Shown here one piece after another: positions 1 through 64,000 of a DNA stretch of 64,000 bases (the first letter of the stretch is position 1; the number at the start of each line of letters is the position of its first letter). The translations under genes were made by a program, and so were the position numbers. Below the pieces are notes generated by a model, which saw only the letters and a program-made list of their open reading frames with translations, searched no databases and was not told the DNA's origin. The stretch lies in NCBI GenBank assembly GCA_025677815.1, contig JAIXMP010000004.1, positions 124,001 through 188,000 of the forward strand. Reading direction: 5' to 3'. This stretch comes from Phascolomyces articulosus (taxonomy: Eukaryota; Mucoromycota; Mucoromycetes; Mucorales; Lichtheimiaceae).

Positions 1-3000
1 ATCATGATTTTTTTAATAAGCATTCATAGAAAACGATGTAATTAACTGTAAAAAGTAAAGCCTTAGTTTGTTACCAATAGCTCATTATATTCACTTCTTT
101 CAACAGATTTTCACTCATATTTCGCTTGCAAAAAGTAGGCTGTAATTTAGTATAACAATAAGTGAAATCAATTACCGCTGTAGAAATAATTTCATGGTAA
201 CCCAGACTTCGCGAAAAAAAAAAATGTTAAAAGAAAAAAAAAACTAGACTTTATGTAAAAATAACAAAAGCGTGTCAAAGCGTGCTCTTTCAAGGATATG
301 TCGCAATATTTCATTTCCATGACATTGCTGCCTCACAGCTTTTTTCTTTTATCTATGGATTATCACGCTTTTATCACGCTTAAAGAAGCATGTCGCGTAA
401 ATATGCTAGCAAAAAAAAAAAAAAAAAAAAGCGGGATTTGAATTACCAAGAACAATGATAAAATGAACTGTCTCGCAGCAACGAACAAGATTTTGCTTTT
501 GTCTTCCTTTTTTTACATTCCCCTTGAAGAAGTTACCCACCCGATTTTCTCTCTTACGTTTTCATTGTACAAGCTAAACAATGCCATCAATGACACTTTT
601 TTGAAGCAGCAGCAAATTTGTGGTCATTTACCTTCCCCCCTCCGCCACTCTGGCCTGCAACTCTATTTTGTAGCAGCATTACCCAAGTGCTTCCATGGAC
701 CAACTCAGCTCGGCGTGCATTCTCTCTGATCAGGTAATAAATGGCTAACATGAAAAAATTGTAAGGGTCCATGGAGGCAGTTCGTGGTATTTGCAAGTGG
801 TGGATCGTGGCAGGCTTGTTTCGGCAGGTACATCCTCGAATGACTGCGAACTTTCTTTTCTTTTTATTTAATGGTGCATTTGTCCAGTGCATCTTGGAAG
901 GTTACTCTTACAGAAGGAGATAATGGTACGATACTGCCTTCTGCACCTATTTTAACTCTATTATTATACAGTGAAATATATATATATATATATTTGCATG
1001 GATATAACAAATACAAAAGACACAGGGTTGCTCCTTGTTCTATAATAATACATTATATAAGAACAAATAACATCAAAAAATAATGAAAAAATAAAAAGTG
1101 TTGATTGGTTTTGACACAACTCATTGGATTTGAATAATTCATATACTTCCAGTTCAAACAACCTATAATCTTGTTGACAAAAAATATTTTTACCTAATTA
1201 CAAAAAAAATGGTTATTCGGATATGTATATTTGACAGGTCAGTGACGAAAATAAAGTTCGCTCATAATCGAAATTTGGTGCAGGTCTGAACCGAAAAACA
1301 GGGGTTATCAAACACGAAAAACCTACCTTTCACTTATATATAACGATAATTATCAGTTCTGAAAATCATCATTGCTCAATAACGAAAAACTCATCCTTTC
1401 ATAACTGAATATTCTTCCCTTTCATAGTTGAATATTTTTTTTTTCATAACTGAACATCCTCTCCTTTCATAACTGAAAATTTCTGCCTTTATAACTTAAA
1501 TTCTATCTTTATTACTAAAAAACATTATTTTATCGCCATTTATAAAATCAAAATACTGTAACTAACTACTGATTTTTTTTATTTTGGATCATTTAGATCA
1601 TGGGTAGTACAGCTACTTCAGAGTATCGCTTAAATGTGCTCTCTCTTAATATATATCACTTTTACATGGAGAATATTTTCATTATTGTCATTTGTTTCAA
1701 TGATATGGTATATTCGGCATACATACGTAACACTCAACAATATTTACAATGATGGGAAAAACTCATAGGTAAACAACGTAACACTTACTACTTGACTTTG
1801 ATATTCAATAATTATTCAGATTTTATTCAAATACCATTTATTTCTTGTTTAAAGAAATAAAAAGCACGATGTTTGGTAATCGACAATAATAAAGTTGACC
1901 AAGGAGTGAGCTGCTATTGTTTATTTTCAAAGGATAACTAAGAGATGCATATTAGTATAAATACTTCAATTTGTTGCTACATATCAATTTTTTACACTCG
2001 TATGAAATATATTTTCTGTAAAAGAAACTTTTTGTTTGTAAATCGAAAAAATATATACAATTAGCAATTAATAATAATGATAATAATAATAATAATAATA
2101 TTGAACATGCATGATAAATATATATGTAATATGCATAGTACTACACATCTTCATTAGCTATAAAAATTTGCATAATAATTTGAACCGAAGCTTATTGATA
2201 TAAGGCTATTTTTTATTAGACTAATAAAAAGAAATTCCAAGAAACACTTTTAAATGCACTGTCCGTTGTTGTGTCATGTATTATTTTGGATTGAAAGCGT
2301 TATTCCTGTCTTTAATTATGCATAAGATTATATAATAGATTATAATCACTGTGCTGCGCGCATGGGCCCATTTATATCCGTTTTGACGGATCGGGTACAT
2401 TACTTTGAGGAAACATAGTAGCAACAACATTTATATAATATCGAACAAATTGATGCAAATTATTTATTACTTTTGTGTACTTATTGATCAATAAAAAGAG
2501 AAACGTGGTAGAATGATTGAGGAAATATGAGGAAGAAGAAGTGATAGAAAAGTGTAAATTTCTTCGGCAGTAGATCCAGATTTAGTTTTGTTGTTGCATA
2601 AAAGATATTTATATATATATATATATATACTGTGCTACTATAAAAAGAAGAACTCGTGGCTATTCATTGATATCTCCTCCTATAATAAATACTACTCTAT
2701 ATGTCAAATTATTTAAAATAGAAACGGAAAATTAGGTTTATACTATTTCTCATCAATCGATCGTGTAAATAATAAACTTCAATCAATAATTATGAAATCG
2801 ATAATAATAACCTAAATAACGCATGTTGTGAACAACTCTATTTGTTTTGTGTAAGTAGATAGAAAAAAAAAGTAGTAGCAAAAAGAGATAGTAGATGCTT
2901 CTGAGAACAATGTACTACTTTTTATGATAGGTTTTTTTTTTACAAAAGAAAATTCTGAGTTGCACTGTATTCTGGTAAAATCAAAATCACTTTTAGTTCA

Positions 3001-4613
3001 TAGATGTATTATCATGTTACACTTGGGCTATTATGTTGTGAGGCATATTTCTATATAGTAAAATAAAACTCTGGCGCCCAATATCAATATAGAAAAAATA
3101 ATGACTACCCATCAAGGGACCCACGTTGGTAAAAACCATTTTTATAAAAGATTAATCCACTACCACTGAATCGTTTTATGTAATATTTGTTAAGGAAATT
3201 ATTATATATTTATTTTATATTGAACAGTTTTGTTTTCTTCAAGTGTTGGCATGAGCGTTTATGTAGTACATTTGTAATACTTGCCCACTATTCCATAGTA
3301 TATTCCTTCATCCGACAACAGTGCATGCTATTTTCTTTGGTTGGACACTTATTTGTTGTAGTTAAAATGTTGATGATATTGTATCTTTAGGAATCAAAAT
3401 GACAACTGCTATATTTATATGTTACAAATAAAAATGAAGCATTATTATTCTCATAATAAGCTTTTGATGGAGATCTTTGGTAAAAATGATCGACTGCTGT
3501 TTTTTTTTAAATACTGTTTATGATTAAATGAATATGGTCAATATATAATGACAATAATAATCATGAGTTGATCTGACCGTTTGTTGTTATTATTGTATAG
3601 TAAGCAGCTTTTATGATCCTTGTAGAGGAAAAAAAGTGCTACATTTAATATATATATTTATAATAAGACATTCTCAAAAAAAAGTATATTATTCTCAGGT
3701 TCTAATATTTTATATTATAAAAGTACGATTGTTTGGTTGTTAGTCGTTATACAATACACATCTCGGGGAGCACGGAGACATTGAACATTTTTCTTGTATC
3801 ACTGTTGTAAATATATGATAAAAAATAAGCAAGTATTTCAAATTGGTAAAATAGTAAAAAAGAGATCCAATTATTTTTTATCTGACAGACAGCTGTTCCA
3901 TATTGACTTGATGTAAAGTATCCTATCAAGAATAGATCAAAGGAAACGTAAACATTTGGTTGGGTATATACTACAGCTATACGTGTGCGTCTCATATGTT
4001 ACTTTGATTTAAAACCCATCTCTGTGTTACATGGACAGTCATGGTAACTTGGAAAAAATCTTTTGGCGAACACAAAGTATTATATCGAACCATGAATAGT
4101 CCTCCGCTAAAAAAATTGTATGATGCGGTGTATTAACAAGAAATATTTCTGATCTTCTCTTTGCTTTTCTTATACTAAGAAAGAAATAGTTTGATATATA
4201 CTATTTAATAATGAAGTACCTTGTATTGAAAATGTTGATAAAGATCCTGACGAAGATGAATGTTAGATCATGATTTTTTCCTTGGAAAAAAAGAATATAG
4301 CTAATAGAATCAAAAAGCATCTGTGCGGAGCAGAAGCAAACGGTAACACTCATAGTTTGTGTTCATCTTTGATTGTATGACAAAACCTGGTTTTTTACAG
4401 TAGCATGCACATCTTTTAACTCACCCATGTTTTTACTGTGCCACAAAAAGTCAAGTCTTTCTTTTTGTTACTATGCAAACTTACCAAGGTTTCTCAGAAA
4501 TCCCTTCTATTTGCGGATAAATATCTATCAAATGCGTATATAAAGAGTCATCTATATTATTCCAGGAACGCTTTTTCTTTGTTTATTCTTTTTTTTAAAA
4601 TAAATAAAACACG
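1..4613. other. Intergenic, no gene supported
   Basis: About 4.6 kb of AT-rich sequence with long A/T runs and TA microsatellites (for example near 975-995 and 2608-2630). I found no ORF with recognisable protein similarity or paired splice signals. The stretch 600-860 is more GC-rich than its surroundings and stays open for about 100 codons on the minus strand, but its translation matches nothing I know. A degenerate tandem repeat lies at 1395-1520. The last few hundred bases are presumably the promoter of the MFS gene starting at 4614. Confidence 0.6.
1395..1520. repeat. Degenerate 21-24 bp tandem repeat
   Basis: Five to six imperfect copies of a unit beginning CTTTCATAACTGAA follow each other with a period of about 21-24 bp. 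Copies start near 1396, 1419, 1442, 1464 and 1487, and the last ones are decayed. No coding potential is visible across it. It is a minisatellite-like tract; any function is unknown. Confidence 0.7.
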
Positions 4614-7068
4614 ATGGCCGAGAAAACCGCTGTCGATTCACCCATCAAATCGACTTATGATGAAAAAACTTCACATCAACCTGAAAATAATGCTGATACA
4701 AAGAATTTGGATACTGAATCTGCTTTGAGTGGTACTAGCTCATGGTCCCTTTCAAGCATTCTCGAAAAACAGCTTGTTCGGTATACTAGCATTCTTTTAT
4801 TTTTTTAAGAAAATGTTTCCCCATGAGTCATTATCCATTAATACCTTCTTCATAATATATAGTAAATTGGATCTATGGTTGATTCCTATCCTTGGTATCT
4901 TGAAAATGCTTCACGGTTATGAAAGGTAAGGTTCTATAAGATATCCAAAGACATAAATATTCTGTTTAAAAGTGCTAATTCGATCTTTATTTATTTATAT
5001 CACATTTGCGATGATCCTAAAGAACTGTGATTTCAAATGCCAAATTGGGCGGTTTGATGACTGATTTATCCTTGACGGAAAGTCAATATCTTTGGTGTTT
5101 ATCCATCTTCCAAGTCGGTTATATCTTACTTAATGTCCCATGTAATATTATTATTCGACGTTGGAGACCATCCGCTTTTCTTGCCATTTTAACTTTGTAA
5201 ATATGTGTTCATATCTGTTTAAAAAGAAAGAGAGAGAGAGAGTAGAGTACTGACCTTTTTTTATAGATTTTGGGGTATTATTGCCATGAGTACTGCTGCT
5301 GTACATAATTTTGTTGGATTATTCATGGCTCGTTTCATGATGGGTGTGGCAGAGGTATGTTAGATAAATTACCTTTTTTTAAAAAAAACGTGCTATATAT
5401 ATTTTCATCCACTAGATCACAAAACTAATGATTTATCTTTTTATATAAATATGTAATATAAAACATTTCAATAATAGGCCGGTAAGTTCTTTTTTATTTT
5501 GTTACATTCAATTTTATAAGCTTTTGGAGATGATCTTCTAACCAATAAATTCTTGTGTGTGTCATTTTATATTATAGGATTTTTACCCGGTTCAGCGTAA
5601 GTCCCCAATCGATAAAAAAAATTGTATGGTGTAACAAAAAAAAAGTAATAGTACTACAAAACTAACTTCCTTTTTTCTTTTACAAATAGATACGTATTAT
5701 CAATCTGGTACACCCGTAAAGAATTGGCACGACGTTCCGGTTATTTATTCATTTTGAGTTGCGTATCAGGTGCCACTGGTGGTTTGATTGCTTATGGCAT
5801 CACTTTTATTTCTACGGATCGATTAAACTCATGGCAATGGTATATATATATTCAAATATTGAATTTTGTGGTATCTATTGTTACTATGATCAAAGAGAAC
5901 ATATTTTATTAAGCTGTTCTTATATTTTGGAATAGGATGTTTGTCATTGAAGGTTCTCCATGTATCTTATTTGCTGTTGTTACATACTTTTACTTACCTG
6001 ATAATTATTTCAAAGCAAAGTTTTTGACTGATGAACAAAAGCAATTGCAAGATAAGCGTATGACAATTGGTATGTTATATATAATACTAGTAGAACACCA
6101 AATCAACCAAAAAACATATTCTAATGGTATGCTACTCCTTCATTTATAACAAAATAGATCAAGGTGCTGCTGGTGATACCTCATGGTCGTGGTCCCAAGT
6201 GAGATCTATCTTTACAGATTGGAAAATTTACCTTTATACCGTTATCCACATTTGTACTAGTGTTGCTGGTGTTGGCGTCAGTCTTACTTTACCTTCCCTT
6301 ATTAACGGTATGGGCGATTGGGGACCAGCTACTTCACTTGCCTTGACTACCCCTCCTTATGCATTGTCGTGTGTTCTTATTTTCATTGGAGCATATTCTT
6401 CAGGTAAAAATAAACTGTCTCATTTGATATTTCAAAGATAGCACCGAGCAGTTCGATTTAACTAATATTGTTTAAATAATGTAGATCGATTCTTTGATCG
6501 CTCCATCCATTTGGTTGTTGGTAATCTCCTTTGTGCCCTTGGGTATTTGTTGATGATGTTTGCACCCACTGAATCCGTTGCTGTCCGTTATTTCGCTGTA
6601 TGCATTGCTCTCGGTGGCAACGTAAGTATTATGCAAAAAAGTTGGACAGCGATGATGATGCTGATATACCCTATATCATAGCAATAGAATAATGACACAT
6701 TCTAATTTTCATGTTATATCATAACATAGTATATGGTTTTCCCCATCAAGATTGCATGGTATAGCAACAACTTTTCTGGTTTGACAAGACGTGCCATTGC
6801 TGTTGGTGTTATTGCAAGTGTAGATTCCATTGGTTCAGCTTTTGGTACTCAAATCTACTTTGATGGACCAAATTACTTCTGGGGCAACACCATTGGTTTT
6901 ATCTGTATTGTTGTTCAAATCATTGCCATTATCGCTTTACGATTTGCTCTTCAATATCAAAATAAGAAGCGTGATAAGATGACACCAGAAGAAAAAGAAC
7001 AAGAAATTACAAAATATGAACCTCATTTGATCGGTGATCGTCATCCCGATTTCCGTTACGCATTGTAA
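4614..7068 (+). CDS. MFS transporter, allantoate permease/Dal5-like
   Basis: Eleven exons: 4614-4780, 4863-4925, 5023-5196, 5267-5354, 5478-5481, 5578-5596, 5690-5839, 5936-6069, 6158-6403, 6485-6621, 6730-7068. They close to 506 residues. The N-terminal 50 residues are hydrophilic and cytosolic. They are followed by DLWLIPILGIL and the segment NAKLGGLMTDLSLTESQY, characteristic of the anion:cation symporter branch of the major facilitator superfamily (Dal5, Tna1, Vht1 relatives), then FMMGVAEAGFLPGSAYVLS and further membrane segments. The family imports carboxylates, vitamins or ureido compounds with protons at the plasma membrane; the substrate cannot be read from sequence. Exon 5 is only 4 nt and exon 6 only 19 nt, yet both are needed to keep GF-LPGSA in frame. 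Confidence is high for the family and moderate for the exact substrate class. Confidence 0.93.
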
Positions 7069-8943
7069 AAAATGTACATAATTTTCATAATATATAATAA
7101 TAATCATTATCATTATCATTATAGTCTAATTTAATATACCAAATAATAACACAATTAACCATATTATATATAATAGCATCATTTATAAAGGATATCTATT
7201 TAGTACATTGTAACTTTCATTTAAAAGAATTGATTTAATAAAAATAAAAAATGTTTTGATGATTCAAAACATTTGACTTCATAATCTTTGATTAAAATCC
7301 AAGAAATTTCAATTACCTTATGCAGGATATACTATCAACCAATTCTCCTTAAAAGACTGCATATTATTTCCTGATAATAATCAAAGATCGATATCTAGTT
7401 ATTGTTATAATCCTCTTCACGCATGTAAAAGCTACGTTGTTTTTGAATGTTATCGTTTGTTTTCCGAAATCATTCACCAGGGTAAAAACATCATCTATCA
7501 CTGTTAAATTTGGTTAAACTTATATATTTTGAATCATTTTCTAAGAAGCAGACATCAAAGTTTCTTGATAACCATGAAGGTCGTGCTACTTGACCCTTGT
7601 AGATCTTATATTACATCCACATTTATTTTTCAAAACAACTCATTTACACATAAAATTGTATTGTAAAACAGTTCAAACTTCAACATGGGTACACTGGGAA
7701 TGTGATACAGATCCATCTTTTCTAATGGATCATATAGTAATAAAAAAAAAGCATTAGGTCAGAGCGAAGAATGTTTTATATCCAATTCAAAGTAATAGAA
7801 AAACAAGATAACCAAATGGTCATAAAATGCATTAACAACATCTCGTTATGACAAGCCTTTAGAGGAATCTTTTATAGTCATCTTTTTGATCGATTCGTGA
7901 GTTTTAATAATAATAGGTTAAAGCAAGGGACGGCATGATAAACGGTCTTTGAACATCACTTTTCCGTTTTTGCACATTCTGCGATTGAACACAATATTTA
8001 TGCATGGGGCGTATGCATATATGTTGAATATACACACATCAATAAAGGGTACACACTATGCGTCTTTTTGTTCCTTTGTAACCTCCTTTTTATATTACCC
8101 ATTCTGACAACTAGAGAAATCCAACCATTTCGTACATTAGACAAAAACAAGGGTTTTGCTTTGGAAAAAAAGAAAGAATTCCAATTTATAATGAAAATGA
8201 AGTGAGAATATTCAATTTTGTTCTTGGCTACGAATTACGCATTTATAGCGTTATTCATGTCATAATCATCCATAAGACTTGAAGAAATCGTCTCATATTT
8301 TTTACTTTTATATAGTCTCTCCGAATCACAGGTGTGAGAATAATCCAGTTACAATCGTGTAACCATTGATTCCTATTAACAATCAGAAACAACACCTGAA
8401 AAAAATAATTCCCCAGCAAAAATATTCACCGCAACAGAAGTCAGTAGGTTGATCCGCGTCCCAAGTGGTGGAAAGACAGGCTTTTATATATAATTTTTTT
8501 TATCCAATGAATAGTCAGATCAAAGATTCTGCCTCACCTTCCGTAAGGTTAAAATAATACAAACAAAGAGTGAAGATAGGATTAAAAATATATGAAACTT
8601 TTTTTTGATGGATTGTAGTTGATCATTATCAAAGAAAAAAAAAGGGAACACAAGGGTAGGAAGAAAAAGAACATAAAAATTGGATATTTGCGGAAAAACA
8701 TGATGGATGATATGTGTCCATGGCTCGATTGATGTGTGTTGGTCGTTGGTGAGCATGATGATAATGATGTGTTTTTAAGTTTTCAAGATCGTTTTGTAAC
8801 AAGTATATTATATATTAGATAGAAACAGAGAGGGGGAGAGTGATAACAAATTAGGCGGTAAGCTTGCTGAACAAAAGGGGGGTATATTGAAACACGGTCA
8901 TTGCTGATAATGAGATAATACTAAGTAAAATAATATCTTTATT
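7069..8943. other. Intergenic between convergent genes
   Basis: The 3' flanks of the MFS gene (+) and the ssSPT gene (-) meet here. AATAAA-like motifs follow the MFS stop (around 7237-7245). A minus-strand ORF at 8520-8756 is hydrophobic and Phe-rich, matches no family I know and is probably chance. I see no RNA gene. Confidence 0.5.
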
Positions 8944-9202
8944 TTATGATAGAAAGAATACAGTAAGTATAATCAACGCAAAAAACAAAACGAAAATGGT
9001 ACGTATCGAACAGTTATTACTACTGCTATTAACTACTACATAAAAAGAATACCAACAAGAACAGAAAGAAAGAAAAAATAGGGTACTTACTGAATAAAGC
9101 CTTCTCCCAAGGTTCTAACATATACAAAGCAGTTTGAAGTTCATACTTGTAGATTAATGTCGAGATTGAGCTCGAAAGACCTTTTTCAGATGAAGATGGC
9201 AT
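8944..9202 (-). CDS. Small subunit of serine palmitoyltransferase (ssSPT-like)
   Basis: Two exons on the minus strand, 9091-9202 and 8944-9035, encode about 67 residues. The diagnostic stretch is YKYELQTALYMLEPWEKALF, which matches the ssSPT family (animal SPTSSA/B, functional relatives of yeast Tsc3). These ER-membrane microproteins bind the Lcb1/Lcb2 dimer, stimulate the first step of sphingoid-base synthesis and influence acyl-CoA choice. The first hydrophobic helix and the LEPWE motif are in exon 1; exon 2 adds a Ser/Asn-rich hinge and a second hydrophobic helix. The acceptor is a TAGTAG doublet (9032-9037), so a one-residue alternative is possible. I chose the ATG at 9202 because upstream codons are low-complexity Ser/Leu. 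Exon 2 is less certain than exon 1. Confidence 0.75.
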
Positions 9203-10138
9203 GAAGAGGGAAAAAAAATAGTATAAAATAGAGAGAGAGAGAGAGAGAGGAGAGAGAGGCGAGGACAAAAACTTTGAACTTGGCAAAAAAAAAGTGTGTC
9301 AAATAATTATTGATTTTTTGGTTCTCAGTCTCCTTTCATCTCCTCCTCTTTTCAACTGGTTAAGTATGGATAGTTTCCCAACTGTGTCGTGTCGCCATGG
9401 CAAAATTTACACCAAGCCTCTTTTTTTTTAGTAAAAGAACCTTCTAATGACAGGAGATTGGTAGAAAAAGAATAGCTTTTATGGTTTATCCTTGTTCTTT
9501 TTTCCTTGGCGAAAGGACAATCCTAAAAAACAAATGGACCGAGGGTTATTTTTAAGCAGATAATCTTATTTTAATTAGGGTAGTTGTAAAAATAGCTTGT
9601 CAATAAATTTATTTATTTCAAAGTAATCTACAATTCATTGATAAATAGAAATTGTTTATCAAATAGAATGGCGGATAAACATATCAACCCATATTGAAAA
9701 TTAATAGTGTTTATAGAAGTCTTTGTAAATGTGTGCGTATGCCTTTTTTTTTACTACCAATCGTTTTTCAAGGAAGTGTTGTTGACCGAACCTATTTAAT
9801 TGAAACTCTTCCTTTATTATTACTAAATGATCAGTGAATAACAACGTGCATTTAGTATTCATTCTTTTTCTTCTACTTGTGATTTAAACTAGTATAAGAC
9901 TACTTAATATAATATAAATAACAAGTATCTAAGGATTTCAATATAATAACAACATGTCAAATTGGTTCCTGAGCACATTTAAGCCATTGTTTATACATCC
10001 TGCTTCTTTTATTGTTTGTAAACCCCCCAAAAAAATCCAGTTGTAGATTTATCCATAGACACTACATTCCAAAATCTTATTGGACGAGAGATTCTTGCTG
10101 AAGACGTTGTGACGGACTTTGAATCCATCGCAGAGCCC
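9203..10138. promoter_or_regulatory. Divergent promoter region ssSPT / RPS15
   Basis: Shared upstream region of the minus-strand ssSPT gene and plus-strand RPS15. It contains an AG-rich tract just upstream of the ssSPT start. The last 120 bp are more GC-rich and stay open in one frame leading into the uORF described separately. An ATG at 9954 opens a 30-codon frame ending at 10044-10046; a one-base slip in the seven-A run at 10029-10035 would connect it to the frame that runs to 10203. No firm core promoter element is identifiable. Confidence 0.45.
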
Positions 10139-10483
10139 ATGGATGTACCGTCGCCGAGCAATCTAGAGGTCCTTCCTTTCAAACATTATGGTAAGTTAGG
10201 GTGATATATAGGAATTAGGGAAACATAATATATATATATACATCGATATATATACCCAATAAATAAGGATGGATTCAACAAATGAATGGATTGATCAATC
10301 GAATCGATGGATGGATGACGAAAAAAATATATACGATGATCGATTTCTATATTCTTTGTAACCAGAAAAAAAAAATTGGGGGCAATTCCATTATATACGT
10401 TCACACAATTCACACACAATCGGAACGAATTCTAATTTTATTATTACAAAAAAATATATATTATTACAATAATTATAGGCTGA
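10139..10483 (+). promoter_or_regulatory. Candidate uORF whose stop overlaps the RPS15 AUG
   Basis: In the spliced leader an upstream ATG at 10139-10141 opens an 18-codon frame. It continues over the start-codon exon (10139-10190) and, after removal of intron 10191-10478, ends at TGA 10481-10483. In the mature mRNA the junction reads AUGGCUGA: the RPS15 AUG lies inside the uORF and the uORF stop falls four bases later. Without splicing the frame would end at 10201-10203 in the intron. Such close stop-start spacing is compatible with reinitiation or regulated initiation. This is an inference from geometry; whether the mRNA extends this far upstream is unknown. Confidence 0.45.
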
Positions 10484-11026
10484 TCAGCAAACTTCGAGAA
10501 AGAGAACTTTCCGCAAGTTCACCTACCGTGGTGTCGACCTTGACCAACTTTTGGACATGTCCTCCGAACAATTTATGGAGTTGGTCCATGCCCGTGCCCG
10601 CAGACGTTTCCAACGTGGTTTGAAGCGTAAGCCCATGGGTCTCATTAAGAAGCTTCGCAAGGCTAAGAAGGAAGCTGCTGCTGACGAAAAGCCCGCTACT
10701 GTCAAGACCCACCTCCGTGACATGATCATTGTTCCTGAGATGATTGGTTCCGTTGTCGGTATCTACAACGGTAAGGTTTTCAACCAAGTTGAAATCCGTG
10801 CTGAAATGGTTGGTCACTACTTGGGTGAATTCTCGTAAGTATCAAAAAAAGACGATTGGGAATGATTAAGAGAGATGGGACGTGTTGTATTATGATGATG
10901 AATATATTTATTAAATTTGAATATGATTATTATTATTATTATTATAGCATCTCCTACAAGCCCGTTCGTCACGGTCGCCCTGGTATTGGTGCCACCCACT
11001 CTTCGAGATTCGTTCCTCTCAAGTAA
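10188..11026 (+). CDS. RPS15: 40S ribosomal protein S15 (uS19)
   Basis: Exons 10188-10190, 10479-10834 and 10948-11026 give 145 residues, the normal length. The protein begins [15 protein letters not shown] and contains [26 protein letters not shown] and the C-terminal [14 protein letters not shown], all hallmarks of eukaryotic uS19 of the 40S head near the decoding site. The first coding exon is just the ATG: position 10191 starts GTAAGT and an in-frame TAG at 10476-10478 excludes reading through. Intron 1 is 288 nt, long for this region. A uORF overlaps the start (see separate entry). Expression is expected to be high and growth-linked, from the family. Confidence 0.97.
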
Positions 11027-11284
11027 AAAGTTTCTCAAAAGAGAAATAAAAATCAGTACACGATGCTCTTTTCTGTACTTGCAAAACAATCATTATTATA
11101 ATTGTTATTTTATATCTTTGTGAATTGAGAGTATATATATATATATATATATTGGTGGTTGTGCATATATGTTTGGAAAAATGTTATGATTTATTATTAT
11201 AATTTGGATAATGGGATTTTAAATGACGGAAATGAAACTATAGATACATAATGTAACGTATGGTTGATATGGGTTGTTTTTAAT

Positions 11285-12276
11285 TTAAGCAAAAGCAAAT
11301 GCTTTGTTAGGATGATGATGATACCACATATCATTAGGGAATACGGCACCATTACCTATATCAGATTAAATAATAATATGAGCGAGAGATGTCTTATAAA
11401 AAAAATACACATTTACACTTTACCAGTATCTTGTGGTGCAGCCAAACGTGGACTATATCCACCATCATTTTTCTTTGCTGCCATAGCCATTGCTTTGCTT
11501 GGATGATGATGATAATACATATCATTCAATTGATTCACTCGCCCTATATTCATTAGGGAATTTATCTAATGTGTAAGTTCTCCATCCTCGCTCCTCACAT
11601 GGTTACAAGTATTTTTGATTCTTGTAATTTACCTTCACTATCATGCACTGAACTGCTACCACCAATATTATCTGCAGCCATTGCCATTGCTTTACTTGGA
11701 TGATGATGATAATACATATCATTCAACATATCTACACGTCCTACAGACCAGAAATTGTATCAAAATAGAACTGTTAGTATGTACAAATTCAAAGCGATTT
11801 GTAAATAAAGCTTTTTTTACGCTTACCTTCATCATCATGCCCACTATTCGCGTTATCCGCTGCCATGGCCATTGCCTTACTTGGGTGATGATGATAATAC
11901 ATATCATTTAAAAGATCCACTCGACCTATGTGTAATATCAATGTCGTTTTGAGTATTATTTATAGAGATTCTAGTCCAAATGATTTGCATTGAGTTGTTT
12001 TTTTTTCTGTTAGTATTCTTACCCTCATCATTTCCAGTATTGGCATTACCCGCGGCCATAGACATTGCTTTACTTGGATGGTGATGATAATACATGTCAT
12101 TCAAAAGATCTACTCGACCTATATTTACACCATGAAACGTTAGAATCAAATCATATAAACATAATGTATTATTCTATAGATATGTATATACCATCACTGT
12201 CATCGCCTTTTACTCGGCCAATAGCAGCAAAGCTCAAGAGTAACGGAATGGTTAATATAATCCAAAGATTCTTCAT
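11285..12276 (-). CDS. Secreted His-rich protein with five exon-encoded repeats (unrecognised)
   Basis: Six minus-strand exons: 12192-12276, 12023-12118, 11827-11925, 11633-11740, 11424-11543, 11285-11355. They give 192 residues. Exon 1 is a classic signal peptide (Lys-3, hydrophobic residues 4-19, then AIGRVKGDDSDG). Each later exon encodes one repeat with core NDMYYHHHPSKAMAMAA, opened by GRVD-L and closed by a variable Asn/Gly/Ser/Asp-Glu linker. Repeat lengths are 32, 33, 36, 40 and 23 residues. The last repeat is divergent (NDMWYHHHPNKAFAFA). All introns are phase 1, so any exon can be added or lost without frameshift. There are no cysteines. Only one dibasic site (KK, repeat 4) is present, so Kex2-type cutting between repeats is not obvious. 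The Tyr-Tyr-His3 clusters suggest binding of Cu, Ni or Zn, or tyrosine crosslinking; this is inference. I know no matching family. It is divergent from the TMEM94-like gene. Confidence 0.9.
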
Positions 12277-13016
12277 TGTAATGGTTTATTCTTTCAAATA
12301 ATGTATGCACTAAAAAAATAGAAATAGAGTAAAAAAAGAAGTTATCTGTTCTGTTTTTTTTCTTCTTCAAGGGAGATATAGAATGAAATGGGGTAAATTT
12401 CAATAGATTGTTCATGGGTTGAAACAAATTCCCTTTATATTCTACTCATTAAATCATTTTTATTGAGTTACATAGTAAAAGAATGGAGGAAGGGTCATCA
12501 TCATAGTACAAACCCATGAATCATCATACCCTTATTATTTTTTTTTCTATTGTAGATTGGGAATTAAATTGTATTGATTTAATTCTATGAGAAGGCGTCG
12601 TAAAGCATAGTAAGACTTATTTTTACTTTTGGATGTTCCTTAAATAAATATACTTATTCACAACAGACTGTTGTAACAGACATCATCTTATTGCTTTTTT
12701 TCTTTGAGTAGCATTTTATTTCTGTGTGCTTTTTTTACATGTCTTTTGGAATAAAAATAAATCCAATATTCTATATGATAACATTAATTGTCAGAATATA
12801 TAAAGTTAAAGTTATTGCTAATGAATCTGCCACAGCGATCGCAATCATGCTATATATACTTGTAATATTCCGGATCATTGGGGATCATGTTTGCTATAAT
12901 TAGGATGTAAACCACCTCAATTTTTTTCGCGGAGCTCGCAAACCCTCTTTCAATTACTTAACTCATACCTCGACACCCTAACTATTCCCTTTTAAACATT
13001 CCAGTTTTTTGCGCCT
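12277..13016. promoter_or_regulatory. Divergent intergenic promoter region
   Basis: 740 bp between the start codons of the minus-strand His-rich repeat gene and the plus-strand TMEM94-like gene. It therefore holds both promoters. It is AT-rich, with pyrimidine tracts 30-110 bp upstream of the TMEM94 start (around 12907-13005). No specific operator can be named. A shared control of a metal-binding peptide and a cation pump is conceivable but only speculation. Confidence 0.55.
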
Positions 13017-16000
13017 ATGACTGATGGTCCAGGCAGATCTGCTTCGGATACACACTTTTCACCGTCCACCATCTCTGATCAATCAGCCAATTCAACATCC
13101 TCACAAACACCATTAAACCGACACACCAACCATGAAGGGGAATCCAGCAACACGAATAACCAACGAGATTCACCCCATCCTGAAGAAAACACGACTTATT
13201 TTTTATTAGACATTAATGACGATGCCAATCTCACCATTGATACAGATACAAAGTCAGAACGACGTTCTCGACGTTCAGCAAAAAGTAGAAGAAGCAGAAG
13301 TAGTAGTAAAAGTACTAGCAGTAGTAGTTCTTCAGGCTCGAGTGTTTCAGCCCAAGTCGTCATCGATCATGGCAATTCATTACCGCGACGATTGGATAAA
13401 CGGATTGCACGTCGATTAGGACGGTCCGATAATGAAGAATCAGAAAGTGATTATGCTTATAGTTATACACCACGTCCGCAAACCACAGATGATCATGATG
13501 AACATATTACACATCCATGTTCAAGAGAAGATCAAGAGGTTCATGATGATCGATTGAAAACGCCAACAAAAAAACATCATCATCACCATCAACAACAAAC
13601 TGCTCATAGCATATCGGGTGATGGGAGTGGCACTGGTGCTGGTGTAGGTACTTCATCTTCTCATACCCATAGGGAAGATAATGATGATAGATCTATAAAC
13701 GAGGGGAAACCAAAAGGTTTAACGGTGTATACGGATGATGATGATGATTTAATGGAAGAGGTACCGAGTTGGAATCATGAACGCATTCGACGTCATACTG
13801 AGGATGAATCGCATGAAAATAGTCCTTATGATGGTGGTGATGAAGGTCGACCTCATCGTCATAATCATCAACGGAAACCAAGGAAACGAATTAATCGATT
13901 ACGTCAAGAAGAATTACAATCACATTCATGGAGTCGTCGGGAAAGTCAACAAAATGTTTGTCGATCGGGTTTACCAAGTGAAGAAGCTTTACAGTAATTT
14001 TCTTTCTTTCTTTAGTGTTTATATTTGATAAACCTTGTTCATTTTCTCTATTGAACAAATCTAATCATAATATATATATTAGCAAACTATTGTCTGTTGC
14101 AAATCAAATCTTAGATGATAAGCGAGCCCAAATTGCAAAGAAAATATGTAAGCTTTCTAAAACTTGATTTCTTAAAAATATTGGGTTGATGATCAAGAAA
14201 TATACCAAATTAACTTTTTTCGATTTGTCTTTTCATCTTTCTTAAATGACAGCTGTGACCGATTGGGTATCTCGTCCATGGACTCTTCTTGGTTTATTAA
14301 CCGGAATCGCATTATTGGTTTTTTATATTGCTGGCTATTTTCTAAGTGACCCATACCAATTTCGTTTGACAGGTGCACTTGTAGAAGCACTCCTTGTTTT
14401 GGCCATGGTAGCATGGAATGGTTATTTATATCATCGAGAACAAAAAATGACGTTATATGAAATGACCAATCGTGCAACAACAATTATTGAAGCATTGGAA
14501 AGGAGTGGCATGAATATGGTTCAGGTAAAAAAATAAATAAATCATACTTCAACAATGGAAAAAAAGGAAAGGAACTAGGAAACCGAATAAATCTTAACAA
14601 GAGTTAAATTTTAACCTCTTGCATTTTAATGGCATACAGGATACTCGAATACCATTTATTCCATCCATGTCAGTAGCAAGAGTTGTTCGTGACGGTGTTG
14701 TACGTATTTTCCCTGTTAATTTACTTGTAGAAGGCGATGTTGTCGAAATGCTTTATGGAGATGTAGCACCAGGAAGAATGAAATATTTTCACAAACCATC
14801 AGGATCAAGCAACAACAACATTAACATCAATATCACTTCACAGACTTCATCCTCCTCGTGTTCCATCCATACTGAGCAACATCAATATACCGACACTTCA
14901 TCCAAAGAAGAAGGATACCCATTAGAAACAAGAGAATATTATTTAGCCAAAGATCAAGTATTCAAACCTTCATTTTTCGGTATACCGCCACCCACAGGAC
15001 TTTTGGAAGAATATTTGGGAGCCCGTGGACGACATCAATTTATTTTATTAGAAACACCATTGGAAAAAAACATGCATGTGGCATTGACTCAAAAGCGACC
15101 TGATACTGTATTAACTGTGGAAGCAAGGATATTGGAGCGTCTCTTTTATCGTTATATTGTTTGGATTGTCATTGGTATTGAATTGATTATCAATTTGCTT
15201 CGATTTGGTCTCAGAGATAAATTGGTCAATGGGTTCTCCACAGATCAACTTTTGGAATTGATATCAGTCATCCCATTTTACTCGATTCTTCCCTTGCTAC
15301 CTTTTTGTTTACCCAGTTTATGGTTGGTCGCACGTAGTTTTGGAAATGCTCAATTGTTGATTCTGTTTGAAGCATTGCAAATATCCAAGACAGAGTATGA
15401 AGATGATGATGAAGTGGATGAATTTGATACAGAAGCACCACCACCAACCAAAGATGTCGAATTAAGCCCTAGTAAGATTTCCTCCATATTTTCCCCTTGC
15501 TTATTTTGAATGTACTTGTATAATTTTTGCTGACATGCAAATCATCTACTGCTGTTTGTTTTTAATTAGATGTTGTATGGGATCGATTTTGTTCGTTATT
15601 AATCAAATGGGATCGACTTTCATTAACAAGATCAACCAACTTACTTGAGTCACTTGGAAGTACCACAGTTATCTGCTCTTTGGACAGAGAAGGAACAATT
15701 GCCAATGTAAATATTACTAGGAAAATAGTAGAAAGAAACAGGTTATCTATTTTGCTAATCCATAGAATTATTATCTACAAATAGCCTTTTCCTACGGTAG
15801 AACAATTGATGTTTCCTGATAAAGAAGATATTCGTTATCTTGATGTACAAGATGATTCTGATGAAGAACTTGGGTTGAAATTTGAAGATAATGATTGGGA
15901 ACAATATCTTGCGTATGTATATAAAAAAAAAGAAAAAAGACTTAAAAGCCAGCTACATATAATATGGAAAATCTAACGGATGGGGTATATTTTTTTTTGC

Positions 16001-19000
16001 TTCCATAGCTCGTTAAAGCCAGTTGGATTGAACTTCATGTTGAATACAAATTGTGGTGTTCTTCAAGGGAGAAAACGATCGGAATACCATCGACGTCGTT
16101 CAAAATTACATGTTTATGGACGAACATCACCCGCTCGACAAAGTAAGTTGTATATTTTTTTTGTAGAATATAGCCCTAGGCGATGATATTTGGTTTGTCT
16201 AAATATCCAACGAATGATTTTTTTTTTTTGAATAGCATGCTTATGTCGACTTGGCAAATGTATTGGATTTAAAGAAGAAGCACTGAGCTCTTTTGCTTTG
16301 AGAGCAGAAATATATACATTTGCTCCTTATCATGATATTCTCAATGCAGCACGATATCAATATAGTCAATACTATCAATTTGAAGTGCCCAATGCATTAT
16401 CCACTGTATTTGAAGAAAGAACATCAGGTTTGTCTTGTAATTTGTTTTTCATGTATTAACAAATAAAGATAATACTAATAATATTCGACTTTAATACTTT
16501 ATAGGAAGCTATCAGCTCTTGACAGATGGCCATCCATCTCTTGTATTGGATAAATGTTCAGATTATTGGGATGGCAATGGTTTACAAACGATGTGTCATA
16601 CCGTAAGTTGAGTGAAAAAATTGCCAATAGAAAAGAAGCAAGAATCTCAGTTCTGGTAAAAAATGTATTTTTTTTATAGATGGAGAAAAAGATCAGTGAT
16701 TTTTTCCAAAATGCTATGGTTCATGATATGCAGTGTATTGCTTATGCGTATCGACCTATCAACACATCGCATGGCCATCGAATTCCTTTTTTGAATCCAG
16801 TAGATGATGATACAGAAGATCCTGGTTGTGCATTTGTCGTACTACCCTACAAACCTCCCAGTTCCGATAGTTCTAGTACCGATAACAGTAGCAGTAGCAG
16901 CGATAGTGAAGAATCCTCTTCTAACGCACTTTCACTTACTGTTCCTCAAATAACAGGTTCTCCATCCTTATCATTTACAGGTGTCCAATTATCCATGGAA
17001 AATGGTGAAAATGATGTAGAACCAGAAGAAACAATCATAGCTGAAGGTCCTTCATCCTCTAATGCTACCAAGAAGGGTGAAGAAAAACGGTCATCATCGT
17101 CAAAGGATACAGAAAGCACTTCGTCTTCGGATACAGATAGTACGAGTGATTATTCTTTTGAAGAAGATGTACCTGTCGATGAACAAGAGGAAGAAATGTT
17201 TTATAAAGAAGTTGTTAAAGGTCAAATTTTCCTTGGTATGACAGCCATGTGCCATCAACCGAAACAGGTAAGATAAAAAAAGACGGACACTTTTAGTTTA
17301 TTATATACTTCTGGTTATACTAATGATAAAAAAAAATATACAGAATGTTGTTGATTTTATTGAAGATTTAGGTTTGGCAGGTATTCGATTTGTCAACTTT
17401 TCTCCAACAGCAGAAAGGGAATCGAAAGGTAATTATAAAAATTGTTAGATCCTCTGTATAAATTGGATTAGTTTTACTAAAAGTATGGCCATTTTATATT
17501 AGCATTTGCTGAACGCTTAGGCCTTGAAACCGATTGGAATAGTTGCATATTACTCTCAAGTCCAGACGATGAAAATTGTGGCAACGGTTATCTTCAAACA
17601 CATGACATTAAAGCCCAACTTCCACGCGGTATTGATCAAATTCGTCGTCATCTTGAAGATGTGGATGATATTCCACTTCATGTTTCGTTATTTGCAGAAT
17701 GTACACCTGAAGCCATCAAGGAAATGATTCGTATCTTTCAAGAATATGGTGAAGTGGTGTGTTGTATTGGAAATGCATTAAATGCAAAGAATACTGAATC
17801 ATTCGCTTTGGTAAGAAACAAGATCAATCAGCGTTTCGAGGCTATATCTATTTATCAAAAAGAGAAACCGTGTGAAATGAAAACTTCTACTCATCTTTGT
17901 TTTGGGGTTGTAAAATATATAGGCGGATATGAGTATTGCCATGGAACCTATGCATACCCGGGCTCAAAGTAAAGGTCGATTATCGTTAAGTGGAAGACAA
18001 CCTCCTTTGGCTGTAGGGGCCTCTTTAGTAAGCTTACCTTGTGGACTCTTCATGCAGTATGAAACAAGTTTGTACGCCGTAACACAAATGATTCGAGATG
18101 CAAGAAGATTAATGAGCTGTATTAGAATGGTAACGTTTTCTTTTATAAATGAATGGATAAAAGGATTTGCCCATCGCTCATACTATAATAATATGCACAA
18201 TGATAGGGATTCGCATTCTATGTTGGTGCTTGTATGTCATTGACATTGATGCAAATTTTATGTTCATGCATGTTGTTGCCTTCTCCATTCACTGGTTACC
18301 AAATTTTATGGATCATGTGGATTATTTTACCTATTTTATCTTTATCAATGTTGTTTACCCCGCATGATGATAACATTATGCTTCTGATGCCTGGTGAGTT
18401 TTTTATTGGATGTAGATAACAGATATATAGAATGTCTTACTAATTTCTACCATCACAATAGGTAAAAACATTGAACATTTAACAGGCTTAGTTCGTTTTA
18501 TGGTCTACTTTTTATTACGTTATCTACCACTTATCATCATTTGTATCGTTATTTATGCCATGTAAGTTATTTAGGAGTAGCAACAACAGTTTTATTCAAA
18601 ACATATAAACTAACAAAAATATATAGGACACTTATTTATTCTCTTGGAATCCCTGCATCCCAAGCATTTGGTAGTTTTGGTAGCAAAGGATGGTTACATT
18701 GGTCGCGCGAAGAACAGTGGGCTGTTTTGTATGGTCAAAACTTTATGCTGATAGCATTTGTATGGTGCCTTGCTTTCATGTCTCCTTCATTTTTACATCG
18801 TACCTTTTCTCTTTACCATTCTATCCCATTCAAAAATAAGGTGTGGGTAGGTTCATTTTTTGTAGTGATTGCATTACAATTTGTTTTTTGTGCTATTTCA
18901 TTGGTCCATGGACCCTTTTCATTATCCACTATTCCATGGTATGTTTATTTCCTTGGATTTATTTGGCCCATCATTGCTTTACCTGTCCAAGAACTTGTCA

Positions 19001-19193
19001 AAATGCATGATGATAAAGAATTTACACGATTTCAAAAACGATCCAAGCTTGAGTTTAGTACAAAGGTAAAAAAAAAAGTCATTTTTTTGGGTAACAAGAT
19101 GCAAACAGAACAAATAGAACGTATCCAAAACTCATTATCAATTCATTATAACATCTATACCTTTCTTAGCTTGGTATGCATTCGCCCCTTTAA
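13017..19193 (+). CDS. TMEM94-like P5/P-type ATPase-related membrane protein
   Basis: Seventeen exons: 13017-13993, 14083-14147, 14253-14524, 14640-15471, 15570-15706, 15785-15912, 16009-16142, 16236-16427, 16505-16602, 16680-17267, 17344-17428, 17503-17810, 17923-18129, 18207-18393, 18462-18561, 18627-19065, 19170-19193. They code for 1590 residues. A charged Ser/His-rich N-terminus of about 325 residues precedes two membrane segments (around 355-400), an actuator-like region, a second membrane pair, cytosolic domains, and about six C-terminal membrane segments. The end KLGMHSPL and the segment GLAGIRFVNFSP resemble animal TMEM94 (ERMA), proposed as an ER magnesium pump. The catalytic aspartate is kept but its motif is degenerate (SLDREGTI, Asp about 754, instead of DKTGT). 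The usual GDGxND hinge reads GNALNAKN. Transport activity is therefore uncertain. The gene lies divergent to the His-rich repeat gene. Confidence 0.92.
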
Positions 19194-20652
19194 AAAAATT
19201 ACGGTTTACCTTACGTTACATTTTATTATTATTATTATTTTACATCATTATATATATATATAATCTAGTTTCTTAAACGCCAACTTTATACATCATTCTA
19301 TAATAATAAATAAAGAGACACTCACGCACGTTCGTTTTTACATAAAACTAATAAGTGATATGTATTGTCGGATGTTTCAAAAAAAAGTTGGAAATCCCAA
19401 CCAGTAAAATGAACTGGAAAAATTTGTCATCTATCTTTTTGTTTACGTGGACTAGACAACAAAAAGGAAATCTTTTGGAAAAAAAATGGTCTTGAATGAG
19501 ATCATCTATTCATCTTTTCTATGAATATTATTCTTATTAGAACATATTCTACTAAACAATTATCATGAATGAAAAGAGAGGTTCCTCTTGCCCTATTTTT
19601 ATGAAATGTTGAAAAGGGTTTTAAAAAAAAAAGACGAGCAAGTGATGAGCAATCGATCGGGTCATGATAAAAATGGGGTAGGTCAATCAAGGTTACACGA
19701 GGATACATGCAGTTGAAATAATGGTACACCGCACCTTTTTTGTGGGTTGCATGTTTTGAAATCGTAATCAATACAAAATAGCCTTCAAGTCCGCCAAACT
19801 TTCCAACAAGACTGTGTTTAACCAAGAAGGGGTTAATGGTGGGAAAATGCTGGGTTTATTACTTTATATGATTGATACAAGAAAAAATCTGGGGATAAAA
19901 ACATCATACCATACTTATCATCATTATCTAATACATGTATGAAATCCATCAATGGGAATGGAAAAAGCTGATTGATGACGAAAAAGAAGATAGTAGACAT
20001 AATTTGAATAAAAGGGAAGGTGGTGCAAAAATGCCTACGGAGCACTCCGGAGAAGAAATGGATTAAAGTTTTAGCTTGAAATGTTTTTGTAAAAGCAAAA
20101 CAAAGAAGTACAAGTTATATAAGAAATGTTCCATCCATATCAACATGATCCTTTTTATATGTAACAAAGACATGATTATCCCAACAATCTATCCATCAAT
20201 TCTCCATTAAACAATAAAATAAAATTGAAACCTAGAACGAAAGAAGAGAAGACTCGGTTTTCTATTTTGTGGTTTTATCTAAGTCCAGCTGGATAGGGCA
20301 ATAAGGCTATTCAAGATGAGTGAGTGGGTCATAATTAGTATAAGGCAATAACCTTTACCCCACACAACCAAACAAAAAAACCTGATGCACAGGTAAACAC
20401 ATTTTTGGTACACTTCTTTTATTGGTCAAAATCTTTTTTATCTGTGTTTCTTTTTTATCTCGTTTTACTTCCTTTTTTTTTCTTTCTTTCTTCTCTTTTT
20501 CTTCTTTCCCATTCTTTCCCGTTTTTTTATATAAATCTTTAATTGATAAAACAACCATTCAACTTCATTAATATATAAATAATACTATTTATTCTTTCAA
20601 TACATACTCTTATTTTTACAGCAACTTATTTTTTCTTCCAATATAAAACTTT
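19194..20652. other. Intergenic, no gene supported
   Basis: 1.46 kb between two plus-strand genes. Two minus-strand ORFs (19502-19825 and 19833-20045) together stay largely open and are less AT-rich than other spacers. Their translations (for example HKKGAVYHYFNCMYPRVTL) match nothing I recognise, and no convincing paired splice sites or conserved domain were found. A pyrimidine-rich stretch at 20410-20525 precedes the transcription factor gene. Confidence 0.5.
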
Positions 20653-23540
20653 ATGCCTGAAGATTCCGCAAAAAGACAGCGTGTAAGCAAAGCATGGTAA
20701 GTTACCCCCTTAAGATTTTTTTTTCAAATATTGATTCAAAATTTAAAAAAAACTAATTGGAATGGTATTAAATATAATAAAGCGAGCAATGTCGACGGAA
20801 AAAAGTAAAATGCGATGGTGCAGCACCATTATGTGGAAACTGTGTAGTTCTTGATATTCAATGTACCTATAAAGAATCCACTCGAAAGGTAAATAAATAA
20901 ACATTTCACATGTGATGATTTATATATATAGAGAGCGAGGGAGAGAAAGAAAATATAGAATAGATTGATTCATCTATGGATTACTATTATCTATATATAG
21001 AGAGGACCTCCTAAAGGATACATTGAAGCCATTGAAGGACGTTTACATCGATTGGAAGCATTATTAGGAAGTATTGTTCAAGAAGGAGATCCACGATTTC
21101 AAGCCGTCATGAACGAACTCAATGCTCCATTAGAAACAGCTTACGGTGAATTGGTCCGTCCACGACCAATGCAACGTAGCCTGATTGCCGGATTTGAAGA
21201 AGGAGGTGGACAAAACACATCCTCTATCTCCTCAGAATACAGTGAAGAAATCCAACGCAGTGCACCTACAGAAGCAGGAACGAGTAACAATATGACGACG
21301 ATCGATTCTGTCAATGACAATATGTGTAATCTTTCGATTGATGAAAGTGGACAACTTCGTTACTATGGCAGGTCATCGGGCTTTTACATGTTGCAAGGCA
21401 GTAAAAACTTTCAAAATGGCTCGTTTCAATTTAGCTCCGATGATGCGATCCATTCTATTCAACAACGGGTGGATCCATTTGAGATGCCGCCCAAAGACTT
21501 GCAAGAACATTTGTTGGATCTTTACTTTGAATACTTTTACCCGTTCATTCCTCTCTTGCACAAAAAATCTTTCATGGAAAAGTTGAATAGCAATGAACAC
21601 CAACCTTCAAGATTATTGTTGAATGCCATTTATGCTGTGGCTTCTCGCGTTTCGCCAGATCCTCGTGTACGTACTGATCCCAATCAACCAGATACGGCAG
21701 GGGATGTCTTTTTTGAACGTGCTCGTTTGTTATTGGATTTTGAATGGAATAATTTTCGGGTGTCGACGGTACAATCTTTGTTATTGATGAGTAGTCATCA
21801 AAATGGTGCTTTGAAACCTACAAGAGGATGGATTTATAGTGGCATGGTAAGTGAATAAGTGAATAATAGCATGAGATAGTGTGCGCGTTGCATGCGAATG
21901 TGTGTTTTAATTTTAAGATTTCTGTTTTTCTCGATCTTGAAAATTAAAAAGCTTATTCTAATAAATCGATTTTATTTTAGGCTTTTCGCATGGCACAGAA
22001 TCTGGGTTTACACAGAAATTGTGACACATGGAATTTGTCCGAAGCCGATAAACAAGATCGAAAACGCGCCTTCTTTTGTTGGTAAGTGATCATATATAAA
22101 CAGTTGAATGTGAACGAGATAAATGGTATCTATTAGAGTCAATTGAATTAATTTAACCATAATTCTATTTATTTATGATTTTGATTTAGTTTTGTTATTG
22201 ATCGTTTGACCTGTGCAATGCATGGCAGAGCACCCATGATTGATGAACGTGATTATGATACACCTTACCCAACAGAAGATGATGAAGACGATGTCGAACG
22301 AAAACCACGTATTATGGAAAACTTTATTGCCTTGATCAAACTATGTGAAATCTTGGGTGACGTCTTACGCGACCTTTACATGGTCAAAGGTCGAAAGCAA
22401 CTTTCCGTCATGGCCACACCGGACAGTGTGATTTCCACTTTAGACAAAGCATTGAATCAATGGATGGCCAAATTGCCACCTAATTTACGTTACCGACCTC
22501 CCAATACCAGATTGGCAGAAAGAGCACCAGCGCCAGCGTTAGAGTTGTGTCAAGTACACATGCTCTTTTATACCACCTTGATTTTGTTACATCGACCATT
22601 TATCCCAGGACCTACGCAAAGCATTGCCCCCTCTGTATTTCCCTCCGCTTCCATCTGTACATTTGCTGCCAACAAAATCTTGGACATTGCCGAATCCATG
22701 TATGCCGATGGTCGTTTGACCAATGTCAACAATTATTCATTGTATTTCATGTTTACTGCAGGTGTAATTTTTGTTTACAATGCAGCCTCGACCGATAGTA
22801 TGTTTTCTTTTGAAGCCAAGATCAGTATCAACAAGATCATGCGGGCCATGGATGAAGTGGAAAAGACTTGGATTACTTCGGCACGACATTGTAATATTTT
22901 GGGTGAATTGGCTGGGTTACGAGAAATCAATTTGCAAGGTATTGATGATAGCTATCGAAGACGTTCTTCTTTCCAACAACGTCAATCCAATCATGCCGCA
23001 CCTGCTAGTATAGCTGTACCTAATTCCCCTGTCATGACCAATGAAGAAGATATGAAAATTACATCCCCTTCGATGCAACAACAACAACAACAGCAAGCAC
23101 CTCCTTGTCTATTCCCACCACAGAATGAATCCACTGAGGACAAATATTCCAATTATTATGCCGTCTTTAATGAAAAATCACCTCCACGTTCGAATAGTTA
23201 TAGTATCAATAGTCCTCCGTTTGTATCAGGTCATACACCTCCTGCTACAGCTCCTTCACCCAATTCTGCCACACTTTCTATTCCTCAAGGCAATACTGGA
23301 AGACCTACCTTTGATCCATTGGCCACGGCTTTCTGGGGTATGCCAACTTCATTTGATATTGATGAATGGAATAATTACTTTGATAATCAAAATCAACAAC
23401 GTCCTTCTCAACAACCACAACAAGATGCATCTCCTTCCTTACAATCACTTCAATCTTTACCTCCTCAACAGCAACAACCACCTCCATCCACAAATTCATC
23501 ACAAAATGGTAGTAATAATATAGTTAGACCTTTTTGGTAA
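20653..23540 (+). CDS. Zn2Cys6 transcription factor with fungal-specific TF domain
   Basis: Five exons: 20653-20696, 20783-20888, 21001-21846, 21981-22081, 22190-23540. They give 815 residues. The binuclear zinc cluster sits at the extreme N-terminus (CEQCRRKKVKCDG...CGNC...C; spacing C-x2-C-x6-C-x6-C-x2-C-x6-C). It is followed by a basic linker RGPPKGYIEAIEGRLHRLE, which predicts dimerising coiled coil. From about residue 200 to 560 comes the fungal-specific TF middle homology domain (LYFEYFYPFIPLLHKKSF, AFRMAQNLGLHRNCDTW, FFCCFVIDRL). The C-terminal 200 residues are Gln/Pro/Ser-rich, typical of activation or disordered tails, and contain CAA/CAG runs. It should be a nuclear DNA-binding regulator of CGG-type sites. 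The regulon is unknown. Confidence 0.95.
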
Positions 23541-23794
23541 AAAAAAAAACAACATTAAAAAAAATCACCATCCACTTTATTGTATATGTAATATTGTTCC
23601 TTTTTTTCCTCCGCATCATATATTTTTTCTTTTCTTTTCATTACTCTCGATTGTAGATAACTTTTTATTTGACATAAAAAAAAATCCCACAAAAACTGCA
23701 TTTTTTTCATATCTCTCTATTCTTTTTTTATTATTTACTTTTTTTTGCATTAATAAATAATAATAATAATATATTCCATTTTAGTTTTTTTTTT

Positions 23795-24244
23795 TTAATT
23801 CTTGATTAAAGTATCACAAAACTTGGCCAATTCAATATCACGTTTGGATAATCCTTGACAATCATGCGTCGATAAAGTGATTTCAATACGGTTATAAACC
23901 TATAAAAATATATGTATTTTTTTTGGGGTTAAATAAATGGAATAAAAGATTATTACATAGAAAACGAAGCAAATAATATATACATTAAACCATTCAGGAT
24001 GATGATCCATCTTATCTGCTTTAAGAGCAACGCGTGTCATGAATCCGAAAGCTTGATTAAAATCAGTAAACTGATAATTCTTTTGAATAGCGTCTCTGCC
24101 TTCTGTCATGGCCCAACCTGTGGATAATAAAGGTTTTAAAACTGTTTGTCGTTCAGATTCATTTAAAGTGGATAAAAAGGCCTTTTGAATCATGGTGGAT
24201 GTTTGAACAAGGGGACGACGTCCAAGAACTGTAAAAGAAACCAT
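23795..24244 (-). CDS. Pterin-4a-carbinolamine dehydratase (PCD/DCoH)
   Basis: Two minus-strand exons, 23984-24244 and 23795-23899, encode 121 residues. The core contains [36 protein letters not shown] and the active-site motif [19 protein letters not shown], then [19 protein letters not shown]. This is the full PCD signature with the catalytic His-His-Pro and the later His of THD. The enzyme dehydrates 4a-hydroxytetrahydrobiopterin; in fungi its physiological role is less clear. The N-terminus has about 25 extra residues ([16 protein letters not shown]) that could be a short targeting sequence, or translation may begin at the internal Met at residue 18. It is convergent with the Zn2Cys6 gene (254 bp) and divergent from SF3B5. 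Confidence 0.95.
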
Positions 24245-24411
24245 GATAGAGATAGTTATATATATAAAAAAAAAAGTGGAGAAAAGAGAAAAGAGGTGCG
24301 TGGGAAACAAAATGTTATGTTCGTGACTTCAAGATGAAATATAAAATAAAATCTGTTGTAGCGGAGCATTCTTTTTTGGCTGCGTTACTTTCTTTAGATT
24401 CTTTTTGAAAT
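24245..24411. promoter_or_regulatory. Compact bidirectional promoter PCD / SF3B5
   Basis: Only 167 bp separate the start codons of the two divergent genes, so both core promoters must lie within it or overlap the flanking exons. It contains A-rich and TATATA sequence near 24258-24276. No defined factor site is recognised. Confidence 0.6.
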
Positions 24412-25023
24412 ATGGTAAGAAAGGAGAAAATGAAATCTACAAAAAAAAAAAAAAGAGAAATAATGATTAATGGCTCAACAATAATTAATAATAGGATCGA
24501 TTCAACATCAACAGTCAAATTGAACATTGTTCGTAATTATTATGACCTTTTCATTCTTCTTATCTTTCTAGATCTAAATCTGATTGGATTTTTTTTATTT
24601 TCATGTAGTGCAATCGAAATATGTCGGTACAGGTCATGCTGATACGATCAAACAGTACGTTTTTTTAAAAAATATATAGATATATATAAACATATCCAAT
24701 TTCGAGCATAATTATTTATCATTATACTATATATAATTATAGTGAATGGTTGACAAATCAACACCGAGATAGTTATGCATCATTTATTGGTCATACGTCT
24801 CTTTTGACATACTTTGGAACAGCCGAAAATGAATGTACTGCTCGTGTCAAGTTTAATTTGATGGAGGTAAAATAGATAAAAATAATAATAATAGTGGATC
24901 ATATTGAAAAAAAAAAGAGATAACTAAAATAATACGGGATACTGGATGTGTGTATTTTATTTTATTTTTTTGTAGAAAATGTTACAACCCTGTGGTCCTC
25001 CACCTGTTCGTGAAGAACATTAA
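24412..25023 (+). CDS. SF3B5: Splicing factor 3B subunit 5 (SF3b10)
   Basis: Five exons: 24412-24414, 24495-24528, 24609-24654, 24743-24866, 24976-25023. They give 84 residues, the usual size. The protein reads MDRFNINSQIEHLQSKYVG, then GHADTIKHEWLTNQHRDSY, ENECTARVKFNLMEKMLQPC and ends GPPPVREEH, a close match to the SF3b10 family throughout. It is a structural subunit of SF3b in the U2 (and U12) snRNP, packing against SF3B1. The first coding exon is only the ATG, with GTAAGA starting immediately after it; an in-frame TAG at 24492-24494 rules out intron retention. Four introns interrupt a 252-nt reading frame. Confidence 0.95.
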
Positions 25024-25154
25024 AAAAAAGGTTGTCGTCATTGGTATAGATATATATACATTATATAAAAATTCGTTGTCCTGCCTTGTGTTTGTGCGTG
25101 TGAGTGTTTTTTTTTTTGGAATCCATAATATACAATTATTATTTTATATCATCA

Positions 25155-25984
25155 TCATTTGTCTTCGTCCATTTTTGAATCGGATAACAATTGTATATTG
25201 GGTTTTTCATTATTGGATGATCCACTAGCTGTTGAAGGAATTACAATATTATCGTCATCATTCTCATCACTTTCACTCTCCTCTTCTTCTTCTCCTTCAT
25301 CATCACTTTCAGACGATCTGTTTTCGTTCTTTTTCTTTTTTTGTTCAAAAACTCCAAGACCAAGATTCTATAATAAATTTAAAATCGAGTTTCTATTAGA
25401 TAAATATCATCCACATTCACTTGTTTATAATGATTTCTAATTATTATTTTTTCTTCTTGTTGTTGTTGTTACCATTTCAATATATTGATCTTCATCTTCT
25501 TGTACATTTTCAATATCTAATTTGGATGGATCTTGTTGTTTTAATTGTTCATTTGCTGTTTGCATTTGAGGTAAAAAGGATTGAACTCTTGATAAAACTA
25601 ATATATATATATATTAAAACACGCACACACACGACGTTAATGATGATTTTGATCTCCATCATGTATACTTTTCTATATATATGCTCTATTCAAAACTTAC
25701 TATCATTATTAGGATCTATTTTAAACATTTTAGGCTTCTCTTTAGGTAATTGAGGTGTTTCTTCTTCTGGTGTGGCTGCCGGGAGAATATCGTTGTCGGT
25801 ATTAGGATCGTTGACATTGAGTAATTTGGCTATATATACAGAAATCATGTTAAAGAGAAAACAAAATCGTCTTGGTGTTCAATGACAATGACTATTATTA
25901 TTATTATTATTATTCCATACCCAATATTTTCTTTCGGCTAGGTATATTAAGGAGATCAGAAGAATGTGTTGTATGATCACTCAT
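25155..25984 (-). CDS. NOPCHAP1 (C12orf45)-like snoRNP assembly chaperone
   Basis: Four minus-strand exons: 25921-25984, 25701-25829, 25473-25597, 25155-25367. They encode 176 residues. The conserved centre is SRVQSFLPQMQTANEQL followed by DIENVQEDEDQYIEMNLGLG, the hallmark of the small NOPCHAP1 family that links NOP58 to the R2TP/RUVBL machinery during box C/D snoRNP assembly. N- and C-termini are acidic and low-complexity (a Glu/Ser/Asp run around residues 125-145), consistent with a disordered chaperone. It is convergent with SF3B5 (131 bp between stops). Function is inferred from the family; the short motif block limits certainty. Confidence 0.85.
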
Positions 25985-26917
25985 AATGTCAATGATCTAA
26001 AAAAACTTTTTTTTTTCAAAATGGTTGATTTGGAAACCAAAAAATGAAGAGGAGCGAATAAAAAAAAAAGAGACACCGACAAGTGCATGAAATTTATAAC
26101 TGTAACTAAGCTTTACATAGTATGCATTTATTAAGTCATTACCAGTGCTTCATATTCTAGGCTTGAGGCGTTTTATATTCTTATTCCATCTACACTGGTC
26201 CAAACATCTATATTGAATAAGATAATACATGATGGCCAATGTTTAAAATAACTATCCTCTATAAAATATACGCATCATTTGATGTCTAAACAATTTTTTA
26301 TTCGATGACTTACTATCCCTTGAAGCATATGGACCATCTATCAATATTACTTAGAAACAAATAAAAATCAGATCTTTCAATACAACCAAGCAACAATCTA
26401 GTAATACAATAAACGTTTTGGTGTTGATTTTAATGTCATTTGTATTATTATTAAAGAAAAGCAAAAGTACTTTTTATTTTTGGAGGTAAACTACAAGTTT
26501 GAATGGATTATGAAAGAATCAAATCATTTTTCGTCATTTTTTTTTTGACAGTATTTATACACAAGATAAAAAAAAAGTTTTTTGTGGGACAGAAAGAATG
26601 GAATGGCTTGCATGGTGACATTGAAAAAGAAAATAACATCACACACACGCATATCTATAAAATGATTTATAATAATACCACCAAACAGGTTTAAACATTA
26701 TATAGTGAAACAGGGACTAAATTCCTCGAAAAATGGCTGGGTGATAAACGGTGATACAAAAATCACGCAATCGCCTATGCTGGTTTCCATCTTATATGTA
26801 ATAAGGTTTGGAACAAAAAAAAAAAGTAAAATCCTTATTATATTATTTCTTTTCTTTTTTTTTTCTTTTTTTTTTCATTTTTCATATATTTTTTTTAATA
26901 ATATTAATATAGACAGT
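25985..26917. other. Divergent intergenic region
   Basis: 0.93 kb upstream of the NOPCHAP1-like gene (-) and the mitochondrial carrier (+). It contains homopolymer T tracts just upstream of the carrier start (26845-26895) and no supported gene. A small ORF at 26503-26694 is low-complexity and judged chance. Confidence 0.5.
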
Positions 26918-28197
26918 ATGACAGCCGAAAAGAAAAGACCTTCTGCTGCTGCCGACTTTGTTGCAGGCAAGTAAGTAAAAAATTATTTTATTGTTTTGGT
27001 ACCTTTTTATTACTATTATTATTGTGTTTGACGTTGGGAGGAAGAAAAGACAAAAAAAAATTCAGGTTCCTCGAGATATATGCATAACTCGAAGAAGAAG
27101 AAACGAGATCAGCTAACGAAAAGGAAAAAATAAATAATAGCATGAGTGGCATGGCACAAGTTATTGTTGGACAACCTATAGACACAATCAAAGTTCGACT
27201 TCAACTTGATCACACACGATTCAATGGTGCATGGGATTGTGCATTGCAAACTATTAGAAAAGAAGGCTTCTTTGCTTTATACAAAGGTTCGAATGAGAAG
27301 AAGAATGGAGGAAGCTGAAGGAAGGAAAATGATGAATACTAGTGTTTATTACTATTATTATACAGCTCATGATAAGAGATAACTAAAAACATTATAATAA
27401 TAATAATAATAATAATAATATAGGTATGGCAAGTCCACTTGTTGGTATTGGTGCGGTCAATGCTGTCTTATTTGCCGCCAATTCATCCATTAAAAAAGCC
27501 ATGCAAGCTTATCCCGGACAAACATTGTCGATCGGTCAAATTGCCATTGCTGGCGCCGGAGCAGGAATTGTAAATTCTGCTTTAGCTTCCCCTGTGGAGC
27601 TATTAAAAATCAAATTACAGGCACAATACAGTAATGAAGGAGGAGCAGGACGTCAATTCAAGGGACCTATTGATTGTGCACGTCAATTGATCCGTAACGA
27701 TGGATTTTCTGCTTTATTTAGAGGCATGTATGTGACCATTTTACGTGAAATTCCTGCCTATGCTGGTTTTTATTCCGGCTTTGAAGTGACCAAACGTTAT
27801 TTAACCAAGGGACAAGAAGAAGATGCTACTATTTTACAATTAATGGCTTCCGGTTCAGTGGGTGGTATGTCTTATTGGTTGGCATCTTATCCTTTGGATG
27901 TTGTCAAATCGGTAGTACAAAATCAAAATGGTCCCTTGCCACGAGGTCTTTATGTGACAAGAGTGATGAAGGAAATCGTGGCAAGAGAAGGGACAGCGGG
28001 TCTTTTCCGAGGTCTCGCTCCCGCTGTCGTTCGAAGGTAAGTTTAGTATATTAAATGTGGGGGGAGGGAAGGTTATACGTTTCTTTGGATGATATAATTA
28101 TATTAATGACACTCCACGTATTCACTCTAATAGTATTCCTGCAGCTGGTGCAACATTTACTACATATGAATTGTGCATGAGAGCATTTTCATCATAA
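26918..28197 (+). CDS. Mitochondrial carrier (SLC25), CRC1/YMC/ORT-like
   Basis: Four exons: 26918-26970, 27141-27286, 27424-28036, 28134-28197. They give 291 residues, the normal carrier length. Three tandem repeats each start with the signature helix: GQPIDTIKVRLQ (about residue 30), SPVELLKIKLQ (about 125) and YPLDVVKSVVQ (about 225). Each is followed by a G-x-x-x-LYKG/LFRG element. There are six membrane helices in the inner mitochondrial membrane. The second-repeat PVELLKIKLQ and third-repeat PLDVVKS resemble the carnitine/ornithine/YMC branch (animal SLC25A29/45/47/48) more than nucleotide carriers. The exact substrate is not determinable without phylogeny and the contact-point residues. 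Confidence 0.93.
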
Positions 28198-28705
28198 ATA
28201 AAATAAAATTATTCCATCATTCATCTTCATTCCTCCTCTCAATATATAATAATAATAATAATAATAATAGTTTATAATTTTAATAAACAAAAAAAAAATC
28301 ATACTCTTTTTTTTTGTATACTTTCTCTATTTTTTTTTTCATCAACTAGAAATTTTTTACAGTTTATAAAAGGAAATCAAAAGAAACGAAGAAAAGAAAA
28401 TTGTTGTGTTGTAAAGCGTGCAAAATTGTGTATGTGTAAGAAGTGTTTGTGAAAAAAAATGTGCAAATTGTGAGTTGAGTGTTGTGTGTGAATGTGAAAA
28501 AAAAGAAGACTATATATAAAACAAAAAAAAATGTGTAAAAGAAGAAAAAAAAGACAAATAAATGATGAAAAAATGGATGTGAGTGTTCCAAATGGAGTGG
28601 TTTTTTTTAGCAGAGGGAAAAAAAAGAGGGTATCCGCTACTTAAATAATCACTACGACAATGGAACACTTTTTTAATTATATATTAACTATTAATTTTTT
28701 TTTGT
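28198..28705. other. Intergenic between convergent genes
   Basis: 508 bp between the carrier stop (+) and the stop of the Gln-rich regulator (-). It holds poly(A)-signal-like AATAAA near 28196-28205, an ATA trinucleotide run (28247-28269) and A/G- and T-rich tracts. No gene is seen. Confidence 0.55.
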
Positions 28706-30090
28706 TTATGATTGTTGTTGAGGATTAGGCGAACCAGCATGAGAATTCTGTTGATCGCTTGTTGTAGTATTAGGAGTATTGCTATTATGATGAAGGGCAG
28801 CAGTACAAAGTTGAGATAAACGTGCATATTTAGATCCATCTTCATCTTCGGTTGATTCTGGAGGAGTGGAGGTACCTGAAGAGGTGGATGCACTTGGCAC
28901 AGGTGTCATGGGTTGAGGCTTCATGAATCCATCTTGAAGCTCTTTGATATCTGGCAAATGTCTTTGTTGTTGTTGAGGTGTATGTTGTTGTGATGAAGGT
29001 TGTGGAGTAGAAGGTTGATGTTGTTGTTGATGATGTTGTTGTTGATAATACAAATGAGCAGGTGAACTTGCACCTTGAGTTTGTTGCTGTTGCTGTTGTT
29101 GTTGATGAAGCATATGATCACCAAATTGACGTGAGGATTGTTGTTGATGTAATAAACTATAATGAGGTTGAGGCACTGGTGAATGTTGAGCATAGGATGC
29201 ATGTTGTTGTTGTTGAGGTGGTTGTTGTGAGGAAGGTTGCTGTGGTTGTTGTTGTTGTTGACTTTCAGCAGCACCAGGCATCAAGACAGGATAACCCATG
29301 GATTGATACATTGGGTTCACAACATACGATTGCGGCATCATTTGATCTTTGTGATACGCAGCTGCATACGAACCATAAGGATCATAAGCAGTCGGTTGAC
29401 CATATTGATTCAAATTACTTGGATAACCAAATGCCATGGAAGGTGGACGCATATAAGGTGAAGATTGATGGGCAGGTTGACCTGGTTGAGGAGGTTGATG
29501 CGAATCCAATAAAGAAGAAGTAGTACTTGTATCTTCTTTATGACGAGTACTGGTAGAAGAAGACGATGTAGTCGAACGTTCATTACCTTCCTTTTGTCTT
29601 CTCTTGTATGGACCTCGTTTAATTCCTTTTTTACGTTCTTTTCGAACAGAATTGACACAGGTTTCTGCAATACCATATTTTATACATCTTGGACAAGGAC
29701 GAGCATCATCACATTTTTTACAGGCCTTTTGACAATTGGCTATAATAATAATAATAATTTTTTTTAGTCATTGGTTACTAAGAATAAGAAAAAAAATTTT
29801 TTTCTTCCTTTCAACTCTCAGGATAAACTTTTTATCTGACCCAAAAAAAAACAAAAAGAAAAAAAGAAAGACTTACTACATGCATTTTTGACCTGCTTAC
29901 GCTTCGGAGGCTGTTGAGACTGAGTTGCAGGAGCTGCTTCACCTAATTGTGGATGAGGTGACATGCCATTAGCATGGGTCATCATTGGAGGAGCTGCCGT
30001 ACTAAGAACTGATGAAGGCACTGGGGATCCGTTATTTGAATAAGAAGTATTGGTTTGATAACCTTGTTGATAATAGGGCATGGACTGCAT
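28706..30090 (-). CDS. Gln-rich Zn2Cys6 transcription factor
   Basis: Two minus-strand exons, 29877-30090 and 28706-29739, encode 415 residues. The intron splits the zinc cluster after its first cysteine. The domain reads KRKQVKNACTNCQKACKKC, then RPCPRC and IAETC, followed by the basic RKERKKGIKRGPYKRR. The spacing is C-x2-C-x6-C-x5-C-x2-C-x8-C, with the GPYKRR tail seen in a conserved group of fungal regulators. The zinc cluster lies at residues 70-100, not at the N-terminus. The remainder is low-complexity Gln/His/Pro/Ser with several CAA/CAG runs. There is no fungal-specific middle homology domain. It is a likely nuclear activator or corepressor-binding factor; target genes are unknown. 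I chose ATG 30090; another Met lies three codons later. Confidence 0.9.
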
Positions 30091-33000
30091 TGCGATTTGA
30101 AAAAGGGGGGAGTGTGGTTTTTTTTTGCCGAGATCTGTCAAACTTTTTTTTTTGGGTGGTTGTTATGTTTTTTATGTTTGTATTGAAGCGGAGAGGCAAA
30201 CGAATAAAGCTTAAACCAGGACAAGAAATAATAACCAAGTTGCTTTGACTTCTTATGCTTTTTGTTGTTATAAGTAGTCTATTAAGGTAGGTGGTGTGTT
30301 GTTGTACTAAAAAAAAAAAAAAGAATGAAAGGCCCTGTCAGCGTGGGTTTCACATGCAGCTACTCCCTCCCCCCCTCGCATTCCTCTTCTTTCAATTCAA
30401 AAATTTATAATCGATATTTTATACGTATTATATAATATATATACAATATATATAATAAATATAAATATAGATATATATATCCATGATAAGTAACCCCCAG
30501 TCCATTCCACTTGATATAAACCCTACCTTTTTATCTTCTGGGCCAAAAAACGGTTCAATCAATCCAAGGGGAAAATAGAAAAAGAGAAGAAAAAAAGAAA
30601 AGGAAAAATAAAAAAAAATAATAAAAGAGGTCGCCGGGCGGTGCTATAAACTGTTTTTAAAAAAAATTATATAAAAGAAAAAGAAAAGGATGGAAAAACA
30701 GATACTAATCTAATAAAAAGAGATAATAATAATATAGAATTCATTCAATAGGTTAGATTCTGATATATACGTTTGTCTATGTCTATGTTTAGACAAATAA
30801 TAATAATAATGATAATAATAGGGAATATAGGTGGTAACTAGATGAAGTATGTGTTTTGATAATATATATATATATATATATATTATCAAGATGTTTTCGG
30901 TACTATAAAGAAATTCCCAATGTTTTTTGTGTCCGCAAAATAACTTGACCTGAACTCTTTTTTATCTCTATTCTCTCTCTCTCTTTCTCTCTTTTTTTTC
31001 ATTTTTTGATATTCACTGAGAAAATAATAATCGATAAAGAAGTATATAAAAAAAAAAGAAGAAAAAACTTACGGTTTTTTTTTCCAGTATAGTTTTATGA
31101 TAAGAAAGAAAGAAGAAAAAAAAATAAATTCGAATTATAATTAACCAAGAAAAACGTCCTTATAATTGGCGGAGTTGCAGTGAATCCCTGTTCTTTTTTT
31201 TTTTTGGGATGGATAATACGAACCAATGACATGAATAGTTATTACTTCGTATTTGGATGGGATGATTTGAAATGGCTTATTATATATAAAAAAAAAATAT
31301 ATGACGTTGACCCAAAATATAAATATATAAAACAATCTTTTTTCGTTTAGAAGATGAATAAAAAAAAATGTAGGATTAATAATGAAGTGCAAGTATGTGT
31401 GTGTGTGTGTAATATTATTCTATTCTATTAGGTACATAAACTATACTATATTATTTTAACACCACCTTCTTTTTCACTTTTTCCCGGTCTTTCGGAATAG
31501 ATTTAGTTGCGCGCATTTATATATATATATTTATATATATTATATATAATTATGTATCTCTTTACTAGGTCTAAATCCTTGTTCTAGGTCTAATTTTTCT
31601 AACTTTCTTACATTTTTTTTAAAAAAATAAAAATATATGGAATGTATGATCACGGGCCTTAGTTGTTCCCATGACATTCTTTAACTGTCATCAGGTGTAT
31701 TATAATCTGAAACCTCTTCAAAAAAAGTGATTGTAACTTATTTTAGCAAATAGTTTTTATTGTACTAGGTGAGTTGAGGGAGGACAACATGACGTAGCAA
31801 CTATTTCCTGTTATTGCTTGTTCCTGAATTAAATCTTTCTTATTATTATAATAATATAACCAGTACAATAGAGTATACTTATTCAGAATGCAATAAAGTT
31901 ATTTCACTCAACATTTTCATCGTTTCTTATAAACTCATCGTCACCTTTTTTTATATTTATTTAAGCACAAATGAAAATTCACTTTCCAAATCCAAATAAG
32001 GCAGTTTCTGTGACATGTTCTTTATAAGGAATGGTTTTTAATTATTTTTCCCCAGTCTGTCAATTTTTTTAAACTGTCTATACCATTCTTTTTTTTATAT
32101 ACAAATTTTCAGTCTGACAAATGGATGCGTACATACTTACTTATTTTCCATGAATACTTATTATATTAACGTGTGAACTCAAAAAACATTCAAGAGGAGT
32201 TTTCAGCTGCTTGGATGGTATATACTTAGTTATAAGCCGTTAGCATATCACAGTGAAACATATGGTTTAAACTTGAAAAAAGTCAATGGGTTCCGATCAA
32301 CCCGATCATTTAATATTCATTTGGAGGCGGTCCCTCAACTCCTTTATTACAAGAAAATTTCTCTCCGCCCTAACATATAGTAGTGAGTGTCATAGTTTAT
32401 GTAAAGAGGAATATGCAGCTTTTATTTAAGTTTTAGATATACCATCCAACCATCAACATGTTTCTTCTGAGTGAAAAATGAACAGGAACCTGCATATATG
32501 AGAAGAAGAATATATATTTTATGAGGTCCGCCATGCTTTTCTTGTTGGTGATCAAATCAAATTTCCAGGTTTGGAAAAGACACAACATAGAAACCTTTTT
32601 TTCATATATTATATAATTCATACTAGTTACATGTGTAGTAATATATAAACCTTTGTTCTACTTGAGAGAGACATTTCCTCTTTTACTACTCATATCATCA
32701 ACATTGAATAAAGGAAGTGTATAAAAAACAAGAACAAGAATAAAGTAACTTTTGACAGGTTATTTTTATTTAAGTTACATCGCATGAAATTTAACATTCT
32801 TCGTCCTCATTAATACACAACAATGGATTTCATATGCGGCATAATAAACGATGAATAACCCATTGCTCCGTTTCAACTTTAAAAAGAAAAAAAAAACGAA
32901 CGTTAAAGATTTCTTTGACACACACACACACACGCACCAAAAAGTAAATCATTTGATAACAAATATGGGTTACTTTTGCTGTCATTGAAACCAAGCTTGG

Positions 33001-34485
33001 TTTCCCGCATGCAGGAATTTCTTATATATATATATATATATATGTTTTATGTACATACCTATCTCCGGTTTGCATGACGCGCAGATCTTCCCATTTAGAC
33101 GTCTACACGGGAAAGAAAAGTATATTATGTATATGTATATAAGTATTTATTCTTCTTCTTCTAAGAACATTAATATATACATCTATTTTTAATGATAATA
33201 TTTATGTGGGTGCGCCAACTTCTTCCTGTAGTAATTATCTATAAAAAGTTGCCACCAACTATTTCTTGGCTCAAGTGACTGGATCAAATGATACTATCTC
33301 TACTATATAATACCTTGTCATCTTGGAATGTTTCTTTCTATGCAACATCACTAATAACTCAATAGATTAAGTTTTATATCTCTATAGAAAGATACTTTTT
33401 ATATAAATAGTTGACACGCGCCAACTTAATAAAAGTAACCAATAGGATGTTGTTGTTATGGCTGCAATAGGTCATGTGAAAAAAAAAAGAAAATGTATTA
33501 GATACTTGAACTATATCCAAAAGGTGTTTAAAGAAGTCCCAACAACAAGAATTCAATGACAGAATATGCACCATCAACCAACTATTTGAGTAGCCGTGTT
33601 ACATAGTAACGGGTTTATTGGTATGACAACGTTGATATGACTTGTTTTTTATGCTACGTTTTTTTTCCTTTCTTTTACCTGTTGTTTATTATTAATAATT
33701 GATAAAAATGGGTTCCTTATTTTTTTTATATATTTTTTGCAAAACTCATCATAAAAATATTTTGGTGTTGCTGTTGTTGTTTTTATTATATAATAATAAT
33801 GATAATACTTATACTAATATTAATATTAATAATAAACAAAAATAATATAATGTTTATCATATTTATAAAAGCCTTTTTTACTTAAGATGAAGTACCCATG
33901 ACGCGGGTGCGTCACATATATAAATAATAATACATATTGGTTATGAAAAATGGAGATGGCGGCCCCTGATATCATTATTCGAGGCACACTTTTGACTCTT
34001 TTTTTTCTTTTCTTTTCTTCTTCTTTTCTTCCTTTCTTTTATTATTATTATTTTTTTTTTCCTTCTCTTCCTTTCTTCTTCTACTTGCACTCGATATTTC
34101 TTATCACTTATCCATCCATCCATCCATAAATATATAAATTATTTTCGTGTACATTGTATATTTATTTTTATATATATCCATTCCATCTGTGTAAAAAAGG
34201 TACAGTTCCCTTGTGAATATTTTTTTTTTAATTTTTTTCGTGGCAAAAAAAAAAATATCGAAAAACCGTTTTTTTGGGCGAAAAGTGTAACGAACAAAAG
34301 TTTATAGTGACACTAACAAAAAAAAAAAAAAGGTGCCACTTTCTTCTTCTTGTTCTTCTCGGTCCGCAGTCGCCTGTCACTATTTTTTTTTCTAAAAGAT
34401 AACTAATCGTCAATCCCAACACCCTTTATTATAGAAGTTATTTACGAAAATCTGTTGATTCATTATCGAAGAAGAAAAAAAGAAT
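30091..34485. other. Large divergent intergenic region
   Basis: 4.4 kb between the start of the Gln-rich regulator (-) and the Rrm4-like gene (+). It is AT-rich, with (TA)n tracts at 30430-30480, 31518-31550 and 33023-33043, (GT)n at 31395-31410 and (CA)n near 32920-32933. A perfect long palindrome of TTGATAA(TA)nTTATCAA form lies at about 30857-30889. A GC-rich patch with C-runs sits at 30331-30385, close to the regulator's start. ORFs here (31141-31392, 32433-32621, 33374-33577) are short, Phe/Ile-rich and unconvincing. No tRNA found. Confidence 0.5.
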
Positions 34486-37400
34486 ATGACAGAAATAGTC
34501 TCTGAAAAACCAATTGTACGATTACCTAAAAAACGAGAAAGTATTCTTTTGACGGATCGTACTACATCGATGGTGACGACGATGAAACCACCACTCGTTT
34601 ATCGTGATGCATTAGTGTCGGACAGACTTTACACGGAAGGAATTCCGTCAACGGTATCGGAGAATGATATACTGGACCTGGTGCAAAGTTGTGACCCAGA
34701 AGAGTAAGTTTCCTTGTTTACACTACTACTTTTTGATATTCAAAAAACCATCCTAATTATCTTTATTTATATATATATATATCATAATAGAGTTCAACTA
34801 AACCGAATGGATGGTACAGGATGTATTCGATTTTCATCTATTAATAAAGGTAAAAAAAAATAAAAAATAAAAAATGGAAAGGGTCATTGGACTTGAAGAA
34901 GTTGTTGTAGATCGACAAAACATCAAACGAGTTTTTTTTTTAAAAAAAAACAGAAAGTTAATATATTTTTTTGGGGTTCATTTTTGTGAGATCAGCCGAC
35001 CGAGCTTATACTTTGTTTAACGACGCCACTTTAAAAAACCAAGTTTCTTTTCGATTAAAAATGTTACCACCTTTTTCCCGTCACCTTCATCAGCGTCGCC
35101 GTCGTCATGGGAGTGGTACCACCAGTGGTAGTGGTAGTAGTAGTAGTGGTAGTAGTAATAATAATAGTCATCCAACAAACACAATGAATGATGAGGAGGA
35201 CTATGAAGAACCTGTAGCAAGTTCTGGTATCTATCAAATACGAAATCTTCCATTAGGCACTACAAATCATATATTATATGATTATTTTCGTCCTTATGGA
35301 CCCATGAAATTATGTAAAATTATTATGGATCATCATGGAAAAGGATTTAAAGGCACTGCTTTGGTTCAATATTTTCATATCAAAGATGCGGAAATGGCTA
35401 TAAAAACAATGGTACGTAGAATTTGATCAGGGTGCCTATCTCTCTCTTTCTTTCTTTTTTAATAACGTTATACAAAAAAAAACACCAGTTGTCATTCGAT
35501 TTGATCTTATTTACAAAAAAAGTATTTTGTAGAACAATCGAATTATTCAAGGCAATACAATGTAAGTGCGCGCCCACTCATCATCTTTATCAACATCATC
35601 ACACTCATACATACATATATATGACGCGACTACGCGTTCAATTTATATTCTATTTCAAGACCTTTTTTCTTCTTTTTTTTTCCTTCTTCTTTCTCACTCT
35701 TTTTTATTATTGTTATTATTATTATTATAGTAACGTTTTTCCTTTTATACCAAAAAAAAGTCGAACTCATTCTTCGGAAGGACTGATGTTTTTAAATCAA
35801 CAACCATCTCATCTATCTAACACAAGTACTTCACCAGTAAGTTGATATTATCTAAAAAGAGCGAAAGAAAGAATCTATGCATCCATCATAACAAAAAAGC
35901 TTACATGATGATATGGATGGTTATTTTTAGACCAAAACATTGGATGGAAACAACAACATCAACAATAACGGTAGCCATGGAGATAATAATAACAATAGCA
36001 ATGGAACTAACGGGGCAGCAGCAGGAGAAGGAGGTTCTGTCGATTATACCAATCTCTACATCAAAAATTTAGATTTAGATGTCAAAAGTAGCGATCTTTT
36101 TAAACATTTTCGACAATATGGACGTATCATTTCGGCTCGTGTGATGAAAAATCCAGATACGGATAAATCAAAAGGGTTTGGATTTGTCAGCTTTGGCAGG
36201 GCCGAAGAAGCACGTTGGGCATTGGAAGAAATGAACAACAAATGTATTTTATCCAAACCTATTATTGTTGCTTACCATGAACCTAAAAAGCCACGTACCG
36301 AGAAAAATGGCCGACCGCATGACATGATCAGGCGCTTTTCTACACCTGGCATCCCCCCACATCCTCCACCACCTTATATGCCCGTGGCTCCCCCAATATC
36401 TGAATATATTGACTATTCAAAACCTCAACAACAGCAACAGCAACAACAACAACCATCTCCTGCACCTGCACCAACAACGAGACGTCCTCCGATGACAAAC
36501 CATAATACATCACCTGGGGCTATGGCTGTCGTCAATGAAAAATTTACAAATAATAATCATAATAATAATCATACAATCAAGAAACGACATTATACCATGA
36601 CTCATATACCTACAACGACTACAGCCTCAAAAACTCCAGCTATCGCTACTGCTACTACGAATGGCACGACACATCCCAATAAACCTTTATTTATACCATC
36701 ACCCCCATTACATCAACAGCAACTACAACAGCCTCAACAACAGCCTCAACAACAGCAACCACACTTTCAGCAATATTCTAATCAAGGTAATCATCAGCAG
36801 CGGCCATCACATCCACAACAACAAAATCATCAACACCAGCAACAACAACAACAAACAAAACCGCCGGCGTTAATACGCCGGCGTAGTTCCAATGAATCGG
36901 TGACGAGTGCCATGACCGAGACAACACCAGACCTTCAAAAACATCGCATGACAGATGCTGTGATCCGCGTGGGTGTAAAGAATAATGTGGAAGATATTGT
37001 TGAAATGTTATTAACATTGAAGCGTAAAGAACGATCTCTTTGTTTATTTAATCAAAACATTCTCAGAGAACAAATCAAATTGGCCAAATCTGCTTTGGAA
37101 ATATGTAAAGATGATGATGATGAAGTGAATGGGTTGGGAACTGATAGTCCACCTACCCCTGTGGTACAACTTCAACAACAACAGCAACCCTATCAACCAC
37201 CACTACCATCCTCTTCCTTACCACCCGCATTTTCAATGCCATTCGCGACACAACGTGTTTCTCGTGCTATTCCTATCGTGGCTCCACCTCAACCCACCCC
37301 TCCACCTTCTGCTCAAATGGCCTCTAATACTCCTGCCACGGACAAGTTGGTAAAACCTACTCCCAATAGTATTGATCAACTTTTGATGTCACTCGAAGGA

Positions 37401-37698
37401 TTGCCATTGACTCAACAAAAAGAAAAATTAGGTGATCGACTCTTTCCTTACGTTAAGGTAAAAAAAAAAAACACAAAAACAAATATAAACAAACAAAAAG
37501 TGGGTATTTCATTTGCTTGGGGTTTTAAAAAAAACTCTATATTTTTTATAGGCAACGGGTGTGAAGCACGCTCCCAAAGTCACTGTTCGACTTTTAGATA
37601 CAATTCCCTTGGATGAATTAGCACGTACCATGCATGATCAGGTTGTTTTAAAAACCAAGGTGGATGTGGCTGTAGCATCCTTACAACAATCTCAATAA
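34486..37698 (+). CDS. Three-RRM, MLLE-domain RNA-binding protein (Rrm4-like)
   Basis: Seven exons: 34486-34703, 34791-34849, 34996-35411, 35533-35561, 35731-35836, 35931-37457, 37552-37698. They give 833 residues. RRM1 (about 48-120, DRLYTEGIPSTVSENDILDL) and RRM2 (about 168-245, GIYQIRNLPLGTTNHILYDY) are divergent. RRM3 (about 313-390) is canonical: RNP2 LYIKNL, RNP1 KGFGFVSF. A long Gln/Pro/His-rich linker leads to two MLLE-like segments. One is near 640-690 (NNVEDIVEMLLTLKRKERSL). The other is at the C-terminus (NSIDQLLMSLEGLPLTQQKEKL, then GDRLFPYVK). Three RRMs plus C-terminal MLLE domains is the layout of Ustilago Rrm4, which moves mRNAs on endosomes via PAM2 adaptor Upa1. A poly(A)-binding-protein paralogue is the alternative; PABPs have four RRMs. 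Function is inferred from architecture. Confidence 0.87.
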
Positions 37699-39496
37699 TA
37701 CATCGTCATAGTACAGTGTACTTTGCATTAGTCAATCCATTTTTTTTTTTTGCATCGATGAAATTTTTGAAGAACCAATATAATTTTTGTTGGACCAATA
37801 TAATAATTAGGTCTTCAATATAAAAAAAATAGCATTACTTTATGAATCGTTCAAAAGGAAGAGTACTGTTTTAAGCTTCTTTGAGTTGTTTTCTATACCA
37901 TAAGTATAAAAATAACTGAAGTTTTTATTTTGATTCAAATACATTGGATAAAATATACAGACTACGGGGGAGGGAAATAAAAAATTCATTGGGTAGTCAG
38001 TTTGAAAAAGATGATGAAATGGTTGATGAAGAGAGTTTTCTTTTTTTTGGCGTTTTTTGGTGAAGGGGATGTAGAAGTCGTCCTTTGGGTTGACAAAGGA
38101 CTAAATGTTTGCTGTGACTCTATCTATGAAATAACATTAGAAAGAGCATCTCTTGTGTGTAACATAATAGGAAGATTAGTCAAAGCCATTTTGAAGAGAG
38201 GGACAATATGTTCGATAAAAGTCATCACTGTCACACTTGGATATTCTAAAAATTTTGATCCGCACAAATCCTGCGGGTGAAGTCCATCACGAGGATCGAC
38301 AATTTATATACTATTACAACAGTTTATAAAAGTTAGTTTGTTAGTAATGCACCATATATACACTAGTTAAATAATAACACTACAAACAACAAGGTTTTTA
38401 AATGTTATTAACCACTAATTACATATCCTATTACTTTCACTTTTCTTAATGACGTTTCATCCATAGCACGATTGATCATGCCGTGCATAACTGCAGGCAT
38501 TTTTACCAATCCATCCTTCATTTCTTACTTTTCTTCTGTTTCCATAATAAATCGTATCGATCTTGCGTCTCATTGCAAGATCAATTACACTGATGGCACG
38601 TTTGTTGTTGATTGCGTCGGAATTATATTTGATCGATCCTTCACTTCTATTTAAATTATTCACTGAGACAAGTAAAATAGATGCTCACTTTGATGGTGCT
38701 TTAGTTTACCATGCCATATTTACCCATTGGTAGGGTTCTCCACGGTTCGGTCCAATTCTTCTAAGGAATCAAATCGAACCAACCGTAAAAGAATCGAGTA
38801 TTCAAAAATACGTAAAAGGATGCAAAAGTACAAACGAAACCCATATACTCAATCAATAAAGACAAATAATTATTATAAACTACTATATAATGTAATGAAA
38901 AATCATTTTGAAATTGATATTTTTATTATGAATAATATTTTAAATTATATTATATGTTATGTACATAGTCCTAAATACTACGTAAATAAGCAAATATCAT
39001 GGTCTCCTTTTATATACTATATATATCAACATTTTCTTTTCACTTTCTCTCAATATATATTATTATTATATTGTTACCTCATTATATATATATATGTTTT
39101 CTCTCTATTATTTTTATATACGTATCATTATTTTATATCTTATTTTTTTATATTAAATATTATCATACCTCTTCTTTTTTTTCACTTCTCTGCTATTAGT
39201 TTTCCACTATTTATATTTTTTTGTCTCAATAAAAGATTATTTACTTTCTGAATTTATCTTTTATTCATAGAATCATAGCCTCTGAAATATAATGTTAAAC
39301 CCTACTATTGGTGCTGATTTTACTACGTTGGGTGACATTTTTCAGGAAGCCCCTATACCTCATAAAATAAATCGCTTTCCAACATTGATGGTTTAAATAC
39401 CGTATTATCTAATAAAACATGACATATGAGGTGATATACTAATCATATTTAGCTTGGATCCATTATCTGAACACCAATTCCAATAGATTCTTGTAT
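37699..39496. other. Intergenic, possible relics
   Basis: 1.8 kb downstream of the Rrm4-like gene. A minus-strand frame at 38457-38663 stays open for about 70 codons with a mixed, protein-like composition (for example INNKRAISVIDLAMRRKIDT). It has no recognised homologue and may be a transposon relic. The plus-strand ORF 38727-39251 becomes Phe/Ile/Tyr-rich in TA tracts and is unlikely to be coding. A short inverted repeat (CGGTTCG at 38739-38745 against CGAACC at 38776-38781) is present. No RNA gene recognised. Confidence 0.45.
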
Positions 39497-40013
39497 TTAT
39501 TGATTATAATTACACTGTTTTGCGAAATCAATTAATTCCTGGTCAATATTTAGAATGTCTTGTGATTGTTGGCAGGAGTCGCCATTGACATCCTGCTGTT
39601 GATCCTGTTGGTTTAAAGTTATTTTCCAAAAGCGCTTTTTATCTAGGGGATCAAGAACATCGGAAATGGCAGCTTTATCTTCTGCTATTATTTCCACAGT
39701 AAGTGAAGTTGAAGATGATTCAACAATAGACGACACTGCAAAAAAGTGTGGCTCTCCAAGCTGAAAAGGTCTCTGAATAGCTCAAAACAATTTTTAATTA
39801 AAATGCAAGTAAAATGTACTAAAATGTAGTATTTTACTCTTTAGACCTGAACAGCTCTGAACAATAGTGGCTATTCAGAGCTGTTGAGAGACCTTTTCAG
39901 TCAGAATAGCCACTTTTTTTTTGTAGTGCGAATCAACAATAGGGTGGGCAGAAGATCCAACAGTGGCCAAAGCAAAGGCTCGAAGTGTTACCACACCCCA
40001 ATTTGGCAATTTG
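39497..40013 (-). pseudogene. Unidentified ORF split by a MITE
   Basis: Two minus-strand open segments flank a 195-200 bp inverted-repeat element. The upstream piece (about 40013-39930) reads LPNWGVVTLRAFALATVGSS. The downstream piece (39733-39497) reads SIVESSSTSLTVEIIAEDK and ends at a stop near 39497. The codons for I-V-[D/E]-S occur on both sides because the target sequence was duplicated, so the host frame was probably continuous before insertion. No family is recognised. It may be the 3' part of the F-box-like relic at higher coordinates, but the intervening 1.1 kb is too decayed to prove it. Confidence 0.5.
39734..39928. mobile_element. MITE, about 195 bp, with long terminal inverted repeats
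   Basis: The left end CACTGCAAAAAAGTGTGGCT mirrors the right end AGCCACTTTTTTTTGTAGTG. The inverted similarity continues inward through GCTGAAAAGGTCTCTGAATA and its counterpart around 39862-39901. There is no coding capacity. The direct repeat TCAACAATAG is found at 39720-39729 and 39933-39942, indicating a target-site duplication of about 10 bp (13 bp with one mismatch) and suggesting that the true ends lie a few bases further out. A duplication of 8-11 bp is typical of hAT or Mutator-type elements. It interrupts an open reading frame on the minus strand. Confidence 0.8.
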
Positions 40014-40016
40014 TGG

Positions 40017-40262
40017 TCATGTTTCTAATCCAACATTTAGTTTAAACATGTAAGCTTGAAAACTTTTCAAGATTGATTGTATTATCAAAATCTGTATGAC
40101 TCCTACAATTAGAATATTTAATCTAGTAGCGTAAGCATCTCGATACAAAATTTTCCACTTATTTTCAATATTCTCTCCATGAGTCGTATTCTTTGCGATA
40201 AAATCCAAGCTATTGTCGATAAATTCTTGAAATGAATGTTTCTTTTTTTTTACATTTTGCAC
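40017..40262 (-). pseudogene. Orphan ORF, possible transposon fragment
   Basis: An 81-codon minus-strand frame reading KHSFQEFIDNSLDFIAKNTT, then HGENIENKWKILYRDAYATR. The mixed hydrophilic composition looks like real protein, and the N-T-T-H-x-E-N-I-E-N-x-W-K pattern is reminiscent of the region after the catalytic Asp in DDE-type transposases. The similarity is too short to assign. It sits inside the decayed element-rich island, with no start, promoter or splice sites that I trust. Confidence 0.3.
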
Positions 40263-40612
40263 AAATAGTTTTCTAGGATTAGAAAAATATATAACGGCAA
40301 AACTAAAATCTACGGAAAAAGTCGTTTACTATCTTCAAGATCACTCATGTTGTTATGTAGGAAACAAAGATTGTTGGATCTGGGCCGATAAAATCACTTC
40401 TCTATTGTACTGAAGGATGAAATTGGACTGTTACACTAAATCAATAGTTACAGAGAATGGGCAAATGACATATAAATTGGGGATGAGGAAATATAAGAAA
40501 TAATAAAACGATTGATCCATCCCCAAAGACAAAAGGTGGGCAGAGATACAAGTGACTGCACAACAATGACAATAAAATGTAATAGACTGTAATATATAGA
40601 TTATTACAGCGT

Positions 40613-40705
40613 TGGAAGTTGAATTTGGCTATGCAAAATAAAAACGAACTATGATTTTGAAAATGAGCCACCTTTTCCAAATTGAGCTACTTGACGAAAT
40701 TGAGC
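40613..40705 (+). repeat. 93-bp dispersed repeat, copy A
   Basis: This segment (starting TGGAAGTTGAATTTGGCTAT and ending GAAATTGAGC) is repeated in inverted orientation at 46644-46736 with 5 mismatches in 93. The unit itself contains short reiterations of a [A/T]TGAGC[C/T] motif spaced about 17-19 bp, which continue just downstream to about 40725. Confidence 0.9.
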
Positions 40706-40751
40706 CATGCTGATCAACTTGAGCTGTTATTTACTTCTAAAATTGATCAAA

Positions 40752-40793
40752 TGCTTTAAACGCGGTCAATCAGGTCATTGTGCTTGGTGATGT
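40752..40793 (+). pseudogene. Retrotransposon gag zinc-knuckle relic
   Basis: Fourteen codons read CFKRGQSGHCAW-stop-C. Changing one base (TGC to CGC) explains the Arg at the second cysteine, and a stop stands where a residue would be. The frame otherwise fits the C-x2-C-x4-H-x4-C zinc knuckle of Ty3/gypsy-type gag proteins, including the common GQSGH core. No longer gag or pol frame survives around it. It is consistent with the LTR-like segment 0.7 kb away but not proof of the same element. Confidence 0.5.
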
Positions 40794-41440
40794 TACCTTC
40801 TAATATATCATATCGTCAAATTTTTAATGATCTTATCTAAATAGGTTGGTTTTGTATATCGGCAAAAAGTAACACGCGAACAATGTTACATTTATGAAGG
40901 AAGAGCAAAATTAATGAGTGTAAAAAGTAATCTATTATTAATAATAATAATAAAAAGATACACGGTTACAACGATAAGAGAATATTTACTATACATATAT
41001 AACTAAGCACTGGTTTATTATTTAAAAATTAATATAAATCACCATCTTAAAATAAAACATTCACTAAACTACATTGTTCATCATGATACTATCTAGAAAA
41101 GCTCACACGATAAAGAGTGCTAATAATCATAAGTTTTATGAACATAGGCACATTTCAATCATGGCCGATGTTTCTTTACTAACCCCTTCTCGATCATCAA
41201 TTTCATGTATTTTTCTGTCCAAGTGAGTACAATCGTTTCATCTTTTCGGTATTTGAGATAATTTTTCGCAATTTGTAATAATAGAGTGCATTGTGGTATG
41301 TTCCGAACCAATCAATCACTCGTGTTCTGTTTCTTCATCATAACAATATACCGACCTAAATACTACCCGCTCAATACTGCCCATTTTGTTGAGACTTTCC
41401 AGCAAGACTTTGAGAACATTCCATGGAATTGATTCCCCAT

Positions 41441-41625
41441 TGTTACCGGTAAGGTAATATTCCAGCTAAGGTTAACTTGAGCCTAAGAACTAAGGCTTGA
41501 GTTATACAAAGGCTTAGGGGTATAAATATCCTCTAAGTCCAAATCAATAAAGATAAGTCTTTTAACTCCTCTTTCACTTTCACATCACTTTTATTTCTAC
41601 TGTATCATAAATTGACCTGGAAAAC
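41441..41625 (+). mobile_element. LTR-like segment (solo LTR candidate)
   Basis: The segment starts TGTTACCGGTAAGG and holds a TATA box in GGGGTATAAATATCC (about 41517-41531). An AATAAA signal follows (about 41557), then pyrimidine-rich sequence, in the order promoter, polyadenylation signal, R/U5-like region expected of a long terminal repeat. It separates two minus-strand open segments of the F-box-like relic. I could not find a 5-bp target duplication or a clean CA end, so the boundaries are approximate. Confidence 0.45.
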
Positions 41626-42200
41626 TACTATAGACTTGAGCTTAGTCTATAACACTCATCCTTGAATTCAACACCACGCATCCGTGTTGTTATCAGACAT
41701 TCCATTAAATCCTTGGTTAAACCATCACAGTTGTTGAAACAGATGTGTCTCAAACCAATGCTTTTGGTGTTGGAATTGTTGCTGTTGTGGTTGTCGTTGG
41801 TTAATATTTGTTTCATAGCATCAATGTCAATCTCACGATGAAATTTCAATTCATGACGTTCTATTGTATCAGACTTGGCTAGAGCATTTAAAATCACCAT
41901 GGGTATTTCGTTGTTGCAATTGATACCCAAATCAATTACCAGAGGACAGTTTCCAAGTACTTTGGCAAATTGAGGTTCCTTGTCAATTGGTATCTCACAA
42001 TGCAAACGCCGCAGGTTGCTGAAAAAAGCCTTAAAGGTCAGATCCCAATTTGACGAATTGCTCATGACATTATACAGTTTGTTTTGATGTTCCATGACAT
42101 ATACTATTGATAATACTTGTAGTTGTTGCTGTTGTCACAGATTATACGAGTAAAATCACACGGTGTAAATATGAAGCGGGAAAGAAAAGGATCTACGGTG

Positions 42201-43042
42201 CTTGAATGTAATACGTTGAAATTATAAATTTTTATTAAGGACGAAATTAAATGAGCACACGCTGATTTCAGCTTCTTGCTCTCGTCAGTTCACAAGGCTC
42301 AGTTCTGAAAAACCTGCAGGGCAGCAGGAAAAAGGTGTGGGTATACGACCGAAAATAAGGAGATACAGATCAAAGAGTTATATAAAGGAAGGGGATTACT
42401 AAGTTATATATAAAAGGTTGGGAGAAAAAGAAAACAGAGGGTAACTATTCTATGGGTGGTGGGAAACATTATGGAGCTAAAGGAAGAGGTATCAGGAAGT
42501 TTTTTTTTTTTTTTAATAGTTAAAAGAATAATATTATATAGATGCTGGTAATGTGGAGTGTTTCGCAGGCGGTTCGATCCACACGAGGAGCGCTCGTCCA
42601 AATTGGTCTACTGGTGGCAGTGGGGTGAGGTATTGCTCTGATCGGCATGTACGGTGCATTTGTGATAATATATAGCAAACCTTAGGCCATATTATATTGA
42701 GATAAGTACGTTTGGCAGATGAGGTCGGAGGTGATTTTGGTAATCGGTTAAGCACAAACGAGATTGGATCCTTAATATTAGTGGAGAAGGAGAGAAAGGA
42801 ATGGACATCAAGACATTTAATTAAATGATTTTTTGTTAAACGGGTCGGTTGATGACAGTTAGGGCATGCTTGTTGTTGATAATTATTGATCCATCCTAGT
42901 CGATAATGTATGCATAGAACACGTTCTTGTGGTGACATTGGTAGCCATAGAATTGGATCAATACCTAGTGTTCTTCGACAGGCATTAATAAGTACAGATT
43001 TTTTGCGTGCACATCGTTTTTCGTGAGTTCTTGAATGTAATA
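42201..43042 (-). mobile_element. 5'-truncated LINE retrotransposon with 13-bp target duplication
   Basis: Direct repeats CTTGAATGTAATA at 42201-42213 and 43030-43042 flank an 816-bp body (42214-43029). On the minus strand the body encodes the C-terminal end of a LINE ORF2: CRRTLGIDPILWLPMSPQER, LGWINNY, and the zinc-knuckle-like CPNCHQPTRLTKNHLIKCL (C-x2-C-x9-H-x3-C). The frame ends at about 42534. The 3' UTR has an internal A16 run (42501-42516) and a terminal TTAATAAAAATTTATAA. The reverse transcriptase and endonuclease domains are missing, so this copy is dead. It lies within the F-box relic. Confidence 0.88.
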
Positions 43043-43429
43043 CAGTGGTCCCCCACCTTTTGCAACAGTGGTAATTTCAACAATTTTGTGCAAAAATCAA
43101 GTAATTGCAAAAACCGAGGTATCTGGTATCTTAGTATTAACCATGCTGTTATGTGTTGTACTACCATAAACCTGTTGTACTATATCGTAAAGTAGATAAA
43201 GGCTTTTTGATTACACATGAAATTACTTCATTAAGCTGCAACAGATGTGATTTCACTCATTCTTTACAAAATAAGAGGTGAATTTACATCCGGTGGGACG
43301 CGGCGCTTGTAAATAATGATGCAAAATTCCAAATGTGCAAATTTTATAAGTATTTTTGGTAATTCTCACTAAATTGGTGCGGAAATCGTAGAGAATGCAA
43401 GTGGAGGTGCAAAAAGTGGGGGACCACTG
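43043..43429. mobile_element. 387-bp MITE with TA target duplication (Tc1/mariner-pogo type)
   Basis: The termini are inverted repeats: left CAGTGGTCCCCCACCTTTTG, right CAAAAAGTGGGGGACCACTG (23 bp with one or two mismatches). They are flanked by TA dinucleotides at 43041-43042 and 43430-43431. There is no transposase ORF. TA duplication and the CAGTGGTCCC terminus are typical of non-autonomous Tc1/mariner/pogo elements. It abuts exactly the outer end of the LINE's target duplication, so the two insertions are nested. Confidence 0.92.
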
Positions 43430-44638
43430 TACTAAAGTTTTCAAACCTGTAGTAGCTAGTAGCTAGTAGTAGTAGTAGCCGTTGTTGCTGTTGTTGTTGC
43501 TGCTGCTTTATTTTGTAAGTGTCATCTTGGAATTTTGTCAGCAATAGTAAGATGACCGAATTTTATTCGAAACGATTGTACTATTGCCTTCACAATTGTC
43601 AAAGCACACGGGCTTACATACAATGACCGAATGTTGGGACAGCGTAGGAGCAATTTTGTATGAAATCTTGAATTTTCCAATTGGAATTTTACGATAAACG
43701 AATACTTGTAATCCTCCAGTGCTGGAGAGTATTTGATAATCCATAAAATTGATAATGAGGTTCGTGATCATCAATATATAGTGTTTGGAGTTTGGGAAAT
43801 ACGTTTAATAACACTTCGAGCCAGAGGAACTGCATTAAAATAGCATTACCGGATGCAACTTGTGTCGGCAAATTGAGGGACAGCTATTAATAGAAAGAAA
43901 ATGGATAAGGTAAAAACCTTAGTATGAAAAAGTAATGGAGCCAACATGGTTATTGCAGTAAAATATATCAACGAAAATCACCCTTGTCCTTTGACGATTT
44001 GATGAAAAGGACGATTTCACGATTTAAATCACAGAACCAATTAGTTTTTTTTATACAATAGCTGACCAATGTTATAAAGTATTGTTTTGACATAAATCCC
44101 CAGGAACACACTCTGATGCGGATTTTCTGAAAGCTACGTCTCATCAGACGCACAGTTTCCAATTTGTGCTTTACCGACAACTCACGGGTATCGTGAGTGT
44201 AATCCAAGTTCCGAACATGATTACCGACACTTTCATGATGATAAATGCTGCTTTGTTATGATGATTGAGTTGAAAATGGTGCCATAACATATTATCACTT
44301 ACTAATAGATTATATAAATCAGTGCAGACTAATGCTGCTGCCGCAAGTTGCTCGGATGAAAATGATGCAAAAACATTCAGGAGGATTTCTGCTGGTAGTT
44401 CATTAAGGAAGTCAGTGATCGACTTCATTTTTGTTTGACCATTGTCGATGTCGTTGCTGTTACTGTTGCTTTTGACATTTTGTGGTCGCTGTTGTGGTGG
44501 TAGTGTTGTTTTAACTATATTGCTACCAGAACTTTCTGACATGTTGATGGAAACCAACACCGCGTGTTGCTTCTTTTTCTTCTTTTCCTTCTTTCTGAAA
44601 ATCACCCTCTTTACATTTGCATCTTCATATTTTGTCAT

Positions 44639-45081
44639 TTATTCGTAAGCAATTGAGCCTCCCACTTCGATGATTATTTTATTTGTTTTACGATCAGGAT
44701 GATGTAGGTGGTTAGGATGGTCTGAAATCAGTTTACGATGGCATTCGAGACACAGCATTTGGTCATTACTGTCCAAACGACCACCAACTGGCAGTGAACG
44801 ACATTTTAAGGATTTTTTTTGAACATAATTTCTGACAGGCATGGCAGGGATCCTTGTTATTGATAAGTTGTAATTCGTCAGTAAGAGAAACTGCTGTCGA
44901 CTTTGTTGTTGCGGCTGTTGTTAGTACAGTCGATGATTTTGAAACTGGTTCCGAAACAGTCAAAATGAGTTTTCTTTTTTTATGTTTGCATTCGCAATGG
45001 TAGAACCAGGATCTGACTCTCTTTTGATCGAATTATTGGTCATTTTTGGATTAAGTTCCTTTGTGTTTGATTTATCATTCA
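44639..45081 (-). pseudogene. Zinc-ribbon-like ORF with two poly(A) frameshifts
   Basis: From ATG 45081 the minus-strand frame stays open to about 44968. Two one-base shifts, each in an A-run (seven As near 44975 and eight As near 44814-44821), then link three frames. The joined reading would contain CHACQKLC, later C-x(n)-C and CLECHRK, resembling four paired cysteines of a zinc ribbon, followed by a His/Pro-rich tail. Its TAA (44639-44641) is directly abutted by the ATG of the F-box-like frame at 44638. No known family fits. The shifts may be decay or homopolymer sequencing errors. Confidence 0.5.
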
Positions 45082-47626
45082 TGGTTGGATAGCGAAAGTG
45101 TCAAAAAAAAGGAAACGCGCAGCTCCATTGCTGCTGATAAGGGACATATATGCTGGCTGATTTTAGTACACCGCTATCTATTGATAATCAGCCATTCACT
45201 ATTGTTTCATGGAATCGTTTAAAAAGTTCAGTCATCTTTTTTTTTATTCAAAACAGAAAATGAAAAAGAAAGCCAGGTATAAAAAGATGCGTTCAAAACC
45301 AAAGAAAAACTATAATAATATATATAATCCTCAATGGCTAATTTAATAGTTGGAAGCAACCATTGACTCTCGTTTGTTGACTTGTTTTTTTTTTTTTTCG
45401 TGCCTTTAGCTCTTTCAAAGGTCAATGCCTCCGTTTTTTTTGTTTATTAATTGGGCGTTGTTTTCATTGCTGGATATTATGGTTATTTTGGGGTGTGGGG
45501 AGATGAAGAGCTTTGATATAAAGGGCTTCTTAACTCTGAATTGAGTGGATCGCCTTTTATTTTTATGTGGTTTATCAGTTACGCGATCCCGATCCTTGGT
45601 TGCTGTTGTGCATGTTTTATGGCGAAATGTTCTACTTCTCGTGGATTTATATAAAGTACCTATCGATCGATCCAGCCTTTCAAACTAAGACTGCAACGGG
45701 TGATTCCTGCTTGTTCCTTTTGTTCCTTTCGACTCTTGATTGTTGTTATGGTATGGCCAGCAAAGCACTTTTCGATTTACACAAGTTTAACTCAAGGTGA
45801 AGTACGTACCAATTATGATAAGTCATTTAGTCGTTGTAAGCAAGTGTCTATTATTTTACATTTTCATTTAAATTTTAGAACTGATCATTTAACATTGTAT
45901 ATTATTTACAAAGATCATTTTTATACGATAGCCAGTGGGAAGGATTCATGGTTTACCAAGCATACAACTCACTAGAAGGCGGACCAGTGATATATTTACT
46001 AAACGTATTCTCTGGATGTTCCTTATATCATAGCAACTAGATCTTTTTGCGTTCAAAAAGCGATCAACAAATGCATAATTTACTAGTTATTGTTGCAATA
46101 AAAGAATGAATAAACAATATAATAATTTTTTTAAAATGACCCGATTAAAAACGGAACCAATAGCTGTAAAAATAACAAGACAACAGAGATGTTTGATTAC
46201 GTATGTATATACTACCTCTTGGGTGTATGCGCGGAAAAAGTTATCAGTCGAAAATAAGAAAAGGAGAGTAAGAGTATATATGTAGAGCCTTGATCCAATT
46301 CAACATTCCTAATTGAGTAGTCGTTACCAGTCGATGCAAACGTGTTTAACAGCTTGCTGATACCAAGTAAAGATTTTCATTTTTTGATAGAAACATATTT
46401 TTATGTACCTTCCCATCATATATATAAAACTTTGAAAAAGTACAGTTCCTTCATTGGTGGTGATGGTGGTACTAGTGGTAGCACTAAATACAAAATAAAA
46501 ATATATAAAAACAAAATATGCGTTTTTTGAATATACATTTACACCACATATATGTTTATATGTATTTGAAGTTTTCTTCACTCAAATCATAGCCATGCTA
46601 TTTTCTGATATGAACACATAATAACTTTAATTCAGATGACATTGCTCAATTTCATGAAGTAGCTCAATTTGGAAAAGGTGGCCCATTTTCAAAATCATAG
46701 CTCGCTTTTATTTTGCATAGCCAAATTCAACTTCCAGAACTGTATATGATCTGTCTCGAACAAATATGTCAGCCTCGACGCTGTGTTCAAAGGAGACTTT
46801 AATAAAACAATAACTTTCATTGTAATAAATAGATTTGTTATTATTATTCGCTTTTTTGTTATCTTTCTTTTTGTTTGAAACAAAATGGAATGAACAAAAA
46901 GAAAAGTATCTCACGCCCTATCTATATTCATCACACAACTTTTAACATTTTTAACATCCCAATTACATATACTCACAGACACACAAACACTATCTTTTTC
47001 TATCTCTCTCTATCACATCATCTATTGATCGTATTTTGTCTAAACCCAAAAAGCAACACGGCAGCATGTCACAACTCCATCACCCAATTTTACATTTTTG
47101 TGCCATTTGCATATTTCCATAATAATGATAATAATGTGTCATTTTTGGTAAATTATTTTCTTTATTATTTTTTGTTTTTAAAACAATTAAACCCTATAAG
47201 GACTCTATCAATTTGACCATTAATTACACTAAATGTAAATTGCAAAGTATATAAATATATATATAAATATCCTCAGGCAGTGTGAATACAAAGTAAGAAA
47301 CCCACATACAATCAATTCGGGTCTTGTTGATTAATTGTCATCATAGGATATATTGTTATATATATATATATATAGATAGAATATATTCGCAAATCACAGT
47401 TTCATGGACACAAGAATTGTCCAAATCAATAACCCACCACCATAAGCTACCATTATTATATATACACCTGCACATACACACATATATGACAAACAAACAA
47501 ATTAAAGAATAAACAAACTTTTTTGGGTTGATTGTTTATTAAATCACCACAACTAAACGTCTTGTATGAAAAAAAGATACAATAAATCCAAAGTGGTAAA
47601 TCAGGAAGGTCCGGATGACTTGCGCT
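45082..47626. other. Intergenic with dispersed repeat
   Basis: 2.5 kb without a supported gene. ORFs at 45567-45800 and 45700-45975 have mixed composition but no recognised similarity. Copy B of the 93-bp repeat is at 46644-46736. (TA)n lies near 47356-47372. Confidence 0.5.
46644..46736 (-). repeat. 93-bp dispersed repeat, copy B (inverted)
   Basis: Reverse complement of 40613-40705 with 5 mismatches in 93 bp (about 95% identity). The two copies point toward each other's opposite strand and are 5.9 kb apart, bracketing the F-box and zinc-ribbon relics. Confidence 0.9.
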
Positions 47627-48465
47627 TTAAGCAACCAAAGTAGAGGCAGTGGCAGACTCACTATAAAAATAAAACAAATCGAGTGGTCAAGGTGGACATT
47701 TACCGAGCAAAGCAACTTTGGGCTAAACCCTGACGTAATGTCCGATATAGACAAAAGTTTTTTTTGACGTCCCAAGATTTCCCTCTATCCACACACACAC
47801 ACACACACATATTTGTATCGTTGCAACATGTAGTTTACAACTATACTGATTGTATAATTCAAAAAGGATACTATTTCCAGTTGGGAGGCAATTGACCGGC
47901 GGTCTTGTAGTAACGGGCAAGACGGTGAATACGGGATTCAACCAAGATCAAACGGTACTTGGAGTCCTTATCCTTACGGTTGCGTTCCATGTGCTTACGG
48001 ATGGTGACGGACTTCTTGATAAGGTGGTACAAATCTTCAGGGATTTCAGGAGCAAGACCGTTGGCCTTCAAGATACGGACGATCTTGTTACCAGTGACAG
48101 ACTTGACTTGGGGAATGCCATGGGAGTCACGGAGGATAAGACCAATTTGGGCAGGGGACAAACCCTTCTTGGCGTTCTTGCAGATAAGATCAACAACTTC
48201 TTCAGTGTTGGTCTATTTAATTAATTATTTTAATTAGTTTTTTTTTTTTATTGTAGACAAAATTTTTATTCCTCGATTGATTTGATTAATTACCTTCAAC
48301 CACGAGGGAGGAGAGCGACGATAAGGGAGGGCACTACCGGAGATACCCTTGCCAGCACAGTACTAATAGAATAATAATAAAAAAGATGCATTTAAGTATT
48401 TATGTTTTAAATGGATATAACCATGTGTACCTATATATTAAATCAACACGTACCATACGACCCAT
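47627..48465 (-). CDS. RPS13: 40S ribosomal protein S13 (uS15)
   Basis: Four minus-strand exons: 48454-48465, 48294-48362, 47872-48212, 47627-47660. They give 151 residues, the usual length. Exon 1 is 12 nt (MGRM). Then come [20 protein letters not shown], the long conserved exon 3 ([55 protein letters not shown]) and the terminal exon completing [12 protein letters not shown]. Stopping at the TAG directly after NWK would lose the universally conserved YESATAS tail, so the 211-nt last intron must be used. That intron has an unusual donor (separate entry). uS15 is part of the 40S body and contacts helix 22 of 18S rRNA. Confidence 0.97.
47661..47871 (-). other. RPS13 terminal intron with U12-type donor
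   Basis: The 211-nt intron begins GTATCCTTTTTG, matching all positions of the minor-spliceosome 5' consensus RTATCCTTT, whereas nearly all other introns in the window begin GTAAGT, GTAAAA or GTATGT-like. A CCTTGAC element, similar to the U12 branch consensus CCTTRAC, lies about 26 nt before the acceptor. That is somewhat further than typical for U12 introns and is also acceptable for a U2 branch point. The intron also carries (GT)n and a possible branched hairpin at 47694-47743 (outer stem GGACATT/AATGTCC, inner CAAAG/CTTTG and GGG/CCC). Classification as U12-type is tentative. Confidence 0.5.
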
Positions 48466-50313
48466 TTTGAAATAATAAAACTTAACGGTGGACGCTAAAA
48501 AGAGGAAGATCTATTAAGTCAAGAAAAAATTTGATTTTTAAAGGGCTGAGCTAGTCACAGTAAAAAAGTCAGCTCAAAAAAAAAATTCAAGCCACCCAGG
48601 TCGTTGCTGAACTAACACACAGGTCTGGATGGATCAAAAGTAGCTGACATTTTTTTACTTGTCAAAAACTGCTGATTCTCATATAGATTGATATGTCGTT
48701 TATTCTTTCATTATTATAATCAATGCAACATATACTATTATAATAATATTGTTGTTCATACTATTAAGGAGGATGAGGATACCTTACAATTATATAAAGC
48801 AGATGGCCTGCAGAAGTGAACAAGAGTTCCACGAAAAAGGCGAGACCTCACTAAACATGAATTGACGTAATTTTTATAATACAAAGAAAAAGAGTACGAT
48901 AGTGATAAAATATAACCAGTTATTCAGTGATACTCCTTATAATCTACATCGAAAAAAAACATGATATAAAGAACTTCTGTAAACCTTCTTTTTCATTAAA
49001 AGCACCCGTATCATTAATAAATATAAGAACCACAAATAAAATCATGGATAGTACATATAAAATAAAGTAAACATAACAACTCCTTATTATTAATTATATA
49101 TATATATGCAAAAATACTTGACCATATTATTTTTTATAAACATGTTGTCCGGGAAACACTAACGAGGAGTTCATGAATTGCCTATAATCCCAAAAAAGGG
49201 TATATTATTCTCTCAGAAGTACAGATGTTCTAGATCTCTTTACGCACCGAAAAATGATACAGAAACAAACTCGTCAAATTGAATTCTGTAGCGCCCTGTA
49301 CTTTTGGCCTTCATCAAGGATACAAAAAATAGTTTTAATGGAATGCTCCTATTATTCATATCACGTCCAACTAACGTCATATAGAGCGCAAGATCCCATT
49401 GTCGATATACCCCTGTTTATATATATATATATATAAACCAACATAATCTGGATAATTTGGTATTGTACGTACAGAACAGGTACTTGAAGGAAATGCAAGC
49501 AAATTCACTATGCAACTGGGCCAGTGGCACCTAAAGATCAAGTCACCAACCTATCATCCAGCAATTGCTAATAAAATCAATACATCAGAGAAGGTTAGCA
49601 TGGCACCTACACAAGTATAATACTAATCACCAAATTTGGATGGCACTTTTGTACCTCTCTTTTTTTTTAAATAAAAATAAAAATAACAGGAAATTATGTA
49701 TATGACAAATTTTTTCTTTTAGGTCGGTTTCTTTATAGGAGATCTTTCCTTGATAAAACTATTGAGAAAGGATTAATGCATCAAGTTGGTCTACACATAC
49801 TTCTGATACCTATTCATGCCAGAAACAAATATGAACCCATGCATTGGATGGTAGATAATTTAACCGTACATTATCGTTCATTTAAAATATGAAAGAGCGC
49901 GTATAATGCATATTAGTTTGTACTATCATTGTGTCTGCAAACTTCTCACCCCAAATGTAAAAAAAAAAAAAAAAGATCCAAGTTGGTCAACTGTAAATCT
50001 TTTTTTTTACATATATTCAACTTGACCAATAGGTTGAGATGCTCTTCACCAAAAATAAGAATGATATAACAAACTTGATCTACATATATTCAATGAATAA
50101 TAGTTATCATAGTAATTATCAATTATCAACAGTAGGATATAGGTACACATTTACAGGATTATACACTACTACTAAAAATATACAACATATAACATAGAGA
50201 TATATAATAAAAAAATAAAGAAAGAGAAAGAGAAATCTCTTTATGAAAAGCATATTACTATTAATATTATTATTATGATAGATAGAGTAATGGTTGTTTA
50301 CTGAATTCATATT
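48466..50313. other. Intergenic with U6-like pseudogene
   Basis: 1.85 kb upstream of RPS13 and downstream of the OPT gene. Apart from the U6-like sequence at 49577-49636 and A/T tracts it holds no supported gene. An imperfect inverted pair (AAGTTGGTCAA near 49980, CTTGACCAA near 50021) flanks T- and A-runs. Confidence 0.5.
49577..49636 (+). pseudogene. U6 snRNA-like pseudogene
   Basis: The segment reads TCAATACATCAGAGAAGGTT then AGCATGGCACCTACACAAG. It follows the U6 core AATACAGAGAAGATTAGCATGG...CCTGCGCAAGGATGACAC in order. There is a two-base insertion in the ACAGAGA box and several substitutions, many of them G-to-A or C-to-T, in the U4-pairing and internal stem-loop region. A T-run follows at 49659-49668 like a Pol III terminator. 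The AGAAGGTTAGCA stretch alone also matches U6atac, but the ATGGC that follows is U6-like. The damaged ACAGAGA box argues against function. Confidence 0.6.
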
Positions 50314-53300
50314 TTAACATTCAGCACAAATACCAGAAGCATTGGCACCAGCCAATGGACAATTATCGAAAGTGGCATAAGCACCCCAGTTAGCGGCACC
50401 GCCATTACCCCACCAATCGGGAGTATAACCGGATCCCATAACAACACCAAAGATGATTAAAGCGGAAATAGCAACACCAGAATCGAAAGCAGCGGATGTA
50501 ATGTAGTTGTACTTTGACCACCATTCGTGTCGGTATCGGCGAAGCCAAAACATGAAGACAAATCCAGCAGCACACCAGGCGGAAAAGTTTAAAGGTACAG
50601 CGGGAGGCATCATGCCGGTAGCGTTCAAAATCAAAGGAATATGAACAAATTTGAGCCATTCTACATGGGGCCATCTCTTATGGGCAAGCCAGAAGGGAAT
50701 AGGCAACAAGGCACCGAGCAAGAAGAACCAAAGCATTTGTTGGTAGATGGAACCAGGACCAAACATTCTTGCGGGACCAATGGTACCCCAAATAATGGAA
50801 GCAGAATAGAAAGTATGTGCAGAGGGACAAGTGAAGGGGTAACCTGCATCGGTACAGATATCAGGGACGGATTCCATCAACCAACGGGCAGTTGCCAAAT
50901 TGACGAGGCCACCTAATAAGGTACCTACCACCTGAACGTAAAACATGGCCTTGGGTGGAATTTTGGTATAATGGCCAAGTTTCAAATCGCTTACAAAGGT
51001 CAAAGCCTATAATATGATATTATAAATATAAGTTTTAGTATGTTATACTTTTTATTTTCAGGTATATATATATGCTAATTTGCTTACCTGGTACATGGAA
51101 ATGTAACCGTAGGTCTTGAAGCTGTTTTTTTTTTGTTTTAAAGAAGATATGAATGACCAGATTAATATATTATGTAATGATGATGTTGGTCAGTAATAAT
51201 GTATCATAAGCATACTATAATACTTACGTGACATTGGCAATAGGACGTCCGGGCAAAGCGAAACCAATGATAAACTCAGTAATGACATTCAAACCAGGTT
51301 GCTCTATTTAAATTGAATGAGTTAGATATATATCACAGATATAATAGAGACCAAGTAGTAAAAATCTAACTTACGGTTACTAAGAGCTTGAATAATACCA
51401 ATGGGTAAGACGAAAACACCAGCAAGACCCATAGCAAGGAACATACCCCACCATGGAAGCTGCATTTCTGGCCATCCGTACAAGACACCGAAAGAGACAC
51501 CGAAAGCAATGACGAAAAGAGACAAGTACCACCAATGAGGTACTTCAGGATAGACGCGCATAAGCTTGCCGTGAATATCCAAATCTTCATTACGAGACTT
51601 CTTGTATTGTTGAATAATATCCTTGCCATGGTACAAAGCAGTGTGGGTTAATACAGCAGTCAAACCAGCGAAGCCAATACCATAAGTAAAGCCAAAGAAG
51701 GCACTCATATACATGGGGCCATATTCTTCATAAGCAGTAACGTTCAACGTGTTTTCAGGTGTCAATACGACAGAATTATCCCATAATTCACCATCCTTGG
51801 TAAACAATGAAGAGGTAACAATAGGGAACTTTTGAGCATCCCAAACATTGGAATAGTAAAAGGCAGGACCAAGGATCCAAGCAACAATGACGAAACCAAC
51901 AGCAATATTAGCGATGCACCACCAGGGTACAACGAGAGGAGATAAAAGATATGATACAATAGTGGACCAGTCGAAGGATACAGCGAGAATACCGAGACCA
52001 CTGTAGCCGCCAGTGAGCTGAGCCAATATACGATTATCCTTGTTAATCCAGCATGCCCATGAAAAGAATGTCAAGATTTGGAAGAAGTAACCGGGTAACC
52101 AATAATATACCTATTATTTTATATATATAAATAACAAAAATTAAAATCCAAGATCGTAAGGGATGATATAAATCGAAAGATTAGAAATAAACTTACAAAC
52201 ATGCCAAGGAAGCAGTAAGAGAACCAACGAAGACGGGTGGGACCAGTCCACGATTCCCTAAAATATTTCATGTAAAGTTAATATTGTTTTGTGTTGTTGT
52301 ATAATATGCGTCGTTCGGGAAAAATTATATATAAAACTTACTTTTCAGGGATATGGAAGGTTCGGAAAAGAGAAATGTTAGCCAAATTGGTGGGCCAAAC
52401 CATGGATGGAGGATAAACTAAGAATTTACGGACAAGACCAGCCATACCGTAACCAATAAGCTATATAATAATAATTGTTGTTGTGAATACGTAAAAAATG
52501 TGTACATGTGGCTGAATTTTCTATGCATAATGACAATCATTTCAAATTCTTACCTGTGTGGTCCAAACGAGGAGTAAACCTGTGTGCATGGGAAGAATAA
52601 CAAGTTATTAGTTTCCGATAATTTATAGAATTAATCCATAGATATATATATAACTTACCACCACCCCATCCAATATCTTGCTTATACCAGAGTTTTTGAA
52701 TGGTAATGATATCAATAGCATAAGCAGTAGTATAACTACAATTGGCCATGACAGTGATCAAGACATGTTCCTTCATGTTGAAAGGACCAGGATTGAAAAA
52801 TCGGGATCTGGGGATAACCTTTTCCAACACCTTAGCGAAGGGATAACTGACCAATTGGATGATAAGCGGAGTAAGGGTCCTTTTTGGTTTTTTTTTTGAG
52901 AAAAAAAGAAGTGCACATGTTAAATCAATGGCTATCATCATTGAATAGAGCAGTCTGTTGTTATTTATATGAAATTAGATGACTTACATAGCATTCTTTC
53001 TGTACCAAAAGAATTGGTTCACAAATGAAAGAAGAGCACAAAAGATGAGGGCAAGTAACCACATACGGAATGTATACACAGGTAACGTTGGATCATCCGT
53101 ACTATAATAAAAATCATAATAGTAATGCTTTAGGCCTGATGACAATGATGGTGATGATGCATAGATGCATTTTTGTCGTAAAAATAGAAAAAGTAAAAAA
53201 TAAAAGAAGGCGGCTTACTTTGGCACTACCATTCGGACTTCTTCAATGGGAGAGTCCTCATCATCTTCGATGTGAGCATGAACTGGCTCAACATCATAAG

Positions 53301-53382
53301 AATCACCGTATTTTTCATTGGTGATACTCGATTTATCAATACTCTTGTTATCTGGGACTTCGTGTTTTGTTTCCAACTCCAT
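50314..53382 (-). CDS. Oligopeptide transporter, OPT family
   Basis: Ten minus-strand exons: 53219-53382, 52988-53101, 52659-52879, 52554-52579, 52342-52460, 52197-52257, 51375-52110, 51228-51303, 51088-51121, 50314-51006. They encode 747 residues. After an acidic cytosolic N-terminus of about 60 residues come many hydrophobic segments with both OPT signatures: the NPG motif ([12 protein letters not shown], about residue 125) and the KIPPK motif ([14 protein letters not shown], about residue 530). [20 protein letters not shown] lies near the C-terminus. OPT proteins are proton-coupled plasma-membrane importers of tetra- to hexapeptides or glutathione and, in other branches, metal chelates. 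The length and KIPP form fit the peptide branch. Introns are short; exon 4 is only 26 nt. Confidence 0.95.
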
Positions 53383-56300
53383 GACGGCTGTTGATATTAT
53401 TAGTATTTATTGACTGATCCTTTTTATTTTTTGAGGGTGATTTTATTATGAACTGTGTGAATCGTTAGGATGAATTTTGTTTGTTGTAACACAGTCAATT
53501 GTTTTTATAAATAAATAATAATAATGTAAAAAAAAAAAAAAAGATGAGAAAAAAAGAGGATAAAGAACAAAGAAAAAGAGAATTTTTATAGCATATTTAT
53601 AGTCCATCGGTCATTAGCGGATGGGAGGGTGAGTAGTCAAGCAATTACAGCCGATATAGATAAGGAGGTGTGTGTGTAGTGGTATTATTTCTTGATCATC
53701 AACATATTTTTCCCATCATAAGGTTTTTTGATATAATAATGTTCTAATAAAATTACATATAAACTTTAGGCTTTTTGCATTATGAGTGATACAAAGCCCA
53801 TTGATAGGTCAAATTCTGATAATTTGGTCAAAATTAATCCAAAAAAGGTCAGTTATTCTTGTTTTTGTCGGGTCGTAGCTTTTTCCTCTATAAATCACCT
53901 TATTGGGTGTGTGTAAAGATATTCCAATATGCAATTATAATAATAAGAAGATAGCCAGAAGGGTGACACAATTGTGCCTGAATGCGTCTGTTTCTCCCAA
54001 AGGATAAACTGTTTTAATTCTTGTTTGAGAGAGAGACAGAGACATGTGGTACACCTTTGCTAATGCTTTCCTAATCCGTCAGATTTCTCCTTATTAGGCG
54101 ATGGCTGGTGTTTTGTATATAACAAGTTCTTTACTCAGATTAGGTGAAAATAGAAAAATTATATACCAGAAAGGATAATTTTTGCTTCTTTTGAAATATA
54201 AAAAATATCAGGTTTTTGAACGTTGATAATGCACTTATCAGTTACATATCGTTCAAAAGGAATTACATTTATCAATCGACTTTTTTTAACACAAAAAGCA
54301 AAAGAAAATGATAATATAGTGTTATATTCTGTTAGACTAACGAAAAGACTAGTACTATAAAAGCAAGTATATGTTGTAGAACTGCCACACGTCGTATCAC
54401 ATTGTAAACGATATTATGGATTTTTGATTGCTTCTTGTTTCTAATAATAATAACAGAAGTCCTGCTTGTTGGTAAATTCATGTTTCCGGCTAAACTTATT
54501 CTAGTTAACTACTCTTTTTCATCAATCTATCGCCTGTGCGAAAAATAAGGTCGTCATTTTTTTTATGTGTCTGATGATGATGATAGTAACCTAATCTCCC
54601 TCCTTTTTTTATTTTTCTCCTTGTCCTCCTTGTCACATAATAATAATATTCCCTAGAATGTAGGATGATATATTCATATATTAAATTAGTTCAAATATAA
54701 TTAAATTGATCAATTTTTTGGATTGAATATGACTCTTTTTAGTACTATAAAACTGTCATGCACCTATCGGATGACGAGAGCGCGCCTTTTTTCTTCATGT
54801 TCTGTTTGTTTCTAAGCTGAGCTTTTACCTGATTCTCAGTTTCTAAAAAGCCATTGAATATAGGGTCATTGTAACGGTTGGGGGAAGCTTAGAGATAAAA
54901 TATCAACTCCGAGGAATAATGTATTATAAACTAGTAATAAGCTCTTTTAAGAATAGTCAGATGTGAATATATAGGATTAGAAATGCCTGCTTTATATATT
55001 GTTAACAGTGAAAAACTGATAATATTTATTCCTATTCGTAACTATATTCGCTTGTCAAACCAAGGATTTCAGTAATACTATCTGTTTATATATATGCAAG
55101 GGACAATCGGAGAGGCCTGCTGTTCTCCTGCTCATTCTCTCCTCCTTCCATTATGACAACAACTTTCTTCTACTTCATCATCTGTAATTCACGCTGTATA
55201 ATAACACTATAATGATGTTAAGGGACACATACACGCACGATATGACCATTCTTAATATGACACGCTGTTTCTTGGACGTATTGTCCTTTTTTCTCCACAT
55301 TATCCAGGATTATATTTATAAATTTCTAAAGACACTAGCTAAACGTATCGACGAGTTTTCCCACGAATTAACATGCGCATAATTCATATTGACTTGTTGA
55401 AGTGAGAGATCCAACGTGGATAGGATAGAATACTATCATCAACATAGTCTCTATCACATATACAATTCGATTTGGAAGGATTACACCTTACTTTATGCAT
55501 AGAGGAAATAATATATAAAATGATGAATGTATATTTCAAAAACATTCTTTAGTAAAAGATCCGCGCTTCTTCTTTTGGTCTCCATTGCTGAGACTGGATG
55601 GTGATGATCAATAAATGAATCTCCTTCATATACGGAATGCCAAACTAGAAACAACAAAATTACGTGACAATTCATCAGCGTCCTATTATTATTATTATTT
55701 TTACAAAGACAGATGATAAGTTTTTTTTTTTTTTTCATCATCATCATCATCTTGGCAAAAACCTATTTTTTTTTTGGCACTCAAAAAGAGAAAGTGCCGA
55801 AATGGGATTTTATTCCTTAAAGAATAAAGGTTTACCAAGCATTTATATTAAGTTGGTATTTTCCGAACATAAAGTTCTTTGTATTACTTTGAAAAGGGAT
55901 CTCATGATACATTTTTTTTTATAAATTTCCTCCTCAAGTTAATCTCATTTGACCCAACCTGTGGATTGATAGCCTGATTGGATGGCAGGAACGTTTATAC
56001 AGCATTATACAGAAATACATCTTTCTACTCTAATTACAAAGATAATATTAGTAACTTTTTCATTATTAGGTCATTGGTTATGCAAAAAATGACATGTATA
56101 GTGTAATTTTAGTATATTTATATTTATACTGAAATAATTTCCGCGTATAATATGGTGACCCAAAAAATACTTTGTGGCTCTTCAACAATCTCATCTATTA
56201 TCATTTTAGTAAACTTGTGTAAAATAAAAGAGGTGTACTGACACGATATTAGAATAACAGTAGACTTCTGCAGTTGCTGAATACCTTATTTATTCATTGT

Positions 56301-58651
56301 TCTTTTATTTTACTCACCTTTATCTCTTTTTTTTTGTCTAGTGCTTATTTTTTAATACATCCGAAGCTTCATAGATTCATCCAGCTTTTAATATGAGAAT
56401 CAAAACTTGTGAAAAGTAAATAATAGAACTTTAATATAAAAAAAAAAGTCATTTTGAAGCAAGTTGATTGATCCACGGAAGAGGACTTTTATTCGTTATA
56501 TCGTTCTTTTCTATACAGGTTGTACTTTGTGATACCTTTGTATTATCTTTTTATCAGCTACTAAAGGGAAAAATGATTTATAGTCATTAATTGGTACAAA
56601 AAAAAAGCATGATATCATATTATTTCTTCTTGTAAATCCAGACTTATGAGATAATAGTAGGCTTACTGAGTGGTATGCAAGGCGATAGCTCTTTTTTTAT
56701 GACTCGTGATACAAATACTACATCACAGAACCAACCAAAAAATATTTCTCAGGATCAAAATCAAATCAAGTAAAAAATGTGAATGTTTAATTATTAACAA
56801 TGATATATCTGCAAACTTCTATAGTAACAACCATTAAGAAGCTATGGAATATGTATTAATCGATTCGATTATAGCAGTTTATAATATATAATATCGTAGG
56901 GTGACTAGATATATGTCATTATTTTAGTTTGATTATTATAAAGATCAATAGTATATGCAGATATCATATTAGATGCAATTAATCCAATATAGTATGGGAA
57001 AATAAAAAAGCAACTGGCATGCTCACACCCTATTTCACTTTTATCTGTCCAACCAACAAAAGACCTGGTAAGTATAGTATAGTAAAAAAAAATCCACCAA
57101 GTTTATTATACGGAAAAAAACATGGATTTTACGTTCAAAAACAATAAAGATTTTTTTTTAAAAAAAAAGCAACTTGATACATTGTGCCGAATACGATTGA
57201 TATAGTAATTAATAATATAATTGATCTTGCTGAAAAAGCAAGAAAATTTCTCAGTCATATACATCGTATATCACCATGATGTTTTTATATAAATCGAGTG
57301 CTGACTCAATGGGATTAATGAAGATAAGATCTTATAGTCATGGATGCCAAAATTTTTAGCATCACCATTTGGTAATATGTGATTTGCAAACACAATCTTC
57401 ACACGAGTAATATAGTATCAAAAGGAATAATTTACCAGATGAAGAAACTATAGTAGTTAAAAATAAAGAATAATTTACTAAATATGCAGTTCAAAAATAT
57501 GCTTTCTATGCAAATAAAAAAAAGCAGTATCTTAAGATAAAGAGTATCTTTCTTTTCTCCAGGACCCGTAAATAAAATGCGTCCTAGAAATCTCCTGGCG
57601 ACTGAGAAATTCTTAGCTTGTCTTGGTAATAATATGTTGCGTAACGTCCAAGTTCCCGAACCACCATGTGGCAGTATCAGAAACAGTTCTCATGAATATG
57701 AATCAAAATAATGGTATCGGTTGATTGTGCGATACGTATCGTATTTAATGGATCTCATCACAGGATCGGTGCCAGAAGCAACTGTAAGGAATTTGGTATC
57801 AAAAATGCAATAGCCTATTATATACCGATGTAAAAAACATGTTTATCGATTGAGCCAGCGTCATATCATGAATTTATCTGTATTATATGTAATTGAACTA
57901 TTTCCATCTATCATAGCCCACAGAGATTTACGGGTAAAATTTATATTACACAGAGTAATTTTTTTTTTACAGATTAGGAGCGGTTGAAAGTGTTGATAAA
58001 TAGGAATCCACCCTTGGAGTAGAAAACTTAAAAGCATTCATGAATCTCAATTTCCATCTGCGGTCCACCTAAAATTCACTGAGAATTACAGAGAAAATTA
58101 TAAGAGGATTCATATTTATAGTGCAAACTTTTTGTATAGATATTATTATCAAGGAATCGCAATCCACTAAATAAAGGCTTCATCTATTTTTGTTGGATGG
58201 ATACGACAATGATGATGCTTATAGATATTCAGATTAAATGCTTTGGGGAAATCACTTTAATTATTCTGTATACTGTCGAATATATGTTCAACCTGTATAA
58301 TACCATTGGGTTAAAGATAATATATTGTTGTAGTGGTAATTGTTTTTGATGAACGTTATATAATATATATATATCTTTTTTACATGGTTGTTACTAGATA
58401 CAGAAGAAAGATGCAAAAAATAATTTGTCAACAACTACAACCAGCATGCTATTTTCATACTGTTATAGTGGTAAGATGAATATTAAAATGTAAACCAAGT
58501 GTTTGATCTATGGATCGTATCAAGTAACCATAGCAGGGTGATAATAATGCTGTTAAATTTTTTGAAATATTATGTTAAGAGAGGAGTTTGTTTTTTGTTG
58601 TCCAAAGTGGAAGAAACACCCAACTTTAAGTAACTGCGATCGCGTTTTATA
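53383..58651. other. Gene desert, 5.3 kb
   Basis: No gene is supported between the OPT start (-) and the SMN-like gene (+). It is highly AT-rich with scattered homopolymers. One island at about 57550-57790 is noticeably more GC-rich and, on the minus strand, stays open for about 50 codons (including LPHGGSGTWTLRNILLPRQA); this may be a relic of an unidentified gene or element. ORFs at 55493-55924 are low-complexity. No tRNA or rRNA signature was seen. Confidence 0.5.
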
Positions 58652-59758
58652 ATGGATAACAACGAACCAAGCAAATCGTCTTTAGATCAACAACAAGATA
58701 ATGAACAATACAACGATAGAGACGATCCCATAAATGAAGACGATCAGGTTCATTTTTATACGATGCATAAAAAAATACTCGAAAATCTATGAATCTTTTT
58801 TTTAAAAAAAAGATGTACACCATTACTTATACGAACCCAAAAAAATAAATATATAGAATGACGAACATTGGCAAGATACACAATTAATTGATTATTGGGA
58901 GGCAGCATTGAAAGGATATAAGGTATGTAAAAGTTATGTTTTGATGAATAACAATAAAACAAAAAAGCGATTGCAACTTATATTCATACCAATAGAGTTA
59001 TCACAATAAGGAAGAAAAAAATCCTGCAGTATTGATACCCGCACCGAAGAAACGGCCTGTTTCAATAAGGTCATCTAAATTTTTATTTTAATTATCATTT
59101 GATTATGTACTCATTGATGATTATTATCATTTATTTAGTAAACAACAAGAAAAAAGTATTGCTGGTAGTAAACGAAAGCGCGTTTTGTATGATACAGAGG
59201 AAGATGAACAAGTTGGAGCAGATGAGGAAGAAAAGAATGTTGTACTAGTGATGGAAAATATTGAAGAAGAGCAATTGGAAGAAAATGAACATGTAGATAA
59301 TGGACAACAGCAACAACAGCAAGATACACATGAAGAATATCCAAATCAAGATCAGCAGCAACAATATGATTATAATAACTACTATTACCAACAACAATAT
59401 CAACAGCAACATTCTTATCCACAAATGGCAGCTCCTCCACCACCACCTCCACCTTTATCATCATTTCCAGGAACAAATGGTAGTACAAATGATGGAGAGG
59501 GTAAGTATTAAAAAATGGAAATAGAGGTGTATATAGCTATTGGAGATTTTTGTCTTTACTGAAAAGTTTAAAAAATACTACTAGATGAGGCATTTACGAA
59601 CTTGATTATGGCATGGTATTATAGTGGATATTATACTGGATATTACCAGGTAAACAAGAGAGAGCAATGTTGTCCAATAGCTTATCAATTGCATGATTTA
59701 TTGATACTGGAATTCTTTTTTTATTTAGGCTCGATATAGGAGGTCAACGGACCATTAG
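58652..59758 (+). CDS. SMN1: Survival motor neuron (SMN) homologue
   Basis: Six exons: 58652-58747, 58857-58922, 58996-59069, 59139-59500, 59585-59649, 59729-59758. They give 230 residues. The N-terminal Gemin2-binding helix is WQDTQLIDYWEAALKGYKS (about 37-55). The C-terminal YG box, which drives oligomerisation, is LIMAWYYSGYYTGYYQARY (about 201-220). Between them lie KR-rich motifs, an acidic Glu-rich stretch, Gln/Tyr repeats and a polyproline run APPPPPPPL resembling the profilin-binding segment of animal SMN. I see no Tudor domain, as in fission yeast Smn1. The protein is the core of the complex that loads Sm rings on snRNAs in the cytoplasm. The intron-rich gene set here fits retention of this pathway. 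Confidence 0.94.
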
Positions 59759-59970
59759 TCATTCAATAACAATGAAAAACAATAAAAATCATTTTACTAC
59801 GCCTTTCTTTAAATGTAGCACACGCCGCGTGTTTTTACTGCGGTTTGCTGCGGCAGGTTTCACACTTGATTGAATCGGCGTTGTTTTTATTCGTGGTATA
59901 AATATTTCTTTGGAAATTCCTGTCAAGCAAATTCTTGTTTTTTTTTCCCTCTTTATATAATAACAACTTT

Positions 59971-62900
59971 ATGGGTGGTGATAATACTACTATAGCTAAA
60001 GCTACAACAGGAACAACAATTACTACTACTTCTACGAATAGTACGACTCAACAATGTGCACCTGTACAAGATAATAATCATTCTAAAAAACATCGTCCCA
60101 AACCCAAACGAAAACAAAAATCTGATAAACCTTCTAGTTCAACCGATTCCACAGCTGCTATTACTGGTACTGTTGTTGCAGCAACAGCAGAAGGTAGTAG
60201 CGATCCAAAGAGTAATGCTACAAAAAAACCACGACGCCCTCGTAAAAATAATAATAATAACAACAGCAATAAGCCCAATGAACAACAGCTACAACAGAAG
60301 GAATCGATAACAAAAGATCAGAAGGATCAGTCTGTTAATCAAGGAGATCAACAGCAAGTGGATAATGCTGAAAAGAAAAGAAAACAGCAACGTAATCGTC
60401 AACAACGTCGTAATAATAGCAACACCAATGCGAATGGCGAAGCAGCTACAACACCTGCTCGACGAAATCCAAAGTTTACAAAGAATCGTTCTCAGGGTCA
60501 ACTTACCGAAGATCATGGTGGTGAGAACGAAGGTGACGAAACACACACTGGACAACATCAACCATCATCATCCAACCGAGACAAGGGCAAACGACCCAGA
60601 CGGAGAGGAGGTGAAGGCAAAAAGAAAATTGATCCAAATGATTTGGCAAGTAGTCTCGCACAAGATCTAAGAACCGCATCTTATGAATGTATGGTGTGTT
60701 GGGATGTGGTTCGTCAAGGACATCAAACATGGTCTTGCGATTGCTGCTGGGCTGTTTTCCATTTATCTTGTATTAAACAATGGGCTAGCAAATCATTAAA
60801 AGGTATGAAAAAAAGACAGGATAAATACATTAAGCTAAGGCTGACATTGTTTTCTATTGATACTCATCCTTTTTCTTTTTTTTCTTTTTTTGATATATTA
60901 TTAGAAACTGAAACAAATAAACCTATTACAGCATGGAGATGCCCAGGTTGTCAGCATACACGAAAGGCCATACCTAAAGATTACATTTGTTTTTGTGGAA
61001 AAGAACGTAATCCTGATCAAAGCAGATATTTAACACCTCATTCTTGTGGTCAATTATGTAAAAAGAGTCGAAATTGTCCTCATGAATGTACTTTGTAAGT
61101 AAAAAGAACATATACTATTGAGGGAGGAAAAACAGTTGGATAAGGTAGAACGTGGTTAGAATTGTATCATTGATCTATCATTTTTTAAATGGTGATGTGT
61201 ATATTTTAGACCCTGTCATCCAGGACCCTGTCCACCATGTAATGCCATGGGTCCAACAATGTTTTGTTTTTGTGGTGAACATTCTCGTCAAGCCCGTTGT
61301 GTTGATACGGATTATACAGTACGAGGATATTCATGTGAAGAAACATGTAATGAATTACTTGGATGTGAAAAACATTATTGTGAGGATAAATGTCACTTGG
61401 GCTTATGTAAGCCATGTCCAATTCAAGAAGATCAAATGTGTTATTGTGGAAAAGAAGAGCGTAAGGCAACATGCGGTAGTGGACACGGAATTGTGAGCGG
61501 CGACCATATTGGTTATTATGGATGTGAAGATATTTGTAATAGGTAAGGAGGGTGGATTATTAAAAAAAAAGCAAAGAAGGAGGGTTATTCCATGTAGTAT
61601 ATATATAGTACTTTGCTGACATGAATAATTTTAATTTCTACAGACCATTTGCATGTGGTCAACATCGCTGTCAGAAGAAATGTCATCCTCAAGATAGTCA
61701 ACCAGTGATCTGTCCATACGATCCAGCCATTGTTACCACCTGTCCATGCGGATCAACAAGTATTACATCTTTATTGGATGGTGTAAATAGATCCTCTTGT
61801 ACAGATTCTATACCAACGTGCACATCTACGTGCGCAAAACAATTACCATGTGGGCATACCTGCAATCAAACATGCCATTTGGGCGATTGTCCTCCATGCG
61901 AAGAATTGGTTCAAGTCCCTTGTCGATGCCGTTCTTCTACTTTCCAAGCAACATGTGCCAGCGTTTGTGAAGCAGCGGGTGGCGAACCACCTTTGTGTGA
62001 CAAAATCTGTCGTTCCATGCGTAATTGTGGTCGACATCAATGTAAAATACAGTGTTGTCCTGCAAGCAAACAAAAGGGTATTAAAAAATCCGTACGTCAT
62101 GCAGGCACTGCGCACGATTGTCCAGAAATTTGTGGTCGTAAATTATCCTGCGGTATTCACGAGTGCAAAGAACCTTGCCATAAGGGCCGTTGTAAACCTT
62201 GTTTAGGTAAAAATCTCAAAAACAAAAACAGATTAAAGAATTACACACCTTTTCTAACTTTTTTTTTTGTTCTTATTATAGAAGCGACATTTGATGAAGT
62301 AACTTGTCATTGTGGACGAACACGATTGGAACCTCCAGTACGCTGCGGCACTAAATTGCCCCCATGCCCTCATTCATGTATTCGCGAAGCATCTTGTGGA
62401 CACGTGCGACTAGTGCAGCATCCTTGTCATGCAGACAGTGAACCGTGCCCACCGTGTGTCATGTTAGTGGCACGAAAATGCGTTTGTGGCAAAACTGAAC
62501 TCAAGAACGTACCATGTTATCGAGAATCGCCTCGTTGCGGTCGTATTTGTGAAAAACTGCTTGGATGTGGACGTCATCGATGTACAAAGACTTGCCATTC
62601 TGGACCCTGTCTTACCGAAGGAGAAGCGTGTGTTCAGCTTTGCGATGGTAAACGGACCAAGTGCGGTCATTCGTGTAATAACAAGTGTCATGGCGCTACC
62701 CCTTGTCCAGAAGACCAATCTTGTCAAACCATGATCCAAGTCGCATGTAAATGTGGTCAAAACGCACTCCAAGTACCGTGCAACGCCACTAAAGATTCAA
62801 ATGGGTCAAAGCGCGAGCTGAGCTGTAATGATTTTTGTGCCAAGGTGGAAAGAAATCGAAGACTTGCATCTGCCCTTGAAATTGAACGGGACTCAACCAG

Positions 62901-63930
62901 CGCTTCGCCATTAATCAATACCTCATCGGCCCATTCGCCAGGAACAGTAACAGGAGAAGATTCAATTCCGACATCAGACGAATTAGGTTACTATGACGAC
63001 ACTTTATGTGATTTCTATCTCGAGAATATCAGATGGTGTAAACAAACGGAATCCATGTTGATCGATTTTGTCAATGATCAAACAAAACAAGTTCTCCATT
63101 GTAAGCCTATGAAGAGCCATTTCCGGAAATTCATTCATCGATATAGTGTCCATTTTAATGTCGCTACGGAAGCCGTCGATCCTGAGCCTTATCGTAACGT
63201 TGTTATACGGAAAACTTTGGGTCGTACACGAATGCCCTCACCTTTATTGTCATTGGCTGCCCATCATCCTTCCATGAATCGTCCTCCACAACTAAATGCT
63301 CTGAAACAAGGAGCCTCCTCTGCACCTAAACAACCTGTCAATGCATTATGTCTTTCGGATCTAGCCTTTGGTCTCATCAAATCTGAATTAGATATGGAAT
63401 TAACAGCTGCTTTTGGTGATGATTTGAAATTTACATCAGAATGGTTAATGGACTCAGATGCCGTCCTAGTGATCCCGATTCTTGATCAATATCCAATAGA
63501 AGAAAAGGAAGAAATTGTTTGGTATTTAAAAAAGAAGGCCAAAGACAGTTTATCCACAAGTGGAAATGCAGCCCGTGTCGATTGTTGTTGGGTGGATAAG
63601 GAAGGAAGAATTACTTGGACGGAACGGAAAAATTTCCTTCAACAAAGTCAGGAAGATGAACAAGGACAACAGCAACAATCGTCATCATCTTCCAATAATA
63701 TTTTTGATGCCTTATCGTCTTCTTCGGATGAAGGCTGGATGCGCGTGGCCAAGAAGGAAGTTTCTACCGGAGATGCCTGGGATCAAGAACCCATTGTGAA
63801 GGAAAAAGCTACAACATCATCCACAACAACTACAGCATCACCATCTCCTCCTGTTGTCAATACAGCTACTGCTACTGCTGATATTGGTGGTGGAACATCC
63901 TCTGATGATTGGGAAGATCTTGGAAAATAA
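59971..63930 (+). CDS. NFX1/FAP1-type zinc-finger protein with R3H domain
   Basis: Five exons: 59971-60802, 60905-61094, 61210-61542, 61644-62206, 62282-63930. They give 1188 residues. The N-terminal 235 residues are disordered, Thr/Asn/Gln and basic. A PHD/RING-type C4HC3 finger (YECMVCWDVVRQGHQTWSCD, CCWAVFHLSCIKQWA, WRCPGCQ) follows at about 240-310. Then comes a long series of NF-X1 cysteine-rich repeats (CGQ-x(n)-C-H-x-G-x-C-x2-C type, such as LPCGHTCNQTCHLGDCPPC and LGCGRHRCTKTCHSGPC) to about residue 810. An R3H domain (about 890-950, HFRKFIHRYSVHF) binds single-stranded nucleic acid, and an RRM-like tail ends in low complexity. Yeast Fap1 binds FKBP12, and animal NFX1 is a transcriptional or post-transcriptional regulator with ubiquitin-ligase potential. 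Confidence 0.95.
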
Positions 63931-64000
63931 TAGAACATTTTATAACTACTCCAATTAAATAAATAAATAAAAATATCGAAAATTAATTCTTTTTATTCCA

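Follow-up and report, generated by a model that had tools for sequence, protein, structure and literature searches.

A gene on the minus strand of the window (the whole stretch of DNA analysed, 64,000 nucleotides of the Phascolomyces articulosus genome) encodes, at 12276-11285, a protein in which five similar units follow a hydrophobic N-terminus, each unit on an exon of its own. This confirms the six-exon repeat structure noticed in a preliminary description. The best explanation, which we put forward tentatively, is that the product is a multicopy precursor of a short, aromatic and histidine-rich peptide, resembling the Kex2-processed repeat proteins of fungi but without the dibasic sites. 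The leading alternative is a chain that stays whole and binds metal at several sites, and a wall or matrix protein comes third. Metal chelation, tyrosine crosslinking and a peptide precursor had all been raised in the preliminary description as possible functions. For a probably secreted fungal repeat protein, both the exon design and the absence of the usual cut sites are unusual.

Exon-intron organization

The protein of 192 residues is obtained by joining six exons across five introns, as follows.

12192-12276, minus strand: exon 1, 85 nt; ATG, hydrophobic signal-peptide-like segment (residues 4-14) and GRVKGDDSDG stretch
12119-12191, minus strand: intron 1, phase 1, 73 nt; CTAAC 25 nt from the 3' end
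12023-12118, minus strand: exon 2, repeat unit 1, GRVDLLNDMYYHHHPSKAMSMAAGNANTGNDE, 96 nt
11926-12022, minus strand: intron 2, phase 1, 97 nt; its sole CTRAY motif lies near the donor
11827-11925, minus strand: exon 3, repeat unit 2, GRVDLLNDMYYHHHPSKAMAMAADNANSGHDDE, 99 nt
11741-11826, minus strand: intron 3, phase 1, 86 nt; CTAAC 37 nt from the 3' end
11633-11740, minus strand: exon 4, repeat unit 3, GRVDMLNDMYYHHHPSKAMAMAADNIGGSSSVHDSE, 108 nt
11544-11632, minus strand: intron 4, phase 1, 89 nt; CTAAT 13 nt from the 3' end
11424-11543, minus strand: exon 5, repeat unit 4, GRVNQLNDMYYHHHPSKAMAMAAKKNDGGYSPRLAAPQDT, 120 nt; carries the sole dibasic pair of the protein
11356-11423, minus strand: intron 5, phase 1, 68 nt; CTGAT 9 nt from the 3' end
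11285-11355, minus strand: exon 6, diverged repeat unit 5, 71 nt; GNGAVFPNDMWYHHHPNKAFAFA followed by the stop codon, no Arg at the start
12434-12439, minus strand: TATAAA, about 160 nt upstream of the ATG; a possible, weak promoter element

All five introns begin with GT, end with AG, are in phase 1 and measure 68-97 nt, in agreement with the earlier reading of six exons joined by phase-1 introns throughout. A branch-like CTRAY motif lies 9-37 nt from the 3' end in introns 1, 3, 4 and 5, and the GC content is 0.37-0.43 in the exons compared to 0.22-0.33 in the introns. The four internal exons (96, 99, 108 and 120 nt) are symmetrical, of phase 1-1, so that each of them could be skipped or duplicated with the frame kept; with phase 1 introns on both sides, they form an array of class 1-1 exon modules, and the fifth repeat exon is the terminal exon of the gene. 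The assignment of one repeat to each of five exons, also made previously, is borne out by a repeat finder blind to the gene model, which detects copies spaced at 185-197 bases, in a 103-nt family of four copies (the other three being 69-83% like the reference copy) and a 59-nt family of five copies (the other four being 64-78% like the reference copy).

At all five introns, the interrupted codon is one for Gly, divided as G|GN. The junction Gly of the Gly-Arg pair can be attributed to the splice consensus, which favors G at the exon end and G at the exon start; passages of PMC8001218 state that proto-splice sites get translated, which helps explain phase 1-1 modules and their border Gly. Gly-Arg had been placed at the start of every repeat, and it is indeed found in four of the five repeat exons, but unit 5 has Gly-Asn. 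Nor is this the only regular basic residue, as had been proposed, given that a Lys follows HHHP(S/N) in all five units. As a guide for cleavage, the role suggested for it, Gly-Arg is a weak processing signal: the Gly belongs to a split codon that matches the splice consensus, and the Arg is replaced in unit 5. A 12-base identity between the start of exon 6 (11331-11342) and the 3' end of intron 4 (11550-11561) may be due to chance or may be a trace of how unit 5 acquired its odd start.

Repeat units and properties of the protein

The N-terminus includes an 11-residue segment (residues 4-14) with a mean hydropathy of 2.66, compared to 0.70 or less in the windows that start after residue 23, and we infer that it is a signal peptide that would direct the protein into the secretory pathway. 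The protein contains no Cys and 17 His among its 192 residues and has an intact mass of about 19 kDa; cleavage behind residue 20 would give a pI near 6. The five units are built around NDM(Y/W)YHHHP(S/N)KA. In units 1-4, a block of 22 residues is conserved (R-V-x-x-L-N-D-M-Y-Y-H-H-H-P-S-K-A-M-x-M-A-A), and the blocks are separated by polar, mostly acidic spacers that differ in length and sequence. Twelve columns are invariant in all five units; three of these are His and one is the junction Gly, and Asn, Asp, Met, Tyr, Pro, Lys and Ala are represented as well. The core is not uniform, with unit 1 carrying the variant AMSMAA. Unit 5 reads NDMWYHHHPNKAFAFA followed by the stop codon, with no residues behind the core. 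It is the most diverged unit, but the replacements within its core are of a conservative type (Y to W, S to N, and F for both Met of M-x-M).

The HHH cluster is present in all five units, never with two or four His, and silent C/T changes occur in two of the five. Runs of CAT and ATG are common in this genome, so that HHH runs may arise easily; mere CAT slippage is nevertheless an unlikely source of these clusters, given the exact number of three His in each of the five and the silent changes in two. Every unit also has an aromatic pair, YY in four units and WY in one, M-x-M is found in units 1-4, and the Met of NDM is retained in all five.

The His and Met features would fit an intact protein that acts as a secreted, multivalent metal binder, with the five HHH clusters and the nearby Met holding Cu, Zn or Ni in buffering, uptake or defense, a possibility that we regard as real but doubtful. 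The maintenance of exactly three His in every unit, despite the common CAT runs, and the combination of His, M-x-M and NDM in a protein devoid of Cys would suit this role. Thioether ligands would, however, be unneeded in unit 5, where Phe replaces both Met of M-x-M, and the non-His residues of the core are kept as well as the His. The 742 bases upstream of the gene also contain no match to three of four types of metal-response motif, the single match being to a loose Ace1-like one.

A structural or surface protein of the spore or hyphal wall, in which the Tyr-Tyr-His clusters would be crosslinked or would coordinate metal and the number of units would set the length, appears unlikely. Tandem units with flexible-looking spacers and one aromatic pair each would fit such a protein, and the alternation of small and large residues in A-M-A-M-A or A-F-A-F-A could form strands; a single-sequence structure model, however, yields low-confidence helices and no strands (mean pLDDT 50.0). 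The array is also short, with five units in about 19 kDa, and no C-terminal anchor is apparent by eye. Tyrosinase gave no match in the genome, nor in the control genomes, so that this result does not establish its absence.

Constraint and age of the array

In pairwise comparisons of units 1-4 over 22 codons, 9-10 of the 66 bases differ, 6-9 of them at third codon positions, and 1-3 amino acids differ. Relative to the majority sequence, these units have accumulated 21 base changes, of which 4 alter an amino acid compared to 16.5 expected, and none of 100,000 simulations gave a value as low; the simulation takes the majority as the ancestor, uses a fixed transition weight of 2, disregards the order of duplication and covers units 1-4, with unit 5 left out. 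NG86 gives dN of 0.02-0.07 and dS of 0.82-2.67 among units 1-4, dS values that are rough given the 22 codons. In the core comparison of all ten pairs of units, pairs 1-2 and 2-5 yielded no dS estimate. For unit 5, over the 16-codon core, dN to the other units is 0.195-0.227 (0.195 to both unit 3 and unit 4), with dS of 0.35 to unit 4, 0.61 to unit 3 and 2.0 to unit 1. As judged from these sequence comparisons, units 1-4 are strongly constrained, and unit 5 is more diverged and less clearly so. When trimmed of their ends, all ten pairs of introns align no better than shuffled sequences (z from -0.80 to 0.64).

Given that silent sites are near saturation and units 1-4 are about equidistant, the array is an old one that can be explained without recent conversion; on the same grounds, silent divergence and equal distances, gene conversion and recent duplication of units 1-4 were rejected. 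Units 1-4 are old duplicates that purifying selection has kept alike. The exon duplication proposed in the preliminary description is thus supported, with five units, one per exon, of which units 1-4 are old copies, and the conversion that it had offered as an alternative is unnecessary. Selection on the coding units, likewise proposed there, is supported for units 1-4, with their deficit of amino acid changes and with introns that align no better than shuffles, and is less clear for unit 5. The close similarity of the repeats at the DNA level was overstated, in view of the 9-10 differences per 66 bases and the high dS.

It is hardly credible that the locus is a decaying repeat array that is still open by chance rather than a functional gene. 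No second copy was found and NG86 detects no clear constraint in unit 5, as decay would have it, but five intact pairs of splice sites in one phase, a frame with no stop and the strong deficiency of amino acid changes in units 1-4 all point the other way.

The spacers that follow the core, compared by eye, group units 1 and 2 (GNANTGNDE and DNANSGHDDE), and those of units 3 and 4 differ in length and sequence. Exon 1 contains, behind the hydrophobic segment, the stretch IGRVKGDDSDG. When its ATTGGCCGAGTA is aligned in frame with the acceptor and first bases of unit 1, 10 of 12 positions are identical. Shuffling of bases gave as good a match in 0.45% of cases and shuffling of codons in 0.47% (P 0.0045 and 0.0047), in a comparison made post hoc; at another offset, the best match was 6 of 12 (P 0.97 and 0.91). 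There is, accordingly, modest support for this stretch being the remnant of a sixth, gutted unit.

A candidate precursor of several peptide copies

Under the favored reading, several copies of one short aromatic and histidine-rich peptide would be set free from the precursor, which would work as fungal Kex2-processed repeat proteins or alpha-pheromone precursors do but by another cutting route, at single Arg or Lys residues or by an extracellular protease that attacks the spacers; once released, the peptide may bind a metal ion through its HHH cluster. The 12 invariant columns, many of them non-His, suggest sequence-specific recognition, and constraint on non-His residues is easier to reconcile with a defined peptide or a binding module than with a loose chelator. 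The alternation of a conserved block of clear limits with loose, polar spacers of variable length also speaks for a precursor. In multicopy precursors, the last copy often ends directly after the core, and unit 5, the last copy here, stops at precisely this point. Kexin is expected in most fungi, and kexin P-domain matches are present on two contigs of this genome.

Several observations count against a precursor. A single KK (residues 153-154), located in one of the four spacers, is the only dibasic pair, so that canonical Kex2 processing was ruled out for want of dibasic sites between units. Acidic residues and Gly precede the Arg that opens the units, and unit 5 lacks this Arg. Redundant copies need not each be as tightly constrained as units 1-4 are, and at unit 5 (dN 0.195 with dS of 0.61 and 0.35) strong constraint is not supported. 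A Ste13 signature of the alpha-pheromone type was considered and rejected: the sequence after the Lys is A-M-A-M-A-A (or A-M-S-M, or A-F-A-F-A), such that the XA dipeptides (MA-MA, FA-FA) begin one residue late and are out of register with the preceding Lys. No peptide-modifying gene was recognized among the ten open frames of the window that were scanned with Pfam.

Comparison with known repeat proteins and exon modules

Passages of two surveys of fungal secreted repeat proteins (PMC6339444, PMC7329392) define KEPs by the Kex2 sites, KR, RR or KK, that were sought between the repeats, and PMC7329392 reports, in the part relevant here, KEPs in 38 of 39 surveyed strains of Mucoromycota. The protein described here is like the KEPs, including the alpha-pheromone precursors, in being small, with a probable signal peptide, at least three similar units and variable spacers. 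A KEP has at least three near-identical repeats, and the present protein contains five units, of which four share a near-identical core. It lacks, however, KR, RR or KK between the repeats, with a dibasic pair in one spacer only, and it differs further in that every unit is encoded by a separate exon. Under the definition of PMC6339444 and PMC7329392, the gene falls outside the KEPs, although its product may function in a similar way, and PMC6339444 itself allows, in one passage, for unusual Kex2 sites in catalogues without hits. A precursor without Kex2 sites would presumably escape that survey rule, and short repeat exons may also be overlooked by gene finders. Nowhere in its main text does PMC6339444 use the words intron or exon, and the matches listed in our literature search include no fungal precedent of one repeat per exon, which is weak evidence.

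A Tyr-bearing repeated core behind a signal peptide, here a probable one, is also a feature of RiPP precursors of the dikaritin/ustiloxin type, from which the present protein differs in having no dibasic sites between units. UstYa (DUF3328) gave no match in this genome, nor in the control genomes. A di-histidine motif is described for two types of KEPs in a passage of PMC7329392.

The gene layout itself, in which an exon for a probable signal peptide precedes a tandem series of phase 1-1 exons whose junctions carry Gly, is that of the metazoan class 1-1 extracellular modules, and Gly at these positions is what the proto-splice-site argument of PMC8001218 would predict. The differences are that the organism is a fungus, that the unit is short, with no fold predicted with confidence, and that no match to it was found in another gene of its own genome. 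In the portion concerned, PMC8001218 poses the question why exon shuffling is limited to Metazoa and prefers class 1-1 modules; a probably secreted fungal protein with the same phase, the junction Gly and the same place after a signal peptide bears on exon duplication, if not on shuffling. One could go further and propose that this fungus independently evolved a metazoan-style signal-peptide exon with tandem phase 1-1 modules, and that alternative splicing or unequal crossing-over can vary the number of units in frame. Secreted isoforms would then carry between one and five copies of a His3 peptide of a new class, released without Kex2 sites; we consider this whole scenario improbable.

Schistosome micro-exon genes resemble this gene in that they encode small secreted proteins, probably secreted in the present case, on short exons whose lengths are usually divisible by three, according to passages of PMC10526429. 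Micro-exons there span 3-81 bp, and their introns range from 100 to almost 5000, compared to repeat exons of 71-120 nt (the internal ones 96-120 nt) and introns of 68-97 nt here, so that the gene has neither the exon sizes nor the long introns of that class.

Search for relatives

In searches of its own genome (47.4 Mb, 110 contigs), the 17-residue core matched four places, all within this locus, and the whole protein matched six, which are the six exons of the gene; these searches score the best candidates only, such that a distant paralogue could be missed. The pattern CAYCAYCAYCCNNNNAARGC (HHHPxKA) occurs at six places in the genome, five of them in this gene. The sixth (L031, C37) was considered as a paralogue and rejected, being a short stretch between stops with no repeat array, and was taken for a chance match. 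A broader pattern, TAYCAYCAYCAYCCN, with 177 matches in the genome, was uninformative because CAT runs are common there. For TAYCAYCAYCAYCC, the whole genome gave 177 matches, those of this gene included, compared to 33 for the reversed control.

No Pfam model reached the cut-off (best E 0.028, 15.2 bits compared to 27), no PDB chain was matched at E up to 10, and the five core strings have 0 occurrences in the literature searched, all of which is in line with the earlier statement that no described family could be recognized. Six pattern matches in viral contigs and 23 in bacterial and archaeal contigs include no relative by tblastn, a result from viral and prokaryotic collections that says nothing about fungi.

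Genomic neighborhood

On one side, the gene is flanked by a convergent gene for ribosomal protein uS19 (PF00203, E 1.9e-29) and, on the right, by a divergent gene that begins near 13019. We assume that the pieces starting at 13019 and a match to the C-terminal part of a cation ATPase at 18475-19263 (PF00689, E 7.9e-7) belong to one gene. This neighbor (13019-19263, plus strand), which may be a TMEM94-like relative of the P-type ATPases, contains polar low-complexity stretches, including HHHHHQQQ. A search for promoter motifs in the upstream 742 bases yielded nothing persuasive. Within 12411-12520, upstream of the gene, ACCCATGAA is seen by eye in both orientations, about 90 bases apart, and could be a regulatory site.

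The Pfam scan of ten of the open frames in the window gave a match for six. Open frame 42534-43076 (minus strand), which had no Pfam match, has a Cys/His-rich stretch that looks by eye like the end of a retrotransposon reverse-transcriptase frame. Matches to CotH are found in 22 stretches of this genome, as would suit a member of the Mucorales, but three bacterial or archaeal control genomes matched too. About 38 kb from the repeat gene, at 50314-52110 (minus strand), lies an OPT-family oligopeptide transporter (PF03169, E 3.3e-68 for 51322-52110), to which the piece 50314-51006 was joined by eye.
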